Assembly: GCF_024807035.1 (NCBI RefSeq)
Contig: NZ_JANUCQ010000003.1
Span: 186,001 to 250,000, forward strand
Length of the DNA: 64,000 nt
Source: Methanococcus voltae PS
Lineage (GTDB): Archaea; AGJL01; Methanococci; Methanococcales; Methanococcaceae
Reading direction: 5' to 3'
The notes under the pieces are model-generated. The model had not been told where the DNA came from. It saw nothing but the letters and a program-made list of their open reading frames with translations, and did not search any database. Position numbers and translations under genes: made by a program. This document shows positions 1 through 64,000 of the stretch, piece after piece (positions within the stretch are counted from its first letter, which is position 1; every line of letters begins with the position of its first letter).

Positions 1-968
1 ATTACAAAAATAACCACAGCTAATGAAATATTACTTAATCCTGCCATACTAACTGTTGAGAATCCAGTACTGGTCATAGCGGAAACCATGGTAAATAAAG
101 CATCAATAGGAGATAGTCCTGACGAAAGAACCAGAATTAAAGCAGAAATTGCCAATATTGGTATTGATGCTTTTGTTTGAATATCGTGTACATCTTTACC
201 AGTTAATAAATTGTGGTGTACGGAGAAGGATACAACACCTCCAATGTACATTATTGCTACCATAATTAGTTTGGCTACATCACCATAAGGAAAACTACTA
301 TTACTTACACTCATACCGCCAGTGGATATACCGCACATACATATGTTTATTGCATCCCATAGATTTAAGCCACTTATATAGAGCATACAGATACCTAAAA
401 CCGTGTATAAAATGTAGATATGCCATATTTTTTTTACAGTGCCTAATGTACTTGGCAATATTTTCTCCTCTCTTGCTTCTGCCCGGTAATATGCAGAAGC
501 CCCTGCTTTGGATAAAATTGATATAACCATAACAAGCACACCAACGCCACCAACCCATTGTTGCAAACTCCTCCATAGTTGAACAGACCGTGGTAAGGAT
601 TCCACATCACTGATAATACTAAATCCAGTAGTTGTCCAAGCCGACATACTTTCAAAAACACCGTCTATATACCCAAAATAGTCAATACTCAAAGTTAATG
701 GAACTGCGCCCATCATAGAAGCCATAAGCCAAGCTAATGCAGATATTACCATAGCATGCTTTAATTTTATAGGAATAGATTTAGTAAATCTATTTATCAA
801 ATAACCTAATAATATAAAAGCTAACGCAGGGACTACAAATATGCTCCAGTTTTCAGAGTAGTATACAGCAAAAATTCCCGGTAATATCATTAATGAACCT
901 ATACTCATCATCAATAGACCCAATTCATGCATAATACCTGCTGCATCTCTTTTTTTAAATATTTTCAT
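1..968 (-). CDS. trkH: TrkH-type potassium uptake membrane protein, cut by the window edge
   Basis: Translating the minus strand from the ATG at 968 gives an open frame of 322 codons that runs off the left edge, so the C-terminus is missing. It is a very hydrophobic polytopic membrane protein with the repeated selectivity-filter motifs of the TrkH/KtrB family: SAWTTTGFS, CGISTGGMS and SAMTSTGFS, each with the conserved filter glycine, and the pore-helix segment QQWVGGVGV. TrkH proteins move K+ into the cell and usually work with a cytoplasmic TrkA nucleotide-binding subunit, which is not visible here. The start has only a weak ribosome site (GCGATAAT before ATG). The family call is firm; the energy coupling and partner are not known from this sequence. 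Confidence 0.88.
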   Translation of the reverse strand, partial: MKIFKKRDAAGIMHELGLLMMSIGSLMILPGIFAVYYSENWSIFVVPALAFILLGYLINRFTKSIPIKLKHAMVISALAWLMASMMGAVPLTLSIDYFGYIDGVFESMSAWTTTGFSIISDVESLPRSVQLWRSLQQWVGGVGVLVMVISILSKAGASAYYRAEAREEKILPSTLGTVKKIWHIYILYTVLGICMLYISGLNLWDAINICMCGISTGGMSVSNSSFPYGDVAKLIMVAIMYIGGVVSFSVHHNLLTGKDVHDIQTKASIPILAISALILVLSSGLSPIDALFTMVSAMTSTGFSTVSMAGLSNISLAVVIFV

Positions 969-1198
969 ATTATCGCTCTATCCCTACGTTTTTCTTAATT
1001 TTATCATCTTTCCGATATTGAAGTATTATGATTGTATAAATTAAATTATAAACGTCATAAATAATAATTGTGTGTTATTATTTATTCCAATATTGTATAA
1101 ATACATAATTAAAAAAATGAAATAAAAATTGTAATATAGTTTATATATAAAATTAAAAAAATGAAATAAAATAAAAATTAAAAGTAAAAAAGGTAGAT

Positions 1199-2134
1199 TT
1201 AAATTAATTCCTCTATTTCTCCACCTTCTTCCTCATCCAATGTATTAAATTTATTTGTGACAATTTCCAAACATTCTTGGACTGTGTCACTTATAGATAC
1301 GTTTTCAATCACTGGCACAATATGTGCATTTGAATCCTTAACAATATATTTATTGATATTGTTTATAATTTCAAAGTTTTCTAAATACCTTTCTAAAGGC
1401 CTGTCACTAACCTTAGCTCTTGCTATAAACCTTTTTTTATGTACATTTTCAGAACTTAATGTAAGGGTTAAGAATATTACGTTTGGAATATCGTGGTATT
1501 TGTCAGATATCATCCCTGGAACGATGTGTGTACCCTCTATTATTACACTTGTACCCTCGGTTAAGCATCTGTCTATAATTCCTTCAATACCCAATAGTAC
1601 AGGCTCTACGTGTCTTATAAAGCCTTGTATGTATAAATCATCGTCATCCTCATCATAATTTCTAAGTGCTCTCCAAGCAGTATATGAAGATTCGTACAAC
1701 ATAGGTACTACGTCTTTAGAAATACTACGTCTCATTACTTCCCTAATAGAATCAGTACCGATAACGCTAGAAATACCTAGACGAGAAGCCAATTCAAAAG
1801 CAATTGTAGATGTACCAACACCACTTGCTCCACCAACTAATATAATAACAGAGTGTTTTTTTAAGATTCTTCTCCAAATTAGATATTTTTCGGCTATATC
1901 TTCATAATCATTAGATATTAAAGAATAATACACCCGTTGCCTTAATTCATATTTGGAAATTCTTTTTAAGCTGTCATGGTTCAAATCAGCTTCAATTCCC
2001 CTTGCAAAAATGTATGCCTCACTGGGTTTCATTCCTGCTGTAGTTAAAGACCTTGCAAGAAGTCCTTTTGAGAAAGGCATTTCATAATCCTTAGCTGTCA
2101 CTATTATCTTATCAGTTATTTTGTCAAATATCAT
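1199..2134 (-). CDS. pgk2: 2-phosphoglycerate kinase (cyclic 2,3-diphosphoglycerate pathway)
   Basis: This 311-residue protein has an N-terminal ATP-cone-like region (about residues 1-80) followed by a P-loop kinase domain with GGASGVGTS at 101-109. That arrangement is typical of archaeal 2-phosphoglycerate kinase, which phosphorylates 2-phosphoglycerate to 2,3-diphosphoglycerate, the precursor of the methanogen solute cyclic 2,3-diphosphoglycerate. The C-terminus is acidic ([11 protein letters not shown]). The ribosome site GTGAT lies three bases before the ATG. The gene stands alone, transcribed in the same direction as purA but separated from it by 310 bases of AT-rich DNA holding a 16-bp palindrome. 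The family is clear; whether this organism accumulates the cyclic product cannot be seen. Confidence 0.85.
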
Positions 2135-2444
2135 AATATCACGTAATTATAATTTTTTTAAGTTAATTTTTTAATGTTATAATTGATTTAAATATACTAT
2201 TATTTAAATATTAGTCAGAATTCAAATATTTTATGTTAAAAAAGTCACTAAATTATCTAGATAATTAACTATGGGTTCATACTAAATTAAATTTTATAAA
2301 ACTTTAAAAGTAGACCCTAATAATATGTTTAAAAATTAGTCATTAGTTAATAATCCATTTAACATTTAAGAATATTATAAATTAGAGAATATATTATTTA
2401 AAAAATATAAATAATGAAAATTAGAGTTAATAATTGTAAATCTA
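2135..2444. other. AT-rich gap between purA and pgk2
   Basis: No coding signal or ribosome site seen on either strand. It holds the putative upstream region of pgk2 (minus strand) and a perfect 16-bp palindrome at 2251-2266 (AATTATCTAGATAATT). No clear factor-independent terminator was found behind purA. Confidence 0.5.
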
Positions 2445-3461
2445 TTATTTAGCTCTAATATCTATTGTTTGACTTAATTCAGGTCCAGTAGATATCAAAG
2501 TAACTTTAACACCTAATTTTTGTTCCATTACTTTTATAAATTCTTTTGATTTATCGGATAAATCTTCGTAGTTTGTTACGCCGTAACATTCAGTATCATA
2601 TTTGTCTAAACAGGTTAATGCTATTTGAGTTGCTCCATTCAAATCACAAACTTTTTTTGCAAGTTCGTAATCAAAATGTCCTACTCTTCTTCTTCTACCT
2701 GTAACAGTACCGTATTCGATTACGCCTAAAGCCTCTGCTTCTTCTTCAGTCATTTCTGATGGGAAAGGTCCTTCTCCAACTCTTGTTGGGTATGCTTTAA
2801 AAACAACCACAACTTCGTCAATTTTAGTTGGACCTACACCGACATCTGCTGCAAAGGAAGATGCATTAGTATCTTTAGAGGTAACGTATGGGTAACTACC
2901 ATGGTAAAGGGAAAGTAAAGCTCCTTGAGTACCTTCAATTAAAACATTCTCTTTGTTTTCAATTGCACTATTAACTTCCTTAGATACATCTCCAAGGTAT
3001 TTTTGCAAACTTTCAACATCTTTAGCTTGTTTTAAAGTTCTCATTGCTCTGTCCACGTTTGCAGGACCGCAACCAGTACCAGTTGAACCTATTTCTTTAG
3101 AAAGGTGAACGTTTGATTTATCCATTTCCCTGTGTTTTAATTCAATTACTCCGCCGTTAGAATCTAATATAAGCCTTTCAGCTACATTAAAATCTTTTAA
3201 CATTACTAATTCTTTTTCCAAAACTTCAGGGTCGGTTAATACACCAGCACCAATTGCTAATTTAGCATTTATATTAGGAAAACCAGTTGGAACCATTCTA
3301 ATTCCATATTTTTTATCTCCAACTTCTACGGTATGACCTGCATTAGGGCCTACGCCCCCTCTTGCAATAATTGAAGGATTATCTTTTTCACAAAGGTAAC
3401 TTACGATTTTTCCCTTACCCTCGTCGCCCCATTGACCGCCTACAATAATGGTACATGTCAT
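2445..3461 (-). CDS. purA: Adenylosuccinate synthetase
   Basis: Adenylosuccinate synthetase joins IMP and aspartate with GTP in the first step from IMP to AMP. The N-terminal [11 protein letters not shown] loop is the family signature, and [10 protein letters not shown] and STGTGCGPA follow as expected. At 338 residues it is the short archaeal form, about 90 residues less than the bacterial enzyme. The start is placed at the ATG at 3461: GAGGT lies seven bases upstream of it, whereas a TTG two codons earlier would sit almost on the ribosome site. A box A (TTTATATA on the minus strand, 3541-3548) would give a leader of roughly 50 bases. Purine synthesis also appears in this window through the GMP synthase glutaminase. 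Confidence 0.95.
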
Positions 3462-3807
3462 TTGCAAAACCTCATTAAAAATATGACTAAATCATATTCC
3501 AATCTATTATAACGTTATTCATGTCGGATACATCAAATAGTATATAAATTTAAATGAATAAATTAATAATTCAAAGTTTAACATAAAATACGCGCATAAA
3601 CGCATACTTAAGTGAATAAAATACGTAATAATAAGATATTTTCAATTTTCAAATATATCTTTTATACTCCATTTCATACAATCATAATTAATTACATTAT
3701 TTCTAAATTATTGCCATAGTATCAACTATTTTAAATTTAAACCATAATTAATTTAATTAATTTAATTAATTTGAAATAGGTAATAACTAATTTAGCTTTT
3801 TGCCAAA
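3462..3807. other. Gap between rpl11 and purA with the purA promoter
   Basis: No gene seen. Minus-strand box A TTTATATA at 3541-3548 suits purA. Near the rpl11 end, 3747-3773 is a tandem (AATTAATTT)3 repeat. The rest is AT-rich sequence without recognisable structure. Confidence 0.5.
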
Positions 3808-4287
3808 TTAGTTAAAAAAACTGTCAAATTCTCCTGCGTCGATAGCTTTTTGTGCTTCCCTTGGAGTTTTTCCTTCAACATTTACACCTAATGAAACACA
3901 TGTTCCAATAACTTCTTTTGAAGCGTTTTTAACGTTGTAAGATAACATTGCTTCGTATTTCATGTTTGCAATTTTAACAACTTGTTCCATTGTTAAGTTA
4001 CCTGCAACTTGGTGTTTTGGTTCTTGTGCAGCTTTTTCGATACCTAATTCTTTCATAATTAAAGCTGATGCTGGAGGAATACCTACTTCAACTTTGAATG
4101 ACCTTTTTTCAGTGTCTACGATAACACTTACAGGAACGCTCATACCTTCGTATGAAGCTGTTTTTTGGTTGATTTCGTTAACAACTTGCATGATGTTAAC
4201 ACCTAAAGGACCGATAGCTGGACCTAATGGAGGACCTGCTGTAGCTTTTCCACCAGTTACTAATATTTCAACTACTTGTTCTGCCAT
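3808..4287 (-). CDS. rpl11: 50S ribosomal protein L11 (uL11)
   Basis: L11 binds the GTPase-associated region of 23S rRNA at the base of the stalk. The proline-rich N-terminal motif [17 protein letters not shown] and the C-terminal rRNA-binding domain are both intact. Length is 159 residues from the ATG at 4287, chosen because GAGGTG lies six bases upstream; a GTG inside that ribosome site is not a plausible start. The gene is monocistronic and on the strand opposite to ftsZ-secE-nusG, although in many euryarchaea L11 follows nusG directly. A minus-strand box A candidate (TTTATATT near 4455) would give a long leader of about 145 bases. Confidence 0.97.
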
Positions 4288-4705
4288 AATATTCACCTCA
4301 ACGTGTTTGCAATATCAAGATAATAATATTTTAATATTTCTTATTTTTACTTTTGATATTTATTATTATTCTCACATATTATTCTTGTTAAATTGTATAA
4401 GATTAATAGTTGATTTATCAACAAATTTATACACAATAAATAATACTTACTAATATAAAAATACATCTAAAGTTGACTATTTAATAAACTCCTTAATGTT
4501 ATTTATGGGTATTGTATTTAAAATTTACTATGAATTACAATATATAATTTTGAGTTAATACTAAAAAAATATTAAATAATAATTAAAAATTAATAAAGAT
4601 TAATAAAGATTAATAAAAAAACTATATTAAATTAAAAAGAGAAAGAAATATACTAAATTAGTAATTTAAAACCAATTATAAGCTATTTAATAAGCTATTT
4701 ATTAG
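4288..4705. other. Gap between top6A and rpl11 with a 10-bp tandem repeat
   Basis: No gene seen. It holds the rpl11 promoter region (minus strand) and the 3' flank of top6A. At 4591-4620 the unit TAATAAAGAT is repeated twice exactly with a third partial copy, a 10-bp period like those near 40781 and 53841. Confidence 0.5.
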
Positions 4706-5803
4706 TTATGGCAACCATGTTTTTTGGTCTTCCACTTTAGCAGGCAAATATTCTTCAACAACATATTTTAAACCATATTTTGCTAAAGACTGCTGTTCTG
4801 CCCTTACTTTACTGTCTGCCATCATAGATAAAGCATTTTGCCATTCTGGGAATGATTTAACAAAGTCATCGTTTTTCAAACCGTCTTTTAACCTTTTAAT
4901 ATCGTGGTCTTTTAACGGGTGAGTAGGTAATTCATAATCTACAATATCTTGAGGTGTAACGCCTATCATTCTTGCTTCTGGAACTGCTAACTTGTCCGCC
5001 AAGTGAACTGCCTTACCACTACCTACTTTTAAAGTTCTGTAGATGTTTAAGTACCCGTAAGGGTCACCATCCGTGAATACTAAGATAGGCAACTTTTTCT
5101 CTTCAGATAATCTTTTTACAAATCTTCTTGTAGCCCTTGAAGGTACACCTTTTAATGAAACTAAAATACAGTTATGTTTTTTCCAAAATCCTTCAGCGCT
5201 CAACCTTGCAAACATACCCGCTGTCTCTATTGCCAATACAAATTCTGCATTAGTCTCCAATGTTAAATTTGTAACTTCATTAGGTATATTATAAGCTCCA
5301 CTACCTAATTTAGTACAGTCGATTATAATCTCCTGACCGTCTTGAGTTTTATCAATCACTTTTAAAGGACCTACAACAGAAGCACCGTCTTCCTCAGGCA
5401 TGAAACCTAAATCTTCCCTTAAAAAATCAGAAGCTGCTTCTAAATCCTCTATAACGCTGTTAGAAGGTTGCTGGTCATCAAATCTAGCTTCGCCCCAGTT
5501 TTTGGACACATAATATGCTTCCCTCAAAGTTGAGAAGTCATTTGTATCCAACAAACTCTTTGAGAATTCCATCATTTTTATCGTTTGGGCAAATATTTTT
5601 GCTTGGTTTACATTAAATGTTCTTTCTTTTTCCTTACCCATTAATGTAAAAGTACCCTTTTCGTCATCAAATTTTGCATTTGATAGACTTCTTACAGGAA
5701 ATTTAATTACAGGCCTTTTTTTCCTTATGATGTCATCATACATTTGATTTGCCATTTTAAGTAATTTTTGAGAAGCTAATTTTCTTTCTTTTGATGTTAT
5801 CAT
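4706..5803 (-). CDS. top6A: DNA topoisomerase VI subunit A (Spo11-like)
   Basis: Subunit A of type IIB topoisomerase carries the catalytic tyrosine that cuts DNA, while subunit B supplies ATPase. The protein is 365 residues, normal for the family. The tyrosine motif LREAYYVSKN places Y97/Y98 at the active site, and the Toprim motif with acidic metal ligands is FTDGDPYG near residue 240. The C-terminal signature for this family (LPTHPLKDHD) is also present. The start ATG at 5803 has GGGTG six bases upstream, and a box A lies near 5873-5878. No top6B is nearby; the subunits are known to be unlinked in some methanococci. Confidence 0.95.
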   Translation of the reverse strand: MITSKERKLASQKLLKMANQMYDDIIRKKRPVIKFPVRSLSNAKFDDEKGTFTLMGKEKERTFNVNQAKIFAQTIKMMEFSKSLLDTNDFSTLREAYYVSKNWGEARFDDQQPSNSVIEDLEAASDFLREDLGFMPEEDGASVVGPLKVIDKTQDGQEIIIDCTKLGSGAYNIPNEVTNLTLETNAEFVLAIETAGMFARLSAEGFWKKHNCILVSLKGVPSRATRRFVKRLSEEKKLPILVFTDGDPYGYLNIYRTLKVGSGKAVHLADKLAVPEARMIGVTPQDIVDYELPTHPLKDHDIKRLKDGLKNDDFVKSFPEWQNALSMMADSKVRAEQQSLAKYGLKYVVEEYLPAKVEDQKTWLP

Positions 5804-6466
5804 CTAATTCACCCAAAGGAATAGGATATTCAATGTACTGTTGAGTTGTACCTGTAAGTTCCTATTTATTTTATATATAATTAAAAATTTTAAAAAATTA
5901 AATTAGTTTGGTATAATTCAAGTATTAAAATATATTATTAAAATATATTATAACCTATTTAAAATTTTGTTACATTATACATAATAGAATTAAGTGTTAT
6001 ATATATTTAGTTAAATAGGTTTGCAAAACCAAAAATTAAAACCAAAAGAAATTTAAATAACTAGTATATAAAAATTATAGTTAATATAAAATGTACTTAA
6101 AGGTACGATAGTACATTTCTTTTGTAAGCTAATAAATTTTACCAAACAATGAAATTTTATATATGGATATTTTGAAATAGTAAAAATCATACATTTAAAT
6201 ATAATCATGTGGCGCCAATAACAGATATTTTAGAATTTAATTATCTTCAGATGGGATATTCCAAAAAATAAGATACTTATTTGATAAAATCTTAAAATTA
6301 TTAAAATTTTAGGAATTAGTATAAATAATATAAATATGAAATACATATAATTATAGGCAAATATTATTAATTATTTACTAGTAGCAGTAAATAAACTAAA
6401 TCATATAGTTTAATAAAAAATATTAAAAATAATTATGGTAAAGGGCATATATGAGGAGGTAATACC
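5804..6466. other. Divergent promoter region between top6A and ftsZ
   Basis: A 663-base AT-rich gap without a convincing gene. It contains the top6A promoter at the left end, a perfect 11-bp inverted repeat (5952-5962 with 6011-6021, 48-base loop), a second inverted pair ATGTAC/GTACAT near 6091-6116, an isolated GGCGCC near 6211, and at the right end the strong AGGAGGT ribosome site of ftsZ (6454-6460). Confidence 0.5.
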
Positions 6467-7549
6467 TTGAAATTTTTACAAAATATTGCTGAAAACGATT
6501 TTTTAGATGAACCTAAAGAAACTCTATCGGACGTAGATAAAGAATTATTAGAGTTAATCGAAGGTTCTAAAGCAAGAATAACTGTTGTTGGTTGTGGTGG
6601 GGCTGGTAACAATGCAATAAATAGGTTAGCTGATGAGCAAGTTGAAGGTGCGAAAGTAGTTGCAGTAAACACCGACGCTCAACAATTAGTTAAAACCAAA
6701 GCTGAAAATAAGGTTTTAATTGGTAAAAATTTAACCCGTGGATTAGGTGCTGGAGGAAACCCTGAAAAAGGTGAAGAATCTGCTAGAGAGAATGCAGAAG
6801 ATATCAAATCTGCAATACAAGATTCAGATTTGGTATTTATCACCTGCGGATTAGGCGGGGGAACTGGAACCGGTTCTGCACCAATTGTAGCTGAAATATC
6901 AAAGAAAATGGGCGCTTTGACTGTTGCTGTTGTAACATTGCCATTCTCAATGGAAGGAAAAGTTAGAATGACGAATGCTTTAAATGGACTCGAAAAGTTG
7001 CAAGAAGTTGCAGATACCATTGTTATTATTCCAAACGATAAATTATTAGAAATTGTTAGAAACGTTCCTTTAAGAACTGCTTTCAAAGTAGCTGACGAAG
7101 TATTAATGAATTCAGTTAGAGGAATGGTTGAACTCGTAAATAACGCGGGAGACATTCACGTGGACTTTGCAGACGTTAAAGCGGTTATGGACGATGGTGG
7201 AATAGCAATGATGGGAATTGGTGAAAGCGATTCCGAAAAAAGAGCAAAAGAAGCTATTAACATGGCTTTAAACAGTCCTTTATTATGTGTCGATATTGAA
7301 GGAGCCACAGGTGCTTTAATACACGTTACAGGACCAGAAGATATGAGTCTAGATGAAGCCCAAGACATTGTTTCAACTGTTTCCGAAAGACTTTCAGAAA
7401 ATGCAACAATTATTTGGGGTACCACTATCGATGATAAATTAGAAAATTCATTGAGAGTTTTATTAATCATTACTGGTACAAAATCAACAGTTAACCATAA
7501 TTTAAGCCTTAAAAGAAATAAAGTAATTATAGATATCCCAAAAATTTAA
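6467..7549 (+). CDS. ftsZ: Cell division GTPase FtsZ
   Basis: FtsZ polymerises into the division ring. The tubulin/FtsZ GTP-binding signature GGGTGTGSAP is at about residues 130-139 and the T7 catalytic loop is in the HVDFADVKAVM stretch near 230. Length is 360 residues. The start is TTG at 6467: AGGAGGT ends six bases upstream, and the only nearby ATG (6451) runs into a stop within four codons. It heads a plus-strand group ftsZ-secE-nusG-apgM, with gaps of 158, 203 and 343 bases, so separate promoters are possible. Euryarchaea often carry two FtsZ paralogues; which one this is was not decided. Confidence 0.96.
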   Translation: MKFLQNIAENDFLDEPKETLSDVDKELLELIEGSKARITVVGCGGAGNNAINRLADEQVEGAKVVAVNTDAQQLVKTKAENKVLIGKNLTRGLGAGGNPEKGEESARENAEDIKSAIQDSDLVFITCGLGGGTGTGSAPIVAEISKKMGALTVAVVTLPFSMEGKVRMTNALNGLEKLQEVADTIVIIPNDKLLEIVRNVPLRTAFKVADEVLMNSVRGMVELVNNAGDIHVDFADVKAVMDDGGIAMMGIGESDSEKRAKEAINMALNSPLLCVDIEGATGALIHVTGPEDMSLDEAQDIVSTVSERLSENATIIWGTTIDDKLENSLRVLLIITGTKSTVNHNLSLKRNKVIIDIPKI

Positions 7550-7707
7550 TTGAAAATATATAAAATATAGATACAAAATAACTCAAATTAATTTATATTT
7601 TACATATTTAATTTATATCAACTTTCATTCAACTTTTATACCCTAATTTAAATAAATATTTAAATGTTGATTGCAAAAGATAATGCAGTAAATAAAAATG
7701 TGATAAT

Positions 7708-7932
7708 ATGTCTGAAAAATTCGACGAAATGAAAACCGAAACAAAAAATTTCATAAGCCAATGTAAAAGAGTATTAAAAGTTTCAAGAAAACCAACCCGT
7801 GAAGAATACATTAACATTTCAAAAGTTACTGGTTTGGGAATCTGTTTATTGGGAGCCATTGGATTTGCTGTTCACGTTCCAATTACATACTTAAAAGGAC
7901 TTTTAAAACCTGCTGCAGGTTTAGTAAAATAA
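7708..7932 (+). CDS. secE: Preprotein translocase subunit SecE (Sec61 gamma)
   Basis: A 74-residue protein with an amphipathic N-terminal half containing RVLKVSRKPTREEY and a single C-terminal membrane segment, the layout of SecE/Sec61 gamma, which clamps SecY in the membrane. GTGATAAT precedes the ATG. It sits between ftsZ and nusG as in many euryarchaea, which supports the call strongly despite the small size. Confidence 0.93.
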   Translation: MSEKFDEMKTETKNFISQCKRVLKVSRKPTREEYINISKVTGLGICLLGAIGFAVHVPITYLKGLLKPAAGLVK

Positions 7933-8135
7933 TTATTTTTTTATTTTTTAAATTAACTACCATAATTAAATTTAAATATTATTACTAATATCATAAATAT
8001 AGTACTTACGTACACTATTAATTTTTATATATGGAATATATTATCGAATAATTCTTTTTTAAAGTTATTATCAATTCTTAATTATTAAAACTAAATCATC
8101 ATTATAAATGGAATTTATAATTATTTGGTGAAATT

Positions 8136-8579
8136 ATGATATTTGCAGTTAGAACAACCACAGGACAAGAACAAAACGTTGCAGAAGCTTTAGCCTCAAG
8201 AGCTGAAAAAGAAAATTTAGAAGTATTTTCTATTTTAGCTACCGAAGATTTAAAAGGATACATTTTAGTAGAAGCTACAAATAAAGGGGCTATTGAGGAA
8301 TTAGTAAGACAGAATTTCAAAGTTAAAGGGATAGTTCCTGGCGAATCAAGTGTAAAAGAGTTAGAACACTTGTTAACACCTACTAAAATCATTGAATCTA
8401 TTGATAAAGGTGACGTTGTTGAATTAGTCGGTGGACCATTTAAAGGCGAAAAAGCAAGAGTTACTAGAGTGGACAAAAATAAAGAAGAAATTACATTGGA
8501 ATTAATGGAAGCAGCCGTTGCGATACCTATCACTGTTGGAATCGAGCAAGTTAAAATTATTGCAAAAGATGCTCCTTAA
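8136..8579 (+). CDS. spt5: Transcription elongation factor Spt5/NusG
   Basis: The archaeal Spt5 homologue binds the RNA polymerase clamp together with Spt4 and raises processivity. The 147-residue protein has the NGN domain (about 1-85, starting MIFAVRTTTGQE) and one KOW domain (from about 90, VVELVGGPFKGEKA). Ribosome site GGTGAAATT precedes the ATG. In many relatives L11 follows directly; here the next gene is apgM and L11 is on the other strand about 4 kb away. Confidence 0.95.
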   Translation: MIFAVRTTTGQEQNVAEALASRAEKENLEVFSILATEDLKGYILVEATNKGAIEELVRQNFKVKGIVPGESSVKELEHLLTPTKIIESIDKGDVVELVGGPFKGEKARVTRVDKNKEEITLELMEAAVAIPITVGIEQVKIIAKDAP

Positions 8580-8922
8580 ATTTAAATTTAAATTTTAATT
8601 TTTAACTTTTTTTTATTAAATTTTATTAATTTTATTAATTCATCTAGAAAATTTTTCTTTTATTTTAAATTCAAAATAATCATTATTTTAAGTTATATTT
8701 ACAGATGTGAGAAATCATTAAAGTTAGCTTGAATTTAAAACCATTAAATATTAATAAAACGGGTTACATAGCATAATTAGCATTTTAAATCACTATATAC
8801 AATACAATGAAATATTTAAAATTATAGAAATTAAAATATACTTTGAATTTCAAAAATGTAATTAGTAAAATGTAATTAGTAATATGATTATTAAAATTTA
8901 AGAAATGCAAATTTGGTGAATT
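8580..8922. other. Gap between spt5 and apgM
   Basis: No gene seen. Directly after spt5 there is a T-rich run (eight T near 8608) that could end transcription; the rest is AT-rich sequence before the GGTGAATT ribosome site of apgM. Confidence 0.45.
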
Positions 8923-10143
8923 ATGAAAGCAGTTATATTTGTAATAGACGGATTAGGCGATAGACCAAATTCTGAAGGCAATACCCCTTTAAAGGAAGCT
9001 AAAACCCCTACATTAGATAGATTAGCAAAAGAAGGTATTAACGGGTTAATGAACGCTGTAGATATAGGCGTTAGACCAGGTAGTGATACCGCACACTTAG
9101 CATTATTAGGTTATGACCCTAAAATCAATTATACTGGAAGAGGACCTTTTGAAGCTTCAGGCGTAGGTTTAGATGTAAAACCTGGCGATGTTGCATTTAG
9201 ATGTAATTTTTCCACAGTTGATGAAAATTTCACTGTTCAAGATAGAAGAGCTGGTAGAATAGAAGATACATCAGAATTAGAAAAATTAATAGATGGAATC
9301 GAGATTGATGGCGTAAAAGTAATATTTAAAGAGTCTGGAGGATATAGGGCTGCGTTAATGTTAAGAGGAGAGGGATTAAGCGACAAAATAAGTGACGCAG
9401 ACCCTAAAAAAATAGGTTTAAAGGTAAAAGAAATAAAACCATTAGATGGAAGTCCTGAAGCTAAAAAAACCGCAGAAATAATGAATAAATTAATTAAAAT
9501 GGTTTATGAAAGATTAGATAAACATCCTGTGAATGTTGAAAGGAAAGAAAAAGGATTATTCCCTGCAAATATTATATTGCCAAGAGGTGTTGGGGAAGTT
9601 CCTCATATTGTGCCATTTGAAGAAAAATACGGGTTGAGAGGTGCTTGTATTGCAGGTACTGGATTAATAAAAGGAATAGCTAAAATGGTAGGTTTAGAAG
9701 TTATCGAAGTGGAGGGCGCTACTGGTGACGCTTTTTCAAACTTTGATAATAAAGCAGAAGCTTTGATTAAAGCAATTAATGATTATGACTTTGTACTTGT
9801 AAACGTTAAAGGAGCTGATGAAGCAGGTCATGACGGTCATTATGACGTTAAAAAAGATGTAATTGAAAAAATAGACGTAATGTTGGAGCAAGTATTTAAA
9901 CAAGTTGATAAGAATGAAGTATATTTCGCTATAAGTGGCGACCATTCTACACCTATTGAAGAAAAGGACCACTCTGCCGACCCATTACCACTTATAATTT
10001 GGGGTAAAAGTGTTAGAGTGGATGAAGTAGATAAATTTGATGAATATACTGCTCATAAGGGCGGATTATGCTGGATTAAAGGATTACATATTATGCCAAT
10101 ATTAATGGATTTAATGGGATTAGCTAAAAAATATGGTGCTTAA
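8923..10143 (+). CDS. apgM: 2,3-bisphosphoglycerate-independent phosphoglycerate mutase, archaeal type
   Basis: This enzyme interconverts 3- and 2-phosphoglycerate. It belongs to the alkaline phosphatase superfamily: the N-terminal metal motif is VIDGLGDRP, the catalytic serine lies in GSDTAH (about S54), and the C-terminal metal site is SGDHSTP followed by KDHSADP. Length 406 residues is normal for ApgM. GGTGAATT precedes the ATG. Its product, 2-phosphoglycerate, is also the substrate of the kinase at the left end of the window, though the genes are not linked. Confidence 0.94.
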   Translation: MKAVIFVIDGLGDRPNSEGNTPLKEAKTPTLDRLAKEGINGLMNAVDIGVRPGSDTAHLALLGYDPKINYTGRGPFEASGVGLDVKPGDVAFRCNFSTVDENFTVQDRRAGRIEDTSELEKLIDGIEIDGVKVIFKESGGYRAALMLRGEGLSDKISDADPKKIGLKVKEIKPLDGSPEAKKTAEIMNKLIKMVYERLDKHPVNVERKEKGLFPANIILPRGVGEVPHIVPFEEKYGLRGACIAGTGLIKGIAKMVGLEVIEVEGATGDAFSNFDNKAEALIKAINDYDFVLVNVKGADEAGHDGHYDVKKDVIEKIDVMLEQVFKQVDKNEVYFAISGDHSTPIEEKDHSADPLPLIIWGKSVRVDEVDKFDEYTAHKGGLCWIKGLHIMPILMDLMGLAKKYGA

Positions 10144-10272
10144 ATCCTATTTAAAAAATAAAATATTAAAAAATTTTTAATCTTTTTTAAATTTTAAACT
10201 ATTTTACAATTAAAATAAATTAAAACAAGATAATATTATAAAAAATAGATAAATAGATATATAGTTATAGTA

Positions 10273-11322
10273 TTATAAATTTTCAAAGTCTATTTTTGGA
10301 TTTACTACCCTATCATCTTTAGTATTAGATAATAAAACTACCCTACTCTCTGGAGCGTCATCTATAACTTTAAAAATGGATTTATCTTCAATATTATTAC
10401 ACATACTAATTAAATCATCGTGTTTAATCATATCATCCAAATTAAGTCTATTCCTTGAATAACCTACGTTCATATATGATTTAACTTCGATAAAGTTTAC
10501 ATTGGCTCTATCATATAATTCTGTAAATTTGGACAAATCATCATTTATATTTTTAATAACGGTAGTTCTAAGACAAGTTCTACCTTTTTCCCCCAATACG
10601 TCCAAAGTATTTAATATACTCTGCCAATCCTGCTCAGTTCCTCTACATATTTTTTTATAACTTGGCAAATCATAAGCATCTAGTGATACGTATAGCTGTG
10701 TAGGGTTTATTTTTTCAATTACGTCTGTTAAAATACCATTTGAAACTACAAATGTAGATATCTTCTTTTTATGGAATATATTTATTAATTCATCGATATA
10801 TGGGTACATAGTAGGTTCTCCAGCCAAAGAAAGTGCAACGTGTTTTGGTTCAGTTGCTTCTTTATACTTTTCAGTGCCTATTCTATCGATAATTCCCTTA
10901 TAACCCGTTATAATTGTTTTGTGCATTTTTAAAATATCTTCGGCAACTTCTTCAGGTTCTTTCCATTTTGGGGCTTTAAAATTTGGCTCATTAATTCCTA
11001 AATCAGATGGCAATACTCTCCAGCAAAATTCACATTGTTGTTGGCACCATATAACCGAAGGCGTACCTTGAATACACCTATGAGTATTTATTCCATAAAA
11101 TTTGGATTTATAGCATACTTTATCTTCTAAAAAGCTTTTTCGTACCCATCCACACAATTTAACCGCACTATGGTCTTCAATCTGATAGTGTTGCTTTCTA
11201 AGAATATTATATAATTGTTCAGGAATTTGAGGAATTCTTTTTTCCAAATTTTGTATTTTTTGAGACTTTTTATCCTTTTTTAAATTAGAATAGTTATTTT
11301 TATTATCAATATTATTTTCCAA
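10273..11322 (-). CDS. taw1: tRNA 4-demethylwyosine synthase (radical SAM, Taw1)
   Basis: Taw1 builds the tricyclic wyosine base at G37 of tRNA-Phe from pyruvate. The start is placed at TTG 11322 because GGTGAT ends three bases before it, exactly the spacing used elsewhere; an earlier TTG at 11340 lacks a site. From this start the radical-SAM cysteines are C93, C97 and C100 (WCQQQCEFCWR), and a second Fe-S cluster set is C57, C70 and C83. The spacings (13, 13, 10, 4, 3) match what is known for the Methanocaldococcus enzyme. The protein has a lysine- and asparagine-rich N-terminal extension of about 30 residues. It is convergent with apgM. Confidence 0.93.
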   Translation of the reverse strand: MENNIDNKNNYSNLKKDKKSQKIQNLEKRIPQIPEQLYNILRKQHYQIEDHSAVKLCGWVRKSFLEDKVCYKSKFYGINTHRCIQGTPSVIWCQQQCEFCWRVLPSDLGINEPNFKAPKWKEPEEVAEDILKMHKTIITGYKGIIDRIGTEKYKEATEPKHVALSLAGEPTMYPYIDELINIFHKKKISTFVVSNGILTDVIEKINPTQLYVSLDAYDLPSYKKICRGTEQDWQSILNTLDVLGEKGRTCLRTTVIKNINDDLSKFTELYDRANVNFIEVKSYMNVGYSRNRLNLDDMIKHDDLISMCNNIEDKSIFKVIDDAPESRVVLLSNTKDDRVVNPKIDFENL

Positions 11323-11846
11323 AATATCACCAAATGTCAAATATAAAAATGATTTTGAAGCTATGGTACATTTAAGAGTACCAATTTTAAAGTAATAATC
11401 CTTAATTAATTCTAATAATTTATATAATTATAGTAAATGAATAAATTTATATATTAATATATCCTAATATACTTATTAATAATAAATAAACTAGTAATAT
11501 AATATTCGTGTCATAGCCTAAATATAATATCTTAATAAAAAAATAATTTAAAATAGATATATGGTCATAATAGTCATTATTTGCCTAAAAAAAGAATTTA
11601 TAACAGTAAATAAGTCAAAAAAGTATTTGACATGATTAAATATGACAAATAGGTGATTTTCAATTTCAATAAGTAAAATATAAATATACCAATATACATT
11701 TAGTAATTAATAAACTTATTTCAAATTAGAATATTATTTTAAAAAATAAAATAGAAATTAAACTAATTACAAATTGTAATTTTCAGTATTAGTATCCTAA
11801 AACACAGATATGACATGATATTATAATTAAGGAAAGGAGTGTAAGT
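11323..11846. other. Divergent promoter region between taw1 and mobB
   Basis: No gene could be supported. The 524 bases are AT-rich with several TTTATATA-like boxes (near 11447-11455 and 11560) and a small hairpin GGTAC/GTACC near 11373-11390. GGAAAGGAG provides the mobB ribosome site at 11831-11839. Confidence 0.45.
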
Positions 11847-12611
11847 ATGAGGGTAATTGGAGTAATAGGTAAAAAAGACACCGGTAAAACAAGTATTATA
11901 TGCGATATATTGAAGCATGTAAGTGGAATTAGTGTCGCCACCATAAAGAAAACACATCACAGCGTTGAAATAGATACACCAAATACAGACTCATATAGGA
12001 TGAAAGAAAACTCTAACTTGTCAGTATTATCCACAGGTGCTAAAACTGGTTTTTATTACGATAAGATGTCACTATATGAAATTTTATCAAAATTAGATTA
12101 CGACCTTGTAATTATTGAAGGTTTTAAAGAAGAACTTATAGAATTTAATATTCCAAAAATATTGATGGTTGAAGGTAAAAGGGGTTTAGATTTACTAGAT
12201 AATCAAGTTATAATGACAATTGAAGACTTTAAATATGATATAAAGGAAGTTATAGAAATGATTGCCGATAAAGCAGTAGTACCAACATATAACTTTAATT
12301 GTGGACATTGTGGATACGATTGTAAACAATTTGTGGAAAAAATGATAAAAGGCGAGGATAATCTAAAATGGGATAGATGCGTAATGTCATATTCTATTAA
12401 AATAACCGCCAATGATAAAATAATACCTGCAAATCCTTTTGTATCAGATATAATAAAAAATACGATTAAAGGCATGGTAGTCAGCTTGAAATCAGTCGAA
12501 AATCCTGAAAAAATTACCATATCATTTGATGAAACATCAAATAATGATTTATCAAATAAAATTGTAGTGAAAACTATCAAAAATGAGGAATTAAATTCTA
12601 AAAAGAATTGA
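11847..12611 (+). CDS. mobB: MobB-type molybdopterin guanine dinucleotide protein with a cysteine-rich C-terminal domain
   Basis: The first 160 residues are a MobB P-loop GTPase: Walker A is GKKDTGKTS at about 8-16, with KKTHH and VIIEGFK further on. MobB assists attachment of nucleotide to molybdopterin for Mo/W enzymes such as formylmethanofuran and formate dehydrogenases. The remaining 95 residues form an added domain that begins NCGHCGYDC and has one more cysteine (WDRCVM), suggesting an Fe-S cluster or zinc site. This is inference. The start ATG has GGAG at a good distance. It is followed by arsR after 252 bases, probably a separate unit. Confidence 0.82.
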   Translation: MRVIGVIGKKDTGKTSIICDILKHVSGISVATIKKTHHSVEIDTPNTDSYRMKENSNLSVLSTGAKTGFYYDKMSLYEILSKLDYDLVIIEGFKEELIEFNIPKILMVEGKRGLDLLDNQVIMTIEDFKYDIKEVIEMIADKAVVPTYNFNCGHCGYDCKQFVEKMIKGEDNLKWDRCVMSYSIKITANDKIIPANPFVSDIIKNTIKGMVVSLKSVENPEKITISFDETSNNDLSNKIVVKTIKNEELNSKKN

Positions 12612-12645
12612 TAACTATTTTTTATACTATTATTAAACATCAATA

Positions 12646-12776
12646 CATGTTTTAAATACCAAATGATATATTTGGATATACGAATATTTATATATGAAAA
12701 CATGCTATGATGATAGAGTGATGAAAAGATATCATATTTCAAATTTTTAAAAATATTTAAAATAATATTTGAAAAT
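12646..12776 (+). promoter_or_regulatory. Promoter and inverted repeats before the small arsR gene
   Basis: A box A (TTTATATA, 12687-12694) would start transcription near 12717. It is bracketed by CATGTTTT (12646-12653) and AAAACATG (12697-12704), encloses CCAAATGATATATTTGG (12659-12675), and is followed by TTTCAAAT (12737-12744) and ATTTGAAA (about 12767-12774). ArsR-family proteins bind such inverted repeats, so one may be the operator, but which one is a guess. Confidence 0.4.
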
Positions 12777-12863
12777 AAAACAAAATACCTAAAAAAGAAT
12801 TAAAAGAATAATAATAAAAAATACAGAAACAGTCTACTAAGTAAGTATATAACGGTGATAACT

Positions 12864-13148
12864 ATGATGAGTGAACAAGGTTATGAACATATGGCAGAAA
12901 CATTTAAGGCATTTGCAGACCCTACAAGATTAATGATTTTAAGATTATTAAACGAAAATGAAAGTATGTGTGTTTGTAAAATTATTGATGAATTAGGTAA
13001 ACCCCAGCCTACAATCTCCCACCACTTAAATATATTAAAAAAATCAGGATTGATTAAAGCAAGAAAAGAAGGTACTTGGAACCATTATTATATTGTAAAC
13101 CCCAAAGTCAAAGAAATGGTACACATTATTGGCGATTTTGAAAATTAA
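12864..13148 (+). CDS. ArsR/SmtB-family transcriptional regulator
   Basis: A 94-residue winged-helix protein of the ArsR family. It contains FKAFADPTRLMILRLL, a recognition helix region in GKPQPTISHHLNILKKSG and the wing EGTWNHYYI. The SMCVCKI segment resembles the metal- or arsenic-sensing CVC motif of ArsR helix alpha-3, so thiol sensing is plausible. The start is the ATG at 12864, four bases behind GGTGAT; a GTG at 12855 lies inside that site. No target gene is adjacent: mobB is upstream and the DRG GTPase is 456 bases downstream. It may regulate itself only, or genes elsewhere. Confidence 0.9.
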   Translation: MMSEQGYEHMAETFKAFADPTRLMILRLLNENESMCVCKIIDELGKPQPTISHHLNILKKSGLIKARKEGTWNHYYIVNPKVKEMVHIIGDFEN

Positions 13149-13190
13149 GAAATGGTTTTGGATATATGTTCAAAAAATCAAAATATAAAT

Positions 13191-13223
13191 GTGCTACTTT
13201 TTTAAATAGCACACTACTTTTTT
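13191..13223 (+). terminator. Hairpin plus T-tract after arsR
   Basis: GTGCTA (13191-13196) pairs with TAGCAC (13207-13212) around a T-rich loop, and a T6 run follows. The 14-base element CTACTTTTTTAAAT occurs twice in tandem (13194-13207 and 13214-13227), giving two T-tracts in a row. T-tracts are the main archaeal termination signal. Confidence 0.5.
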
Positions 13224-13227
13224 AAAT

Positions 13228-13604
13228 TTATAAGATACTTTTATATATAATTTAAACAGAATTAAAAGAATAATAATAAAAAATATATTTTAAACTAAGA
13301 TAAATTAATATATAATACATTATATAAGGATAAATCCCAGTTAAGAGATATAGCAATCCCTTTTGTAGATTTTAAACTTAAAAAAAAATTTTAATATTAA
13401 AAACAGCCGTAATATGCTTTAAAAAATTAAATAATGAAATAGTTGAATTTAAAAAATTATTGCGTTTGAATAAAAGTAGTTATCATATTTCGATGTATAG
13501 GATATAAACATAATATAATCCGAATAGTATACTATTTTAAAAAAACTAATATATTAACTCAAATACAGTAATTTTTAAATATAGGCTCATACCCTGGTGA
13601 AATA
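13228..13604. other. Gap between the arsR terminator and the DRG gene
   Basis: AT-rich, with one copy of the 28-bp repeat (13258-13285). No ribosome site plus start codon was found before GGTGAAATA at 13596-13604. Confidence 0.45.
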
Positions 13605-14717
13605 ATGGGAGTTCAGGAAGATATTAGAAAATTAGAAGAAGAAATTAAAAATACGCAATATAACAAAGCTACTCAAAAGCATATTGGAAAATTAAAATCA
13701 AAATTGGCAAAATTAAGAGAAGAATCACAAAATCCCTCAGGTTCCGGTGGTTCTTCAGGACCTGCATATGCCATAAGAAAAACAGGAGATGCCACAGTAG
13801 CTTTTGTAGGTTTCCCATCAGTTGGTAAATCCACATTACTAAACAAGTTGACCAATGCCAATTCCGAAGTGGGCGCTTACGCATTTACCACCCTTACGAT
13901 AATTCCGGGGCTTATGGAGCATAAAGGTGCTAAAATACAGGTATTAGATGCTCCAGGTATTATATCAGGCGCTTCATTTGGTAGGGGTAGGGGTAGCGAA
14001 GTTTTAGCAGCAGTTAGGAACGTAGATTTGATAATGGTTATTGTGGATGTATTTTCCCCCGAACACATCCCGGTTATTGAAAGAGAGTTGTCAAACGTAG
14101 GTATTAGGCTAGACCAAATACCTCCTGAAGTTAAAATTGCAAAAAGAGACAGAGGCGGTGTTGCTGTAAATACTACCCTCCCATTGTCTAAAATAGACGA
14201 AGATACAGTTGTTGCGATACTTGGAGAATATAAAATACACAATGCCGATATCGTAATTAGAGATGATGTTGATGCAGACCAATTAATCGATTCAGTTATG
14301 GGAAATAGGTCATACATCCCTACATTAGTTATTATAAACAAAATTGACCTTGCAGACCAGGAAAGCTTAGATATTATGGAAGGAGCAGTCCATGACAGAC
14401 CTCACGTATTTGTTTCAGGACACAAAGAAATAAATTTAGAAGAATTAAAGGATAAAATATTTGAAACACTTGGATTTATTAAGCTATACTTAAAACCACA
14501 AGGTAAAAAGGCAGATATGCGAGACCCATTAATTATTCTAAAGAATTCGACAGTAAGGGATGTTTGTAATAAATTACATAGGGATTTTGTTAAAAATTTC
14601 AGATACGCGCAAGTTTGGGGACCTTCAGCAAAGCATCCTGGTCAAAGAGTAGGATTAGACCACGTATTAGGCGATGGAGATATATTATCAGTTGTTGTTA
14701 AAAAATCTGGACAATAA
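13605..14717 (+). CDS. DRG-family GTP-binding protein with TGS domain
   Basis: An OBG/DRG-type GTPase of 370 residues. After a charged coiled-coil-like N-terminus (1-45), the GTPase motifs are GFPSVGKST (69-77), the switch YAFTTLT, DAPGI and NKID. The last 75 residues form a TGS domain ending DGDILSVVVKKSG. DRG proteins associate with translating ribosomes; the archaeal role is not well defined. A ribosome site GGTGAAATA precedes the ATG. It is followed by map after 109 bases, so the two may be cotranscribed. Confidence 0.93.
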   Translation: MGVQEDIRKLEEEIKNTQYNKATQKHIGKLKSKLAKLREESQNPSGSGGSSGPAYAIRKTGDATVAFVGFPSVGKSTLLNKLTNANSEVGAYAFTTLTIIPGLMEHKGAKIQVLDAPGIISGASFGRGRGSEVLAAVRNVDLIMVIVDVFSPEHIPVIERELSNVGIRLDQIPPEVKIAKRDRGGVAVNTTLPLSKIDEDTVVAILGEYKIHNADIVIRDDVDADQLIDSVMGNRSYIPTLVIINKIDLADQESLDIMEGAVHDRPHVFVSGHKEINLEELKDKIFETLGFIKLYLKPQGKKADMRDPLIILKNSTVRDVCNKLHRDFVKNFRYAQVWGPSAKHPGQRVGLDHVLGDGDILSVVVKKSGQ

Positions 14718-14826
14718 CCTGATAAAATAAAAAAATAAAATAAAAAAATAAAAAATAAATGCAAATAACTATTTAATAATAAATATAAAACTAAACATAA
14801 AATAAAATTTACAAATTGGGGATAAA

Positions 14827-15723
14827 ATGGAGAATAACGAAGAGTTAGAATATCAAAAAATTATGGAAGCTGGGGAAATTGCATCTAAAGTGAGGGGCGA
14901 AGCTCAAAAAATGATAAAACCTGGTGTAAAATTATATGATATAGCAGAGTTTGTCGAAAATAGAATAAGAGAATTAGGTGCAGAGGTTGCTTTCCCATGT
15001 AATTTATCCAGAAATGATATTGCAGCGCACTACACCCCATTTACCGGTGATGAATCAGTCTTTGAAGAAAATGACGTTATAAAATTAGATTTAGGTGCCC
15101 ATATTGATGGTTTTATCGCAGATACCGCGGTTACTGTCGACTTATCAAATAGTTATTCCGATTTAAAAAAAGCTTCTGAAGACGCGTTAAAAACCGTTAT
15201 ACATTCTATTGAACCACCAATGAACGTTGGAGATATGGGTAAAATAATTAGCGAAGTTATAGAAAGTTATGATTTAAAACCTGTTTCAAACCTTTCTGGA
15301 CACGTTATGCACCAAAATGTTTTACACTCTGGTGTTAGCATACCTAATGTTTATGATAAAACTAAAGATACCATAGATATTGGAGACTTAGTAGCTATTG
15401 AACCATTCGCTACTGACGGATATGGTGCTATTACTGACGGAACAGATAAATATATCTACAAATACATAGTTTCAAGACCTTTAAGGTTACCTTCTGCTAG
15501 AAATATCTTAAAAGTTATCGAACGTAAATTTTGCCATTTACCATTTTCCGAAAGAGATATTGCTAAATTAAATCCCAAATATAAAATGGGATTAAAAACT
15601 TTGGTTAATGCAGGCTGTTTATACGCATACCCTACATTAGTTGAAAAAGAACACGGTATGGTATCACAATGTGAACATACCATCTATATCACAGAAGATA
15701 AAATAGAAGTAACTACAAAATAA
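14827..15723 (+). CDS. map: Methionine aminopeptidase, type II
   Basis: Removes the initiator methionine from nascent proteins. The dinuclear metal ligands of the pita-bread fold are visible in DLGAHIDGFIADTAV (two aspartates), the histidine in NLSGHVMHQ and the glutamate in AIEPFATDG. The insertion after the central histidine and the 298-residue length make it type II, the archaeal and eukaryotic form. GGGGATAAA precedes the ATG. Confidence 0.95.
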   Translation: MENNEELEYQKIMEAGEIASKVRGEAQKMIKPGVKLYDIAEFVENRIRELGAEVAFPCNLSRNDIAAHYTPFTGDESVFEENDVIKLDLGAHIDGFIADTAVTVDLSNSYSDLKKASEDALKTVIHSIEPPMNVGDMGKIISEVIESYDLKPVSNLSGHVMHQNVLHSGVSIPNVYDKTKDTIDIGDLVAIEPFATDGYGAITDGTDKYIYKYIVSRPLRLPSARNILKVIERKFCHLPFSERDIAKLNPKYKMGLKTLVNAGCLYAYPTLVEKEHGMVSQCEHTIYITEDKIEVTTK

Positions 15724-15930
15724 ATTTATCATATTATTATTTTCAATTTTTTTATCATGAAAAATATTTTATACTTAAAACAGTATAGTAAAATAATCAA
15801 AATTGTAATTAAAACTTTCAAAACTAATAATCTATTTTAAAATTATAAATCTAAGCTTAAAAACATTGTAAAATATATTATACAGATATATTATAATTAC
15901 AGTATAGATACATTAATTAAAGGTGTAAAT

Positions 15931-16497
15931 ATGATAGTTATTTTAAATAATGGCGGACAATACGTTCACAGAATTCAAAGAAGTTTAAAATACATTGGCG
16001 TAAAATCAAAAATCATAACAAATAGCACTACCCTTTCAGAAATAGAATCTGATGAAAGTGTTAAAGGAATTATTTTAAGTGGTGGTCCAGATATAGAAAA
16101 AGCTACAAACTGTAAAGATATAGCTTTAAACTCAAAATTACCAATATTAGGAATTTGTCTAGGTCATCAATTGGCCTGCGAAGCTTACGGAAGTAAGGTA
16201 TCAAGAGCAGAAAGCGAAGAATATTCTAGCGTAACAATAAAAGTTAAAAATCACGACGATTTATTCGAAGGAGTTCCTTCCGAATTCACCGCATGGGCCT
16301 CACACATGGATGAGGTAAAAGAAGTTCCAGAATGCTTTGAAACATTGGCTTACTCAGATATTTGTGAAGTTGAAGCTGTTAAACACATTTCAAAACCAAT
16401 TTACGGCGTACAATTCCACCCTGAAGTATCCCATACTGAATATGGAGATATAATTTTAAAGAATTTCTGTAAAGTTTGCGGTATTGAAACACAATAA
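15931..16497 (+). CDS. guaAA: GMP synthase glutaminase subunit (GuaA subunit A)
   Basis: In archaea GMP synthase is split: this 188-residue class I amidotransferase releases ammonia from glutamine for the separate synthetase subunit. The nucleophile elbow GICLGHQLA holds the catalytic cysteine, and the histidine-glutamate pair is in GVQFHPEVSHTE. The synthetase subunit gene is not in this window. AGGTGTAAAT precedes the ATG. Confidence 0.95.
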   Translation: MIVILNNGGQYVHRIQRSLKYIGVKSKIITNSTTLSEIESDESVKGIILSGGPDIEKATNCKDIALNSKLPILGICLGHQLACEAYGSKVSRAESEEYSSVTIKVKNHDDLFEGVPSEFTAWASHMDEVKEVPECFETLAYSDICEVEAVKHISKPIYGVQFHPEVSHTEYGDIILKNFCKVCGIETQ

Positions 16498-16601
16498 TAT
16501 TATTAACGATTAAAATTAAAAAATAAAAAATAAAAAATAAAATATGAACTTAAAATAAATTAAAAATAAAAATAGAAAAATAATAATTTTAAAATTTTAA
16601 T

Positions 16602-17882
16602 TTATCTTTTACCCAATTCTTCAACCATTAATAAAGCACAATAGTCTCCACAAACGCTACAAGCTTTTTCTTCTTTTGAAGGTATTTCTTCCCTCATTTT
16701 TCTTGGTTTTTCAGAATCTAAAGATAATTCAAACTGTTTTTCCCAGTCATGTTCTTTTCTTGCTTTTGCCATTTCTACTTCTTTTTCCCATGCACTTGAA
16801 CTACCTTTTGCCACATCTGCTGCTTGAGCAGCTATCTTAGAAGCCATTAAACCTTCAATAACGTCTTCATCTTTCATCAATCTAACATGTTCTGCAGGTG
16901 TAACATAACATAAGAAGTTAGCACCACTGTATGCTGCAAGAGTGCCACCAATTGCAGAAGTTATATGGTCGTAACCCATTGCTAAATCAGTTACTAAAGG
17001 ACCTAACACATAGAATGGCGCATTTTTACATAATGTCTTTTGTATTTTCATATTTGCGGCTATGTTATTGTATGGCACGTGTCCTGGACCTTCTACCATC
17101 ACTTGAACGCCTGCATTTCTACATCTATCTACCAATTCACCTAAAGTGATTAACTCTTGAATTTGAGGTCTATCGGTGTTATCCACCAAACATCCTGGTC
17201 TCATACCATCGCCCAAACTTAAGGTTACATCATGTTCTTTTAAAATCTCTAAGAGGTAATCAAATTGTTGATATAGTGGATTTTCCTTACCGTGGTGCAT
17301 AATATAAGCTGTTAAGAAAGCTCCCCCTCTGCTTACCACACCCATAACTCTTTCATCGTTGTTAAGCGCCTGAACGCTTTGTTTTGTTATACCACAATGT
17401 AACGTCATAAAATCAACGCCTTCTTTAGCTTGTCGTTCTATAACGTTAAAGATTAAATCTTCGTCCATATCTACAACTTTTCCGTATTTATTTTTAGCAT
17501 CGACTCCAACTTCATAAATAGGAACCGTACCAATTGGTAAATTAGTTTTAGACATTATTTCCTTTCTTATTTCGGGTAAATTGCCACCAGTACTTAAATC
17601 CATTATTGCATCTGCACCATATTTATTTGAAATAGCAACTTTTCTCAATTCTGAATCAATGTCTATACAATCTGGAGAAGTACCCAAATTTACATTTACC
17701 TTTGTAGATAAACCTTCACCAATTCCTACAGGCTTAGTATTTCTATTTATATTTTTAGGAATAACCACATATCCTTTGGCAATAAGCTTCCTAAGTTGAT
17801 TTAAGTCCATATTTTCTTGTTCTGCTACGTATTTCATCTCTTCCGTAACATTACCTTTAATAGCTTCAGTCATTTGTGTCAT
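16602..17882 (-). CDS. thiC: Phosphomethylpyrimidine synthase ThiC
   Basis: ThiC is a radical-SAM enzyme that converts aminoimidazole ribotide to hydroxymethylpyrimidine phosphate for thiamine. The 426-residue protein ends with the cluster motif CSVCGDYC (CX2CX3C), the spacing seen in anaerobic-type ThiC. Other family motifs include MTLHCGI, SRGGAF and VEGPGHVP. GGTGAAATT precedes the ATG. No TPP riboswitch-like sequence was recognised upstream. Confidence 0.95.
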   Translation of the reverse strand: MTQMTEAIKGNVTEEMKYVAEQENMDLNQLRKLIAKGYVVIPKNINRNTKPVGIGEGLSTKVNVNLGTSPDCIDIDSELRKVAISNKYGADAIMDLSTGGNLPEIRKEIMSKTNLPIGTVPIYEVGVDAKNKYGKVVDMDEDLIFNVIERQAKEGVDFMTLHCGITKQSVQALNNDERVMGVVSRGGAFLTAYIMHHGKENPLYQQFDYLLEILKEHDVTLSLGDGMRPGCLVDNTDRPQIQELITLGELVDRCRNAGVQVMVEGPGHVPYNNIAANMKIQKTLCKNAPFYVLGPLVTDLAMGYDHITSAIGGTLAAYSGANFLCYVTPAEHVRLMKDEDVIEGLMASKIAAQAADVAKGSSSAWEKEVEMAKARKEHDWEKQFELSLDSEKPRKMREEIPSKEEKACSVCGDYCALLMVEELGKR

Positions 17883-18256
17883 AATTTCACCAATATGATA
17901 AAATATATAATTAAATTATAATAAAAATTATGATAATACGATTATAAACTATATCTATGATAGTATTATAAGATATATCGGAATATATTAATATATTAAC
18001 TGGTTTTTAACATATATTATCATATAATTAGGGATATTTTTTAATCATTATTATTCCATTACCAATTATTAAATACTTAATATATTTAAAACAATATTAT
18101 AGTTTAAGAAGTATTGTGCCAACTAGTTTATAAATCCCATGATAAGTATTAATTTGAACCTAAGTTAAATTCAAATTAATATTATAAAAAGAATAAAATA
18201 TATTTCAAATATTATAAAATAATCATATGTTAAAACTATTATTAAATGGTGAAAAA
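17883..18256. other. Divergent promoter region between thiC and dph2
   Basis: AT-rich with several TATATA stretches that could serve as box A on either strand. No gene, hairpin terminator or riboswitch was recognised. Confidence 0.45.
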
Positions 18257-19222
18257 ATGTGGAATTTAGAAACAGAACGCGTATATAATTATATTTGTAA
18301 TTCAAAAGCTAAAAAAGTTATTTTACAAGCACCAGAAGGTTTAAAAAGGTCTGTAGATTTGGAAATATCCAAATTACGTCAAAAGTTTATAGAATATAAC
18401 ACAAAACCTGAAGAAATCCCAAAAATGATAATTTGGGGAGAATCTTGTTTTGGGGCGTGTGACTTGTGCGATAGAGAAGTCTCGTTATTAAATCCTGATT
18501 TAATAGTTCATTATGGGCATGAAGAGCTTTCCTATGTTAAATCAGAGATTCCTGTGATATATGTTCATGCTTACTATAACGTAGATGAAGATTTTAAAAA
18601 AAATATGGAAAAACTCCAAAAAGAACTAAATAACCCCACCATAGTTAGTACGGTTCAATTTAAAAAGTGCCTTGAAGAATATAACCCCAATATAATTTTA
18701 GGATGTAGGGCGGTAATAACTAACTGGAAAAACGACGAATCAATATTATATGTGGGCACAGGTAGATTTCACCCATTAATGATGGCATATAAGTTTAAAA
18801 AAACTGTTAAAATATATAATCCACTTTCTCAGGAAGTTTCAGAAATAACGGAATCTGAAATCAAAAAAATGATTAAAATAAGAATTGGAAAAATAACAAA
18901 ATTAATGTTAAATCCTCCAAAAAAAGTAGGTATTGTATTATCTACAAAAAAAGGGCAATGTAGAGCCAAAGTATTCGAAAAAATGATAGAATTGTGTGAA
19001 GAAAATAAAATTGAGTATACTCCAATCGTTTTAAACAACATTTCTCCGTCAAATTTAATATATAAAGTTGATGCGTATGTCATTTGTGCCTGTCCACGTA
19101 TTGTATTAGATGATTATTCCAACTATGATAAAACACTTGTTACGGCTCGAGAATTTGAAATGTATGTCAAAGAAGACTTTGAATACATATTTGACGAAGT
19201 AATGGAGCATGATTTCTTATAA
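18257..19222 (+). CDS. dph2: Diphthamide biosynthesis enzyme Dph2
   Basis: Dph2 uses S-adenosylmethionine and a [4Fe-4S] cluster to add the aminocarboxypropyl group to the target histidine of elongation factor 2. Three cysteines spread over the sequence are the known ligands; here they fit GACDLCD, LGCRAV and CACPRI. The start is set at the ATG at 18257 behind GGTGAAAAA, which gives 321 residues; an ATG 30 bases earlier lacks a site. The gene is convergent with sua5, only 36 bases apart. Confidence 0.93.
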   Translation: MWNLETERVYNYICNSKAKKVILQAPEGLKRSVDLEISKLRQKFIEYNTKPEEIPKMIIWGESCFGACDLCDREVSLLNPDLIVHYGHEELSYVKSEIPVIYVHAYYNVDEDFKKNMEKLQKELNNPTIVSTVQFKKCLEEYNPNIILGCRAVITNWKNDESILYVGTGRFHPLMMAYKFKKTVKIYNPLSQEVSEITESEIKKMIKIRIGKITKLMLNPPKKVGIVLSTKKGQCRAKVFEKMIELCEENKIEYTPIVLNNISPSNLIYKVDAYVICACPRIVLDDYSNYDKTLVTAREFEMYVKEDFEYIFDEVMEHDFL

Positions 19223-19258
19223 ATTAGCATGTTACGATATATTTTATATTATTTTAAA
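19223..19258. terminator. Shared T/A-rich end of convergent dph2 and sua5
   Basis: The 36-base gap is nearly all A and T. A T7 run just inside the sua5 end on the plus strand could stop dph2 transcripts. No stable hairpin is visible. Confidence 0.3.
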
Positions 19259-19882
19259 TTATTTTTTTATAATTATATTTTTTAAATCTAATTCTTTTAA
19301 AATTGTTTTAAAGGAGATAGAACCTTCTCTTACTAATTCTAAACTATTATTTGTTATTTTTATAATCGTAGAGGGCTTTTTGTATTCACAATCGCCATCA
19401 TCGATAATAATATCAACTTTATCCATTATTTCCTTGCCGATATCAGATATAGAATAAGAAGAAGGCCTACCGCTTATATTAGCACTTGTAGAGGTTATTG
19501 GTATCTCGGATAATTCCAAAATTATTCTTGAATCGGGTACGCGAATACCTACATAATCTTTACATATATAATCAGGTATTGACTCCTTTTTAGGTAGTAT
19601 TAAAGTAATGGGTCCAGGTAAAAATTTTTCTATTAGTGTTTTGGAAATATCTGAGATATATGCGTATTTCGCAATATCTGATTTTTTTTGTAAACTTATG
19701 GAAAGGGGTTTTGATTCATCTCTTTGTTTTATTTTATAAATCCTATCAATTACATTTTTGTCGAGAGCATACCCACAAATACCATATATCGTATCAGTAG
19801 GACATAGTGCAATCTCACCATTTTTAAGATGCTTTTTAGCTTCATTTAGTGTTATTTCTACCCCTTTTCGAATAATTTTCAT
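19259..19882 (-). CDS. sua5: Threonylcarbamoyl-AMP synthase (Sua5/YrdC family)
   Basis: Makes threonylcarbamoyl-AMP from threonine, bicarbonate and ATP for the t6A37 modification of ANN-decoding tRNAs. YrdC-domain motifs are CPTDTIYGI, KQRDESKPLS, GPITLILP and TSANISGRPS. At 207 residues it is the short form with no C-terminal Sua5 domain. The ATG at 19882 was chosen because GGGGTATT lies directly upstream. Confidence 0.93.
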   Translation of the reverse strand: MKIIRKGVEITLNEAKKHLKNGEIALCPTDTIYGICGYALDKNVIDRIYKIKQRDESKPLSISLQKKSDIAKYAYISDISKTLIEKFLPGPITLILPKKESIPDYICKDYVGIRVPDSRIILELSEIPITSTSANISGRPSSYSISDIGKEIMDKVDIIIDDGDCEYKKPSTIIKITNNSLELVREGSISFKTILKELDLKNIIIKK

Positions 19883-20122
19883 AATACCCCAGTACAATCA
19901 CATATCGTGTTAATAAAGCCTATTATTTTTTAAAATATATTTAAACCATGATTTAGAACTTATTTAGTTTTAGTTTTTTAGATAATTTATAATTATTATT
20001 TTATTATTTTATCAGTTTATTATTTTTTATATATATTACGTATTTATATTTTTAAATCATCTGAAATCCATTTATTTGTTAAAATTAATAACTTGAAACT
20101 TAAAAGATTTCGAGTTAAAAAC

Positions 20123-20884
20123 TTAAATAAATGCATTTTTCATTACATCTTTACAAGGGCAAGTCCGTTCTCCAAACTTATAATTTATAAAGTCATCTAC
20201 AACATTTACTATTTTGGCTTCCATTGATTTTACCGTATCCAGTACTTCGTCAACGGTTAAATCGCTATCTTTAATACCTGAGCAATAGTTTGAAATGTTG
20301 CAAAGTGAACAATAGCACATTTCAAGTTCTTTTGCTAAAGAAACTTCGGGATAAGCAGTCATTCCAACAACGTGACCCCAATGTTTATACATGTTTATTT
20401 CAGCGATTGTTTCAAATCTTGGACCTTCTGTACATACGTAGGTACCTTCGTTATAACCATATTGTCTTTTATCCAGTATTCCTTTTAAAATTCCCCTTAA
20501 ATCACTGCAAAAAGGGTCTAACATATTTACGTGAGCCACTTTTCCATCTTCGCCCTCATAAAAGGTACTTTTCCTCACCTTTGTAAATTCAATGAAGTCA
20601 TTTGCAACCAAGAATGATGAAGGTTCTATTTCAACTTTTAAGGAACCTACTGCATTTAATGATAATATCCTTTTGACATCTAGTTGTTTTAAGGCATACA
20701 TGTTTGCAAGGTAGTTAATTTTATGAGGTGGTGTGCTATGATTTAAACCATGTCTACTAAGTAATACCACGCCGTTGTTTTCATCAATTAATACCTTAGC
20801 TTCCCCATATTTATTTTTAACTATCTTTTCTTCCCCATTCTTTAAAAGACCCGCTATGCCAGTGCCGCCAATAATTCCAATCAT
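20123..20884 (-). CDS. S-methyl-5'-thioadenosine/thioinosine phosphorylase
   Basis: A purine nucleoside phosphorylase superfamily member of the MTAP branch: GGTGIAGLL at the N-terminus binds phosphate, RHGLNHSTPPH and TEGPRFET are nucleoside-site motifs. It recycles methylthio-nucleosides made during polyamine or S-adenosylmethionine metabolism. In the related Methanocaldococcus enzyme the substrate is methylthioinosine; which is preferred here cannot be read from the sequence. The cysteine-rich stretch MCYCSLCNIS may form stabilising disulphides or bind metal. GGTGTATTT precedes the ATG. Confidence 0.87.
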   Translation of the reverse strand: MIGIIGGTGIAGLLKNGEEKIVKNKYGEAKVLIDENNGVVLLSRHGLNHSTPPHKINYLANMYALKQLDVKRILSLNAVGSLKVEIEPSSFLVANDFIEFTKVRKSTFYEGEDGKVAHVNMLDPFCSDLRGILKGILDKRQYGYNEGTYVCTEGPRFETIAEINMYKHWGHVVGMTAYPEVSLAKELEMCYCSLCNISNYCSGIKDSDLTVDEVLDTVKSMEAKIVNVVDDFINYKFGERTCPCKDVMKNAFI

Positions 20885-21087
20885 AAATACACCGTTACTA
20901 TGTTGATAATTAATTTAGTTAGTTTAATTAATATTTTTTATTCAATAATTGCCATAATTCAGTAAATTTTAAATCGATATGTATATTATTAATGTATTAT
21001 TATGTATAATAAAATATAATAAAAGTATATATAATATTCCATGCACGGTATGGAATTTTAGAAATAATATTATTGAATGGCGAAAAA

Positions 21088-21477
21088 ATGAAATTTTATG
21101 GGAAAGTTATTAGTGGAAAAGGGAAGGGAAAATATTTTGTAGGTTTAGAGCCATACAAACTCGCTTTTGAAAAAAATTTAGGATACACCCCGTACCTCGG
21201 AACTTTAAATATAAAGACAGGTCGTGATTTTTGGATCAACGTTGAAAATTATAAAATTATAGACGATTTTGAATATAAAAACGAAAAATATTATGGAGTA
21301 AAATTTGTACCTATTACAATAAAAAACCGCTTCGGTGTTTCTATTAAAGGTTCTATTGTTGCCCCTAAGAAAACAGTTCATTCAAAATCCATTTTAGAAA
21401 TAATATCCCCATTAAATCTTAGAAGATACTTAAATTTAAAAAATAATGATATTGTAATTGTTGAGTTAGAAGTCTAA
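21088..21477 (+). CDS. ribK: CTP-dependent riboflavin kinase, archaeal
   Basis: Phosphorylates riboflavin to FMN using CTP. The 129-residue protein matches the archaeal RibK fold, with SGKGKGKYFVGLE near the start and GTLNI(K) and RYLNLKNNDIV at the end. It lacks the N-terminal winged-helix domain found in bifunctional RbkR regulators, so riboflavin control must act by other means. The start ATG at 21088 follows GGCGAAAAA. First gene of a plus-strand ribK-ribB-ribC cluster. Confidence 0.93.
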   Translation: MKFYGKVISGKGKGKYFVGLEPYKLAFEKNLGYTPYLGTLNIKTGRDFWINVENYKIIDDFEYKNEKYYGVKFVPITIKNRFGVSIKGSIVAPKKTVHSKSILEIISPLNLRRYLNLKNNDIVIVELEV

Positions 21478-21479
21478 TA

Positions 21480-21600
21480 TCCAAATAGGGGTAAATAACC
21501 AACTGTCATTAAATAAACCAACGGTTTATAGCTCGCCAACTTTGTTGACGATGGTCGAACAGCAGATTGTACTTATCATATAAGTCTAATCTATTGATAC
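21480..21600 (+). ncRNA. Possible structured leader RNA between ribK and ribB (unassigned)
   Basis: More GC-rich than other gaps here. Tight hairpins can form at 21513-21529 (ATAAACC/GGTTTAT, 3-base loop), 21537-21547 (CAAC/GTTG) and 21571-21585 (ACTTAT/ATAAGT). GTTGAC at 21544-21549 can instead pair with GTC and AAC at 21554-21560, which excludes the middle hairpin. CCAAC occurs three times at 18-19 base spacing (21499, 21518, 21536). It does not match the bacterial FMN riboswitch. It may be a leader of ribB or a small RNA. Confidence 0.35.
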
Positions 21601-21691
21601 GAATAAAATAACAAGTTAAATATAATAAAACAAAAATATTATCACATCACAAATAATGAAAATTAATAATTTTATAAAATATGGTGTTATT

Positions 21692-22387
21692 ATGGAAGAA
21701 TATGGAAATGTTAAAAAAGCTATTGAAGCACTTAAAAGAGGAGAAATCGTATTAATTTACGATGATGATGAAAGAGAAGCTGAAACCGATATGGTTATTG
21801 CATCAGAATTTATAACCCCTGAAACCATCAGAACTTTTAGGAAAAATGCTGGCGGATTGATATGTAATTGTATAATGCCAGAAGATTGTGATAAATTGGG
21901 AATTCCTTTTATGGTGGACATTTTGGGATTAGCTTCTGAAAAATACCCCGTATTGGATAAATTATATCCTGACGATATACCATACGATGAAAAATCATCA
22001 TTTTCAATAACTGTGAACCATAGAAAAACATTTACTGGAATACCTGACAATGATAGGTCATATACTATTGAAAAATTAGTTGAAATGTGTAAAGAAAACA
22101 GATTTGAAGAATTTGGCTCCGAATTTAGAAGTCCAGGGCATGTTCATTTACTAAGAGCTACTGAAGGCTTAGTTGAAAGAAGACAAGGACACACTGAAAT
22201 ATCACTTGCACTTTCAAAAATTGCTGGAACCTACCCTATGACAGCTATTTGTGAGATGATGGGTGACGATGGTAGAGCACTTAGCAAAGAATTAACTGCA
22301 AAATACGCTGAAGAAAATAACATCGTTAATGTAGCGGGCGAAGATATTATAAACTATTATTTAAATGTATTTTCTAAAAAAGAATAA
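21692..22387 (+). CDS. ribB: 3,4-dihydroxy-2-butanone 4-phosphate synthase
   Basis: Converts ribulose 5-phosphate to the four-carbon unit of riboflavin. The acidic loop [12 protein letters not shown] binds metal and substrate, and [10 protein letters not shown] and RQGHTE are later family motifs. The start is taken at ATG 21692 behind GGTGTTATT, giving 231 residues; an ATG 36 bases earlier adds a stretch without homology. RibC follows 93 bases later. Confidence 0.95.
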
Positions 22388-22480
22388 ATTAAAACTTTTT
22401 AATTTATTTAATAATATATTCTAAAACAATATGGTTAACAGTCAATAATTTAGAATTATAATTTATAAATGGTGTTATAA

Positions 22481-22951
<471 letters not shown>

Positions 22952-23372
22952 TTATCCAATAATATATATTAAAAATTTATTTCTATTTTTTAAATCAAAT
23001 AATTGTTGTTAACCCCCTATTTCAAAACATAAATATAAATATTTTTTTTAATAAATATTAATTTAGTAACATAGACTTTTATTAAATTATTTTACAATCT
23101 TTATTTATCTTAAAATAGGCTTAAACTTTGTATATTTGCATTTAATACTATATTACAATTATTAATTAATATTAAACGATAATTATATATTTGTGAAATA
23201 TCTTATAGTAAATGATTAAAATATTAATTAGAATATTAGAATATTAAAATATAAGATATAATATATAAGTAAATGAATAACCAAAAAATATATATAGAAC
23301 TTCAAAGGACTATTATATTTGTAACATTTATAAAATTATTAAAACTTACTTAAAAAGTATGAGGTGACATCT
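22952..23372. other. Gap with the cdc48 promoter
   Basis: No gene seen. A box A TATATATA at 23289-23296 would start cdc48 transcription near 23320, with GAGGTG at 23361-23366 as ribosome site. The first 300 bases are AT-rich without clear structure. Confidence 0.55.
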
Positions 23373-25721
23373 ATGGTAGAACTTATCGTAGAGGAAGCAT
23401 ATCAAAGCGATGTAGGAAAAAGTACCGTAAGAATAGACCCGGTAACCATGCAAAAGCTTTCATTAGAGCCTGGCGATGTTATTCAGATTGAAGGAAAAGA
23501 TAAAACATACGCTACGGTTCTCAGAGGATATCTTGATGACCAAAATACTAAAACAATAAGAATGGATGGTTTACTTAGACAAGTTACCAGAGCAGGTATC
23601 GGGGATAAAGTAACCGTTGAAAAAGTACAGGCTAAAGAAGCTAAAAAAATAGTTCTAGCACCATCAAGACCCGTTAGGTTTAATGCAGGGTTTGAAGACT
23701 ATGTAAAAAGTAGATTAGACAAACAAGTTGTTGGAAAAGGCTCAAATGTATTAGTAGCAGTTTTAGGAACTGCTTTCCAATTTGTAGTGGTTAATACATC
23801 ACCTAAATCTCCAGTAATTATTGGCCCAGCTACAACTGTTGAATTAAAAACAGAACCTGCGGGAGAAATTAAAGAAACAAAAGTTCCAAGCGTATCTTAT
23901 GAAGATATCGGTGGTTTAAGAGAAGAAGTTAAAAAAATTAGAGAAATGGTTGAATTACCTATGAGACATCCAGAATTGTTTGATAGATTAGGTATTGAAC
24001 CGCCAAAAGGTGTTTTACTTGCAGGACCACCAGGAACTGGTAAAACACTCCTTGCTAAGGCTGTTGCAAATGAATCCGGTGCTAATTATTACACAATAAA
24101 TGGTCCGGAAATCATGAGTAAATATGTTGGGGAAACGGAAGAAAATTTAAGAAAAATCTTTGAAGAAGCTGAAGAAAATGCCCCTTCAGTAATATTTATT
24201 GATGAAATAGACGCTGTAGCTCCAAAAAGAGATGAAGTGACAGGGGAAGTTGAAAGAAGAATGGTTGCTCAGCTATTGACTTTATTAGATGGTCTTGAAA
24301 ATAGAGGGCAAGTGGTCATATTAGCTGCTACAAATAGACCAGATTCTATTGATATTGCATTGCGAAGACCTGGAAGGCTAGATAGAGAGCTTACAATTGG
24401 TATTCCGGATAGAAACGCAAGACGAGAAATCTTGGATATTCATACAAGAAGCATGCCTCTTGAAGCGGATTATGACGAATTAAGCTTAAAAGATGGAATA
24501 AACTATTTAGCTAATGCTAATAGGAAAGATGTCGATGCAAGAGATAAAGCAAAACAGTTAAAAGAAATGTTAAAATCAAGTCATGATTCAAAAATTGTTG
24601 TAGAAAAAGCTAAGGAATTAGGAATTATCGATAAAATAGATAGTGCAATTATCAAATCCTTTGTAAGAGAACTAGCAGACAAAACTCACGGTTTTGCAGG
24701 TGCTGATTTATCAGTCTTATGTAAAGAAGCCGCTATGAAGTCATTGAGAAAATTACTAGACAATAAAATGATTGACTTAGATGAAGAAATACCTAAAGAA
24801 GTATTGGAAACCCTTAAAGTTACCAAAGGAGATTTCTACGATGCGTTAAAAGAAGTAGAACCATCTACACTTAGGGAAGTATTGGTAGATGTACCAAACA
24901 TTAAATGGTCAGATATCGGTGGCTTAGAAGATGTAAAACAGGATTTAATTGAAGCGGTCGAATGGCCTTTAAAATATCCTGATAGATTTACAAAGATGGG
25001 AATTAGACCACCTAAGGGAATATTACTCTTTGGACCGCCAGGAACTGGTAAAACACTCCTTGCTAAGGCTGTTGCAAATGAAAGTGAAGCTAACTTTATC
25101 AGCGTAAAAGGACCTGAAATATTTAGTAAATGGGTAGGAGACAGTGAAAAAGCCATTAGGGAAATCTTTAAAAAAGCAAGACAAGCTTCACCTACCGTGA
25201 TATTCTTTGACGAGATTGACTCCATAGCACCAATTCGAGGAATGAGCTTTGGAAATGATGCTGCAGAAAAAGTTGTAAATCAGCTTTTAACTGAATTAGA
25301 TGGTTTAGAAGAACCTAAAGATTTAGTTATTATTGCTGCAACCAACAGACCAAAACTTATCGACCCTGCATTATTAAGACCTGGTAGGATTGATAGAATG
25401 GTTTTAGTACCTGCTCCAGATTTAGATACTAGATTAAAAATATTTAAAGTACATACTGCAAATATGCCAATTCTCGACAATAGCAAGGAAGAACTAGACA
25501 AATTATTGATAGAATTAGCAGAAAAAACAGCAGGATACTCAGGTGCAGATATTGCCGGAGTATGTAGGGAAGCAGCAATGATAACATTAAGAGAAAACTT
25601 AGATGCTCAAACAATACCTAAAGAATCATTCTTAAAGGCTATGCAAAAAGTTAAAGCTTCAATTAGTAAGGAAGACGAAGAAGAAAATAAAAAATTAGTT
25701 GAAGAATTTAATAATCAATAA
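23373..25721 (+). CDS. cdc48: Cdc48/VCP-type AAA+ ATPase
   Basis: A hexameric unfoldase of 782 residues that extracts and unfolds proteins. The N-domain (1-185) has the double-psi barrel start, then two AAA modules follow, with Walker A GPPGTGKT near 218 and 554 and Walker B FIDEID and FFDEID. The first AAA lid carries an insertion of about 50 residues rich in lysine and aspartate. The C-terminus is acidic. A 45-base stretch at the two Walker A sites is identical. The ATG at 23373 has GAGGTG six bases upstream; an in-site GTG was rejected. Confidence 0.96.
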
Positions 25722-25838
25722 ATATAAAATAAGATAATTAAAATAATAAAAAATATTCAAATATCAAATCATATTTCTTTCTTTTTTTAATTTTTAAACG
25801 TATTTTCAAAAAATAAAAGAAAATTACAATTTAATAGA

Positions 25839-26969
25839 TTATATTGAACTATTTTCGGAAATTGAAACGATTATATCTGCTAATTTTGCATCAGATTTTA
25901 AAGCATAAGGTGTATAATGTACTCTTGAAACTTTAAAGCCTTTATCGGTCAAATCCTGGATAATAACGTCCATTGGAGGCACCAACTTTTTAATAAAGCT
26001 ACATATTTCGTGGATATTATAACTTCCAACCATGTCAAATTTGGACTCTTCTTTTAATGTATTTAAAATTTCTACAGCCCTATTCGAATAATTTCTTTCT
26101 TCAGCGATTTTATGTGCATCGTTAACCAAATCTTCGTCATTCAATTTACCCATATAGAAAGGACCGCCAAATCCTCGCTCAAATCCATCGAAGTAGTTTT
26201 TAGTAGTGATGTCTTCATACTGTCTCTTTACATAACCAAGATTTTCCATTGCCTTTTCTGCTTTTCCAGCGCCTCTCTCTGTTATCATAAACGTTCTAAC
26301 ATAGTGGTCCGTACAATGTGAAAATAAAGGTCTTAAACCAATATCATATTTTGCAGAATTTAATATTGCACTTGCAATTAATATCCTTACAGCATACTCT
26401 TTATCGCCACGGATTGGGACTGAATTATAACGTCTAATACAAGATTTATGATAAGCCCCACAAAGCACAGCTGTATCAGTGGCCGTCATACATAAGATAC
26501 CACCTTTTGTTAAAGTTGCCCTAATTCCACTATCCATATAGGGTGCTGGGGAACCGAAAGGATCCAAATCAGTGACGTTAAACTCACGGTAATTTTCAGA
26601 CAATAATATATTTGCATCTTTGTGATGTACAGATAATTTAACATTATCATCAAATTCATTTAATTTTATATTTTCGTGAATTGCACGTATTGCATTTGGG
26701 TTAATGTCACCGATAGAAATATCCAAAATACCCTTAAAATCCAGTTCTTTTGCATATCTCAGGCCTCTTGCACCACTTCCACCTAAAGCGTCACAGATTT
26801 TAAATTCATCTCGTTTAAAATTGTTTAAAAAAGCCTGTATTGTAGAAATAGATATATCTCGATTTACTTCCATTATGGGATTATAGAATACAGGGTCTTT
26901 TTTTGATAAAGTTCTCTCTTCTGAAATGTTTAAATTAGTATTTCCTTCAATTATTGTTTTTTTAGCCAT
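25839..26969 (-). CDS. trm1: tRNA (guanine-26) N2,N2-dimethyltransferase Trm1
   Basis: Dimethylates G26 of tRNA. The Rossmann methyltransferase motifs GGSGARGLRYAKEL (SAM binding) and the catalytic DLDPFGSPAPYMDS segment are present, followed by the Trm1-specific C-terminal domain. The start at ATG 26969 follows GGTGTAATC; eleven codons upstream are open but lack a site. Convergent with cdc48. Length 376 residues is normal. Confidence 0.94.
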   Translation of the reverse strand: MAKKTIIEGNTNLNISEERTLSKKDPVFYNPIMEVNRDISISTIQAFLNNFKRDEFKICDALGGSGARGLRYAKELDFKGILDISIGDINPNAIRAIHENIKLNEFDDNVKLSVHHKDANILLSENYREFNVTDLDPFGSPAPYMDSGIRATLTKGGILCMTATDTAVLCGAYHKSCIRRYNSVPIRGDKEYAVRILIASAILNSAKYDIGLRPLFSHCTDHYVRTFMITERGAGKAEKAMENLGYVKRQYEDITTKNYFDGFERGFGGPFYMGKLNDEDLVNDAHKIAEERNYSNRAVEILNTLKEESKFDMVGSYNIHEICSFIKKLVPPMDVIIQDLTDKGFKVSRVHYTPYALKSDAKLADIIVSISENSSI

Positions 26970-27630
26970 GATTACACCATAAAATTGAATATATTGATAC
27001 ACTTGATGAGTTTAAAATATTGAAATTTGATTTTTAATAATATTAATACTAATCGAGTTATAAATTAGACTAACTAATATTAATAGTATGATATATAATA
27101 CATCTTAGGTAATAATGCATATATAATTCAAGCAATATTTAGTTTTTAAAATACCACTTACTTTTAAATAATATTATACAAGTAAATAATATATTATAAT
27201 AATTTTATAATGAATTTAAACTATGCTAATTTTAAAAGTATTTGTGTAATAATTTTAGATGCATGTTTATTAACTAACTTTTAATAGTGTATATCATATA
27301 GTAGTTGATGATTATTAAAAAAAAAATTGAATATTATTAAATATTTTTAAAATAGTACAAATTACGAAATATAATATTTATAATATTACATAATAATATC
27401 ATTAACTATTATAATATGAAACACAATGATAAAAAATAGAAAATGATAAAAATACATATTAGACGCAACAAATACTATTTATTAAACTAATAATTAATTA
27501 AAAATATATTCAAAGAGAAGTTAATTTAATTATATTATAATTCCACTATAATTAGATATTATTAAAATAATTTTCAATTTCATTCTATTAATTTTATTTT
27601 TTGAAATCTTTTTATTTAAAGGGTGATTGG
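26970..27630. other. Divergent gap between trm1 and nrdD
   Basis: A 661-base AT-rich stretch with no supported gene. TAATATTAATACTA (near 27042) and TAATATTAATAGTA (near 27083) form an imperfect direct repeat in the trm1 promoter side. Several TATATA boxes occur. No NrdR-like box was recognised. Confidence 0.45.
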
Positions 27631-29949
27631 ATGATAACAAGTAAAAAAATCGTTCCTGATATAAAAATCATTAAAAAAAGTGGGGATAGTGAGCAATTTG
27701 ACATTAATAAATTGGTAAAATCACTTTTAAATTCAGGGGTTGATTATTCAGACGTAGAACCTATACTTTCAAACTTATACGAAAATATAGATGAAGGAAT
27801 GACCACTGATGAACTGAAAAAAAGTATCTTCAGCGTATTGAAAGAATATGAAGCAGAAAATGGGAGCTCAAAATACTCTGAAAAATACCTTTATGACAAT
27901 TGCCTAAAAATTAGAACGTCAGGGAAAGAATTTGAAGGATTTGACAAACATAAAATAGCAGAAGCACTTATAAATGAAGCTAATGCAGATGAAACCATTG
28001 CTTTAAAAATTGCAAATGAAGTAGAAAAAGAACTCAAAAAAATGGATGTAAAATATCTTACCGCACCTATGATAAGGGAAGTTGTAAATTATAAGCTTAT
28101 AGAACATGGTTTTGAAGACATAAGACATAAGCACACCAGATTGGGTATTCCAGTATACGATATAGACAGATTAATTAATCATGGTTCAAAAGATAACGCT
28201 AATTTAATGCACAACCCGGAAAGTATACATAAATGGGTTGCTGATGAAACTATGAAGGAATACGCTTTAATGAAGATATTCCCAAAACATATTGCAGATT
28301 TACACATGAAAGGAGACATCCACCTTCACGATTTGGAATATGCTGCTGTTAGAACCGTTTGTTGTCAACACGATTTAAGACCATTTTTAATGCACGGTTT
28401 AAAAGTTGATGGTACAGGGAGGCATACAAGTGTATCCAAACCTGCAAAAAACCCCGAAGTAGCAATACAACATGCTGCAAAAGTTTTAAGTGCTGCACAG
28501 TGTGAAATGTCCGGCGGTCAGAGTATAGATGAATTTAATGTATGGTTAGCACCTTATATGAGAGGTTTATCATACTCTGAAGTAAAACAACTTATGCAAA
28601 TGTTTATTTATGAAATGAATCAAATATATGCTGCTAGAGGCGGACAAGTTGTATTCAGTACAGTTAATTTAGAATTAGAAGCTCCTGACTTTTTAAAAGA
28701 TAAACCTGCTATTAAAAATGGACAAATTGTAGGAACTTATGAAGAATATGATGCAGAAATAAAAATAATAGCTGAAGCATTGACCGAAGTTCTAATGGGT
28801 GGCGATGCATATGGTAAACCATTCTTATTCCCAAATATCATATTCAAATTAAGAGAAAATGCTTTTAAAAATGAAAATTACGAATTATTGTACAAAATAC
28901 ACAAATTAAGTGCTAAATGGGGACTTCCTTACTTCATAAACATGACTGCTGACTATCAAGTTGGAAATACCAATGCGATGGGCTGTAGAACTCGTTTAAG
29001 TGGAGATTGGGGCAATAATGTTGAAGAAAGTACCCTTAGAACCGGGAACATGCAATGGTACACCCTAAACTTACCAAGAATAGCTTATGAAGCTAAGGGG
29101 GACGATACAAGGTTATTCGAATTATTAAATGAAAGATTACATTTAGTACAGGACGCCTTGCAAATAAAACATAAAATATCCCAAAAGAGATTATACGGCG
29201 ATGAAGAATCAAGACCTGTATTACCATTCTTAACTCAAGAATTTGACGATACACAGTACTACAGATATGATAATACGACCAAAACTTTTGGATTTGTTGG
29301 TTTAAACGAATTATTAAAATATCACATGGGCGAAGAGTTACATACCTCAAAAGACGCTGTTTCATTTGGTGAAAAGGTAATTGGCCATATTAAAAACTAT
29401 GCGGATGACCTTAAAAAAGAAACTGGTCTAAGATGGACTGTTACACAAACTCCTGCAGAAAGTACAGCCGGAAGGTTTGCGAGACTCGACCATAAATACT
29501 ACAAAGAACAAACTGAATCTGTTGTAAATGGCAATTTAGATGACCTCGGTAGTATATATTACACCAATTCGTCACACGTGAAAGTAAATTCGGATGTTAC
29601 ACTTGGTGAAAAAGTAAGTATTGAAGAGAAATTCCACCCATTATGTAATGGCGGTCATATAGGACACTTCTGGAATGCAGAAGCTTACGCAGACCCTGAC
29701 GTTTTGATGAGCATAACTAAAAAGATATGTGATTCAAATATTGGATTCTGGACATATACTAAAAATTTAAGTATTTGCGAAGCTTGCAACAAAGCAATGA
29801 CTGGTTTAAAGGATAATTGTAATAATTGCGGTAGTGATAGCGTAGAAAAATTTAGTAGAATAACAGGGTACTTGCAAAATGTTTCAAATTGGAATAGCGC
29901 AAAACAGAAAGAATTATTGGACAGAAAAAGCAATTTACCAAGGCTATAA
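27631..29949 (+). CDS. nrdD: Anaerobic ribonucleoside-triphosphate reductase (class III)
   Basis: Reduces ribonucleotides to deoxyribonucleotides under anoxic conditions with a glycyl radical. The 772-residue protein has an N-terminal ATP-cone (about 1-95), the catalytic core with the substrate cysteines, a C-terminal zinc site (CEACNKA and CNNCGSD) and the radical glycine in RITGYL near the end. The start at ATG 27631 follows GGTGATTGG; an upstream TTG was rejected. Its activase NrdG is not adjacent and must lie elsewhere. Confidence 0.96.
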   Translation: MITSKKIVPDIKIIKKSGDSEQFDINKLVKSLLNSGVDYSDVEPILSNLYENIDEGMTTDELKKSIFSVLKEYEAENGSSKYSEKYLYDNCLKIRTSGKEFEGFDKHKIAEALINEANADETIALKIANEVEKELKKMDVKYLTAPMIREVVNYKLIEHGFEDIRHKHTRLGIPVYDIDRLINHGSKDNANLMHNPESIHKWVADETMKEYALMKIFPKHIADLHMKGDIHLHDLEYAAVRTVCCQHDLRPFLMHGLKVDGTGRHTSVSKPAKNPEVAIQHAAKVLSAAQCEMSGGQSIDEFNVWLAPYMRGLSYSEVKQLMQMFIYEMNQIYAARGGQVVFSTVNLELEAPDFLKDKPAIKNGQIVGTYEEYDAEIKIIAEALTEVLMGGDAYGKPFLFPNIIFKLRENAFKNENYELLYKIHKLSAKWGLPYFINMTADYQVGNTNAMGCRTRLSGDWGNNVEESTLRTGNMQWYTLNLPRIAYEAKGDDTRLFELLNERLHLVQDALQIKHKISQKRLYGDEESRPVLPFLTQEFDDTQYYRYDNTTKTFGFVGLNELLKYHMGEELHTSKDAVSFGEKVIGHIKNYADDLKKETGLRWTVTQTPAESTAGRFARLDHKYYKEQTESVVNGNLDDLGSIYYTNSSHVKVNSDVTLGEKVSIEEKFHPLCNGGHIGHFWNAEAYADPDVLMSITKKICDSNIGFWTYTKNLSICEACNKAMTGLKDNCNNCGSDSVEKFSRITGYLQNVSNWNSAKQKELLDRKSNLPRL

Positions 29950-30152
29950 TATTTTATAATCTTGGCATTTTTAAATATTTACGTATATTACTTCTTATTA
30001 TTTATTTTACATTTCTTTTATTTTATATTTTGTAATTTTTACAATACTTTATTTTCAATATCAACACTTTTTAAAAAATATTTTAACATATTATATATAG
30101 TATTTAAAATAATAATATATTAAATTAAAAAATAAAGTAAAATTGTGATAAA

Positions 30153-30857
30153 ATGAAAGCAATTTGTGTATTAAGTGGCGGGCTAGACTCCACAGTGGCG
30201 TCTTTAATTGCAAAAGAGAATGGATACGATTTAACCTGCATAACTTTTAATTATGGACAACAAGCACTAAAGAATGAGATAAGGGCATCTAAAAAAATAT
30301 CTAAAATATTGAATGCTGAGCATAAAATTATTGATTTAAATTTTTTAAGCGAAATGTGTGAAATAAGCGAATGTGGGTTAAAAACAGGGGATATTCCAAC
30401 TATTTCTGAAGAAAATTTAGATAATAAGGACGTAGCGGAACAAACAATGAAAAAAGTATGGGTTCCTGCAAGAAATTTAATAATGTTTTCAATATCTTCA
30501 GGGCTTGCAGAAGCTATTGACGCTGGTCATATATATTGCGGAATTAATGAAGAAGAAGCAAGTACTTTTCCAGATAATACGATGGAATTTATGGATAGAT
30601 TTAATAAATGTACGGAATATGGGACGCTAAATAAAGTAAAATTAGAAGCTCCATTGTATAAGATGAATAAAGATGAAATTGTAAAAAAAGGATTTGAATT
30701 AGAACAAAAATTGGGTTTAGAAGTTTTAAAATATAGTTATTCTTGCTACCATGAAAACCCGGAATTAACCCATTGTGGAACTTGTGAAAGTTGTATGAGA
30801 CGAAAAAGGGCATTTAAAGTTTTAAAAATTAAAGATGTTACAAATTACTTAAAATAA
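30153..30857 (+). CDS. queC: 7-cyano-7-deazaguanine synthase QueC
   Basis: Makes preQ0, the precursor of archaeosine in tRNA. It is an N-type ATP pyrophosphatase with PP-loop SGGLDST at about 8-14, and a zinc site near the C-terminus in HCGTCESCMRRKRAF. The 234-residue length is typical. GTGATAAA precedes the ATG. No other archaeosine gene was found beside it. Confidence 0.95.
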   Translation: MKAICVLSGGLDSTVASLIAKENGYDLTCITFNYGQQALKNEIRASKKISKILNAEHKIIDLNFLSEMCEISECGLKTGDIPTISEENLDNKDVAEQTMKKVWVPARNLIMFSISSGLAEAIDAGHIYCGINEEEASTFPDNTMEFMDRFNKCTEYGTLNKVKLEAPLYKMNKDEIVKKGFELEQKLGLEVLKYSYSCYHENPELTHCGTCESCMRRKRAFKVLKIKDVTNYLK

Positions 30858-31020
30858 AAAATGATACTTGATTAAAAGATTAATAACTAAATTTAACAAT
30901 TGCTGGATAATAAAATAAATAAACCATCAAAAGCATAAAATTAATAGATAATTAAAAATTATGGAAAAAAGTTAATAATTCTAAAAATAAGCTATAAGTC
31001 GATAAATTAAGTGTGATATG

Positions 31021-32064
31021 ATGATTACAATCCCAAGATATACCCTTGTTGAAAATGGGGCAATTAACAAAATACCCGAATTACTAGAGAAACTAAATTT
31101 AAAAAATCCTTTAGTAATTACAGGTAAAAGCACTCAAAAATATAACAAATTGGGATACGACTATATTTATTATCAGGAAGTAGAATACGAGAGATTTGGT
31201 AAGTTAAACGATGAAAATAGAAAGTATATCAAAGAATCTTTTGGAGATTATGACTGTATTCTAGGTATCGGCGGAGGTAAATCGATTGATGTAGCAAAAT
31301 ATGCCTCTAGCATTACTAAAAAACCTTTTATCAGTGTACCCACCACAGCTTCGAATGACGGTATTGCTTCACCGATTGTTTCGTTAAGTGTACCATCATT
31401 TATGGCAGAACCACCAATTGCTGTTGTAGGGGATATCGATATAATAAAAAAGTCACCTAAAAAATTATTAGCTTCAGGTGCTGGAGATATAGTTTCAAAT
31501 ATAACTGCAGTTTTGGACTGGAAGTTAGCACATATCGAAAATAATGAAAAATATAGCGAAAGTTCAGCCATATTTTCAAAAACTATTGCCGAAGAACTTA
31601 TCGAATACATAAATAATTCTAAAAATAAGGATAATTTAAAAGAATACCCTAAAAAAATAGTTAAAGCACTTATTGCAAGTGGAATGGCAATCGCTATTGC
31701 TCATTCTTCACGTCCTGCATCAGGTAGTGAACATCTATTTTCGCATTCATTGGATAAACTTAAGAAAGAAGGCAATATAGATAATAAATCACTTCATGGC
31801 GAACAATGTGGGATTGGTACGCTCATATTTTCTAAAGCATATGTTGAAGAAGGTCGATTAGATAACAAAGAATACCATGAAATCTTAAAGTCCTTAAAAA
31901 TAGTTAAATCACCTGTTAACATCTTTGAGTTAGGATATGATGAAGATGTAGCTATTGAAGCTCTATGTAATGCCCATAAATTGAGAAAAAGATATACAAT
32001 TTTAAGGAATGGATTTGACAAGAAAAAAGCAATCGATATATTGGAAAAATCCCAAATTATTTAA
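31021..32064 (+). CDS. egsA: sn-glycerol-1-phosphate dehydrogenase
   Basis: Reduces dihydroxyacetone phosphate to sn-glycerol 1-phosphate, the stereochemical hallmark of archaeal lipids. It is a zinc-dependent iron-alcohol-dehydrogenase superfamily member: [13 protein letters not shown] binds NAD(P), [12 protein letters not shown] is family-specific, and ligand histidines are in [11 protein letters not shown] and SLHGEQ. The ATG at 31021 is chosen over the adjacent one at 31018 because GTGAT then has the genome's usual three-base spacing. Confidence 0.95.
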
Positions 32065-32191
32065 TTATATATAAATTAAAGTTATTACTTAATTTCTTCT
32101 TTTAAATGTTGAAGTAATAAGAATATAAAAATATTATAAAAGAAAGGATAAAAAATATAAAAAATAAAAATAAAAAATGTATTTTAAAATA

Positions 32192-33475
32192 TTATTTTAA
32201 AGACTTAAACGCATTTTCCATTACATTCATTGTTGTTTGAATATCTTCTTCGTTATGTGCTATGGATGTAAAACAACACTCGAATTGTGAAGGGGCTATG
32301 AATACACCATTATTTAGTAAACCAAAGAAATATTTATTAAATAATTCAGTGTTACTCTCTTTTGCGATATCATAATTTAATACTTCGTTTTTATTAAAGT
32401 AAACTTGGAATATAGAAGCTACATTGTATACTTTTGTTTCAATACCATATTTGTCAGATAATTCCCTTAAGTGATTTGATAATATTGTTGCCTTTTTGGT
32501 AGTTTGTTTGTAAAAGTCATCATTTAAGCACTTTAAGGTTTCAATTCCTGCGGTTATAGATACTGGATTACCATTAAAAGTACCTGCTTGATATATAGTA
32601 CCATTTGGTGAAAAGTTTTCCATTAATTCTTTTTTACCAGCAATTGCACCGATAGGAAAACCACCACCTAGTATTTTACCCAAAGTAACTAAATCCGGTG
32701 TTACGCCAAAATATTCCTGAGCTCCACCTTTTGATAATCTGAAACCAGTGATTACTTCGTCAAATATTAATACAATGTTATTTTCTTCAGTTATTTCTCT
32801 TAAAAATTTTAAATAATCGTCATTTGGTAAAATACATCCTACATTACCCATTACTGGTTCGACAATGATACAAGCTATTTCTTCTTTTTGTTCAGCTATA
32901 GTTTTTTCCATTAATTCACGATTGTTAAAAGGTAATAATATCGTATTTTTTGTAGTATCTGCAGGAATTCCAGGAGAATTTGGAGAACCATGTGTTAAAG
33001 CACCGCTACCACTTTTTACAAGTACATAGTCGTGTGCACCATGATAAGCACCGTCAAATTTAATTATTTTATTTTTACCAGTTACTCCCCTGGCCAATCT
33101 AATTGCACTCATTGTTGCTTCAGTTCCTGAATTAACAAATCTTACCATTTCTGCGCAAGGTATTCTATCGATTATCTCTTTTGCAAGTTCAATCTCCTTT
33201 TTTGCAGGAACTCCATATGCAGTGCCTAAATCCATCTGTTCTTTTACTTTAGATAATATATCCTGATTTGCGTGGCCTAAAACCATAGGACCATATGCCA
33301 AACAATAATCTATGTACTTGTTATCGTCTTCGTCTATCAAATAACATTCTTTAGCACTTTTTACAAAAAAAGGATAAGGTTTAAAGGCTCTAACCGGGCT
33401 ATTTACGCCCCCTACTAAGTAATTTTTTGCTTCGTCATATAAATCTTTAGAATTTTGCGTTTTTATCGTATACAT
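32192..33475 (-). CDS. hemL: Glutamate-1-semialdehyde 2,1-aminomutase
   Basis: Second step of the C5 route to aminolevulinate. It is a PLP fold-type I enzyme of 427 residues with [34 protein letters not shown] and the Schiff-base lysine in [14 protein letters not shown]. HemA, which makes its substrate, is at 59713, so the pathway is split within the window. GGGGTGTTACA precedes the ATG. Confidence 0.96.
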
Positions 33476-33750
33476 TGTAACACCCCTAATTCATACATTC
33501 GAGTATAATTTTCAATTGATAATGTTTTATTTCTTATTTTAAACTATTTTATATTTTAAACTTATAAGATATAGTTTTTACGATTTAGATGATAGAATAA
33601 AGAATTAATATTAAAATAGATATTGGCATTAAAACTAATATTGAATATAATTGAATTAAATTAGACTAAAATTAAAAATAAAATAGATTAATTATTTATT
33701 AAAAATATATAAAAAATATGCAAGAATAATGTTTAGATAGTTATTATTCC

Positions 33751-34026
33751 TTAAAAAATTCCATTGTATGCTAAAACCCAAAATACAATAGCTATGAAGA
33801 AATATATTGGTAATCCGCCACCTAACCATTGTTTTTGAGACATACTCTTATTTCCAAATAGATTAGAAGTAACGTGTCCCGAAACTATGAATCCAATAAG
33901 TAAAAATACAATGGTGGCTATTCCACTTAAAAAGCCTAAACCCATTGTATATACGTAATTAGCCAAATATCCAAATACAACCCCAAAAACCCCGTTTAAA
34001 ATAGCTAATTTTGCATCTAAAGCCAT
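33751..34026 (-). CDS. Small integral membrane protein of unknown function
   Basis: A 91-residue hydrophobic protein with about three membrane segments (roughly 8-28, 30-50 and 70-90) and a short polar loop SNLFGNKSMSQKQW. The ribosome site GGGTGATATT before the ATG is excellent, so it is a real gene. I do not recognise a family with confidence. It lies between hemL and another small gene on the same strand. Confidence 0.75.
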   Translation of the reverse strand: MALDAKLAILNGVFGVVFGYLANYVYTMGLGFLSGIATIVFLLIGFIVSGHVTSNLFGNKSMSQKQWLGGGLPIYFFIAIVFWVLAYNGIF

Positions 34027-34156
34027 AATATCACCCTAATACTCTTGATAATCATAATATTGTTTACAAGTTGATTTTAAAATTTAATCGTAAATTTTTT
34101 ATCTTTTTATCTCGTTATATTTTCTTTTTATCGTTATTTAATTTATTTTTTAGTTT

Positions 34157-34399
34157 TTATTTTTTAGATATATTACTAATTTCAAAAACCTTAAGATATT
34201 CTTTTGGCCGCTTACTATCAGAATATGAATAGTCATCTAAAACCATTACTTCGTCATTTGCATAGTATTTGGTTTCGTCAAAAAGCAAAATATCTTCTTT
34301 TTGAAGTAAAAATGCAAATTTTCTCTTTAGGCCATAAGCACCTTTATCAACCAATATTTCGCGATTCCTTAAAGAAAGTTCAATTTCAGAATAATCCAT
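34157..34399 (-). CDS. Hypothetical 80-residue protein
   Basis: A soluble, charged small protein (MDYSEIELSLRNREIL at the start, ending EISNISKK). GGGAAATT precedes the ATG, a fair ribosome site. It may be cotranscribed with the membrane protein gene downstream. No family was recognised. Coding is supported by an amino acid composition and codon use like that of its neighbours. Confidence 0.6.
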   Translation of the reverse strand: MDYSEIELSLRNREILVDKGAYGLKRKFAFLLQKEDILLFDETKYYANDEVMVLDDYSYSDSKRPKEYLKVFEISNISKK

Positions 34400-34582
34400 A
34401 ATTTCCCATAATTTTACATTAATTTATAATATCTTAATGTAATTAAAACATACAAATTAATTAGTGAATATAGTATAAAAATCATTTGAATTTATCGGTA
34501 ATTATACTTAACGATATTAGTATATTAATTTATTGAAAATAAAAATAAAAATAAAAAAGATATTTAGTAAATATTTAATTAG

Positions 34583-36064
34583 TTAATTATTTGTAACTCT
34601 TTCATATTCTTCCAACATATCTTTAGATGGCTTCTCTAACAAGCTAACCAATACGATGAATACAGATGCCATAATAAATGCAGGCACTATCTCGTAAAGG
34701 TCAAATATTCCCCCGGATAAACCAAACATACTACTATTTTTCCAAAGTATTACAGTTAAGCCACCTGCAAGCATACCTGCAATTGCTCCACCTTTTGTTG
34801 TTTTCTTCCAGAATAAGGAGAATAATACCAAAGGACCAAATGTAGCTCCAAATCCTGCCCAAGCATACGAAACTAAATCTAATACTTTATTATTTACATC
34901 TAAAGCCATTACATAAGCCAGTACTGCAACTAAAATTACAGAAAGTCTACTAACCCATAATAACTCTTTTTCTGATGCTTCTTTTCTTACGAGTGAATAC
35001 ATATCCTCAGTAAGTGCTGAAGCGGTTACCAACATCTGTGAATCTACAGTACTCATGATTGCAGCTAAGATTGCAGCTAAAAGCACACCACCCACTAAAC
35101 TTGGGAATAATCCATCAATCAAAACCATGAATACACTTTCAGGGTCAGATAAAGGTTGTCCTTGTAAAGCCACAGCACCAATCATACCAACCAATACTGC
35201 CATTGCAAGACTTATAACTACCCATGAAATAGCAATACGTCTTGCTTTTGGTATTTTATCCTCCGAGCTAATTGCCATGAATCTAACCAGGATGTGGGGT
35301 TGTCCAAAGTAGCCCAAACCCCAAGCTAATGAAGATACTATAGCAAATAAGGCCAAAGGTTGTCCCATTAAATCAGTAAATGGATTTACAAAATCAGGAC
35401 TTATTTGATTAAATCCTGCCATTACTGCATCAGGACCTCCAATATTCATTGTTGCAGCTAATGGTACAGTTACAATTGCCAATACCATAATTAAACCTTG
35501 CAAAAAGTCGGTCCAACAAACTGCTAAGAATCCACCTAAAAAGGTGTATGAAATAATTACAAATGCTCCAATTGTTAAAGCCATGGTATAATCTAAACCA
35601 AAAACTGTTCCAAACAATTTTCCCCCTGCTACAAGACCTGAAGAGGTATATATCATAAAGAAAATTAAGATAAAGGCTGCAGAAATAAGCCTAAGTACTT
35701 TAGAATTATCTCTAAATCTATTTTCAAAGTATACGGGTAATGTTATAGAATCGTTTGCAACTTCAGTATATCGCCTAAGTTTACGAGCAACAAACTTCCA
35801 ATTTAGATAAGTACCGATTGCAAGACCTAGTGCAATCCATATTGCTTCCATACCTGCCAGGTATGCAAAACCAGGTAAACCCATTAAGAGCCACCCACTC
35901 ATATCGGAAGCCTGAGAACTTAAAGCAGCTACCCAGCTGTTAAGCGTTCTACCCCCCAATATATAATCGCTTAAATTTTCGTTTTTCTTATAATAGTAAA
36001 CACCGATTCCTAGCATTACTATCAAATATATCACGAAAACTAATATAATTTCTAAGTTTTTCAT
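34583..36064 (-). CDS. Sodium:solute symporter, PutP-like
   Basis: A 493-residue transporter with about 13 membrane segments. It belongs to the SSS family: motifs LGGRTLNSWVAALSSQASDMS, SSGLVAGGKLFG and the conserved GYFGQPHIL region near the middle resemble PutP sodium/proline symporters. Substrate could be proline or another compatible solute; this is inferred. The start ATG at 36064 follows GGTGTATTTT; four codons upstream are open but lack a site. Confidence 0.88.
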   Translation of the reverse strand: MKNLEIILVFVIYLIVMLGIGVYYYKKNENLSDYILGGRTLNSWVAALSSQASDMSGWLLMGLPGFAYLAGMEAIWIALGLAIGTYLNWKFVARKLRRYTEVANDSITLPVYFENRFRDNSKVLRLISAAFILIFFMIYTSSGLVAGGKLFGTVFGLDYTMALTIGAFVIISYTFLGGFLAVCWTDFLQGLIMVLAIVTVPLAATMNIGGPDAVMAGFNQISPDFVNPFTDLMGQPLALFAIVSSLAWGLGYFGQPHILVRFMAISSEDKIPKARRIAISWVVISLAMAVLVGMIGAVALQGQPLSDPESVFMVLIDGLFPSLVGGVLLAAILAAIMSTVDSQMLVTASALTEDMYSLVRKEASEKELLWVSRLSVILVAVLAYVMALDVNNKVLDLVSYAWAGFGATFGPLVLFSLFWKKTTKGGAIAGMLAGGLTVILWKNSSMFGLSGGIFDLYEIVPAFIMASVFIVLVSLLEKPSKDMLEEYERVTNN

Positions 36065-36433
36065 AAAATACACCAATTAATACATATCTACATATATGGA
36101 TATTTTGTAGATTACCTTTTATAAAAATATCTTTTTTAATAAGGTATTAAATTAAAAATATGCTTATAAATTATACAAATAGACCTGCTTGATTTTCACT
36201 TGAAAAAAAGGTAATAATCATAACATTTTTTAAAGAAACTATCTATATAATTGCCTTATAATTATACGGGCAAATAATAAAAGGCGCTTGATATTAAGTA
36301 TTTATATTACTTTCATAATCAAACATTTTAATATATTTATTAATGTTTTTTATACCTTTCTGTTTAATTTAAACTGAAATTGAACAAATTTGATGTAAAA
36401 TGGCTTAAAAATAGATAATTAAAATTAAAAAAT

Positions 36434-36468
36434 AAATATTGAATAGTAAATATTGAATAGTAAATATT
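36434..36468. repeat. 14-bp tandem repeat after ppaC
   Basis: AAATATTGAATAGT is present twice exactly (36434-36447, 36448-36461) with a third partial copy. It sits in the 3' flank of ppaC. Confidence 0.8.
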
Positions 36469-36501
36469 TGTATACAATATGTGTTAATAAGGTATCATAA
36501 A

Positions 36502-37425
36502 TTACATATTATAGTATTTTTCTAAAGGTGGAATAACTTGTTTTTTCCTAGACATTAAGCCTTCAATAAATACACTATTTTCTGGTACTTTTACATTGAA
36601 TGACGCTTCAAATGCTTCTTTATTACCACATACTAATACTTCACTGCCTTCTTTCATTATGTCGGTAATCAAGAATAATATTAAATCATAATTATCAGAA
36701 TTAACTCTTTCTTGAAGTAATTTATAGATTTCATCTTTTTTAGATTCAACTTCTGATGCATCGATAACCTCGGCTTGCCCTACACCAACCTTTTTACCAT
36801 TTAAGCTAAATTCTTTGTAGTCGATATCTAAAATTTCAGATGGTGCCATACTACCAACGGTAGATTTTGCCTTTAACATTTCAATACCGTAATCATACAT
36901 GTCTTTTATATTAGCAATTTCTGCAAGTTTAGTGGCTAATTCTTTATCCAATTCAGTTGTTGTAGGTGATTTAAACAATAATGTATCAGATAAAATTGCT
37001 GACAATAAGATACCTGCAATATCCGGTTTCAATTCTTTATTTTTAGCACCAATATAGTCTAAACTATTTCTAAAGTATAATTCAGATATTACAGATGCTG
37101 TTGAACCAATAGGCTTTGAAACGTAGATTATAGGTTCAGATGTAGAAATTCCCACTTTGTGGTGGTCTATAATACCTAATAATTTACCATCTTCTAAATC
37201 ATCAAGTGATTGTGACCTTTCAGCATGGTCTACCAAATATATCTGTTTTCCTTTTGCAGAGGTTATTGTTTCGGGTTCCATCAATCCAAATCTTTTTAAT
37301 ATAAACTCAGTTTCTGGATTTATACTCCCTTGTTTTGCTGCCATTCCATCTAAGAAATAAGCAAGTGCTATTGCTGAACAGACGCTATCTGTATCTGGAT
37401 TCTTATGTCCTACTACATATATCAT
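36502..37425 (-). CDS. ppaC: Manganese-dependent inorganic pyrophosphatase (family II)
   Basis: Hydrolyses pyrophosphate, pulling biosynthetic reactions forward. DHH-family metal motifs GHKNPDTDS, LVDHAE and IIDHHKV are at the N-terminus, and the DHHA2 domain ends with SRKKQVIPPL. The 307-residue length is the plain family II form without CBS domains. GGTGAAATT precedes the ATG. Confidence 0.95.
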   Translation of the reverse strand: MIYVVGHKNPDTDSVCSAIALAYFLDGMAAKQGSINPETEFILKRFGLMEPETITSAKGKQIYLVDHAERSQSLDDLEDGKLLGIIDHHKVGISTSEPIIYVSKPIGSTASVISELYFRNSLDYIGAKNKELKPDIAGILLSAILSDTLLFKSPTTTELDKELATKLAEIANIKDMYDYGIEMLKAKSTVGSMAPSEILDIDYKEFSLNGKKVGVGQAEVIDASEVESKKDEIYKLLQERVNSDNYDLILFLITDIMKEGSEVLVCGNKEAFEASFNVKVPENSVFIEGLMSRKKQVIPPLEKYYNM

Positions 37426-37608
37426 AATTTCACCGATTTAAAGTAATATTGAATATATATCTATTTTTATTATATATATTTAATTTTAGTAAATTTAATC
37501 AATATTTGGTTATAATCATAATTCTAAATATAATTTAAGTGATATCATTTTAAATTCAATTGCTTTGACCAAATATATTTTCAAAAAATACGTTGATAAT
37601 ATAATAGC

Positions 37609-37617
37609 TATATATAA
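37609..37617 (+). promoter_or_regulatory. Box A for the 37641 RNA candidate
   Basis: CTATATATA at 37609-37617 lies about 27 bases before the first base-paired position at 37641, the usual archaeal TATA distance. A second possible box, TTTATATT, starts at 37621. Confidence 0.4.
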
Positions 37618-37640
37618 CAGTTTATATTATGTAATATATA

Positions 37641-37880
37641 GCTTCAATAAACCGACCTACATGGAGCCTATGGATGACCTCGCAATGATAGAGGGTTCGA
37701 ATTTGAAGCAATATTATCGTATAAACCAACTTTTGGGCGAGTTATGAGAGTTTGCGTTGGCTTGCAGTGACCATAATACAGCAAAAGTTAGTAAACTGGT
37801 CTCGACATTTAGGGTTAGCCAATTGACATGGTATATTCCAAGTATGAAATTTGGTGTTGATGTCGAGATAAATTTTTAGG
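37641..37880 (+). ncRNA. Candidate structured non-coding RNA, family unknown
   Basis: An island of higher GC in a 643-base gap. GCTTCAA (37641-37647) pairs with TTGAAGC (37703-37709), enclosing CCTC/GAGG (37678-37681 with 37691-37694). CCAAC (37726-37730) pairs with GTTGG (37756-37760). TCTCGACAT (37800-37808) pairs with ATGTCGAGA (37860-37868), enclosing CCAA/TTGG (37819-37822 with 37851-37854), and T5 follows at 37873. CCAA at 37726 can instead pair with TTGG at 37733-37736, an alternative fold. A box A fits a start at 37641. It lacks the landmarks of tRNA, RNase P RNA and SRP RNA. No protein reading is convincing. Confidence 0.55.
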
Positions 37881-37942
37881 ACTATTTTTAAGTACAGTTA
37901 AAAAATTTAATTAAAGTTAATTTACACTATCAAATAATATAA

Positions 37943-37990
37943 TTTATATATTAGTAATTCAAATAATATAACAATTGAACAATTGTTCAA
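37943..37990 (+). promoter_or_regulatory. Box A and ArsR-type operator of the metal resistance operon
   Basis: TTTATATA at 37943-37950 predicts a start near 37973. The perfect 16-bp palindrome TTGAACAATTGTTCAA at 37975-37990 covers that position. SmtB/CadC-type sensors bind similar TGAAcA/TgTTCA inverted repeats. A further palindrome, GTATAATTATAC, follows at 37993-38004. Autorepression by the adjacent arsR gene is the likely use. Confidence 0.6.
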
Positions 37991-38068
37991 CTGTATAATT
38001 ATACGGATGCTAATAACTAAATTTTCTATTACATAATACATTATAATTATTAAAATAAGGTGTTAATC

Positions 38069-38524
38069 ATGTTAAAATATGAAAAAAAAGTAGAAACAAA
38101 GAGAAATGATGAAATAAAGGACTTTGGAGAATTAGAAGTTGAAATGTGTCAGGAACATCCTGAAAATCAAGTACATATTCAAAAAGCTATTGAATCATTG
38201 CCCGATAATGAAGAAATTTCGGAAATGGCGAATTATTTCACGGCTTTAAGTGAACCTAATCGTCTAAAAATACTATTTATCTTAAAAAAAGGGGAATACT
38301 GCCCTTGTGAATTATCATCAGTCTTAAAATGCACCAAATCTGCATTATCTCATCAATTACGTATATTAAGAGATAAAAATTTAATAAAAAGCAGAAAAGA
38401 TGGAAAATTTGTATATTATTCGATAAAAGACTCAAAAATATGTGAAATACTTGAAAAAATTATTAAAAATAAAAAAATAAAAAAAGAAAATAAAATAGAA
38501 TCAAAAATAAACGACAATAACTAA
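38069..38524 (+). CDS. ArsR/CadC-type metal-responsive repressor
   Basis: A 151-residue winged-helix protein. The N-terminal arm contains EMCQEHPENQVH, and helix alpha-3 has EYCPCELS near residue 80, together matching the thiolate metal site of CadC-like sensors of Cd/Pb/Zn. The HTH is KCTKSALSHQLRILRD. The C-terminal tail is lysine-rich. The ATG at 38069 follows GGTGTTAATC. The P1B ATPase starts 23 bases after its stop, so the two form an operon behind a palindromic operator. Confidence 0.92.
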   Translation: MLKYEKKVETKRNDEIKDFGELEVEMCQEHPENQVHIQKAIESLPDNEEISEMANYFTALSEPNRLKILFILKKGEYCPCELSSVLKCTKSALSHQLRILRDKNLIKSRKDGKFVYYSIKDSKICEILEKIIKNKKIKKENKIESKINDNN

Positions 38525-38547
38525 AAATAAAACCTTGAGATGAAACC

Positions 38548-40725
38548 ATGGTATTAAAATATCACTTAAAAGGATTAAAATGTTCTGCCTGTGCGTCAAA
38601 AATAGAAACAAAAATAAAGGAATTATACCCCTCAGCCACTATGAATTTAACAACTTTCGATTTATACGTATTTGATGAAGAAATTGATACCGAAAAAGTC
38701 CAAAAAATTATAAATTCGGTAGAAAAAGGAGTAAAATTAATAAAAATAGATGAAAGTAACATTAACAATAATGAAGTTGAAACTGAAGATAACGACAAAA
38801 GAAAAATAATAGAATTAAGTTTAATGAGTGCATTATTTTTAATACTAATATTTACATACTATTCGGGATATTTAACAAACATTATGGCCATTATTGGATT
38901 TTTTATATTGTACTTAATAGCGGGTAGATTTGTAATTTCGAAAACTATAAAAAATATTACACATGGCAACGTATTTGATGAAAATTTCCTTATGACTATC
39001 GCGTCTTTAGGTGCATTTTTTATTGGAGAATACCCTGAAGGGGTTGCAGTAATGATATTATATACCATTGGCGAATATCTTCAAGAAAAAGCCCTAAATA
39101 ACTCAAAAAAATCTATTAACTCACTTGTTTCTTTAAAAGTTAATTATGCCAATTTACTTGTTGATGGAGAACCTAAAAAAGTAAATCCCGATATAGTAAA
39201 CGTTGGAGATACAATCCTTGTAAAAGTTGGTGAAAAGGTACCACTCGATGGGGTAGTTGTAAAAGGCAATTCAAATATAGATACATCCGCAATAACTGGT
39301 GAAAGCTTCCCTAAGAAGGTTTCTATCGATGATACAATATATTCGGGCTCAATAAATCTAGCAAAACCATTGATACTAAAGGTTACAACAGATTATAGTC
39401 ATTCTATGATTTCAAAAATTAGGGATTTAATAGAAATTGCAAATATTAGGAAATCAAAATCTGAAAAATTTATAACAACATTTGCAAAGTATTATACTCC
39501 TTTCGTAGTGGGACTATCCTTATTAATTGCAATAGTACCAATAATATTATATGAGGACTACTCTTGGATAAATAAAGCTTTAATACTTCTTGTAATATCC
39601 TGCCCTTGTGCTTTGGTACTTTCGGTTCCTTTGAGTTACTTTTCAAGTATTGGAAGACTTGCAAAAGAAGGGATTCTTGTAAAAGGTTCAAATTATGTGG
39701 ATGAATTAACAAAAGTAGATACTTTTGCATACGATAAAACAGGTACCTTAACATACGGTAAATTTGAAGTATCAAAATTTTCGAGTAATGGAATTTTAAA
39801 AGAACAAGACATTTTAAAATTAAATTATTTATCAAATTTAGCTGAAAAAAATTCAAATCATCCCTTAGCCCTAGCAATTTGCAAATATTATGAAAATAAC
39901 ATATTTAATAAAAATAAACAGGACAATTTACCGAATGATATATATATTAAACTACTCAGTAAAAAAATAAAAGTAGAATCTACTGAAGAAATTTCTGGAA
40001 AAGGAATGATTTTAAAATTTAGATATATGAATTCAGAGCAAACTGAGGAAAATATTTTCTTGATAGGTAATGAAAAACTATTAAATATGTACAATATAGA
40101 AATTAATGACTCAAAAATAAATAATAATATTACAAATGTATTTATAGGGCTAAATGATGAATATATGGGTCATTATAGCTTAGAAGATAGGTTAAAAGAG
40201 GAATCTCCTGAAACAATTTCTAAATTATCCAGTATGGGTTTTAAAAATTTATTATTAACTGGTGACACTCAAAAAGTAGCTAAAAACGTCGCTAAACGTT
40301 TAAATATGGATGGATATTATTATGAATTATTACCTGAAGATAAATTAAATATTATTGAACAAATGTCCTCAAATAATAAAATAGCATTTATAGGCGATGG
40401 TGTTAACGATGCTCCCGTTATTAGAAGAGCAAATGTTGGAATATCGATGGGTAATCTAGGTAGTGATGTAGCGGTGGAAGCATCCGACGTAATAATTATT
40501 AATGATGATATAGCTAGTATAGTAAAAGGCGTTAAAATATCAAAATTCACGAAAAAAATAGTATATCAAAACATAATTCTGTCATTAGGTATCAAAATAC
40601 TATTCATAACTTTGGGTGTTTTAGGCAGTATTTCATTGTGGGAAGCAGTTTTTGCAGATGTGGGTGTAACAATACTTGCAATATTAAATTCTTTAAGAAT
40701 AATTCGCAAAAATTACAACGATTAA
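38548..40725 (+). CDS. cadA: Heavy-metal-exporting P1B-type ATPase (Zn/Cd/Pb class)
   Basis: Pumps soft divalent metals out of the cell. The 725-residue protein has one N-terminal heavy-metal domain with GLKCSACASKIE, the membrane metal motif CPC at 352-354 (SCPCALVLS), the phosphorylation site DKTGT near 396, and GDGVNDAP in the nucleotide-binding region. The last membrane helix segment ADVGVTILAILNSLR has the aspartate and glycine of the P1B-2 (Zn/Cd/Pb) group rather than copper pumps. Specificity is inferred. Second gene of the arsR operon; a terminator hairpin follows. Confidence 0.92.
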   Translation: MVLKYHLKGLKCSACASKIETKIKELYPSATMNLTTFDLYVFDEEIDTEKVQKIINSVEKGVKLIKIDESNINNNEVETEDNDKRKIIELSLMSALFLILIFTYYSGYLTNIMAIIGFFILYLIAGRFVISKTIKNITHGNVFDENFLMTIASLGAFFIGEYPEGVAVMILYTIGEYLQEKALNNSKKSINSLVSLKVNYANLLVDGEPKKVNPDIVNVGDTILVKVGEKVPLDGVVVKGNSNIDTSAITGESFPKKVSIDDTIYSGSINLAKPLILKVTTDYSHSMISKIRDLIEIANIRKSKSEKFITTFAKYYTPFVVGLSLLIAIVPIILYEDYSWINKALILLVISCPCALVLSVPLSYFSSIGRLAKEGILVKGSNYVDELTKVDTFAYDKTGTLTYGKFEVSKFSSNGILKEQDILKLNYLSNLAEKNSNHPLALAICKYYENNIFNKNKQDNLPNDIYIKLLSKKIKVESTEEISGKGMILKFRYMNSEQTEENIFLIGNEKLLNMYNIEINDSKINNNITNVFIGLNDEYMGHYSLEDRLKEESPETISKLSSMGFKNLLLTGDTQKVAKNVAKRLNMDGYYYELLPEDKLNIIEQMSSNNKIAFIGDGVNDAPVIRRANVGISMGNLGSDVAVEASDVIIINDDIASIVKGVKISKFTKKIVYQNIILSLGIKILFITLGVLGSISLWEAVFADVGVTILAILNSLRIIRKNYND

Positions 40726-40746
40726 ATAATTATTAAAATGCCAATA

Positions 40747-40770
40747 TAGGGCAACCCTACTTTTTTATTT
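40747..40770 (+). terminator. Hairpin plus T-run after cadA
   Basis: TAGGG (40747-40751) pairs with CCCTA (40755-40759) around CAA, and a T-rich run begins at 40761. This has the look of an intrinsic terminator and closes the arsR-cadA operon. Confidence 0.6.
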
Positions 40771-40780
40771 TTAAATTTTT

Positions 40781-40830
40781 ATTTTATTATATTTTATTAT
40801 ATTTTATTATATTTTATTATATTTTATTTT
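40781..40830. repeat. 10-bp tandem AT repeat
   Basis: The unit ATTTTATTAT is repeated four times exactly (40781-40820), with a fifth imperfect copy. It lies between the cadA terminator and the next gene. Confidence 0.9.
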
Positions 40831-40945
40831 TAAATCTATTATCGCTTGGAGAGGACTATGCAATGTTTAAATACGTTGTAATACTATTATATTTTGGTAA
40901 TATTTTTTAATTAATTTGGAATATTTTAAGGACTATGGTGGAAAT

Positions 40946-41533
40946 ATGAAATTATTATTTGCTACAGGAAACATGAATAAAGTTAACGAAGCTAAACTAA
41001 TTCTAAAAAATTCAAAATATGAAATAGAACAGTTGAAGATACCATATCCTGAATTACAAGGTAATCTTGAAGAAGTAGCTGAATATGGTGCTAAATACGT
41101 TTATGATAAATATACGTTAAATAAAAAGATATCTAAAGATGGTTCGGGCATAATTGTAGAAGATAGTGGACTATTTATAGAATCATTACGAGAATTCCCT
41201 GGAACATACTCTAAATTTGTTCAAATGACTCTTGGAAATGAAGGTATTTTAAAATTACTTGGCACATGTACGAAAAGAAACGCATACTTTAAAACAGTTA
41301 TTGGATACTATAATGGCAAAGAACTTAAAACATTTGCAGGAACGGTTGAAGGCAAGATATCCTATAAAATAAGGTCAAATGGATATGGTTTTGCTTATGA
41401 TAGTATATTCATACCTAAAAATCATGAAAAAACATTTGCAGAAATGTTGCCTGAAGAAAAAAGCGATATTTCACATCGAAAAAATGCTTTTGTTAACTTT
41501 AAGAATTATATTGATTCTTTAAATTTAGAATAA
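40946..41533 (+). CDS. Non-canonical purine NTP pyrophosphatase (XTP/dITP, Ham1/RdgB family)
   Basis: Cleans the nucleotide pool by hydrolysing XTP and (d)ITP to monophosphates. The 195-residue protein has the family motifs [13 protein letters not shown] at the N-terminus, [11 protein letters not shown] with the catalytic aspartate, and YGFAYDSIF and SHRKNAF. The start ATG at 40946 follows GGTGGAAAT; ten upstream codons were rejected. It complements the endonuclease Q gene, which deals with deaminated bases in DNA. Confidence 0.94.
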
Positions 41534-41839
41534 CTTCAAAAATTCATTAAAAGTTCATAGGTATGATTTTTAGTATATATTATACATTATATAGTATTTA
41601 TTATGATTATACTTAATATATTCCTTTTATTTCTATCTTCATTTAATTTAAATTTTATTTTTAATTTTTTATTAATCTATTATTAGTTTTTAATGTAATT
41701 TTATCAAATAATTATATACATATTAACTGAATAATATACCAAAGTACATATAGGTAATAAACAAAGATTTAAAATATTAAATTATTAAAATAGGTATAAA
41801 ATATAAATTATTAGACTTTAAGCTAGATAAGGTGTAGAA
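41534..41839. other. Gap between the XTPase gene and the site-2 protease gene
   Basis: AT-rich, with a T-rich stretch near 41625-41680 and no gene. A TATAAA-type box near 41794-41799 may serve the protease gene. Confidence 0.4.
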
Positions 41840-42967
41840 ATGGACTTATCACAAAACATGGTTTTAATAATCTTCATACTATTGTGGATATTATTACTAA
41901 CTTTAGATAAATTTAAAGAAAAATACAACTTAAAAATAAACTATGAATTAAAAACGTATTTCGTATTTGGTGTTTTAAAAACCAAGATAGGATTAAAATT
42001 TATTGATAAAGTGGGAAAATACAAATTTTGGCGTTGGTTGTCTACATTATCAATACCTCTTGCAGTTTTAATAAGTATTTTCGGATTTGTAAATTACCTA
42101 ATGTCTTCGCTGAGCGTAATTAATGGAAGTATTGAACGTGAAGCTGCAACGCCCGTAATTATGTTATTCGGGAATACCATACCATGGATTGCCGGAATTA
42201 TCGCTCTTGGGTTAGGAATTACAATTCATGAACTAGCTCACGGTATTGTAGCTAGGTCATTCAATCAAAAAATAAAAAGTACTGGTATATTATTAGCATT
42301 AGGGATACCATTAGGTGCTTTTGTAGAATTTACGGAAGAGTATCAAAATTCTGCTAAAAGAGTGCGTGGTTCAGTAGCCGCTGCAGGACCTATATCTAAT
42401 TTAATACTTGCTTTGTTATTTCTCTTTGCATTACCTTGGGGAACATCATTGGATAGTGATATTATAATATCTAATGTATTAGAAGATAGACCTGCTGAAG
42501 GGGTATTGTTTGATAATGATACAATATACTCAATCAATGGCGTCAAAATAAATTCATTGGCGGAATTCCAAAAAGAAGCAAGTAAATTAAAACCCAATAC
42601 GAGCTCAAATATTGTAGTTATGAGAAACGATGAACTGCTGGATTATAATATAACGACAGATTCTGACGGAAAAATTGGAATAATGGCCATAACTTCGGGT
42701 TACGTAAATTTACTCATAAATATCATATATTGGTCATTTATGCTAAATTTATTATTGGCAATATTTAATTTATTACCTGCAATACCGTTGGATGGATACC
42801 ATATCTGGATATCACTACCCGATACAATACGAGAACTAGGTAATAGTAGAATTACCGACCATATAGCTAATGGATTATCCTACGTTATAAATGATAAAGT
42901 ACTACATTCAATTGGTTCATTGATTTGGCTACTTATAATTGTAGTAATAATTTATTCATTTATATAA
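41840..42967 (+). CDS. Site-2 protease family intramembrane zinc metalloprotease (M50) with PDZ domain
   Basis: The zinc motif HELAH lies at about 130-134 inside a membrane segment, and the third ligand is in NLLPAIPLDG near 310. Between them, around 205-285, is a PDZ-like domain. Several membrane helices flank these. Such proteases cut membrane proteins within the bilayer, often to release regulators; the substrate is unknown. GGTGTAGAA precedes the ATG. Length is 375 residues. Confidence 0.9.
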   Translation: MDLSQNMVLIIFILLWILLLTLDKFKEKYNLKINYELKTYFVFGVLKTKIGLKFIDKVGKYKFWRWLSTLSIPLAVLISIFGFVNYLMSSLSVINGSIEREAATPVIMLFGNTIPWIAGIIALGLGITIHELAHGIVARSFNQKIKSTGILLALGIPLGAFVEFTEEYQNSAKRVRGSVAAAGPISNLILALLFLFALPWGTSLDSDIIISNVLEDRPAEGVLFDNDTIYSINGVKINSLAEFQKEASKLKPNTSSNIVVMRNDELLDYNITTDSDGKIGIMAITSGYVNLLINIIYWSFMLNLLLAIFNLLPAIPLDGYHIWISLPDTIRELGNSRITDHIANGLSYVINDKVLHSIGSLIWLLIIVVIIYSFI

Positions 42968-43221
42968 TTAAAAATAATATTTATAAATAATATTTATAAT
43001 CTTTTTTTAAAATTTTTAACATTTTAATTTTATTATATTAGTTACATTACATAGTTGTTTTTAAAATTTTATCATATGATGTCAAAATAATACATAAATT
43101 TTAATTAATATAACAAAGATTATATAGTTCATATTTTATCATTAATCATGATAACCAATTTATTAATAAAATACAATAAAAGAAGAACGATATATTAATA
43201 AAAATTATTAAAAGGGATAAA

Positions 43222-44085
43222 ATGATAACAATCGTATGTGCGGAGGGTGGTTCAACAATATATGCCTTAAAAAATGCTGTAGAAGGACTTGGACAACCTT
43301 GTGAAATATTATTACTTTCAGAAAACAACTTATTAGTAGATGATAGTTTTAAAATAGAAACGGATTTAATACACTCTAGATGTGGTATTGGAGATTATAT
43401 TGATAGATTAACACTATATTCCTGGCAAGTATTAAAAAATTTAGAAGAAGAAGACTATAAATTCATAAATCCATTATCTACAATCTATAATTCATCAGAT
43501 AAATTTAAAACCATTAAAATTTTAAATAAAAATGGAATAAAAGTACCAAAAACAGCTCTTATCAGAGATTATGACGATGCAGTACGATTTATAAATAAAA
43601 ATAATATGGAATATCCGGTAATTTTAAAAAATTCATTCTCAAAATGTGGTATGAAAGTAGAAAAACCGCAGAATGACGAGGAATTAAATGAAATGTCAAA
43701 AAATTCAATGTGGGAAAGTAAGTTAATACAAGAATATATAGACTTTAAAGACCCCAAAACTGGATTGTACAAAGATATTAGAGTTTTAGTAGTTGACGGT
43801 CAAGTTATAGGTGGCTATAGGCGAATAAGCAACAATTATATAACAAATCTATATAAAGGTGGAGGGATTCAGGAGCTAACCATCAATTCAGAAATAGAAG
43901 AATTAGCATTAAAGTGTGCTGAAGTAATGAAAGGGGACATTATGGCAGTAGACTTATTACCTAGAGATAATGAATATAACGTTGTAGAAGTAAATACTGC
44001 ACCAGGGACGAAAGGTTTTAGACAATTAGGTGTTAATGCTGATGAAATAATAGCAAAATGTTTAATTAACCGTATGAAATGTTAG
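43222..44085 (+). CDS. RimK-like ATP-grasp alpha-L-glutamate ligase (CofF/MptN family)
   Basis: A 287-residue ATP-grasp protein: VILKNSFSKCGMKV holds the ATP-binding lysine, LIQEYIDF and DLLPR and VEVNTAPGTKGF supply later motifs. Methanococcal homologues add a terminal alpha-linked glutamate either to coenzyme F420 (CofF) or to tetrahydromethanopterin (MptN). Sequence alone did not let me choose. Position next to cfbE, another methanogen cofactor gene, agrees with such a role. GGGATAAA precedes the ATG. Confidence 0.8.
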   Translation: MITIVCAEGGSTIYALKNAVEGLGQPCEILLLSENNLLVDDSFKIETDLIHSRCGIGDYIDRLTLYSWQVLKNLEEEDYKFINPLSTIYNSSDKFKTIKILNKNGIKVPKTALIRDYDDAVRFINKNNMEYPVILKNSFSKCGMKVEKPQNDEELNEMSKNSMWESKLIQEYIDFKDPKTGLYKDIRVLVVDGQVIGGYRRISNNYITNLYKGGGIQELTINSEIEELALKCAEVMKGDIMAVDLLPRDNEYNVVEVNTAPGTKGFRQLGVNADEIIAKCLINRMKC

Positions 44086-44161
44086 TTATGCTATTTATGA
44101 TAGTTATCTTTTATAAAATGGGGGCGATAAAATTTTAAATAAAACTGAAAAAAAGGAAAGT

Positions 44162-45610
44162 ATGGAAAAAATACTCGTGGTAGATATAAATCACGGTGCT
44201 TTGGACGTTGCAGAAGAATATCTGTCATATGAAGATTATAATTATTCTAAAAACATAGTAATATGGGATATTTATGGAAAAATTAGTAAATTAGAAGAAT
44301 TATCGTCCTTAAACGGAATAAACTCATTTTCCAATAAGGATAAAGAAATATATAAAAAATATAATAAATTAAAAGAATTTTATCCAGATTTAAAAATAAT
44401 AACTAATTTAAAAAATAATTTTGATTATTCAAAATTTAAGGAAGTTATAGCCCCAGTACATTGTCCCATAGATGTTAAATTTAAAACTTTCCATGAAGCA
44501 GTTTCTGAAATTATAAATAAAAAATATAACGATATTAAATCTAAAATAATTACCATAACTGGAGTAAAAGGTAAAACATCTACATCTGAATTAATCAATT
44601 ATATATTGTCAGATAAATACAATGTATATTTACATAATAGTAATAAAGGGTCAATAACACCTACAGAAGTTTTAAATAACTTAAATAACTTAAAAAAAGA
44701 CGAAAAATTGTCAAAATATGATTATTTCATATTTGAAATATCATTAGGTCTTGTATCTTCGAAATTTGGAGTAATTACTAATATTTTAGAAGAATATAGT
44801 ATAGCAAAAAATTTAAGAACTGCAAAAGTGAAATTAGATACCCTAAAATTTGTAGAAAATTGCTATATTTTAGAAGAGCTGTTTAAAACTTATAGGAACG
44901 ATATTAAATCATCAGATATTAAGAATTTAAATCTAAATTTAATAGATGATAAAACACCTAATTTAAAAATTATATCAAAATATCCTTTAAAATTTGAATA
45001 TATTACTTCAGAAGATGATAATCATGAAATTAATCATATTTTTGAGTTTGATAAAAAAATTTTTGGATTACACCACATTCAAAATAGTATTTTAAGCTAT
45101 GAAATTTGTAAAAATATGATGAATTCAGACGATATTATTAAAAGGATTAAATCTTTTGAATTAAAAAATAGAATGGAATTAATAGCTAAAAATATATTAA
45201 AAAATACCAATCCCGGATTAAATATAAAATCCATATCTAATTCAATGCTAGATTTTATCGAAACTTTTGAAAATCCAATAATATGTATAGGTGGGGACTT
45301 TGGGTGTACTTGTGAAGAAATAAATGCAGAAAAATTGTTTGAACAGATTTTAAACTTATTTGCGGATTCTAAAGACAATATAAAATATAATAAAAACGAT
45401 TCAATAATATTATATTTGTCAGGGGAATTAGGAAATCAATTATTTGACATTTGGCAAAATAAAAAGGCTGATTACGAACAGGATGGCAAACATTTGATTT
45501 TTAAAAGGATAAATGGCAAAAAAATAATTAATAAAAAGGATTTAATTGATTTAAGACTTCTAAATGATAAAAATAATTATTTAATAATATATAGAAGTTC
45601 TATAATATAA
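44162..45610 (+). CDS. cfbE: Coenzyme F430 synthetase CfbE (Mur ligase-like)
   Basis: CfbE carries out the final step of F430 synthesis, an ATP-dependent ring closure on the nickel tetrapyrrole needed by methyl-coenzyme M reductase. The 482-residue protein starts ILVVDINHGALDVAEEYL, a family hallmark, has the APVHCPID segment near 100 and the Mur ligase P-loop TGVKGKTSTSE near 140. The ATG at 44162 has a weak GGAAAG site; 30 bases earlier GGCGAT is followed at the usual distance by ATT in frame. The last residues and stop lie within a TATAA microsatellite. Confidence 0.85.
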   Translation: MEKILVVDINHGALDVAEEYLSYEDYNYSKNIVIWDIYGKISKLEELSSLNGINSFSNKDKEIYKKYNKLKEFYPDLKIITNLKNNFDYSKFKEVIAPVHCPIDVKFKTFHEAVSEIINKKYNDIKSKIITITGVKGKTSTSELINYILSDKYNVYLHNSNKGSITPTEVLNNLNNLKKDEKLSKYDYFIFEISLGLVSSKFGVITNILEEYSIAKNLRTAKVKLDTLKFVENCYILEELFKTYRNDIKSSDIKNLNLNLIDDKTPNLKIISKYPLKFEYITSEDDNHEINHIFEFDKKIFGLHHIQNSILSYEICKNMMNSDDIIKRIKSFELKNRMELIAKNILKNTNPGLNIKSISNSMLDFIETFENPIICIGGDFGCTCEEINAEKLFEQILNLFADSKDNIKYNKNDSIILYLSGELGNQLFDIWQNKKADYEQDGKHLIFKRINGKKIINKKDLIDLRLLNDKNNYLIIYRSSII

Positions 45611-45695
45611 TAATATAATAATATAATATAATATAATATAATAATATAATATAATATAATAATATAATATAATATAATATATTATAATAATATAA
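45601..45695. repeat. TATAA/TAA microsatellite
   Basis: About 95 bases built only of TATAA and TAA units in irregular order. It starts within the last codons of cfbE and fills the gap to the convergent HD-domain gene. Confidence 0.95.
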
Positions 45696-45729
45696 TTTTA
45701 GTGCTAGTATTCAATTAATTATATTGTAA

Positions 45730-47175
45730 TTATCTTGATATAATAGATTCGTCGACTAATTTATAATCATATCTATAAATACCACCCATTTGTACAGTTC
45801 TTTTCTTAACCATTCCTGAAAACAAAAGTTTTTGTAATTCAGAAGACAGGATAGCCTCACTTAAACCTTTATTTTTTGCATAAGCCATAAATGTAGAATA
45901 ACCTTTTACAACAGGATTTTCGGCCAAAATATTTATTATAAAGTTATTGTCGAATAATTCCAATTCGTTGACTAATTCATATTCGTCAATTAGGTTGTAA
46001 ATTATATTCTTTAATTCATATGGCGAATTTTTAATATTATATTTTTGAGTTTGAATACTTTCATTTGAAATTTTATTTGGCTCTGCATAAACACGTACAT
46101 TCCAAGATTTTTTATATGCAACTTTTAGATTTTGAACCAATGGTGAAACTTCATCCAATCTATGTTTTTTACCATTTATCAAGACTGGAACTTTATTTTC
46201 AACAATTTTAGGGGGTTTAGGTATGTCCAAATATAGTTTAAATCCCATTTTATCATATAATAACTCTTCAAGAATTGCCAAATTAGATTCTGTCAAGTTT
46301 ATTAACTTATAAATTTCTAAAGGTTTTAATTCCCGATAAGGGAACGTAGCAATATTTTTAAATAAATTCCTAGTATCCAACATCTTCATTAATTCTCTAC
46401 CATAACCTTCAGATTTCCGAAGGGTAAAAACTAAATCGATATCATCCATTATCGATAAATCCTTATTTTTAATAATGCCTTCCTTTAAAATGTCCAAAGT
46501 AGCATTTTTTAACATACATTCTGCTATACGGGAGACAGGGTGCATATAAACGGTGGGGTACATTTGATATCTAGCAATAAGTAAAGATTCAATTGCTGAA
46601 ACCCCTTTCTCTAAAATTCCTAGTGAATTAGAGTCTTCAAAATCCGTTATTGAGCTTATTATACGATGTATATCTATAGAACCATAAGCAACACCGGTAT
46701 GATAGCTATCCCTTATTAAATAATCCATTCTATCGGAATCCATTTCTCCATGGATTAATTTACCAATTAGACCCTTGGAATTATAAGATTCGAGAACTTC
46801 TCTACTTTGATAATTTTCGAAGTTCATCTTTTTTATTTTCTGTCTTGTATAATATTCGTGGTCATAATTATTTACTTCTAAAGTGTGAGAATATGGAGGA
46901 TGTCCTATATCATGTAAAAGTCCCAATATTCTAATTAAATTAATATCTAAGTTTGGATTATTCAATTTTTTGGCCATTTCTCCTGCCACGTACATCGTAC
47001 CAAGAGAATGTTCGAATCGTGTATGGTTTGCACTAGGATAAACTAAGCATGTTAATCCTGTTTGTTTGATATTCCTAAGTCTCTGAAAATTTTCGGTGTC
47101 CACTATTGAAATTTCAGATTCTTTAACTTTTATATCTTTGTGGATTGGGTCCCGTATAATTTTTGATTTTTCCAT
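45730..47175 (-). CDS. HD-domain phosphohydrolase (dGTPase/SAMHD1-like superfamily)
   Basis: A 481-residue HD protein. The metal ligands are visible as the histidine in RFEHSLG, HDIGHPP and the aspartate in MDSDRMDYL. The N-terminal motif IRDPIHKDI is typical of this family of deoxynucleotide triphosphohydrolases and relatives. Substrate is unknown. There is no ribosome site before the ATG, and a minus-strand TATATATA at 47198-47205 is centred 27 bases upstream, so the mRNA may be leaderless. Convergent with cfbE. Confidence 0.85.
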   Translation of the reverse strand: MEKSKIIRDPIHKDIKVKESEISIVDTENFQRLRNIKQTGLTCLVYPSANHTRFEHSLGTMYVAGEMAKKLNNPNLDINLIRILGLLHDIGHPPYSHTLEVNNYDHEYYTRQKIKKMNFENYQSREVLESYNSKGLIGKLIHGEMDSDRMDYLIRDSYHTGVAYGSIDIHRIISSITDFEDSNSLGILEKGVSAIESLLIARYQMYPTVYMHPVSRIAECMLKNATLDILKEGIIKNKDLSIMDDIDLVFTLRKSEGYGRELMKMLDTRNLFKNIATFPYRELKPLEIYKLINLTESNLAILEELLYDKMGFKLYLDIPKPPKIVENKVPVLINGKKHRLDEVSPLVQNLKVAYKKSWNVRVYAEPNKISNESIQTQKYNIKNSPYELKNIIYNLIDEYELVNELELFDNNFIINILAENPVVKGYSTFMAYAKNKGLSEAILSSELQKLLFSGMVKKRTVQMGGIYRYDYKLVDESIISR

Positions 47176-47197
47176 AGTAATAAGTTATTTTTAAAAA

Positions 47198-47205
47198 TAT
47201 ATATA
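47198..47205 (-). promoter_or_regulatory. Box A suggesting a leaderless HD-protein transcript
   Basis: TATATATA on the minus strand is centred about 27 bases before the ATG at 47175, which has no Shine-Dalgarno sequence. Confidence 0.45.
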
Positions 47206-47471
47206 GTTTTTTGATTTTTAATTTAAAACTAAGCTTATTCAAAGATTTTCAAATTAAGTAATAAGCGGAAATATCTTAAAATATAAAAAAATAGATTATA
47301 AAATAATAGAATATTGGATTCTATAGACATAAAGATATCCGAATAACAAATTTTGATAAAAAAATGACGTCATATCATAAATAAATAATTGTCAAATAAA
47401 ATTTATAAATGAAAAATAAGTTATAAAAATAAATTATAAAAATAAGTCCTTGGACCATAAAATACAGAAAG

Positions 47472-47546
47472 CGCCCTGGCCGGGATTTGAACCCGAGTCA
47501 CAGGAGTGACAGTCCTGTATGATAGGCCGAGCTACACCACCAGGGC
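47472..47546 (-). tRNA. tRNA-Asp(GTC), copy 1
   Basis: Full cloverleaf with acceptor GCCCTGG/CCAGGGC, loop CTGTCAC carrying anticodon GTC and discriminator G. The 3' CCA is not encoded. Last gene of the stable-RNA operon. Confidence 0.97.
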
Positions 47547-47559
47547 ATAATAAAAAAAG

Positions 47560-47678
47560 TGATCGGCAGCGTCATCTTGTTCCCACCATATGGCAGTACT
47601 TAAGAAATCGCTGGAGGGCTTAATTTCCGAGATCGGAATGGGATCGGATGGGACACCTCCGCTATGACCGCCGTATCA
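47560..47678 (-). rRNA. rrf: 5S rRNA, copy 1
   Basis: About 119 bases with the archaeal 5S core sequences CCGATCCCATTCCGATCTCG and GGAAATTAAGCC, and ends that pair as TGAT/ATCA then CGGC/GCCG. It lies between tRNA-Lys and tRNA-Asp, unlinked to 16S or 23S in this window. Ends are approximate. Confidence 0.95.
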
Positions 47679-47688
47679 ACAGCTAAAA

Positions 47689-47762
47689 CGGGCCCGAAGG
47701 GATTCGAACCCTCGACCGCCTGGTTAAAAGCCAGGCGCTCTACCAGACTAAGCTACGGGCCC
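47689..47762 (-). tRNA. tRNA-Lys(TTT), copy 1
   Basis: Acceptor GGGCCCG/CGGGCCC, loop CTTTTAA with anticodon TTT, discriminator G. CCA not encoded. Confidence 0.97.
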
Positions 47763-47847
47763 AAGTCTAACGAATAGTACTTATTAATTGCTTATGACAT
47801 TTGTATTCTAAATAGTGCAGATTTTATATTTCAAATTAAATATAAAG

Positions 47848-47922
47848 CGCCCTGGCCGGGATTTGAACCCGAGTCACAGGAGTGACAGTCCTGTATGATA
47901 GGCCGAGCTACACCACCAGGGC
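47848..47922 (-). tRNA. tRNA-Asp(GTC), copy 2
   Basis: Identical to the copy at 47472-47546. Confidence 0.97.
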
Positions 47923-47935
47923 ATAATAAAAAAAG

Positions 47936-48054
47936 TGATCGGCAGCGTCATCTTGTTCCCACCATATGGCAGTACTTAAGAAATCGCTGGAGGGCTTAAT
48001 TTCCGAGATCGGAATGGGATCGGATGGGACACCTCCGCTATGACCGCCGTATCA
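47936..48054 (-). rRNA. rrf: 5S rRNA, copy 2
   Basis: Identical to the copy at 47560-47678, in the same order between tRNA-Lys and tRNA-Asp. Confidence 0.95.
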
Positions 48055-48064
48055 ACAGCTAAAA

Positions 48065-48138
48065 CGGGCCCGAAGGGATTCGAACCCTCGACCGCCTGGT
48101 TAAAAGCCAGGCGCTCTACCAGACTAAGCTACGGGCCC
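48065..48138 (-). tRNA. tRNA-Lys(TTT), copy 2
   Basis: Identical to the copy at 47689-47762. Confidence 0.97.
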
Positions 48139-48143
48139 AAGAG

Positions 48144-48217
48144 TCCCGCGAGCCGGATTTGAACCAGCGACATGCGGATCTACAGTCCGCCGTTCTACCA
48201 GTCTGAACTATCGCGGG
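48144..48217 (-). tRNA. tRNA-Tyr(GTA)
   Basis: Acceptor CCCGCGA/TCGCGGG, loop CTGTAGA with anticodon GTA, discriminator A. Only five bases separate it from tRNA-Lys copy 2, so the genes share a transcript. Confidence 0.97.
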
Positions 48218-48279
48218 ATAATTCTTGGATATGCTTCTGATACGCTATTGCTAACAGTATTCGTATGTATTAAATTAAA

Positions 48280-48356
48280 TGGTGGGCCTGCCCAGATTCG
48301 AACTGGGGTTTCAGGATCCCAAATCCCAAAGGATGACCAGGCTACCCCACAGGCCC
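48280..48356 (-). tRNA. tRNA-Pro(TGG) with encoded CCA
   Basis: Acceptor GGGCCTG/CAGGCCC, loop TTTGGGA with anticodon TGG, discriminator A. Bases 48282 to 48280 read CCA on the RNA strand, so this gene alone in the cluster encodes its 3' end. Confidence 0.95.
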
Positions 48357-48391
48357 AAGTAAAAGTCTTAAGTCTATTGCCTAAGAACTCA

Positions 48392-48465
48392 AGCCCCAGG
48401 GGGGATTCGAACCCCCGACCACCTGATTACAAGTCAGGCGCTCTACCAGGCTGAGCCACTGAGGC
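48392..48465 (-). tRNA. tRNA-Thr(TGT)
   Basis: Acceptor GCCTCAG paired with CTGGGGC (with wobble), loop CTTGTAA with anticodon TGT, discriminator T. First gene of the minus-strand stable-RNA operon. Confidence 0.96.
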
Positions 48466-48478
48466 AATCTTTTATTTT

Positions 48479-48515
48479 ACTTGCACAATGACTAACACCA
48501 TTATACTATATAAAT
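48479..48515 (-). promoter_or_regulatory. Stable-RNA promoter: box A and box B
   Basis: On the minus strand ATTTATATA (48507-48515) is followed by TGCAAGT (48479-48485), the box A and box B pair described for Methanococcus tRNA and rRNA promoters. It places the start about 20 bases before tRNA-Thr. Confidence 0.8.
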
Positions 48516-48721
48516 GTTTCCATCATTTATAAAATTAAATTTATATATATTTAGATATTATTATAAACAACGATATAACATGACTTTTAATTAATTATGA
48601 CTTACTAATTGTTATGATTGCATTTTGTGACAATTATAATATTCATTACTTTATTAGCTTAATTATGTTTTAAAAAATAAATTATAAAAAAATCAAAAAA
48701 GAGACTAATTAAAAAATTTAA

Positions 48722-49627
48722 TTAATTACCCCTTTTTGCTAAAAGTTGCTCTTCAGGTATTTCTTCAATATTGATACCCACCATAGGCTCGCCTAAGTTT
48801 TTACTTACGTCTGCGATTAATTGTGGCTTATCGTAGTTGTATGTAGCTTCCACAATAGCTTTTGCTCTTTTTTCAGGGTCTCCAGATTTAAAGATACCTG
48901 AACCAACAAATACACCATCACAGCCCATTTGCATCATTAAAGCTGCGTCTGCAGGTGTGGCAATTCCCCCTGCTGCAAAGTTAACTACAGGTAATCTTTT
49001 TAATTTTGCAACTTCGTAAACTAAGTCGATAGGTACTTTCAATTCGTTTCTTGCTAATTGAACTAATTCAGCATCTAAACCCATTTCGTAGTAACCTACA
49101 ACTCTAGCAATACCTTCGTTCATTGCTCGCATGTGTTTTACAGCTTCTACAACATTTCCAGTTCCTGCTTCTCCTTTTGTCCTTATCATAGCAGCTCCTT
49201 CATCAATTCTCCTAAGAGCTTCGCCTAAGTTTCTTGCACCGCATACAAAAGGTACTGTGAAAGCCTTTTTAGCGATGTGGTTTACTTCGTCTGCAGGTGT
49301 TAAAACTTCGCTTTCGTCAACCATGTCAACGCCTAAAGATTCTAAAACTTGAGCTTCTACATCGTGACCGATTCTTGCCTTTGCCATTACAGGGATTGAA
49401 ACTGCATCGATTATTTCGAGTATCATTTCAGGGTCGGACATTCTTGCAACGCCACCTTGTGCCCTTATATCTGCAGGAACTCTCTCTAATGCCATAACTG
49501 CGGTAGCACCAGCTTCTTCTGCAATTTTTGCTTGTTCAACATTTGTAACATCCATTACAACGCCGTGTTTAACCATTTTTGCAAATCCTCTTTTAAGTAC
49601 GTCGGTACCAACAAGTTTTTTACTCAT
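48722..49627 (-). CDS. pdxS: Pyridoxal 5'-phosphate synthase subunit PdxS
   Basis: PdxS builds PLP from ribose 5-phosphate, glyceraldehyde 3-phosphate and ammonia supplied by PdxT. The 301-residue TIM barrel has the active lysine in VMAKARIGH and the conserved [14 protein letters not shown] and [18 protein letters not shown] segments. The ATG at 49627 follows GGTGAAATA; 13 upstream codons were rejected. PdxT is not in the window. PLP serves HemL, also encoded here. Confidence 0.97.
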
Positions 49628-49964
49628 TATTTCACCATTTCTGTTATTATTTTTCTGTTTTAACATTTTATTATATGATTTATTTGATTTAATTATGAAT
49701 TATATTTTTTAACATATTTTCAGAAAATAAATATAATGTACTATATTATATAATTTAATATATACATTTAAAGGTTAAATTTCAAAGTTAATTATAATTA
49801 TTTTAACTATTCTAATTTATCAATATATATCCAAATATAAAAAATTAATTATATCGAATATTTAGTGGATTTAACTACCCCAATATATCAAAATAATTAA
49901 TCTAAAAATATATTAATTACTACGACATATAGTGTAGTAGATGTTATTTTACAAAGGTGATATT
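49628..49964. other. Divergent promoter region between pdxS and the CBS gene
   Basis: AT-rich with several box A candidates (for example TTTATATT-like stretches near 49737-49760) and no gene or stable hairpin. Confidence 0.45.
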
Positions 49965-50459
49965 GTGGAAATCGACACTGCTTTAGAAAAATATCATCAC
50001 CTAAAAATTAAAGATATAATGCCTAATAAAGACGAAATGCCTATAGTTTGTATAAATGATTCCGTTTTAGACGTATTAAAGTTATTAAGAACAAGGCATC
50101 ACGTTTGGGTGATTGATACAAAAAATGATAACAATTTAGAGGGTCTTATTAGATACCTAGATGTAATAGATTTTCTATTGCCCCCTAGTAAACATAAGAT
50201 TTATATGGGAAGCTCAACGTCCATATTAAAATCAATTATTGGTGGCGCAAACACCGTAAAAGAAATATTACAACCAAATCCGTTAACCATTAATCAAAAT
50301 AATACAGTTCTAGAAGTTTTAACTAAAATGGAACAGTATAAAGTTCAAATTATTGGCGTAGTTGATGACAATAATAAATTAGTTGGAGAAATTAGTTTAA
50401 AGATATTAATTAGACAATTTATGGATTTATGTATGTTTTCCACCAATTGTGGTGAATAA
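49965..50459 (+). CDS. Protein with paired CBS domains
   Basis: A 164-residue protein of two CBS motifs: one from IKDIMPNKDE to about 70, the other from VKEILQPNPL onward (about 105-155). CBS pairs bind adenosyl compounds and often regulate transporters or enzymes. The start is GTG at 49965 with GGTGAT three bases upstream. The Na+/H+ antiporter gene follows after a terminator-like hairpin, so a functional link is only a guess. Confidence 0.87.
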   Translation: MEIDTALEKYHHLKIKDIMPNKDEMPIVCINDSVLDVLKLLRTRHHVWVIDTKNDNNLEGLIRYLDVIDFLLPPSKHKIYMGSSTSILKSIIGGANTVKEILQPNPLTINQNNTVLEVLTKMEQYKVQIIGVVDDNNKLVGEISLKILIRQFMDLCMFSTNCGE

Positions 50460-50543
50460 TAAATTGTCCAACAGTACTTGATTAATTATATACCCCCTTA
50501 ATATTATTATAATGTTGTTGCATGGTTTAAAGCAAGTTTAATT

Positions 50544-50568
50544 GGTATTCGTACCGTTTTTATTTTTA
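50544..50568 (+). terminator. Hairpin with TTCG loop and T-run after the CBS gene
   Basis: GGTA (50544-50547), TTCG loop, TACC (50552-50555), then a T-rich run. It separates the CBS gene from the antiporter gene. Confidence 0.45.
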
Positions 50569-50714
50569 ATAAATTAACATCCCATATGTGTATAATTCGA
50601 TTATGGTAAATTATAGTATAAAATCTTTAAAATGTTAAATTAGATTGAATTGTTAAATAAATTTAAAATAAAAAGATAAAAAACTAAAAAATTTTATATA
50701 TATCGGTGGTTCAA

Positions 50715-51893
50715 ATGGATTACAGCTGGGTTTTACTAACCCTGGGCATTTCACTAATTGCGGGAAAATTAGGCGACCATTTTATGGAAAAATTAAAATT
50801 GCCTGGCGTATTGGGTGAAATATTAATGGGTATGTTTCTTGGAAATTTAATATACTTTGGATTTATTGATGGAAACCATCTTACACTACATAATAATGAA
50901 ATATTTGAATTTTTATCAAAATTAGGAATCATATTTCTATTATTTCTAGGTGGTTTAGATACTAACATCGCTGAAGTTAAAAAAACCGGTGCAATAGCTA
51001 CTGTATCCACAGTTTTTGGTGTTTTATTTCCATTAGTCATGGGGTATCTTGCATTAGTCTCGGTGGGTTATCCCTCACAAGAAGCATTCGCTGCGGGAGT
51101 TATACTAACTGCAACTAGTATTGGCCTTACAGTTCGTGTTATGATGGATTTAGGTGTTTTAAAAACAGATGTGGGTTATGCTTCATTGAGTGCAAGTATT
51201 ATGGACGACTTTTTAGGGATTATGTTGATAATATTTGTAGTAGGAATGGGCGACTTAACTTCTTTATTCGGTAAATTAGGGCTATTTGTAATTATTGGGT
51301 TTATAGGCTGGAAACTTATTGGCAAATATATATCATTTGCCGAAAAATTGCATGTCCAAAGAGGGATTCTTTCATTTATATTGGCATTATTGTTTATATT
51401 TTCATTCCTTGCAGAAAATTGGTTTGAAGCAGCCATTGAAGGCTCCTTCTTAGCAGGCTTGATTCTTTCAAAAACTCCCGAAGGTAAAGCTGTAATGAAC
51501 GATGTAAAAACTATTGGTTACAGCTTCTTAATACCATTATTCTTCGTATATACAGGTGCTAGTTTGGATTTGGGCGTTTTTGGAAACTACGATGCTCTAA
51601 GCTTAGCAGTAATACTTACTGTGGTAGCAGTAATAAGTAAAGTTGTAGGTAGAGGATTAGGCGCCAAACTTATGGGCTGGACTACAAAAAAGTCATTACA
51701 GATGGGTATTGGCTCAATTCCTCGTGCAGAAATAGCCCTCATAAACTTAATGGTTGCAGTTAATGCAGGTATTATTTCAGCAGGTAATGTTCCAAAATTT
51801 ATCGCAGCTACGCTAATATTTATCACAGTTTCAATATTAATAACTCCTCCACTACTAAAATGGGCTTTTAAAGACGAATGTACTTTAAATTAA
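50715..51893 (+). CDS. Na+/H+ antiporter, CPA2 family
   Basis: A 392-residue membrane protein with about 12 helices. CPA2 features are visible: LKLPGVLGEILMGMFLG near the start, LGIIFLLFLGGLDTNI, the ATSIGLTVRVMMDLG stretch and IMDDFLGIML, with the two acidic residues that carry ions. No C-terminal TrkA-N domain is attached. It probably exchanges Na+ and H+, important for a methanogen that runs on sodium gradients. ATG at 50715 follows GGTGGTTCAA; an in-site GTG was rejected. Confidence 0.87.
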   Translation: MDYSWVLLTLGISLIAGKLGDHFMEKLKLPGVLGEILMGMFLGNLIYFGFIDGNHLTLHNNEIFEFLSKLGIIFLLFLGGLDTNIAEVKKTGAIATVSTVFGVLFPLVMGYLALVSVGYPSQEAFAAGVILTATSIGLTVRVMMDLGVLKTDVGYASLSASIMDDFLGIMLIIFVVGMGDLTSLFGKLGLFVIIGFIGWKLIGKYISFAEKLHVQRGILSFILALLFIFSFLAENWFEAAIEGSFLAGLILSKTPEGKAVMNDVKTIGYSFLIPLFFVYTGASLDLGVFGNYDALSLAVILTVVAVISKVVGRGLGAKLMGWTTKKSLQMGIGSIPRAEIALINLMVAVNAGIISAGNVPKFIAATLIFITVSILITPPLLKWAFKDECTLN

Positions 51894-52097
51894 AACTAAC
51901 TTCACCGAACAATATATATTTAAAATTATAAAACTATGAAAAATTATAAAAAATAGTGAATAAAAACCTCATAAGCCATAAGTTAAATTAAATCACTATT
52001 TTTTTATAGTAAAATAGTATTTAATATAATACAACATATATTATTATCTAAATAACTAATAAATATAAAAATAATAAGCTAAATTATTGGTGATATT

Positions 52098-52274
52098 ATG
52101 GTATACGCTGTAAACGCTGACGAATGTATTGCATGTGGAGCATGTGTTCCTGTATGTGCTGTTGAAGCAATTTCAGAAATGGACGATGGTAAAGCAGTTA
52201 TCGAAGCTAGTAAATGTAACGATTGCGGAGATTGCGCTGATGTATGTCCTGTTGAATGTATAAAACAACAGTAA
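52098..52274 (+). CDS. 2[4Fe-4S] ferredoxin
   Basis: A 58-residue ferredoxin. Cluster cysteines are C10, C13, C16, C20 (CIACGACVPVC) and C40, C43, C46, C50 (CNDCGDCADVCP), with an extra C54. The order is the clostridial type, acidic overall. It should carry low-potential electrons for methanogenic enzymes. GGTGAT three bases before ATG confirms the start. Monocistronic. Confidence 0.95.
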   Translation: MVYAVNADECIACGACVPVCAVEAISEMDDGKAVIEASKCNDCGDCADVCPVECIKQQ

Positions 52275-52482
52275 ATAGTAAACTATAATGTTAAAAGTAA
52301 TTATTAATTAATTTACTAATTATTAATTATTTTTAGACATACTAAACTTACCATACTTTTTAAATTCTATTTTTTAACGTTGTGAAAAGTATTATTAAAT
52401 TTAAAACTAAAAATATAACTAAAACCATATTTAAAAAATTAAAAATAATTATTAAAAGAATATTTTTTTAATAACGATATTA

Positions 52483-53664
52483 TTAACCCATCCAGTTTTC
52501 CAGCGTGGTTTTTTGCTCGTATCTTTTGATTTTTACAGGATTTTTAGATATATAACCATATTCTCCACCGCCACCAGGGTATATATTTATGGTATTATTT
52601 CTAAATTTTTCTATTGTTTGCCCTACAGTCTCGTGTATGGCTTTTAACTCATGTATATCCGATTTTGTGAGTATTTCAATTTCATTTTTAAAGTTACCCA
52701 AGTATTTATCATATAAAGTTTGAACAGATTTTGTATTTATACCTTTATCTATTGAAAACGATATTATTTCAGCCAAAGGTATTATTTTATGATAAGGAGG
52801 TCTAAAACTAGGATGAATTACTTTATTGTCCTTGGAAAGCTCCCCAGAACGTTCTAGTACTCCTTTCTTAATAGTGCCCCCACATTCTTTACATTTGAAT
52901 TTGAATTTAATTGCGTCGTCAATATCATATCTTAAATAGCATCTAGTGCATGCCGTTGTATGGTATTTACCCAAATTAGGGTCTAAACCATAATTAGCAA
53001 CTATTTTATTATTTTTTATCGCATTCTTAATTTCTTCAAAATTATGTTCAACATCTCCAACACTAGAAATTTCCATTTGATTAAATTCCCTACCCATTCT
53101 ATGAGGATAAAAAGAATGTGCGTCAGAATTACTTAAAAAAGGTATATCCCGTAGTTCTTCGACCATGTCTGCCATATCGGTATCTGCAGATAACCCCAAT
53201 TCAATATAATCTGGTTTTTTACCATAACAGTCATAAACTGAATCGTATGTTTTATAAAGACTAGTCCAGGGTGTAAAAACGTGTGCGGGACCTATTAGAC
53301 CACCCAAATCCTTTACAATATCCATTATTTGCTTACCGTCCAACGAAACATTTGGTCTACCTTCATAACTTATATTTTTAGAGTATTTTGAAAAATAATC
53401 TATTAACTCGGCTGTTTGACCCAAATTAGGCAAGATTATTAAATGATGAACTCTAAATTTGTCCTCTACTTCGGTTGTTAATACCAGATTGTCATTTAAA
53501 TGGTTTTTTATCTCATCCAACCATTTTGGATTTAAACAGTCCCCTGTTCCAATTATGTCCAAACCTTTTAACTTTCCATATTTTACAATATTTTCTATAC
53601 TCATGAATTTAGAGGTTCCCATTGAATATTTTGAATGTAAGTGTAAATCGATGTTTGCTATCAT
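52483..53664 (-). CDS. Endonuclease Q (PHP-domain nuclease for deaminated DNA)
   Basis: Endonuclease Q cuts DNA 5' of deoxyuracil, hypoxanthine, xanthine or abasic sites. The 393-residue protein has the PHP metal motifs DLHLHSKYS, GTGDCLNP, EVEDKFRVHH and SNSDAHSFYPHR, the family-specific stretch GPAHVFTPWTSLYK, and a C4 zinc finger (CTRC and CKECGG) near 240-265. The C-terminus includes IYPGGGGEYG. This order matches the Thermococcales enzyme, so the call is firm by motif. GTGATAAA precedes the ATG. Confidence 0.88.
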   Translation of the reverse strand: MIANIDLHLHSKYSMGTSKFMSIENIVKYGKLKGLDIIGTGDCLNPKWLDEIKNHLNDNLVLTTEVEDKFRVHHLIILPNLGQTAELIDYFSKYSKNISYEGRPNVSLDGKQIMDIVKDLGGLIGPAHVFTPWTSLYKTYDSVYDCYGKKPDYIELGLSADTDMADMVEELRDIPFLSNSDAHSFYPHRMGREFNQMEISSVGDVEHNFEEIKNAIKNNKIVANYGLDPNLGKYHTTACTRCYLRYDIDDAIKFKFKCKECGGTIKKGVLERSGELSKDNKVIHPSFRPPYHKIIPLAEIISFSIDKGINTKSVQTLYDKYLGNFKNEIEILTKSDIHELKAIHETVGQTIEKFRNNTINIYPGGGGEYGYISKNPVKIKRYEQKTTLENWMG

Positions 53665-53976
53665 TTTATCACAGATATTTTAAATTAATTGACTAATTGA
53701 CTAATTGATTAGTTGATTAACTGGTTAGTTTAATAAATTTAATAAAGTTATTATATGTTATTATAAGGCAACAAATTTAAGTTTGTAAATTAATTATGCA
53801 ATTTTTATTTTAGTATTACAATATGCTAAATTAATATAGTATAATATCTCGTTATATTTTATAATATTGTATAATATCTTATAATATTTTATAATATTTT
53901 ATAGTATATCGTACTAACTTATAATATAATTACGTATTAATTATCATGATTTACAGGACTACTTATTGGTGACATT
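53665..53976. other. Divergent gap with repeats between endoQ and pus10
   Basis: No gene. Near 53690-53730 the units AATTGACT, AATTGATT and AGTTGATT repeat in tandem. From 53841 to 53910 an AT array of 10-bp period (ATAATATTTT-like units) lies 67-136 bases before pus10. TGGTGACATT gives the pus10 ribosome site. Confidence 0.55.
53841..53910. repeat. Degenerate 10-bp AT repeat upstream of pus10
   Basis: Seven ten-base units, the best being ATAATATTTT at 53881 and 53891, in register. Confidence 0.75.
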
Positions 53977-55500
53977 ATGGACTATGAAAACAAAATATTA
54001 CAAAAATATAATCTATGTAATAGATGTTACGGCAGAATTTACGCCAAATTAATGAGAATGGGTAATAAAGATAGAGGAACTTCAATAAAAACTGTTATTG
54101 CAATGAACTTTGAAAAAAAACTCAAAGAATTATTTGAAGAAAAAAATATGATTATTGAATCATCCACTCAAACTCCATTGTCTGAAACTGATGAAGAAAA
54201 AATAAAAAAAATTGAAGAAGAAATATACGAAATTCAAAAAAATTTGACAATTCTAAGAAAAACTGGTTTAAATGGAATTAAAAATGAATATATTATCGAA
54301 GAATTGTTAAAAGATGAAATTGAAGAGCAGAAAAACGAAAAAAATAAAGACGAAGATAAAAAAGAAAGTAAAGACGATGTGGAAAACGTTGATAATACTC
54401 CATTAACACCCGAACAAAAGTGTCCTTGGTGTAAAGATGTATTTAATCCCGAAAATCTTGAAGAAATATCCAATAAAATCGTAGAAGCTCTTTCAGAATA
54501 TGAATTTGATAAATTTTTAATAGGTACCAGGTTACCAAAAAGAATGAAAGAATTAGAAAAAGATTTAGAAGTTAACTTTAACGAAAGTAACATGGAAAGT
54601 TTAAGAAATGAATTTGGTAGGGAATTAGGCAAAATTTTAACAAATAAGTTGAAAAAGCCCGTCGATAAGGAAACCCCTGATATTGTAGTCATGGTAAACC
54701 CTTATAACCAAAAAATATACTTGCAGATAAACCCAATATTTATTAAAGGTAGGTATAAGAAAACAAAAAGAGGAATTCCTCAAAGCCATTGGGACTGTAG
54801 AAGTTGCAGGGGCAGAGGATGTGAAAAATGTAATTTCACAGGTAAACAGTACCCCACATCTGTTGAAGAAATAATAGCAGAACCTGTGATGAATATAGCA
54901 AAAGGTAGTGGAGAAGCGCTACATGCTGCAGGGCGTGAAGATATAGACGTGAAAATGCTTGGAAAAGGTAGACCTTTCGTTATAGAAATAAAAGAGCCAA
55001 AAATTAGAAAAATGGATTTAGATAAAATTACAGAAGAAGTAAATAATAGTGAAGGCGTAGAGATATCAAATTTAGAATATGGTGTAAAAAACGACGTAAG
55101 ATTCTTCAAAAACGAACCCCATACAAAAACTTACTGTGCTCTAGTATCAATAGTTGAAGAAAAAATAGAAAACTATAATTTTGAAGAAGAAAGCATTAAC
55201 GAATTACCAGAAAAGCTTGAAAATTTAAGAATCGACCAAAGAACACCCCATAGGGTATCACATAGACGTGCAGATTTAGTAAGAGTTAGAAATGTTTATA
55301 AAGCTTGGTGCGAACCAATTGATAACAAATTATTTAAATTGACTGTTTACTGTGATGGGGGATTATATATTAAAGAATTAATAAGCGGAGATGAAGGAAG
55401 AACCAAACCTTCAATATCTGAAATTTTAGGAGTCCCTTGTTACTGTAAACTACTTACAGTTATGGATGTTCATGATGAAAATAATCCTGCAAATTATTAA
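53977..55500 (+). CDS. pus10: tRNA pseudouridine synthase Pus10
   Basis: Archaeal Pus10 makes pseudouridine 54 and 55 in the T-loop of tRNA. The N-terminal domain has a zinc site from CNRC (14-17) and CPWC (about 149-152). The catalytic domain holds AAGREDIDVKMLG with the aspartate. The C-terminus ends with GGLYIKELISGD. At 507 residues it is longer than usual because a lysine- and glutamate-rich low-complexity insert (about 55-140) lies between the two cysteine pairs. GGTGACATT precedes the ATG. Confidence 0.93.
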   Translation: MDYENKILQKYNLCNRCYGRIYAKLMRMGNKDRGTSIKTVIAMNFEKKLKELFEEKNMIIESSTQTPLSETDEEKIKKIEEEIYEIQKNLTILRKTGLNGIKNEYIIEELLKDEIEEQKNEKNKDEDKKESKDDVENVDNTPLTPEQKCPWCKDVFNPENLEEISNKIVEALSEYEFDKFLIGTRLPKRMKELEKDLEVNFNESNMESLRNEFGRELGKILTNKLKKPVDKETPDIVVMVNPYNQKIYLQINPIFIKGRYKKTKRGIPQSHWDCRSCRGRGCEKCNFTGKQYPTSVEEIIAEPVMNIAKGSGEALHAAGREDIDVKMLGKGRPFVIEIKEPKIRKMDLDKITEEVNNSEGVEISNLEYGVKNDVRFFKNEPHTKTYCALVSIVEEKIENYNFEEESINELPEKLENLRIDQRTPHRVSHRRADLVRVRNVYKAWCEPIDNKLFKLTVYCDGGLYIKELISGDEGRTKPSISEILGVPCYCKLLTVMDVHDENNPANY

Positions 55501-55815
55501 ACATCCTTAGATTTTAAATTTTTGAAAAAAATATAAATATTAAAAATTATAATTAGTACACGTTATAGCACAGAAAATATGATAACGTAAATTATTAATG
55601 AATGTATAGGAATAAATATATATATGTAAAATATATATGTAAAAAGATATATTAATCATGGTCATACTATTCATGTTTAATTCGTTATTAATCAAAATCC
55701 CAAATAAAATTCTAAAAATTAATTTGGGATAGATTTAGAATATGACGCCAATATGGACCCAATATTTTAAATTCTTGGATTAAATAAGTTTATATAGAAA
55801 CAGCGAGGAGAAACT
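55501..55815. other. Leader region of the rpl21e operon
   Basis: No gene. A perfect 9-bp inverted repeat ATCCCAAAT/ATTTGGGAT (55697-55705 with 55722-55730) sits about 90-120 bases before rpl21e. TTTATATA at 55789-55796 is too close to the start to leave room for the ribosome site unless it is not the box A used. Confidence 0.5.
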
Positions 55816-56109
55816 ATGCAAAAAAGCGAAGGATTTAGAAGCAAAACAAGATACAAATTACAAAAACACCCTAGACAAAGAGGCTTATTCCCATTGACTA
55901 GAGCTTTAAGAGTTTACAAAGTGGGAGAAACCGTTCACGTTGTATTGGACCCTTCAGTACAAAAAGGTATGCCACACCCTAAATTCCACGGTAAAACTGG
56001 AAAAATTGTTGCTCAAAGAGGTAGTTCATACTTAGTTAAAGTTAAAGATGGTGGAAAATACAAAGATATCATCGCAAGACCTCAACACTTGAGAGAATCA
56101 AAAGCATAA
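55816..56109 (+). CDS. rpl21e: 50S ribosomal protein L21e
   Basis: A 97-residue basic protein with the eL21 motifs SEGFRSKTRYKLQKHPRQRG at the start and HPKFHGKTGKI in the middle. It is unique to archaea and eukaryotes. GAGGAG lies six bases before the ATG. It heads the conserved euryarchaeal group rpl21e-rpoF-DUF655. Confidence 0.96.
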   Translation: MQKSEGFRSKTRYKLQKHPRQRGLFPLTRALRVYKVGETVHVVLDPSVQKGMPHPKFHGKTGKIVAQRGSSYLVKVKDGGKYKDIIARPQHLRESKA

Positions 56110-56219
56110 TCTAACTAATTAAAACTACATATTTAAACTAAATATCTAAATATTTCATTTATTTTTTTAATTATATTGTAACGATTTAAATTTACGAATT
56201 TTTAATTTTGGTGAACAGA

Positions 56220-56543
56220 ATGATTGGTAAAAAACTATTGGCTGAAAAATACACCACAATTGCTAACGCTACAGAAATTATGAACGCGAGAGCAGTTATT
56301 GATGAAATGTCATATGAAAATGGCTGTGCATTAGACTATTTAAACAAATTTTCAGTATTGACAAAAGAAGAAGCTGAAGAGCTATACGAAGAACTCACGA
56401 GTTTAGGTTTAGATGAAAAAGATGTTATAAAGGTTATAGACATACTACCTGTTGATATGGAAGATTTAAAGGCCGTATTCTATAAAAAAGATGCTCCTGA
56501 AAATTCAGAAGCTATATTAGACGCAATCTGTAAATTAATCTAA
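56220..56543 (+). CDS. rpoF: RNA polymerase subunit F (Rpo4)
   Basis: Rpo4 forms the polymerase stalk with Rpo7 and binds exiting RNA. The 107-residue protein matches archaeal RpoF with ATEIMNARAVIDEMSYENG at the front and VIDILPVDMEDLKAVF in the HRDC-like end. The ATG at 56220 lies five bases after a GGTGAAC site. Confidence 0.94.
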   Translation: MIGKKLLAEKYTTIANATEIMNARAVIDEMSYENGCALDYLNKFSVLTKEEAEELYEELTSLGLDEKDVIKVIDILPVDMEDLKAVFYKKDAPENSEAILDAICKLI

Positions 56544-56821
56544 ATAAATATGAATAATTAATTTACAAATCTATTTTACGATATTTATTTTAAAATATAT
56601 TATCAAATATAAATTTACGAGACTTAACACTTTTTAACACTTTTTATAATGGTTTAATATCTTTTTTATATTTTATATTTATATTTTTTAATCAATCTCT
56701 TAAAATCAATACATTTTTATGCTTCGGCAAAGATAAATAATATATTATTTTATTAAAAATTAAAATATTAATCATAACTACGGTAAAAAAATATCATAGA
56801 GTTGCTTAATGGGGGCAAAAT

Positions 56822-57418
56822 ATGCAAAAAACCCGTAAAAATTACAGAAGAGAATTTGAGGATTATGCTTATGTACTAGATTTTTTACCCTATGGACGTT
56901 GTGAAGACACTAGACCAGACTATAAAAAAAAGGGATTAGTGCAAGCTTTTGGTGAGAAAAACTTTGTATTAATGGAATTAGAGTTAAAAGATGATGTGGA
57001 TATTGATTTAGCAGAAAAATTATACATTGGCAAACATAATCGTGAAAAGGTAAGTCATGTGTTAAAAATGATAAAATACGAAGAATTGTCAAGAACCTCC
57101 AAATTAGAGTTGGTTCACGTAATAAAAGAATCAATTTTTAACCAGGAAAATAGATTTATAGATTTTTTAAATACTTGTGATGCAATAAGTCCTAGATTAC
57201 ATTCATTGCAAATACTACCAAGCGTGGGTAAAACTGCCATGTGGAAAATATTAGAAGAGAGAGAGAAAAAGCCATTTGAAAATTTTGCGGATTTTGAAAA
57301 AAGAGTTCATAAACATAATATTGTAGATGTGGTTGCTCAAAGAATTGAAGAAGAGTTGAAAGAAACGCAAAAACATTATTTATTTATAAAGTGGAAGAAT
57401 AATACATCTAAAAAATAA
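56822..57418 (+). CDS. DUF655 family protein
   Basis: A 198-residue archaeal protein of the DUF655 family, recognised by DYAYVLDFLPYGR near the start, the helix-hairpin-helix-like LPSVGKTAMWKILEER and its position after rpoF. The N-terminal part resembles an OB or S1-like fold in descriptions of the family, suggesting nucleic acid binding; function is not established. GGGGGCAAAAT precedes the ATG. KsgA, often the next gene, does not follow here. Confidence 0.9.
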   Translation: MQKTRKNYRREFEDYAYVLDFLPYGRCEDTRPDYKKKGLVQAFGEKNFVLMELELKDDVDIDLAEKLYIGKHNREKVSHVLKMIKYEELSRTSKLELVHVIKESIFNQENRFIDFLNTCDAISPRLHSLQILPSVGKTAMWKILEEREKKPFENFADFEKRVHKHNIVDVVAQRIEEELKETQKHYLFIKWKNNTSKK

Positions 57419-57654
57419 AAAATAAAAAATAATCATGTTATAATTTTAAAAATAAATTTAAATTACCTTAATTTCTATTTTAATCCTTACTCTTATTTTA
57501 TTTTTAAGTTTGTTTCAGCATTTATTTTTACATTTATTCGATAACTAAGTACATTTAGAAATTATTTTGTATATGTTTTAATAATAAAATAACATATTAT
57601 TATGAAATTATACAATAACACATGTTGTGCTTAAATTAACCAGATGGTGATTTT

Positions 57655-58818
57655 TTGAAAGTCCTAATTCCTGCGATATATCACCCCTATCCGGGCGGTA
57701 TATCAATACATGTTGAAAATCTAATAAAAAATATGAATCTATTGATAAAAGAAAATAATTATGGCGTTAATTTTAATAATTTAAACACGTCTGAAATAGA
57801 ATTTCATATTTTAAACTACAAAAATAAAACAAAAGAATTTCAAAATGATATAGAAAACATAATTATACATGATGTTCCACATGTCAAAAAATTAAGGGGT
57901 CCAACTTATTACTTAAAAGGATATAAAATAGGTTCTAAAGTAATAAAAAACCACAATATAGATTTAATACATAGCCATTATGCGTTCCCCCAAGGGTATT
58001 TAGGAGCCAAATTAAGTAAAAAGTACAATATACCCCATATTTTAACGTTACACGGTAGTGACGTTATGAAATTATCAAAAAATCCCGTTGGAAAACCATT
58101 TTTCAAATACGCCATTCAAAATAGTAATGAGATAATATGTGTAAGTGAATACTTAAAAAAAGAAGTTCAAAATGAAAATAATGTTTCAAAAGTCACAAAA
58201 ATATACAATGGAATAAATTTAAACATTTTTAACAATGAAAAAATCTCTGATGAAAATTATGGGCTATTTATTGGTGCATTTATAGAGCAGAAAGGCATAA
58301 AAACGCTGATTGAAGCCATTACGTTAGTAAATAAAAAAATGGGGCAGGAATCCAATTTTAAATATAAATTAGTAGGTAGTGGAAAACTACTAAATGAAAT
58401 TAAAGATATGATAAAAAAGAATAATTTAAAAAATGTAGAAATAATGGGTCAAAAAGACCAGCTTGAAGTATCTAAATTAATTAAAAATTGCAGTTTTTTA
58501 GTTTTACCATCCAAATCTGAAGGAATGGGGATTGTATTATTAGAGGCTATGGCATGTCAAAAACCCGTTATAGGTACCTCAGTTGGCGGAATACCCGAAT
58601 TGATAAAACAAAATCACAATGGGTATATTATAGATTCAGATGATATCAATTCCTTAGCAGATATTATGATAAAATTTATTGAAAATCCAAATGTACGGGA
58701 AAAATTTGGAAATAACGGATATAATCTTTCAAAAAACTATTCTTGGAAAAATAACGCCGAAGAGACTCTTAAATTATATGAACAGCTATATTTGCAGAAT
58801 AAAAATAATAAAAATTAA
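57655..58818 (+). CDS. Glycosyltransferase, family 4 type (GT-B)
   Basis: A 387-residue GT-B enzyme. The glycine-rich acceptor loop PYPGGISIHVENL and the histidine in HSHYAFPQGYLG are in the N-terminal domain; the donor domain has the EX7E motif (SEGMGIVLLEAMACQKP). It transfers a sugar from an activated donor onto a lipid or glycan, target unknown. The start is TTG at 57655, with GGTGAT three bases upstream. It stands apart from its neighbours by over 160 bases on each side. Confidence 0.9.
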   Translation: MKVLIPAIYHPYPGGISIHVENLIKNMNLLIKENNYGVNFNNLNTSEIEFHILNYKNKTKEFQNDIENIIIHDVPHVKKLRGPTYYLKGYKIGSKVIKNHNIDLIHSHYAFPQGYLGAKLSKKYNIPHILTLHGSDVMKLSKNPVGKPFFKYAIQNSNEIICVSEYLKKEVQNENNVSKVTKIYNGINLNIFNNEKISDENYGLFIGAFIEQKGIKTLIEAITLVNKKMGQESNFKYKLVGSGKLLNEIKDMIKKNNLKNVEIMGQKDQLEVSKLIKNCSFLVLPSKSEGMGIVLLEAMACQKPVIGTSVGGIPELIKQNHNGYIIDSDDINSLADIMIKFIENPNVREKFGNNGYNLSKNYSWKNNAEETLKLYEQLYLQNKNNKN

Positions 58819-58985
58819 AATTAGAAATAAATTAAATAAAAAATAGCTTAATAATTTAATAGGAAATCAGCTCCAATAATAACTAATTGTAAAAAACATT
58901 TCAAAAATAATTAATACTAAAAACTTAAAAAGTATTAACTACATATTATAAAACAAAACAAATGTAAACTCAAAAGATAGATAGT

Positions 58986-59660
58986 ATGATACCATTTTTT
59001 TTAGATTTAAAAGACTTTAAAGTAGCGGTTTTTGGATACGGGGACGTTTCAAAACGAAGAATATCTAAACTAATAGAAAGTAGTGCAAAAATTGATGTTT
59101 ACTCTCTTGAAAACGTCGAAATATCAAAAGATTATACATATAAGGATATAACATACAAAAATTGTGATATCAATAAACTAACAAATCAAGAGTTAGAAGC
59201 TTTAATAAAAAAATATGACATAATTATAACTTCGATAGATAAAAAAAATAACGAAAGAATTGTAAAAATTTCAAAAAATCTAAAAAAAATGATTTCATCA
59301 TCCACTTTTGAATCAGAAATAAATTTTATTATTCCTGCATATTATAAAAAGGACGATATTTGTTTTTCCATATATACAGGCGGTAAAAGTCCTTTAGTTG
59401 CTCGAGAAATTAGAAAATTAGTTCAAAATTATTTAAATGATAATGAATTAGAAATTGAAATTCAGGAAAAAGTTAGAGAATTGTTAAAAAATAATGGGAA
59501 AAATAAAAAGGAAAATCAAAATGGAGCATTATGTGATACTAATATTTTTAAAAATCAATCTGATAGGAAAGAAATATTAGAATTAGCATTTAACGATGAA
59601 AATTTTAAAAGAAAGATTTTAAATCTAATAACCGAATATTCTAAAAATAAAAATAAATAA
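58986..59660 (+). CDS. Precorrin-2 dehydrogenase (siroheme synthase N-terminal type)
   Basis: Oxidises precorrin-2 to sirohydrochlorin, the branch point to siroheme, cobamides and F430. The Rossmann motif VAVFGYGDVSKRR binds NAD, and ICFSIYTGGKSPLVAREIR is the family's dimerisation and active-site motif. The 224 residues include a C-terminal extension rich in asparagine and lysine that I could not assign. hemA follows 52 bases later, so these two tetrapyrrole genes are probably an operon. Ferrochelatase activity may also be present but cannot be told from sequence. Confidence 0.87.
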   Translation: MIPFFLDLKDFKVAVFGYGDVSKRRISKLIESSAKIDVYSLENVEISKDYTYKDITYKNCDINKLTNQELEALIKKYDIIITSIDKKNNERIVKISKNLKKMISSSTFESEINFIIPAYYKKDDICFSIYTGGKSPLVAREIRKLVQNYLNDNELEIEIQEKVRELLKNNGKNKKENQNGALCDTNIFKNQSDRKEILELAFNDENFKRKILNLITEYSKNKNK

Positions 59661-59712
59661 TTAAAAAATAATATAATCATATTTCATTTTTATAAAAGTA
59701 CTAGGTGTATGT

Positions 59713-60924
59713 ATGTTATTGTTTAAAGCAGACCATAAATCTTTTTCTATTGATGAATTGGAAAAATTAAGACAGGATGAAGAGGAATTTTATAAAAAAC
59801 ATAAACATTGTGTGTTGGTTCAAACCTGCAATAGGATAGAAATCTATTTTGATGACCTACAATACCAATATATGAAAGAATGTAAAAAAGGCTTAAACAA
59901 TGACCAATATATAGCCAAATTAATAGAAGAATTCAAAAATTTTGAAATTATTCGAGGAAAAGAATCAATTATCCATTTTCTAAATGTGGCATGTGGTATC
60001 GAATCAATGGTCGTAGGGGAAGACCAAATTCTAGGGCAGATTAAAAAAAGCTTACAAAGTTCAAAAGAAAAAGGAAAATGTACCAAATACTTAGAACTAG
60101 TTTTTTTAAAAGGAATCCATGTTGGACAAAGAGTCAGAGCGGAAACTAAGATAAATGAGGGTAGTGTATCCATAGGTAGTGCAGCGTTAGAATTAGTAGA
60201 AAAAAACTTTGGATTGGAAAACAAGAATATTTTATTAATTGGAGCTGGTGAAATGGGAACATTAGTTGCTAAAACACTAGCTGAAAAAAATATAAAAGCA
60301 GTTATAATATCAAATCGTACATATGAACGTGCAGAAAGACTTGCAAAGGAATTAAAAGGTATTGCAATTAATTTTGATAAATTAAAGGAAGCAATAAATT
60401 ACAGCGATGTGATTATATGTGCTACTGCATCTCCACATACAATATTACATAAAAAAGATTTAGAAGATATTCAAAATTCTGGGTCATTAGGTGCAAAGAT
60501 TATAGTGGATATAGCGAACCCTCGAGATGTAGAAGAAAGTGTTTCAGAGCTTGAAAGTATAACATTGTATACAATTGATAATTTAAGAGAAGTTTCAGAT
60601 ACCAATTTAAAGAAAAGAATGGAAGAAATGCCAAAAGTACATAATATTATAACTCAAGAGTATGAGGTACTACTTAAAAACCTTGAAAAATTAGATATAG
60701 AAGAAATATTAAAAGATTTAAATAATTATTTGGAAGAAATTAGAGTTAAAGAAGTAAATAAGGCTATAAAATTAGTAAAAAATAACCCTCAAAAAGCTGA
60801 AGAAATATTTAAAAATTTCTCAAAATCGCTTACTAAAAAAATTTCTCACGATTATGTAAATTATTCCTGCAATACTTCAAAAGATAAGCTTATTAACTCC
60901 ATCTGGTGGAAAAATGAACAGTAA
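59713..60924 (+). CDS. hemA: Glutamyl-tRNA reductase
   Basis: Reduces glutamyl-tRNA-Glu to glutamate 1-semialdehyde, the committed step of tetrapyrrole synthesis. The catalytic cysteine is in VQTCNRIE, the NADPH-binding motif is LIGAGEMG, and [12 protein letters not shown] is another family motif. The 403-residue length is standard. AGGTGT precedes the ATG. Its 3' end overlaps hmgA by 11 bases. Confidence 0.96.
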
Positions 60925-62182
60925 TGAAATTAAAAATAAAAACGATAAATTCGAAGAATTAAATTCTAAAGAAATTGAAGAAGTAGTTGAAAAATTAATT
61001 AAAAAAGAATTAAAAGTTTATCAGTTGGATAAGTTAATTGGCGAAAAGAATGCGGTTGTAGTTAGGAGAATATATCTTGAAAAGTTGTCCAATGTAAAAA
61101 CAGAACATATCGGTCAATATACGATTGATGAAAAACCTGCTATGCAAAAGAACATTGAAAATATGATAGGTGCAATACAAGTGCCTCTTGGTTTTGCAGG
61201 TCCTTTAATTGTTAATGGAGAATATGCAGAAGGCGAATTTCAAATACCTTTAGCTACGACTGAAGGTGCCTTAGTTGCTTCCATAAATAGAGGTTGTAGT
61301 ATTATATCAAAATGTGGGGGCTCGACAGTTAGAGTAATTGGGGATAAAATGACCCGGGCACCAATTATCGCTACAAAATCAGTCTCTGACGCTTTAAAAC
61401 TAAAAAATTGGATTGAAGAAAACTTCGATAAAATAAAAGAAGTTGCAGAAAGCACAACTAGACATGGTAAATTAATAGATGTATCGCCAGTCATAATCGT
61501 TGGAAAAAATGTTTATCCTAGATTCTGCTTCACTACAGGCGATGCAATGGGTATGAATATGGTTACAATAGCTACTGAAAGAGTATGCAATCTTTTAGAA
61601 GAAGAAATGGCAAAATTAGGAATTAAAATAAGTACTGTTGCATTGAGTGGTAATGTATGCGTAGATAAAAAACCATCAGCAATTAATTTAATAGAAGGTA
61701 GGGGTAAAAGTATAGTGGCAGAAGTATTTTTAACTGAAGAAATGGTAAATAAATACTTAAAAACTACATCAAAAGCTATTGAATATGTAAACACCAATAA
61801 AAATTTAATAGGCTCTGCAATTGTAAATTCTTTAGGATTTAATGCCCATTTTGCTAATATAATAGGTGCTTTATTTTTAGCCACAGGTCAAGATGCTGCA
61901 CACGTTGTAGAGGGTAGTATGGGAATAACTACTGCGGAATGTCAAGACGATGGATTATATTTCTCAGTTACATTGCCCGATGTACCAATAGCAACCATTG
62001 GTGGGGGCACTAGAGTTGAAACTCAGCAGGAATGCTTAAAAATATTGGGATGCGCAGGTAATGGAAACAGTAAAAAATTTGCAGAAATAGTTGCTTCAAC
62101 AGTTTTAGCCGGTGAATTATCACTAGTTGGTGCGTTAGCAGCAGGACATTTGGCAAAAGCGCATTCAGAATTGGGAAGATAA
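60914..62182 (+). CDS. hmgA: Hydroxymethylglutaryl-CoA reductase (NADPH, class I)
   Basis: Makes mevalonate for archaeal isoprenoid lipids. The catalytic residues of class I enzymes are seen in [14 protein letters not shown] (glutamate), DAMGMNM (aspartate-containing), [17 protein letters not shown] and GHLAKAHSE (histidine). The 422-residue protein has no membrane anchor. The start overlaps hemA by 11 bases, and its ribosome site GGTGGA lies within hemA's last tryptophan codons, so the two are probably translationally coupled. Confidence 0.97.
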
Positions 62183-62595
62183 TATATTTTTAATTTAAAA
62201 AATAAATTTATTCCCGGTTATTTTTTATAGATTATATTTTATGTTTTATTTTATGTTTTATTTTTTAATTTACTTAATTTTTTATTCTTTTTTTACATTG
62301 TTTAAAACCATATCAAAGTTATTAATGTACGTCATTAATTTTTTTAAATAAATTTGTTTAACTTCTCAAAGGTATTAATTATTAGTATGATATACGAACG
62401 CAAATGTGGCTGTTTAAAAGTAATATCTAAATGATATAAAATAATTCTATTTTGCAAAATTTCACAAAAATAGTTCAAATAATTTACATGTACATACATA
62501 TGTTTCAAAACCATATCAAAAAGGGTATATGGTGTAAAGAATATAAAAATAATATGGACTATGTTGACTATAATAAATCATATTATGGGGATATT
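62183..62595. other. Long leader before the GXGXG protein gene
   Basis: T-rich end of hmgA, then an unusual 5' region: AAAACCATATCAAA occurs twice (62304-62317 and 62507-62520), and CCATAT/ATATGG (62511-62516 with 62527-62532) forms a hairpin next to the second copy. The frame upstream of 62596 stays open for 48 codons but has no family similarity that I recognise. Confidence 0.5.
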
Positions 62596-63561
62596 ATGTT
62601 TAGCTTTTTAAAATCAAAAAAAACTATTGAAAATTACCTGAAAAACATCAAAAGCGATAATATACTCACCATTAAACTATCTGAACCATTAAATTGCCTA
62701 TTAGATTATACATACAATTTTAAATGGCAAAGTAATTTTGATGAGAATCATGAGATAATGCCAAACTCTAAAATATCATACAAAAAATTAGTTGAATTTA
62801 TAAAAAACCCAAAAAATGTTATAATTATTGAGGGAAATGTTGGGAAAAGATTTTGTAGTTCACTAGGTGCTGATTTAAAGTATTTTGGAGGCTCTGGAGA
62901 CATCGTTAATTCAGGTACGGTTATTATAAATGGGGATATCGACACAAGATGTGGAATAAGCATGGTTTCTGGCGTAATCTATCAGAGTAAAAAATATAAA
63001 ATTAAAGAACCAGTGGGTAATATAATAGAAATTGAAAGCGATATTAAAGATTATAAAAAGTTCGTATCGATTACTGATTTCTTAAAAAATGGAAATTCCA
63101 AAGGTTACAAGATATTAAAGCCCAATAGGATAATATCTGAAAATTTAATAATTTCCGATAATATAATTAGAGATACGGTGGGAGCTAGACTTGATGAAGA
63201 TTACATCGTAACTGTTGAAGGCAATGTGGATTTAAGTACAGGTATTTTAATGAAAAAAGGTAAAGTTATCATTAATGGAGATGCAGGTAAAAATACTGGT
63301 GCAGTATTAAGGGGTGGTACGGTTATTATAAATGGGAAAACAGCGGATTTTACAGGCTCAGATATGAAAGATGGTAACATAATTGTCAGAGAAGATGCGG
63401 GCAAATATCTAGCAGCAAAAGCTAAAAATGGGCATATATACTCAAAAACCGGAAGTTCCATACCACCATTTAAAAAATACCCATTGAATGAATTTGATAA
63501 AAAATTTCTAAAAAGTAATGGAATTAACAATTTAAAAGATTATTGGAAATTTTCTAAATAA
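62596..63561 (+). CDS. GXGXG-domain protein, related to formylmethanofuran dehydrogenase subunit C and glutamate synthase alpha C-terminus
   Basis: A 321-residue protein with two runs of the right-handed beta-helix GXGXG repeat: one near 75-130 ([12 protein letters not shown] and [14 protein letters not shown]) and a longer one near 180-290 ([39 protein letters not shown]). Such repeats form the GltB/FwdC structural domain. It lacks any catalytic motif and has no fwd or glt gene beside it, so its job is unknown. The ATG at 62596 follows GGGGATATT; an open extension of 48 codons upstream was set aside. Confidence 0.8.
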
Positions 63562-63682
63562 TCATATAGTAATATTTTCTTAAATTTTTTTATTTTAATT
63601 TTTAATCTTCAGTAAAATAACATATTTGAAAATAGTATCAATATATTTAAATTAATAAATTCTTTCGTAGTATATTAAAAAA

Positions 63683-63756
63683 AGCCTCAGGCGGGGTTTG
63701 AACCCGCGGCCTCCTGCTTACCAAGCAGGCGCTCTACCAGGCTGAGCCACTGAGGC
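63683..63756 (-). tRNA. tRNA-Thr(GGT)
   Basis: Acceptor GCCTCAG/CTGAGGC, loop TTGGTAA with anticodon GGT, discriminator T. CCA not encoded. A minus-strand CTATATATAG near 63788-63797 is a suitable box A. Confidence 0.97.
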
Positions 63757-63823
63757 ATTAACATCTTACTTCAATAAGCCATTTTAACTATATATAGTTT
63801 TCGATGAATAGCCTATAGAAACA

Positions 63824-63831
63824 TTTATATA
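63824..63831 (+). promoter_or_regulatory. Box A for tRNA-Gln
   Basis: TTTATATA at 63824-63831 predicts a start about 40 bases before the tRNA. Confidence 0.55.
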
Positions 63832-63893
63832 TTATAAATACCTTTCCTATTATGAAGTTAGTTAAAAATATCAAAACTTCATTAATGCAGTAT

Positions 63894-63966
63894 AGCCCGG
63901 TAGTGTAGAGGCCAATCATTCGGGTCTTTGGAACCTGAGACCGCGGTTCGAATCCGCGCCGGGCTA
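63894..63966 (+). tRNA. tRNA-Gln(TTG)
   Basis: Acceptor AGCCCGG/CCGGGCT, loop CTTTGGA with anticodon TTG, discriminator A. The T-arm is CGCGGTTCGAATCCGCG. CCA not encoded; a T-run follows the gene. Confidence 0.97.
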
Positions 63967-64000
63967 CTTTTTATTTTAGAAATATATATTTATAAATTTA

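Follow-up and report, generated by a model that had tools for sequence, protein, structure and literature searches.

A predicted three-hairpin box H/ACA guide RNA of Methanococcales with putative targets in the functional core of 23S rRNA

A 64,000-nucleotide stretch of the Methanococcus voltae PS genome (hereafter, the window) encodes, at positions 37638..37877 of the + strand, what is very probably a free-standing three-hairpin box H/ACA guide RNA, predicted to direct pseudouridylation of the 23S rRNA uridines equivalent to Escherichia coli U1915, U2504 and U2554. Its assignment to the archaeal box H/ACA class, which we regard as nearly certain, is based on an alignment of 19 homologues (A1), covariation and a lax Rfam match to HgcG at 22 bits. 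The original prediction for this locus envisaged either a free-standing small RNA or a long leader or sensor of the neighboring metal resistance operon. The former reading is supported by a conserved TATA box belonging to the RNA gene itself, conservation throughout the order Methanococcales and compensatory base changes.

Results

As initially noted, the RNA gene is a GC-richer island within an AT-rich gap, positions 37641-37876 having a GC content of 0.39 and the gaps on either side 0.146 and 0.16. The box A proposed ahead of the first stem is likewise present: the TATA box TATATATAA (37609..37617, + strand) lies ~30 nt upstream of this stem (~-32 to -24 relative to it), and TATA-like motifs at ~-28 to -35 are found in all 26 homologous loci. 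The ends of the RNA were placed ~25 nt downstream of the TATA box (37638) and at the close of the U-run TTTTT (37873..37877, + strand), a possible transcript end. T-rich stretches occur 3′ of the third hairpin in most homologues, with strict conservation being absent. The stem and T-run once described as a terminator-like end do exist, but the paired part closes the third hairpin at its base, and the U-run may still end transcription. The genome itself contains a single copy of the RNA sequence. A 60-aa ORF (37565-37747) overlaps the RNA and begins upstream of the TATA box of the latter, and for both reasons was dismissed as a gene. The + strand was fixed by virtue of G-U pairs retained across many sequences. 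Despite folding better than shuffled sequences (z -2.5), the - strand was rejected as the RNA strand because the promoter, the ANA boxes and the G-U pairs favor the + strand. The free energy of the whole RNA on the + strand equals that of shuffles (z 0.22) and is uninformative as evidence for the RNA.

Archaeal H/ACA hairpins consist of a lower stem, a pocket, an upper stem with tandem G-A and an ANA box; the tandem G-A forms a K-turn or K-loop above a GA stem of ~10 pairs, and the 3′ guide begins ~14 nt ahead of the ANA box. Three hairpins of this kind, all on the + strand, could be delineated in the window. HP1 (37641..37713), identified by matches to its covariance model (R2, see below) and rRNA complementarity, contains the previously described 7-bp lower stem GCTTCAA/TTGAAGC (37641-37647/37703-37709), the 5′ guide AAACCGA (37649-37655), the K-turn-like letters GA and UGA (37664-37665 and 37686-37688), the 3′ guide UCGA (37697-37700) and the ANA box AUA (37711-37713). 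HP2 (37726..37795) is indicated by compensatory changes in both stems, its fold in isolation, matches to model R3 and rRNA complementarity; it comprises a lower stem (37726-37734/37783-37791), the 5′ guide (U)GGGCG (37734-37739), tandem GA K-turn letters (~37747-37748 and ~37769-37770), the 3′ guide CAGC (37779-37782) and the ANA box AAA (37793-37795). HP3 (37800..37872), recognized through matches of model R1 to the third hairpin of HgcG and through rRNA complementarity, starts with the perfect 9-bp stem TCTCGACAT/ATGTCGAGA (37800-37808/37860-37868) that, together with the TTTTT following it, had already been noticed, and carries the 5′ guide AGGGUUA (37811-37817), tandem GA K-turn letters (37825-37826 and 37846-37847), the 3′ guide GUUG (37856-37859) and the ANA box AAA (37870-37872).

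In every hairpin, the 3′ guide begins 14 nt ahead of the ANA box, whose A positions are conserved across the alignments, and the GA and UGA letters are nearly invariant and located at the expected sites; a stem of 8+2 pairs fits HP2 and HP3, and HP1 requires a bulge. When folded singly, HP2 and HP3 each adopt the hairpin shape anticipated, the pocket being open, and HP1 has no unique fold. A second hairpin formerly drawn between CCAAC and GTTGG (37726-37730 with 37756-37760), with a mutually exclusive alternative, did not hold up: the letters are present, but homologues do not preserve their pairing (61.5% of cells pair, versus 58.7% in shuffles), and the proposed switch was rejected. Instead, the base of HP2 is built from CCAAC...TTTT paired with AAAAGTTAG, and the stems of this hairpin show compensatory changes.

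At the DNA level, homologues were detected in 21 of 41 relatives, and the 19 full-length ones make up alignment A1. Among the columns of A1 that never vary are those of the guide pockets, of the G-A letters and of the As in the ANA boxes. Covariation, for which an alignment of relatives had been proposed as a check, is strong. In the structure drawn by the archaeal H/ACA rule (51 pairs), 23 pairs display two-sided changes, amounting to 90 such cells, and neither value is reached in any of 500 shuffles; control structures slid along the alignment yield at most 14 pairs and 32 cells. RNAalifold, run unaided, produces 20 pairs with two-sided changes. Every lower stem is backed by covariation, as are the upper stems of HP2 and HP3, whereas the structure of the upper part of HP1 is without such support because this region is nearly invariant.

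With one covariance model per hairpin (R2 for HP1, R3 for HP2 and R1 for HP3), 297 archaeal genomes were searched. Matches to R2 and to R3 were obtained in 34 genomes each, all of them Methanococcales, whereas R1 matched 35 Methanococcales genomes and 14 outside the order. Among named genomes, the HP3 DNA pattern occurs in Methanococcales (including Methanocaldococcus sp. SG1) and in one probable chance match, with none in Thermococcales. Eight Methanocaldococcus genomes (G023, G024, G027-G029 and G032-G034) contain second, weaker matches to the HP3 model (27-38 bits), perhaps representing other H/ACA guides. A further H/ACA-like single hairpin with a weak HgcG match is present in two other Methanocaldococcus genomes (loci L053 and L054 of G022 and G026); a quick scan with L053 gave no convincing rRNA target.

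To predict targets, we scanned all uridines of the organism's own 23S rRNA and, the assembly being without 16S, of the 16S rRNA of a relative, and transferred positions to E. coli numbering through an alignment with the rrlB 23S of NC_000913. The top match of HP1, UCGA[U]GUCGGUUU (target uridine in single brackets), corresponds to U2604 of the own 23S rRNA (E. coli U2504), that of HP2, GCUG[U]UCGCCCA, to U2654 (E. coli U2554), and that of HP3, UAAC[U]AUAACCCU, to U2026 (E. coli U1915). These nucleotides lie in the peptidyl transferase center (U2504), the A-loop (U2554) and helix 69 (U1915). Per 1000 shuffled rRNAs, 1, 3 and 15 reach the scores of HP1, HP2 and HP3, respectively, counts that are only indicative and somewhat generous because the guide/stem boundaries at the pocket ends were set with the targets in view. 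The same uridine is ranked first by all HP1 variants, all HP3 variants and 21 of the 23 HP2 variants; HP2 has a near competitor in U1095, ranked first by the two Methanotorris-like variants. HP3 of the window includes one G-U within its 4-bp 3′ guide helix. Around the three targets, hardly any base differs among the nine Methanococcales 23S rRNAs compared. The third hairpin of Pyrococcus abyssi HgcG, treated identically, points to U1915. The published target of this hairpin (Pab40.3) is P. abyssi position 2016, the equivalent of Haloarcula marismortui 1956 (PMC4652768, PMC2584109), itself listed as E. coli 1915 (PMC2584109), so the known target was regained and serves as a positive control for the procedure. 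Judging from complementarity, HP3 very likely targets the equivalent of U1915 and HP2 likely that of U2554, and HP1 would probably target that of U2504.

Rfam at curated cut-offs gives no match within positions 37430-38060, in agreement with the initial failure to find a tRNA, RNase P RNA, SRP RNA or common riboswitch here. The label "unassigned" nevertheless had to be abandoned: the RNA is best read as a box H/ACA guide with an HP3 homologous to the third hairpin of HgcG/Pab40. A lax search of these 631 bases gave a single match of note, aligning HgcG (RF00064; Pab40, of the H/ACA type) end-to-end at 22 bits (E 0.00047, cut-off 77). This alignment, the presence of three hairpins in both RNAs and the clear homology of HP3 would be accounted for if the whole RNA were an HgcG/Pab40 ortholog sharing its three targets in P. 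abyssi 23S rRNA, namely 2588 (Pab40.1; PMC4652768, PMC6138745), 1932 (Pab40.2; PMC4652768) and 2016. We consider this very improbable. The score of 22 is far below the cut-off of 77 bits, which is exceeded by no Methanococcales genome; across the 36 genomes of the order, the HgcG model finds the same loci in most Methanococcaceae at 25 to 47.5 bits. In 18 HgcG loci, R1 matches the third hairpin in every case, whereas R2 (best E 0.1) and R3 (no match) give nothing significant, and the pocket of HgcG hairpin 1 differs from that of HP1 and points to another uridine, U2596 of the M. voltae 23S rRNA. In 12 of the 14 genomes outside the order, R1 matches where the Rfam HgcG match has its 3′ end; one HgcG locus (382332-382604 in G082) has the coordinates given for P. 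abyssi Pab40 (PMC4652768). Homology to HgcG as a whole was rejected. Because the R1 matches to the third hairpin of HgcG are reciprocal, HP3 is, by sequence comparison, homologous to Pab40.3 and the counterpart of Pab40.3/Af4.3, whereas HP1 and HP2 appear to be guides of Methanococcales, for which no relationship to Pab40.1 and Pab40.2 could be demonstrated.

Location of the RNA ~190 bases ahead of arsR, on the same strand, is what had suggested that it might be a leader of the arsR/P-type ATPase operon or sense metal for it, a reading that gene neighborhoods render extremely improbable. In two presumably Methanotorris-like genomes (G009 and G011) and in Methanocaldococcus, the RNA is flanked by ppaC and/or the XTP/dITP pyrophosphatase (XTPase) gene, without arsR, and two members of the window's own genus (G001 and G003) lack arsR within 1.5 kb. 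Moreover, the conserved parts of the RNA are guide pockets, ANA boxes and stems, and arsR has a palindrome of its own around TTGAACAATTGTTCAA (37973..37994, no strand assigned), a probable ArsR operator recognized from the sequence and a scan. A similar palindrome is found 3′ of the RNA in two other loci (L013 and L022). It is also very unlikely, albeit less so, that an H/ACA-shaped RNA of this sort acts mainly on other RNAs such as tRNA or mRNA, or helps rRNA to fold as a chaperone, instead of guiding pseudouridylation at the three sites: archaeal H/ACA RNAs have been suggested to have targets outside the ribosome (PMC4652768), but the pockets and their 23S targets are invariant or pair-preserving across the order.

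The guide RNA itself resides in variable surroundings, as traced by tblastn of the loci. In the window, the divergent neighbor is ppaC (inorganic pyrophosphatase; 36502..37425, - strand), a gene separate from the RNA, which also adjoins the RNA in the Methanococcus, Methanotorris-like and most Methanocaldococcus genomes examined. The XTPase gene (40916..41533, + strand) is separated from the window RNA by the arsR and P-type ATPase genes; it adjoins HP3 in G009, G011 and Methanocaldococcus. G009 and G011 display the order divergent ppaC, three-hairpin RNA, XTPase gene. In Methanocaldococcus, ppaC neighbors HP1-HP2, with HP3 forming a gene of its own upstream of the XTPase gene, which places a break or fusion point between HP2 and HP3. 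The complete genome G008 (locus L013) carries only HP1 and HP3, at the arsR/P-type ATPase locus, and no HP2 match was obtained anywhere in this genome. At the same locus, G010 (L022) has a two-hairpin copy devoid of HP2 and G013 (L023) an HP1 relic, each in addition to a full copy elsewhere.

Discussion

Transcription from the TATA box at 37609-37617 would yield an RNA of ~240 nt. By analogy with the known family, each hairpin would bind Cbf5, Nop10, Gar1 and L7Ae to give three H/ACA particles, the pocket would pair with 23S rRNA on both flanks of the target, and Cbf5 would convert the target uridine to pseudouridine, with modification expected in the peptidyl transferase center (HP1), the A-loop (HP2) and helix 69 (HP3). 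We lean slightly toward a broader scenario in which one guide RNA pseudouridylates three functional-core sites of 23S rRNA in Methanococcales, U2504 among them, a chromosomal break between HP2 and HP3 in Methanocaldococcus left two working guide genes (or, in the reverse direction, two genes fused), and G008 has since lost HP2, a natural deletion. How a multi-guide RNA gene can come apart is illustrated by the split form and by the copies with two hairpins.

Two of the predicted sites have counterparts modified by other means. The yeast snoRNA snR10 guides formation of 25S ψ2923 in the A-loop, the same nucleotide as predicted for HP2, and the bacterial enzyme RluC makes ψ2504, the same nucleotide as predicted for HP1; the former is a eukaryotic snoRNA and the latter a protein-only enzyme, as opposed to the archaeal guide RNA described here. 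For Methanococcus, a genetically tractable genus with few annotated RNA guides, the locus is a candidate guide gene that may account for three pseudouridines of the ribosome, and it fills an Rfam gap spanning the entire order Methanococcales, where the standard database fails to recognize it. For M. maripaludis, only 7 C/D box sRNA genes are listed (PMC4644070).

Multi-hairpin archaeal H/ACA RNAs are known and have been called rare (PMC7991803). The closest parallel is HgcG/Pab40/Pf7 (RF00064) of Thermococcales, with the related Af4 in Archaeoglobus. HgcG likewise bears three H/ACA hairpins in one RNA; the third is homologous to HP3 and shares its helix 69 target (P. abyssi 2016, H. marismortui 1956), whereas no relationship could be detected between its first two hairpins and HP1 and HP2, the predicted targets of which differ. 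The target region of HP3 is also that of the Haloferax HP2/Hvo2 RNA, a guide for 1956/1958 described as a homologue of Pf7 stem III, which in haloarchaea has two hairpins and a long spacer (PMC2584109) rather than three hairpins. The H/ACA motif reported for L2015, the helix 69 site, in M. jannaschii (PMC4652768, Supplementary Fig. S11) is almost certainly the stand-alone Methanocaldococcus HP3 seen here; the main text of that paper does not mention HP1, HP2 or the three-hairpin form of Methanococcus. Nor did our literature search, conducted in the main text of openly accessible papers, retrieve any report of these.

Elsewhere in the window, a tRNA-Asp/5S rRNA/tRNA-Lys unit (47471-48222) is repeated in tandem with a 376-bp period, the copies being 82% identical over the whole unit and adjoining further tRNAs.
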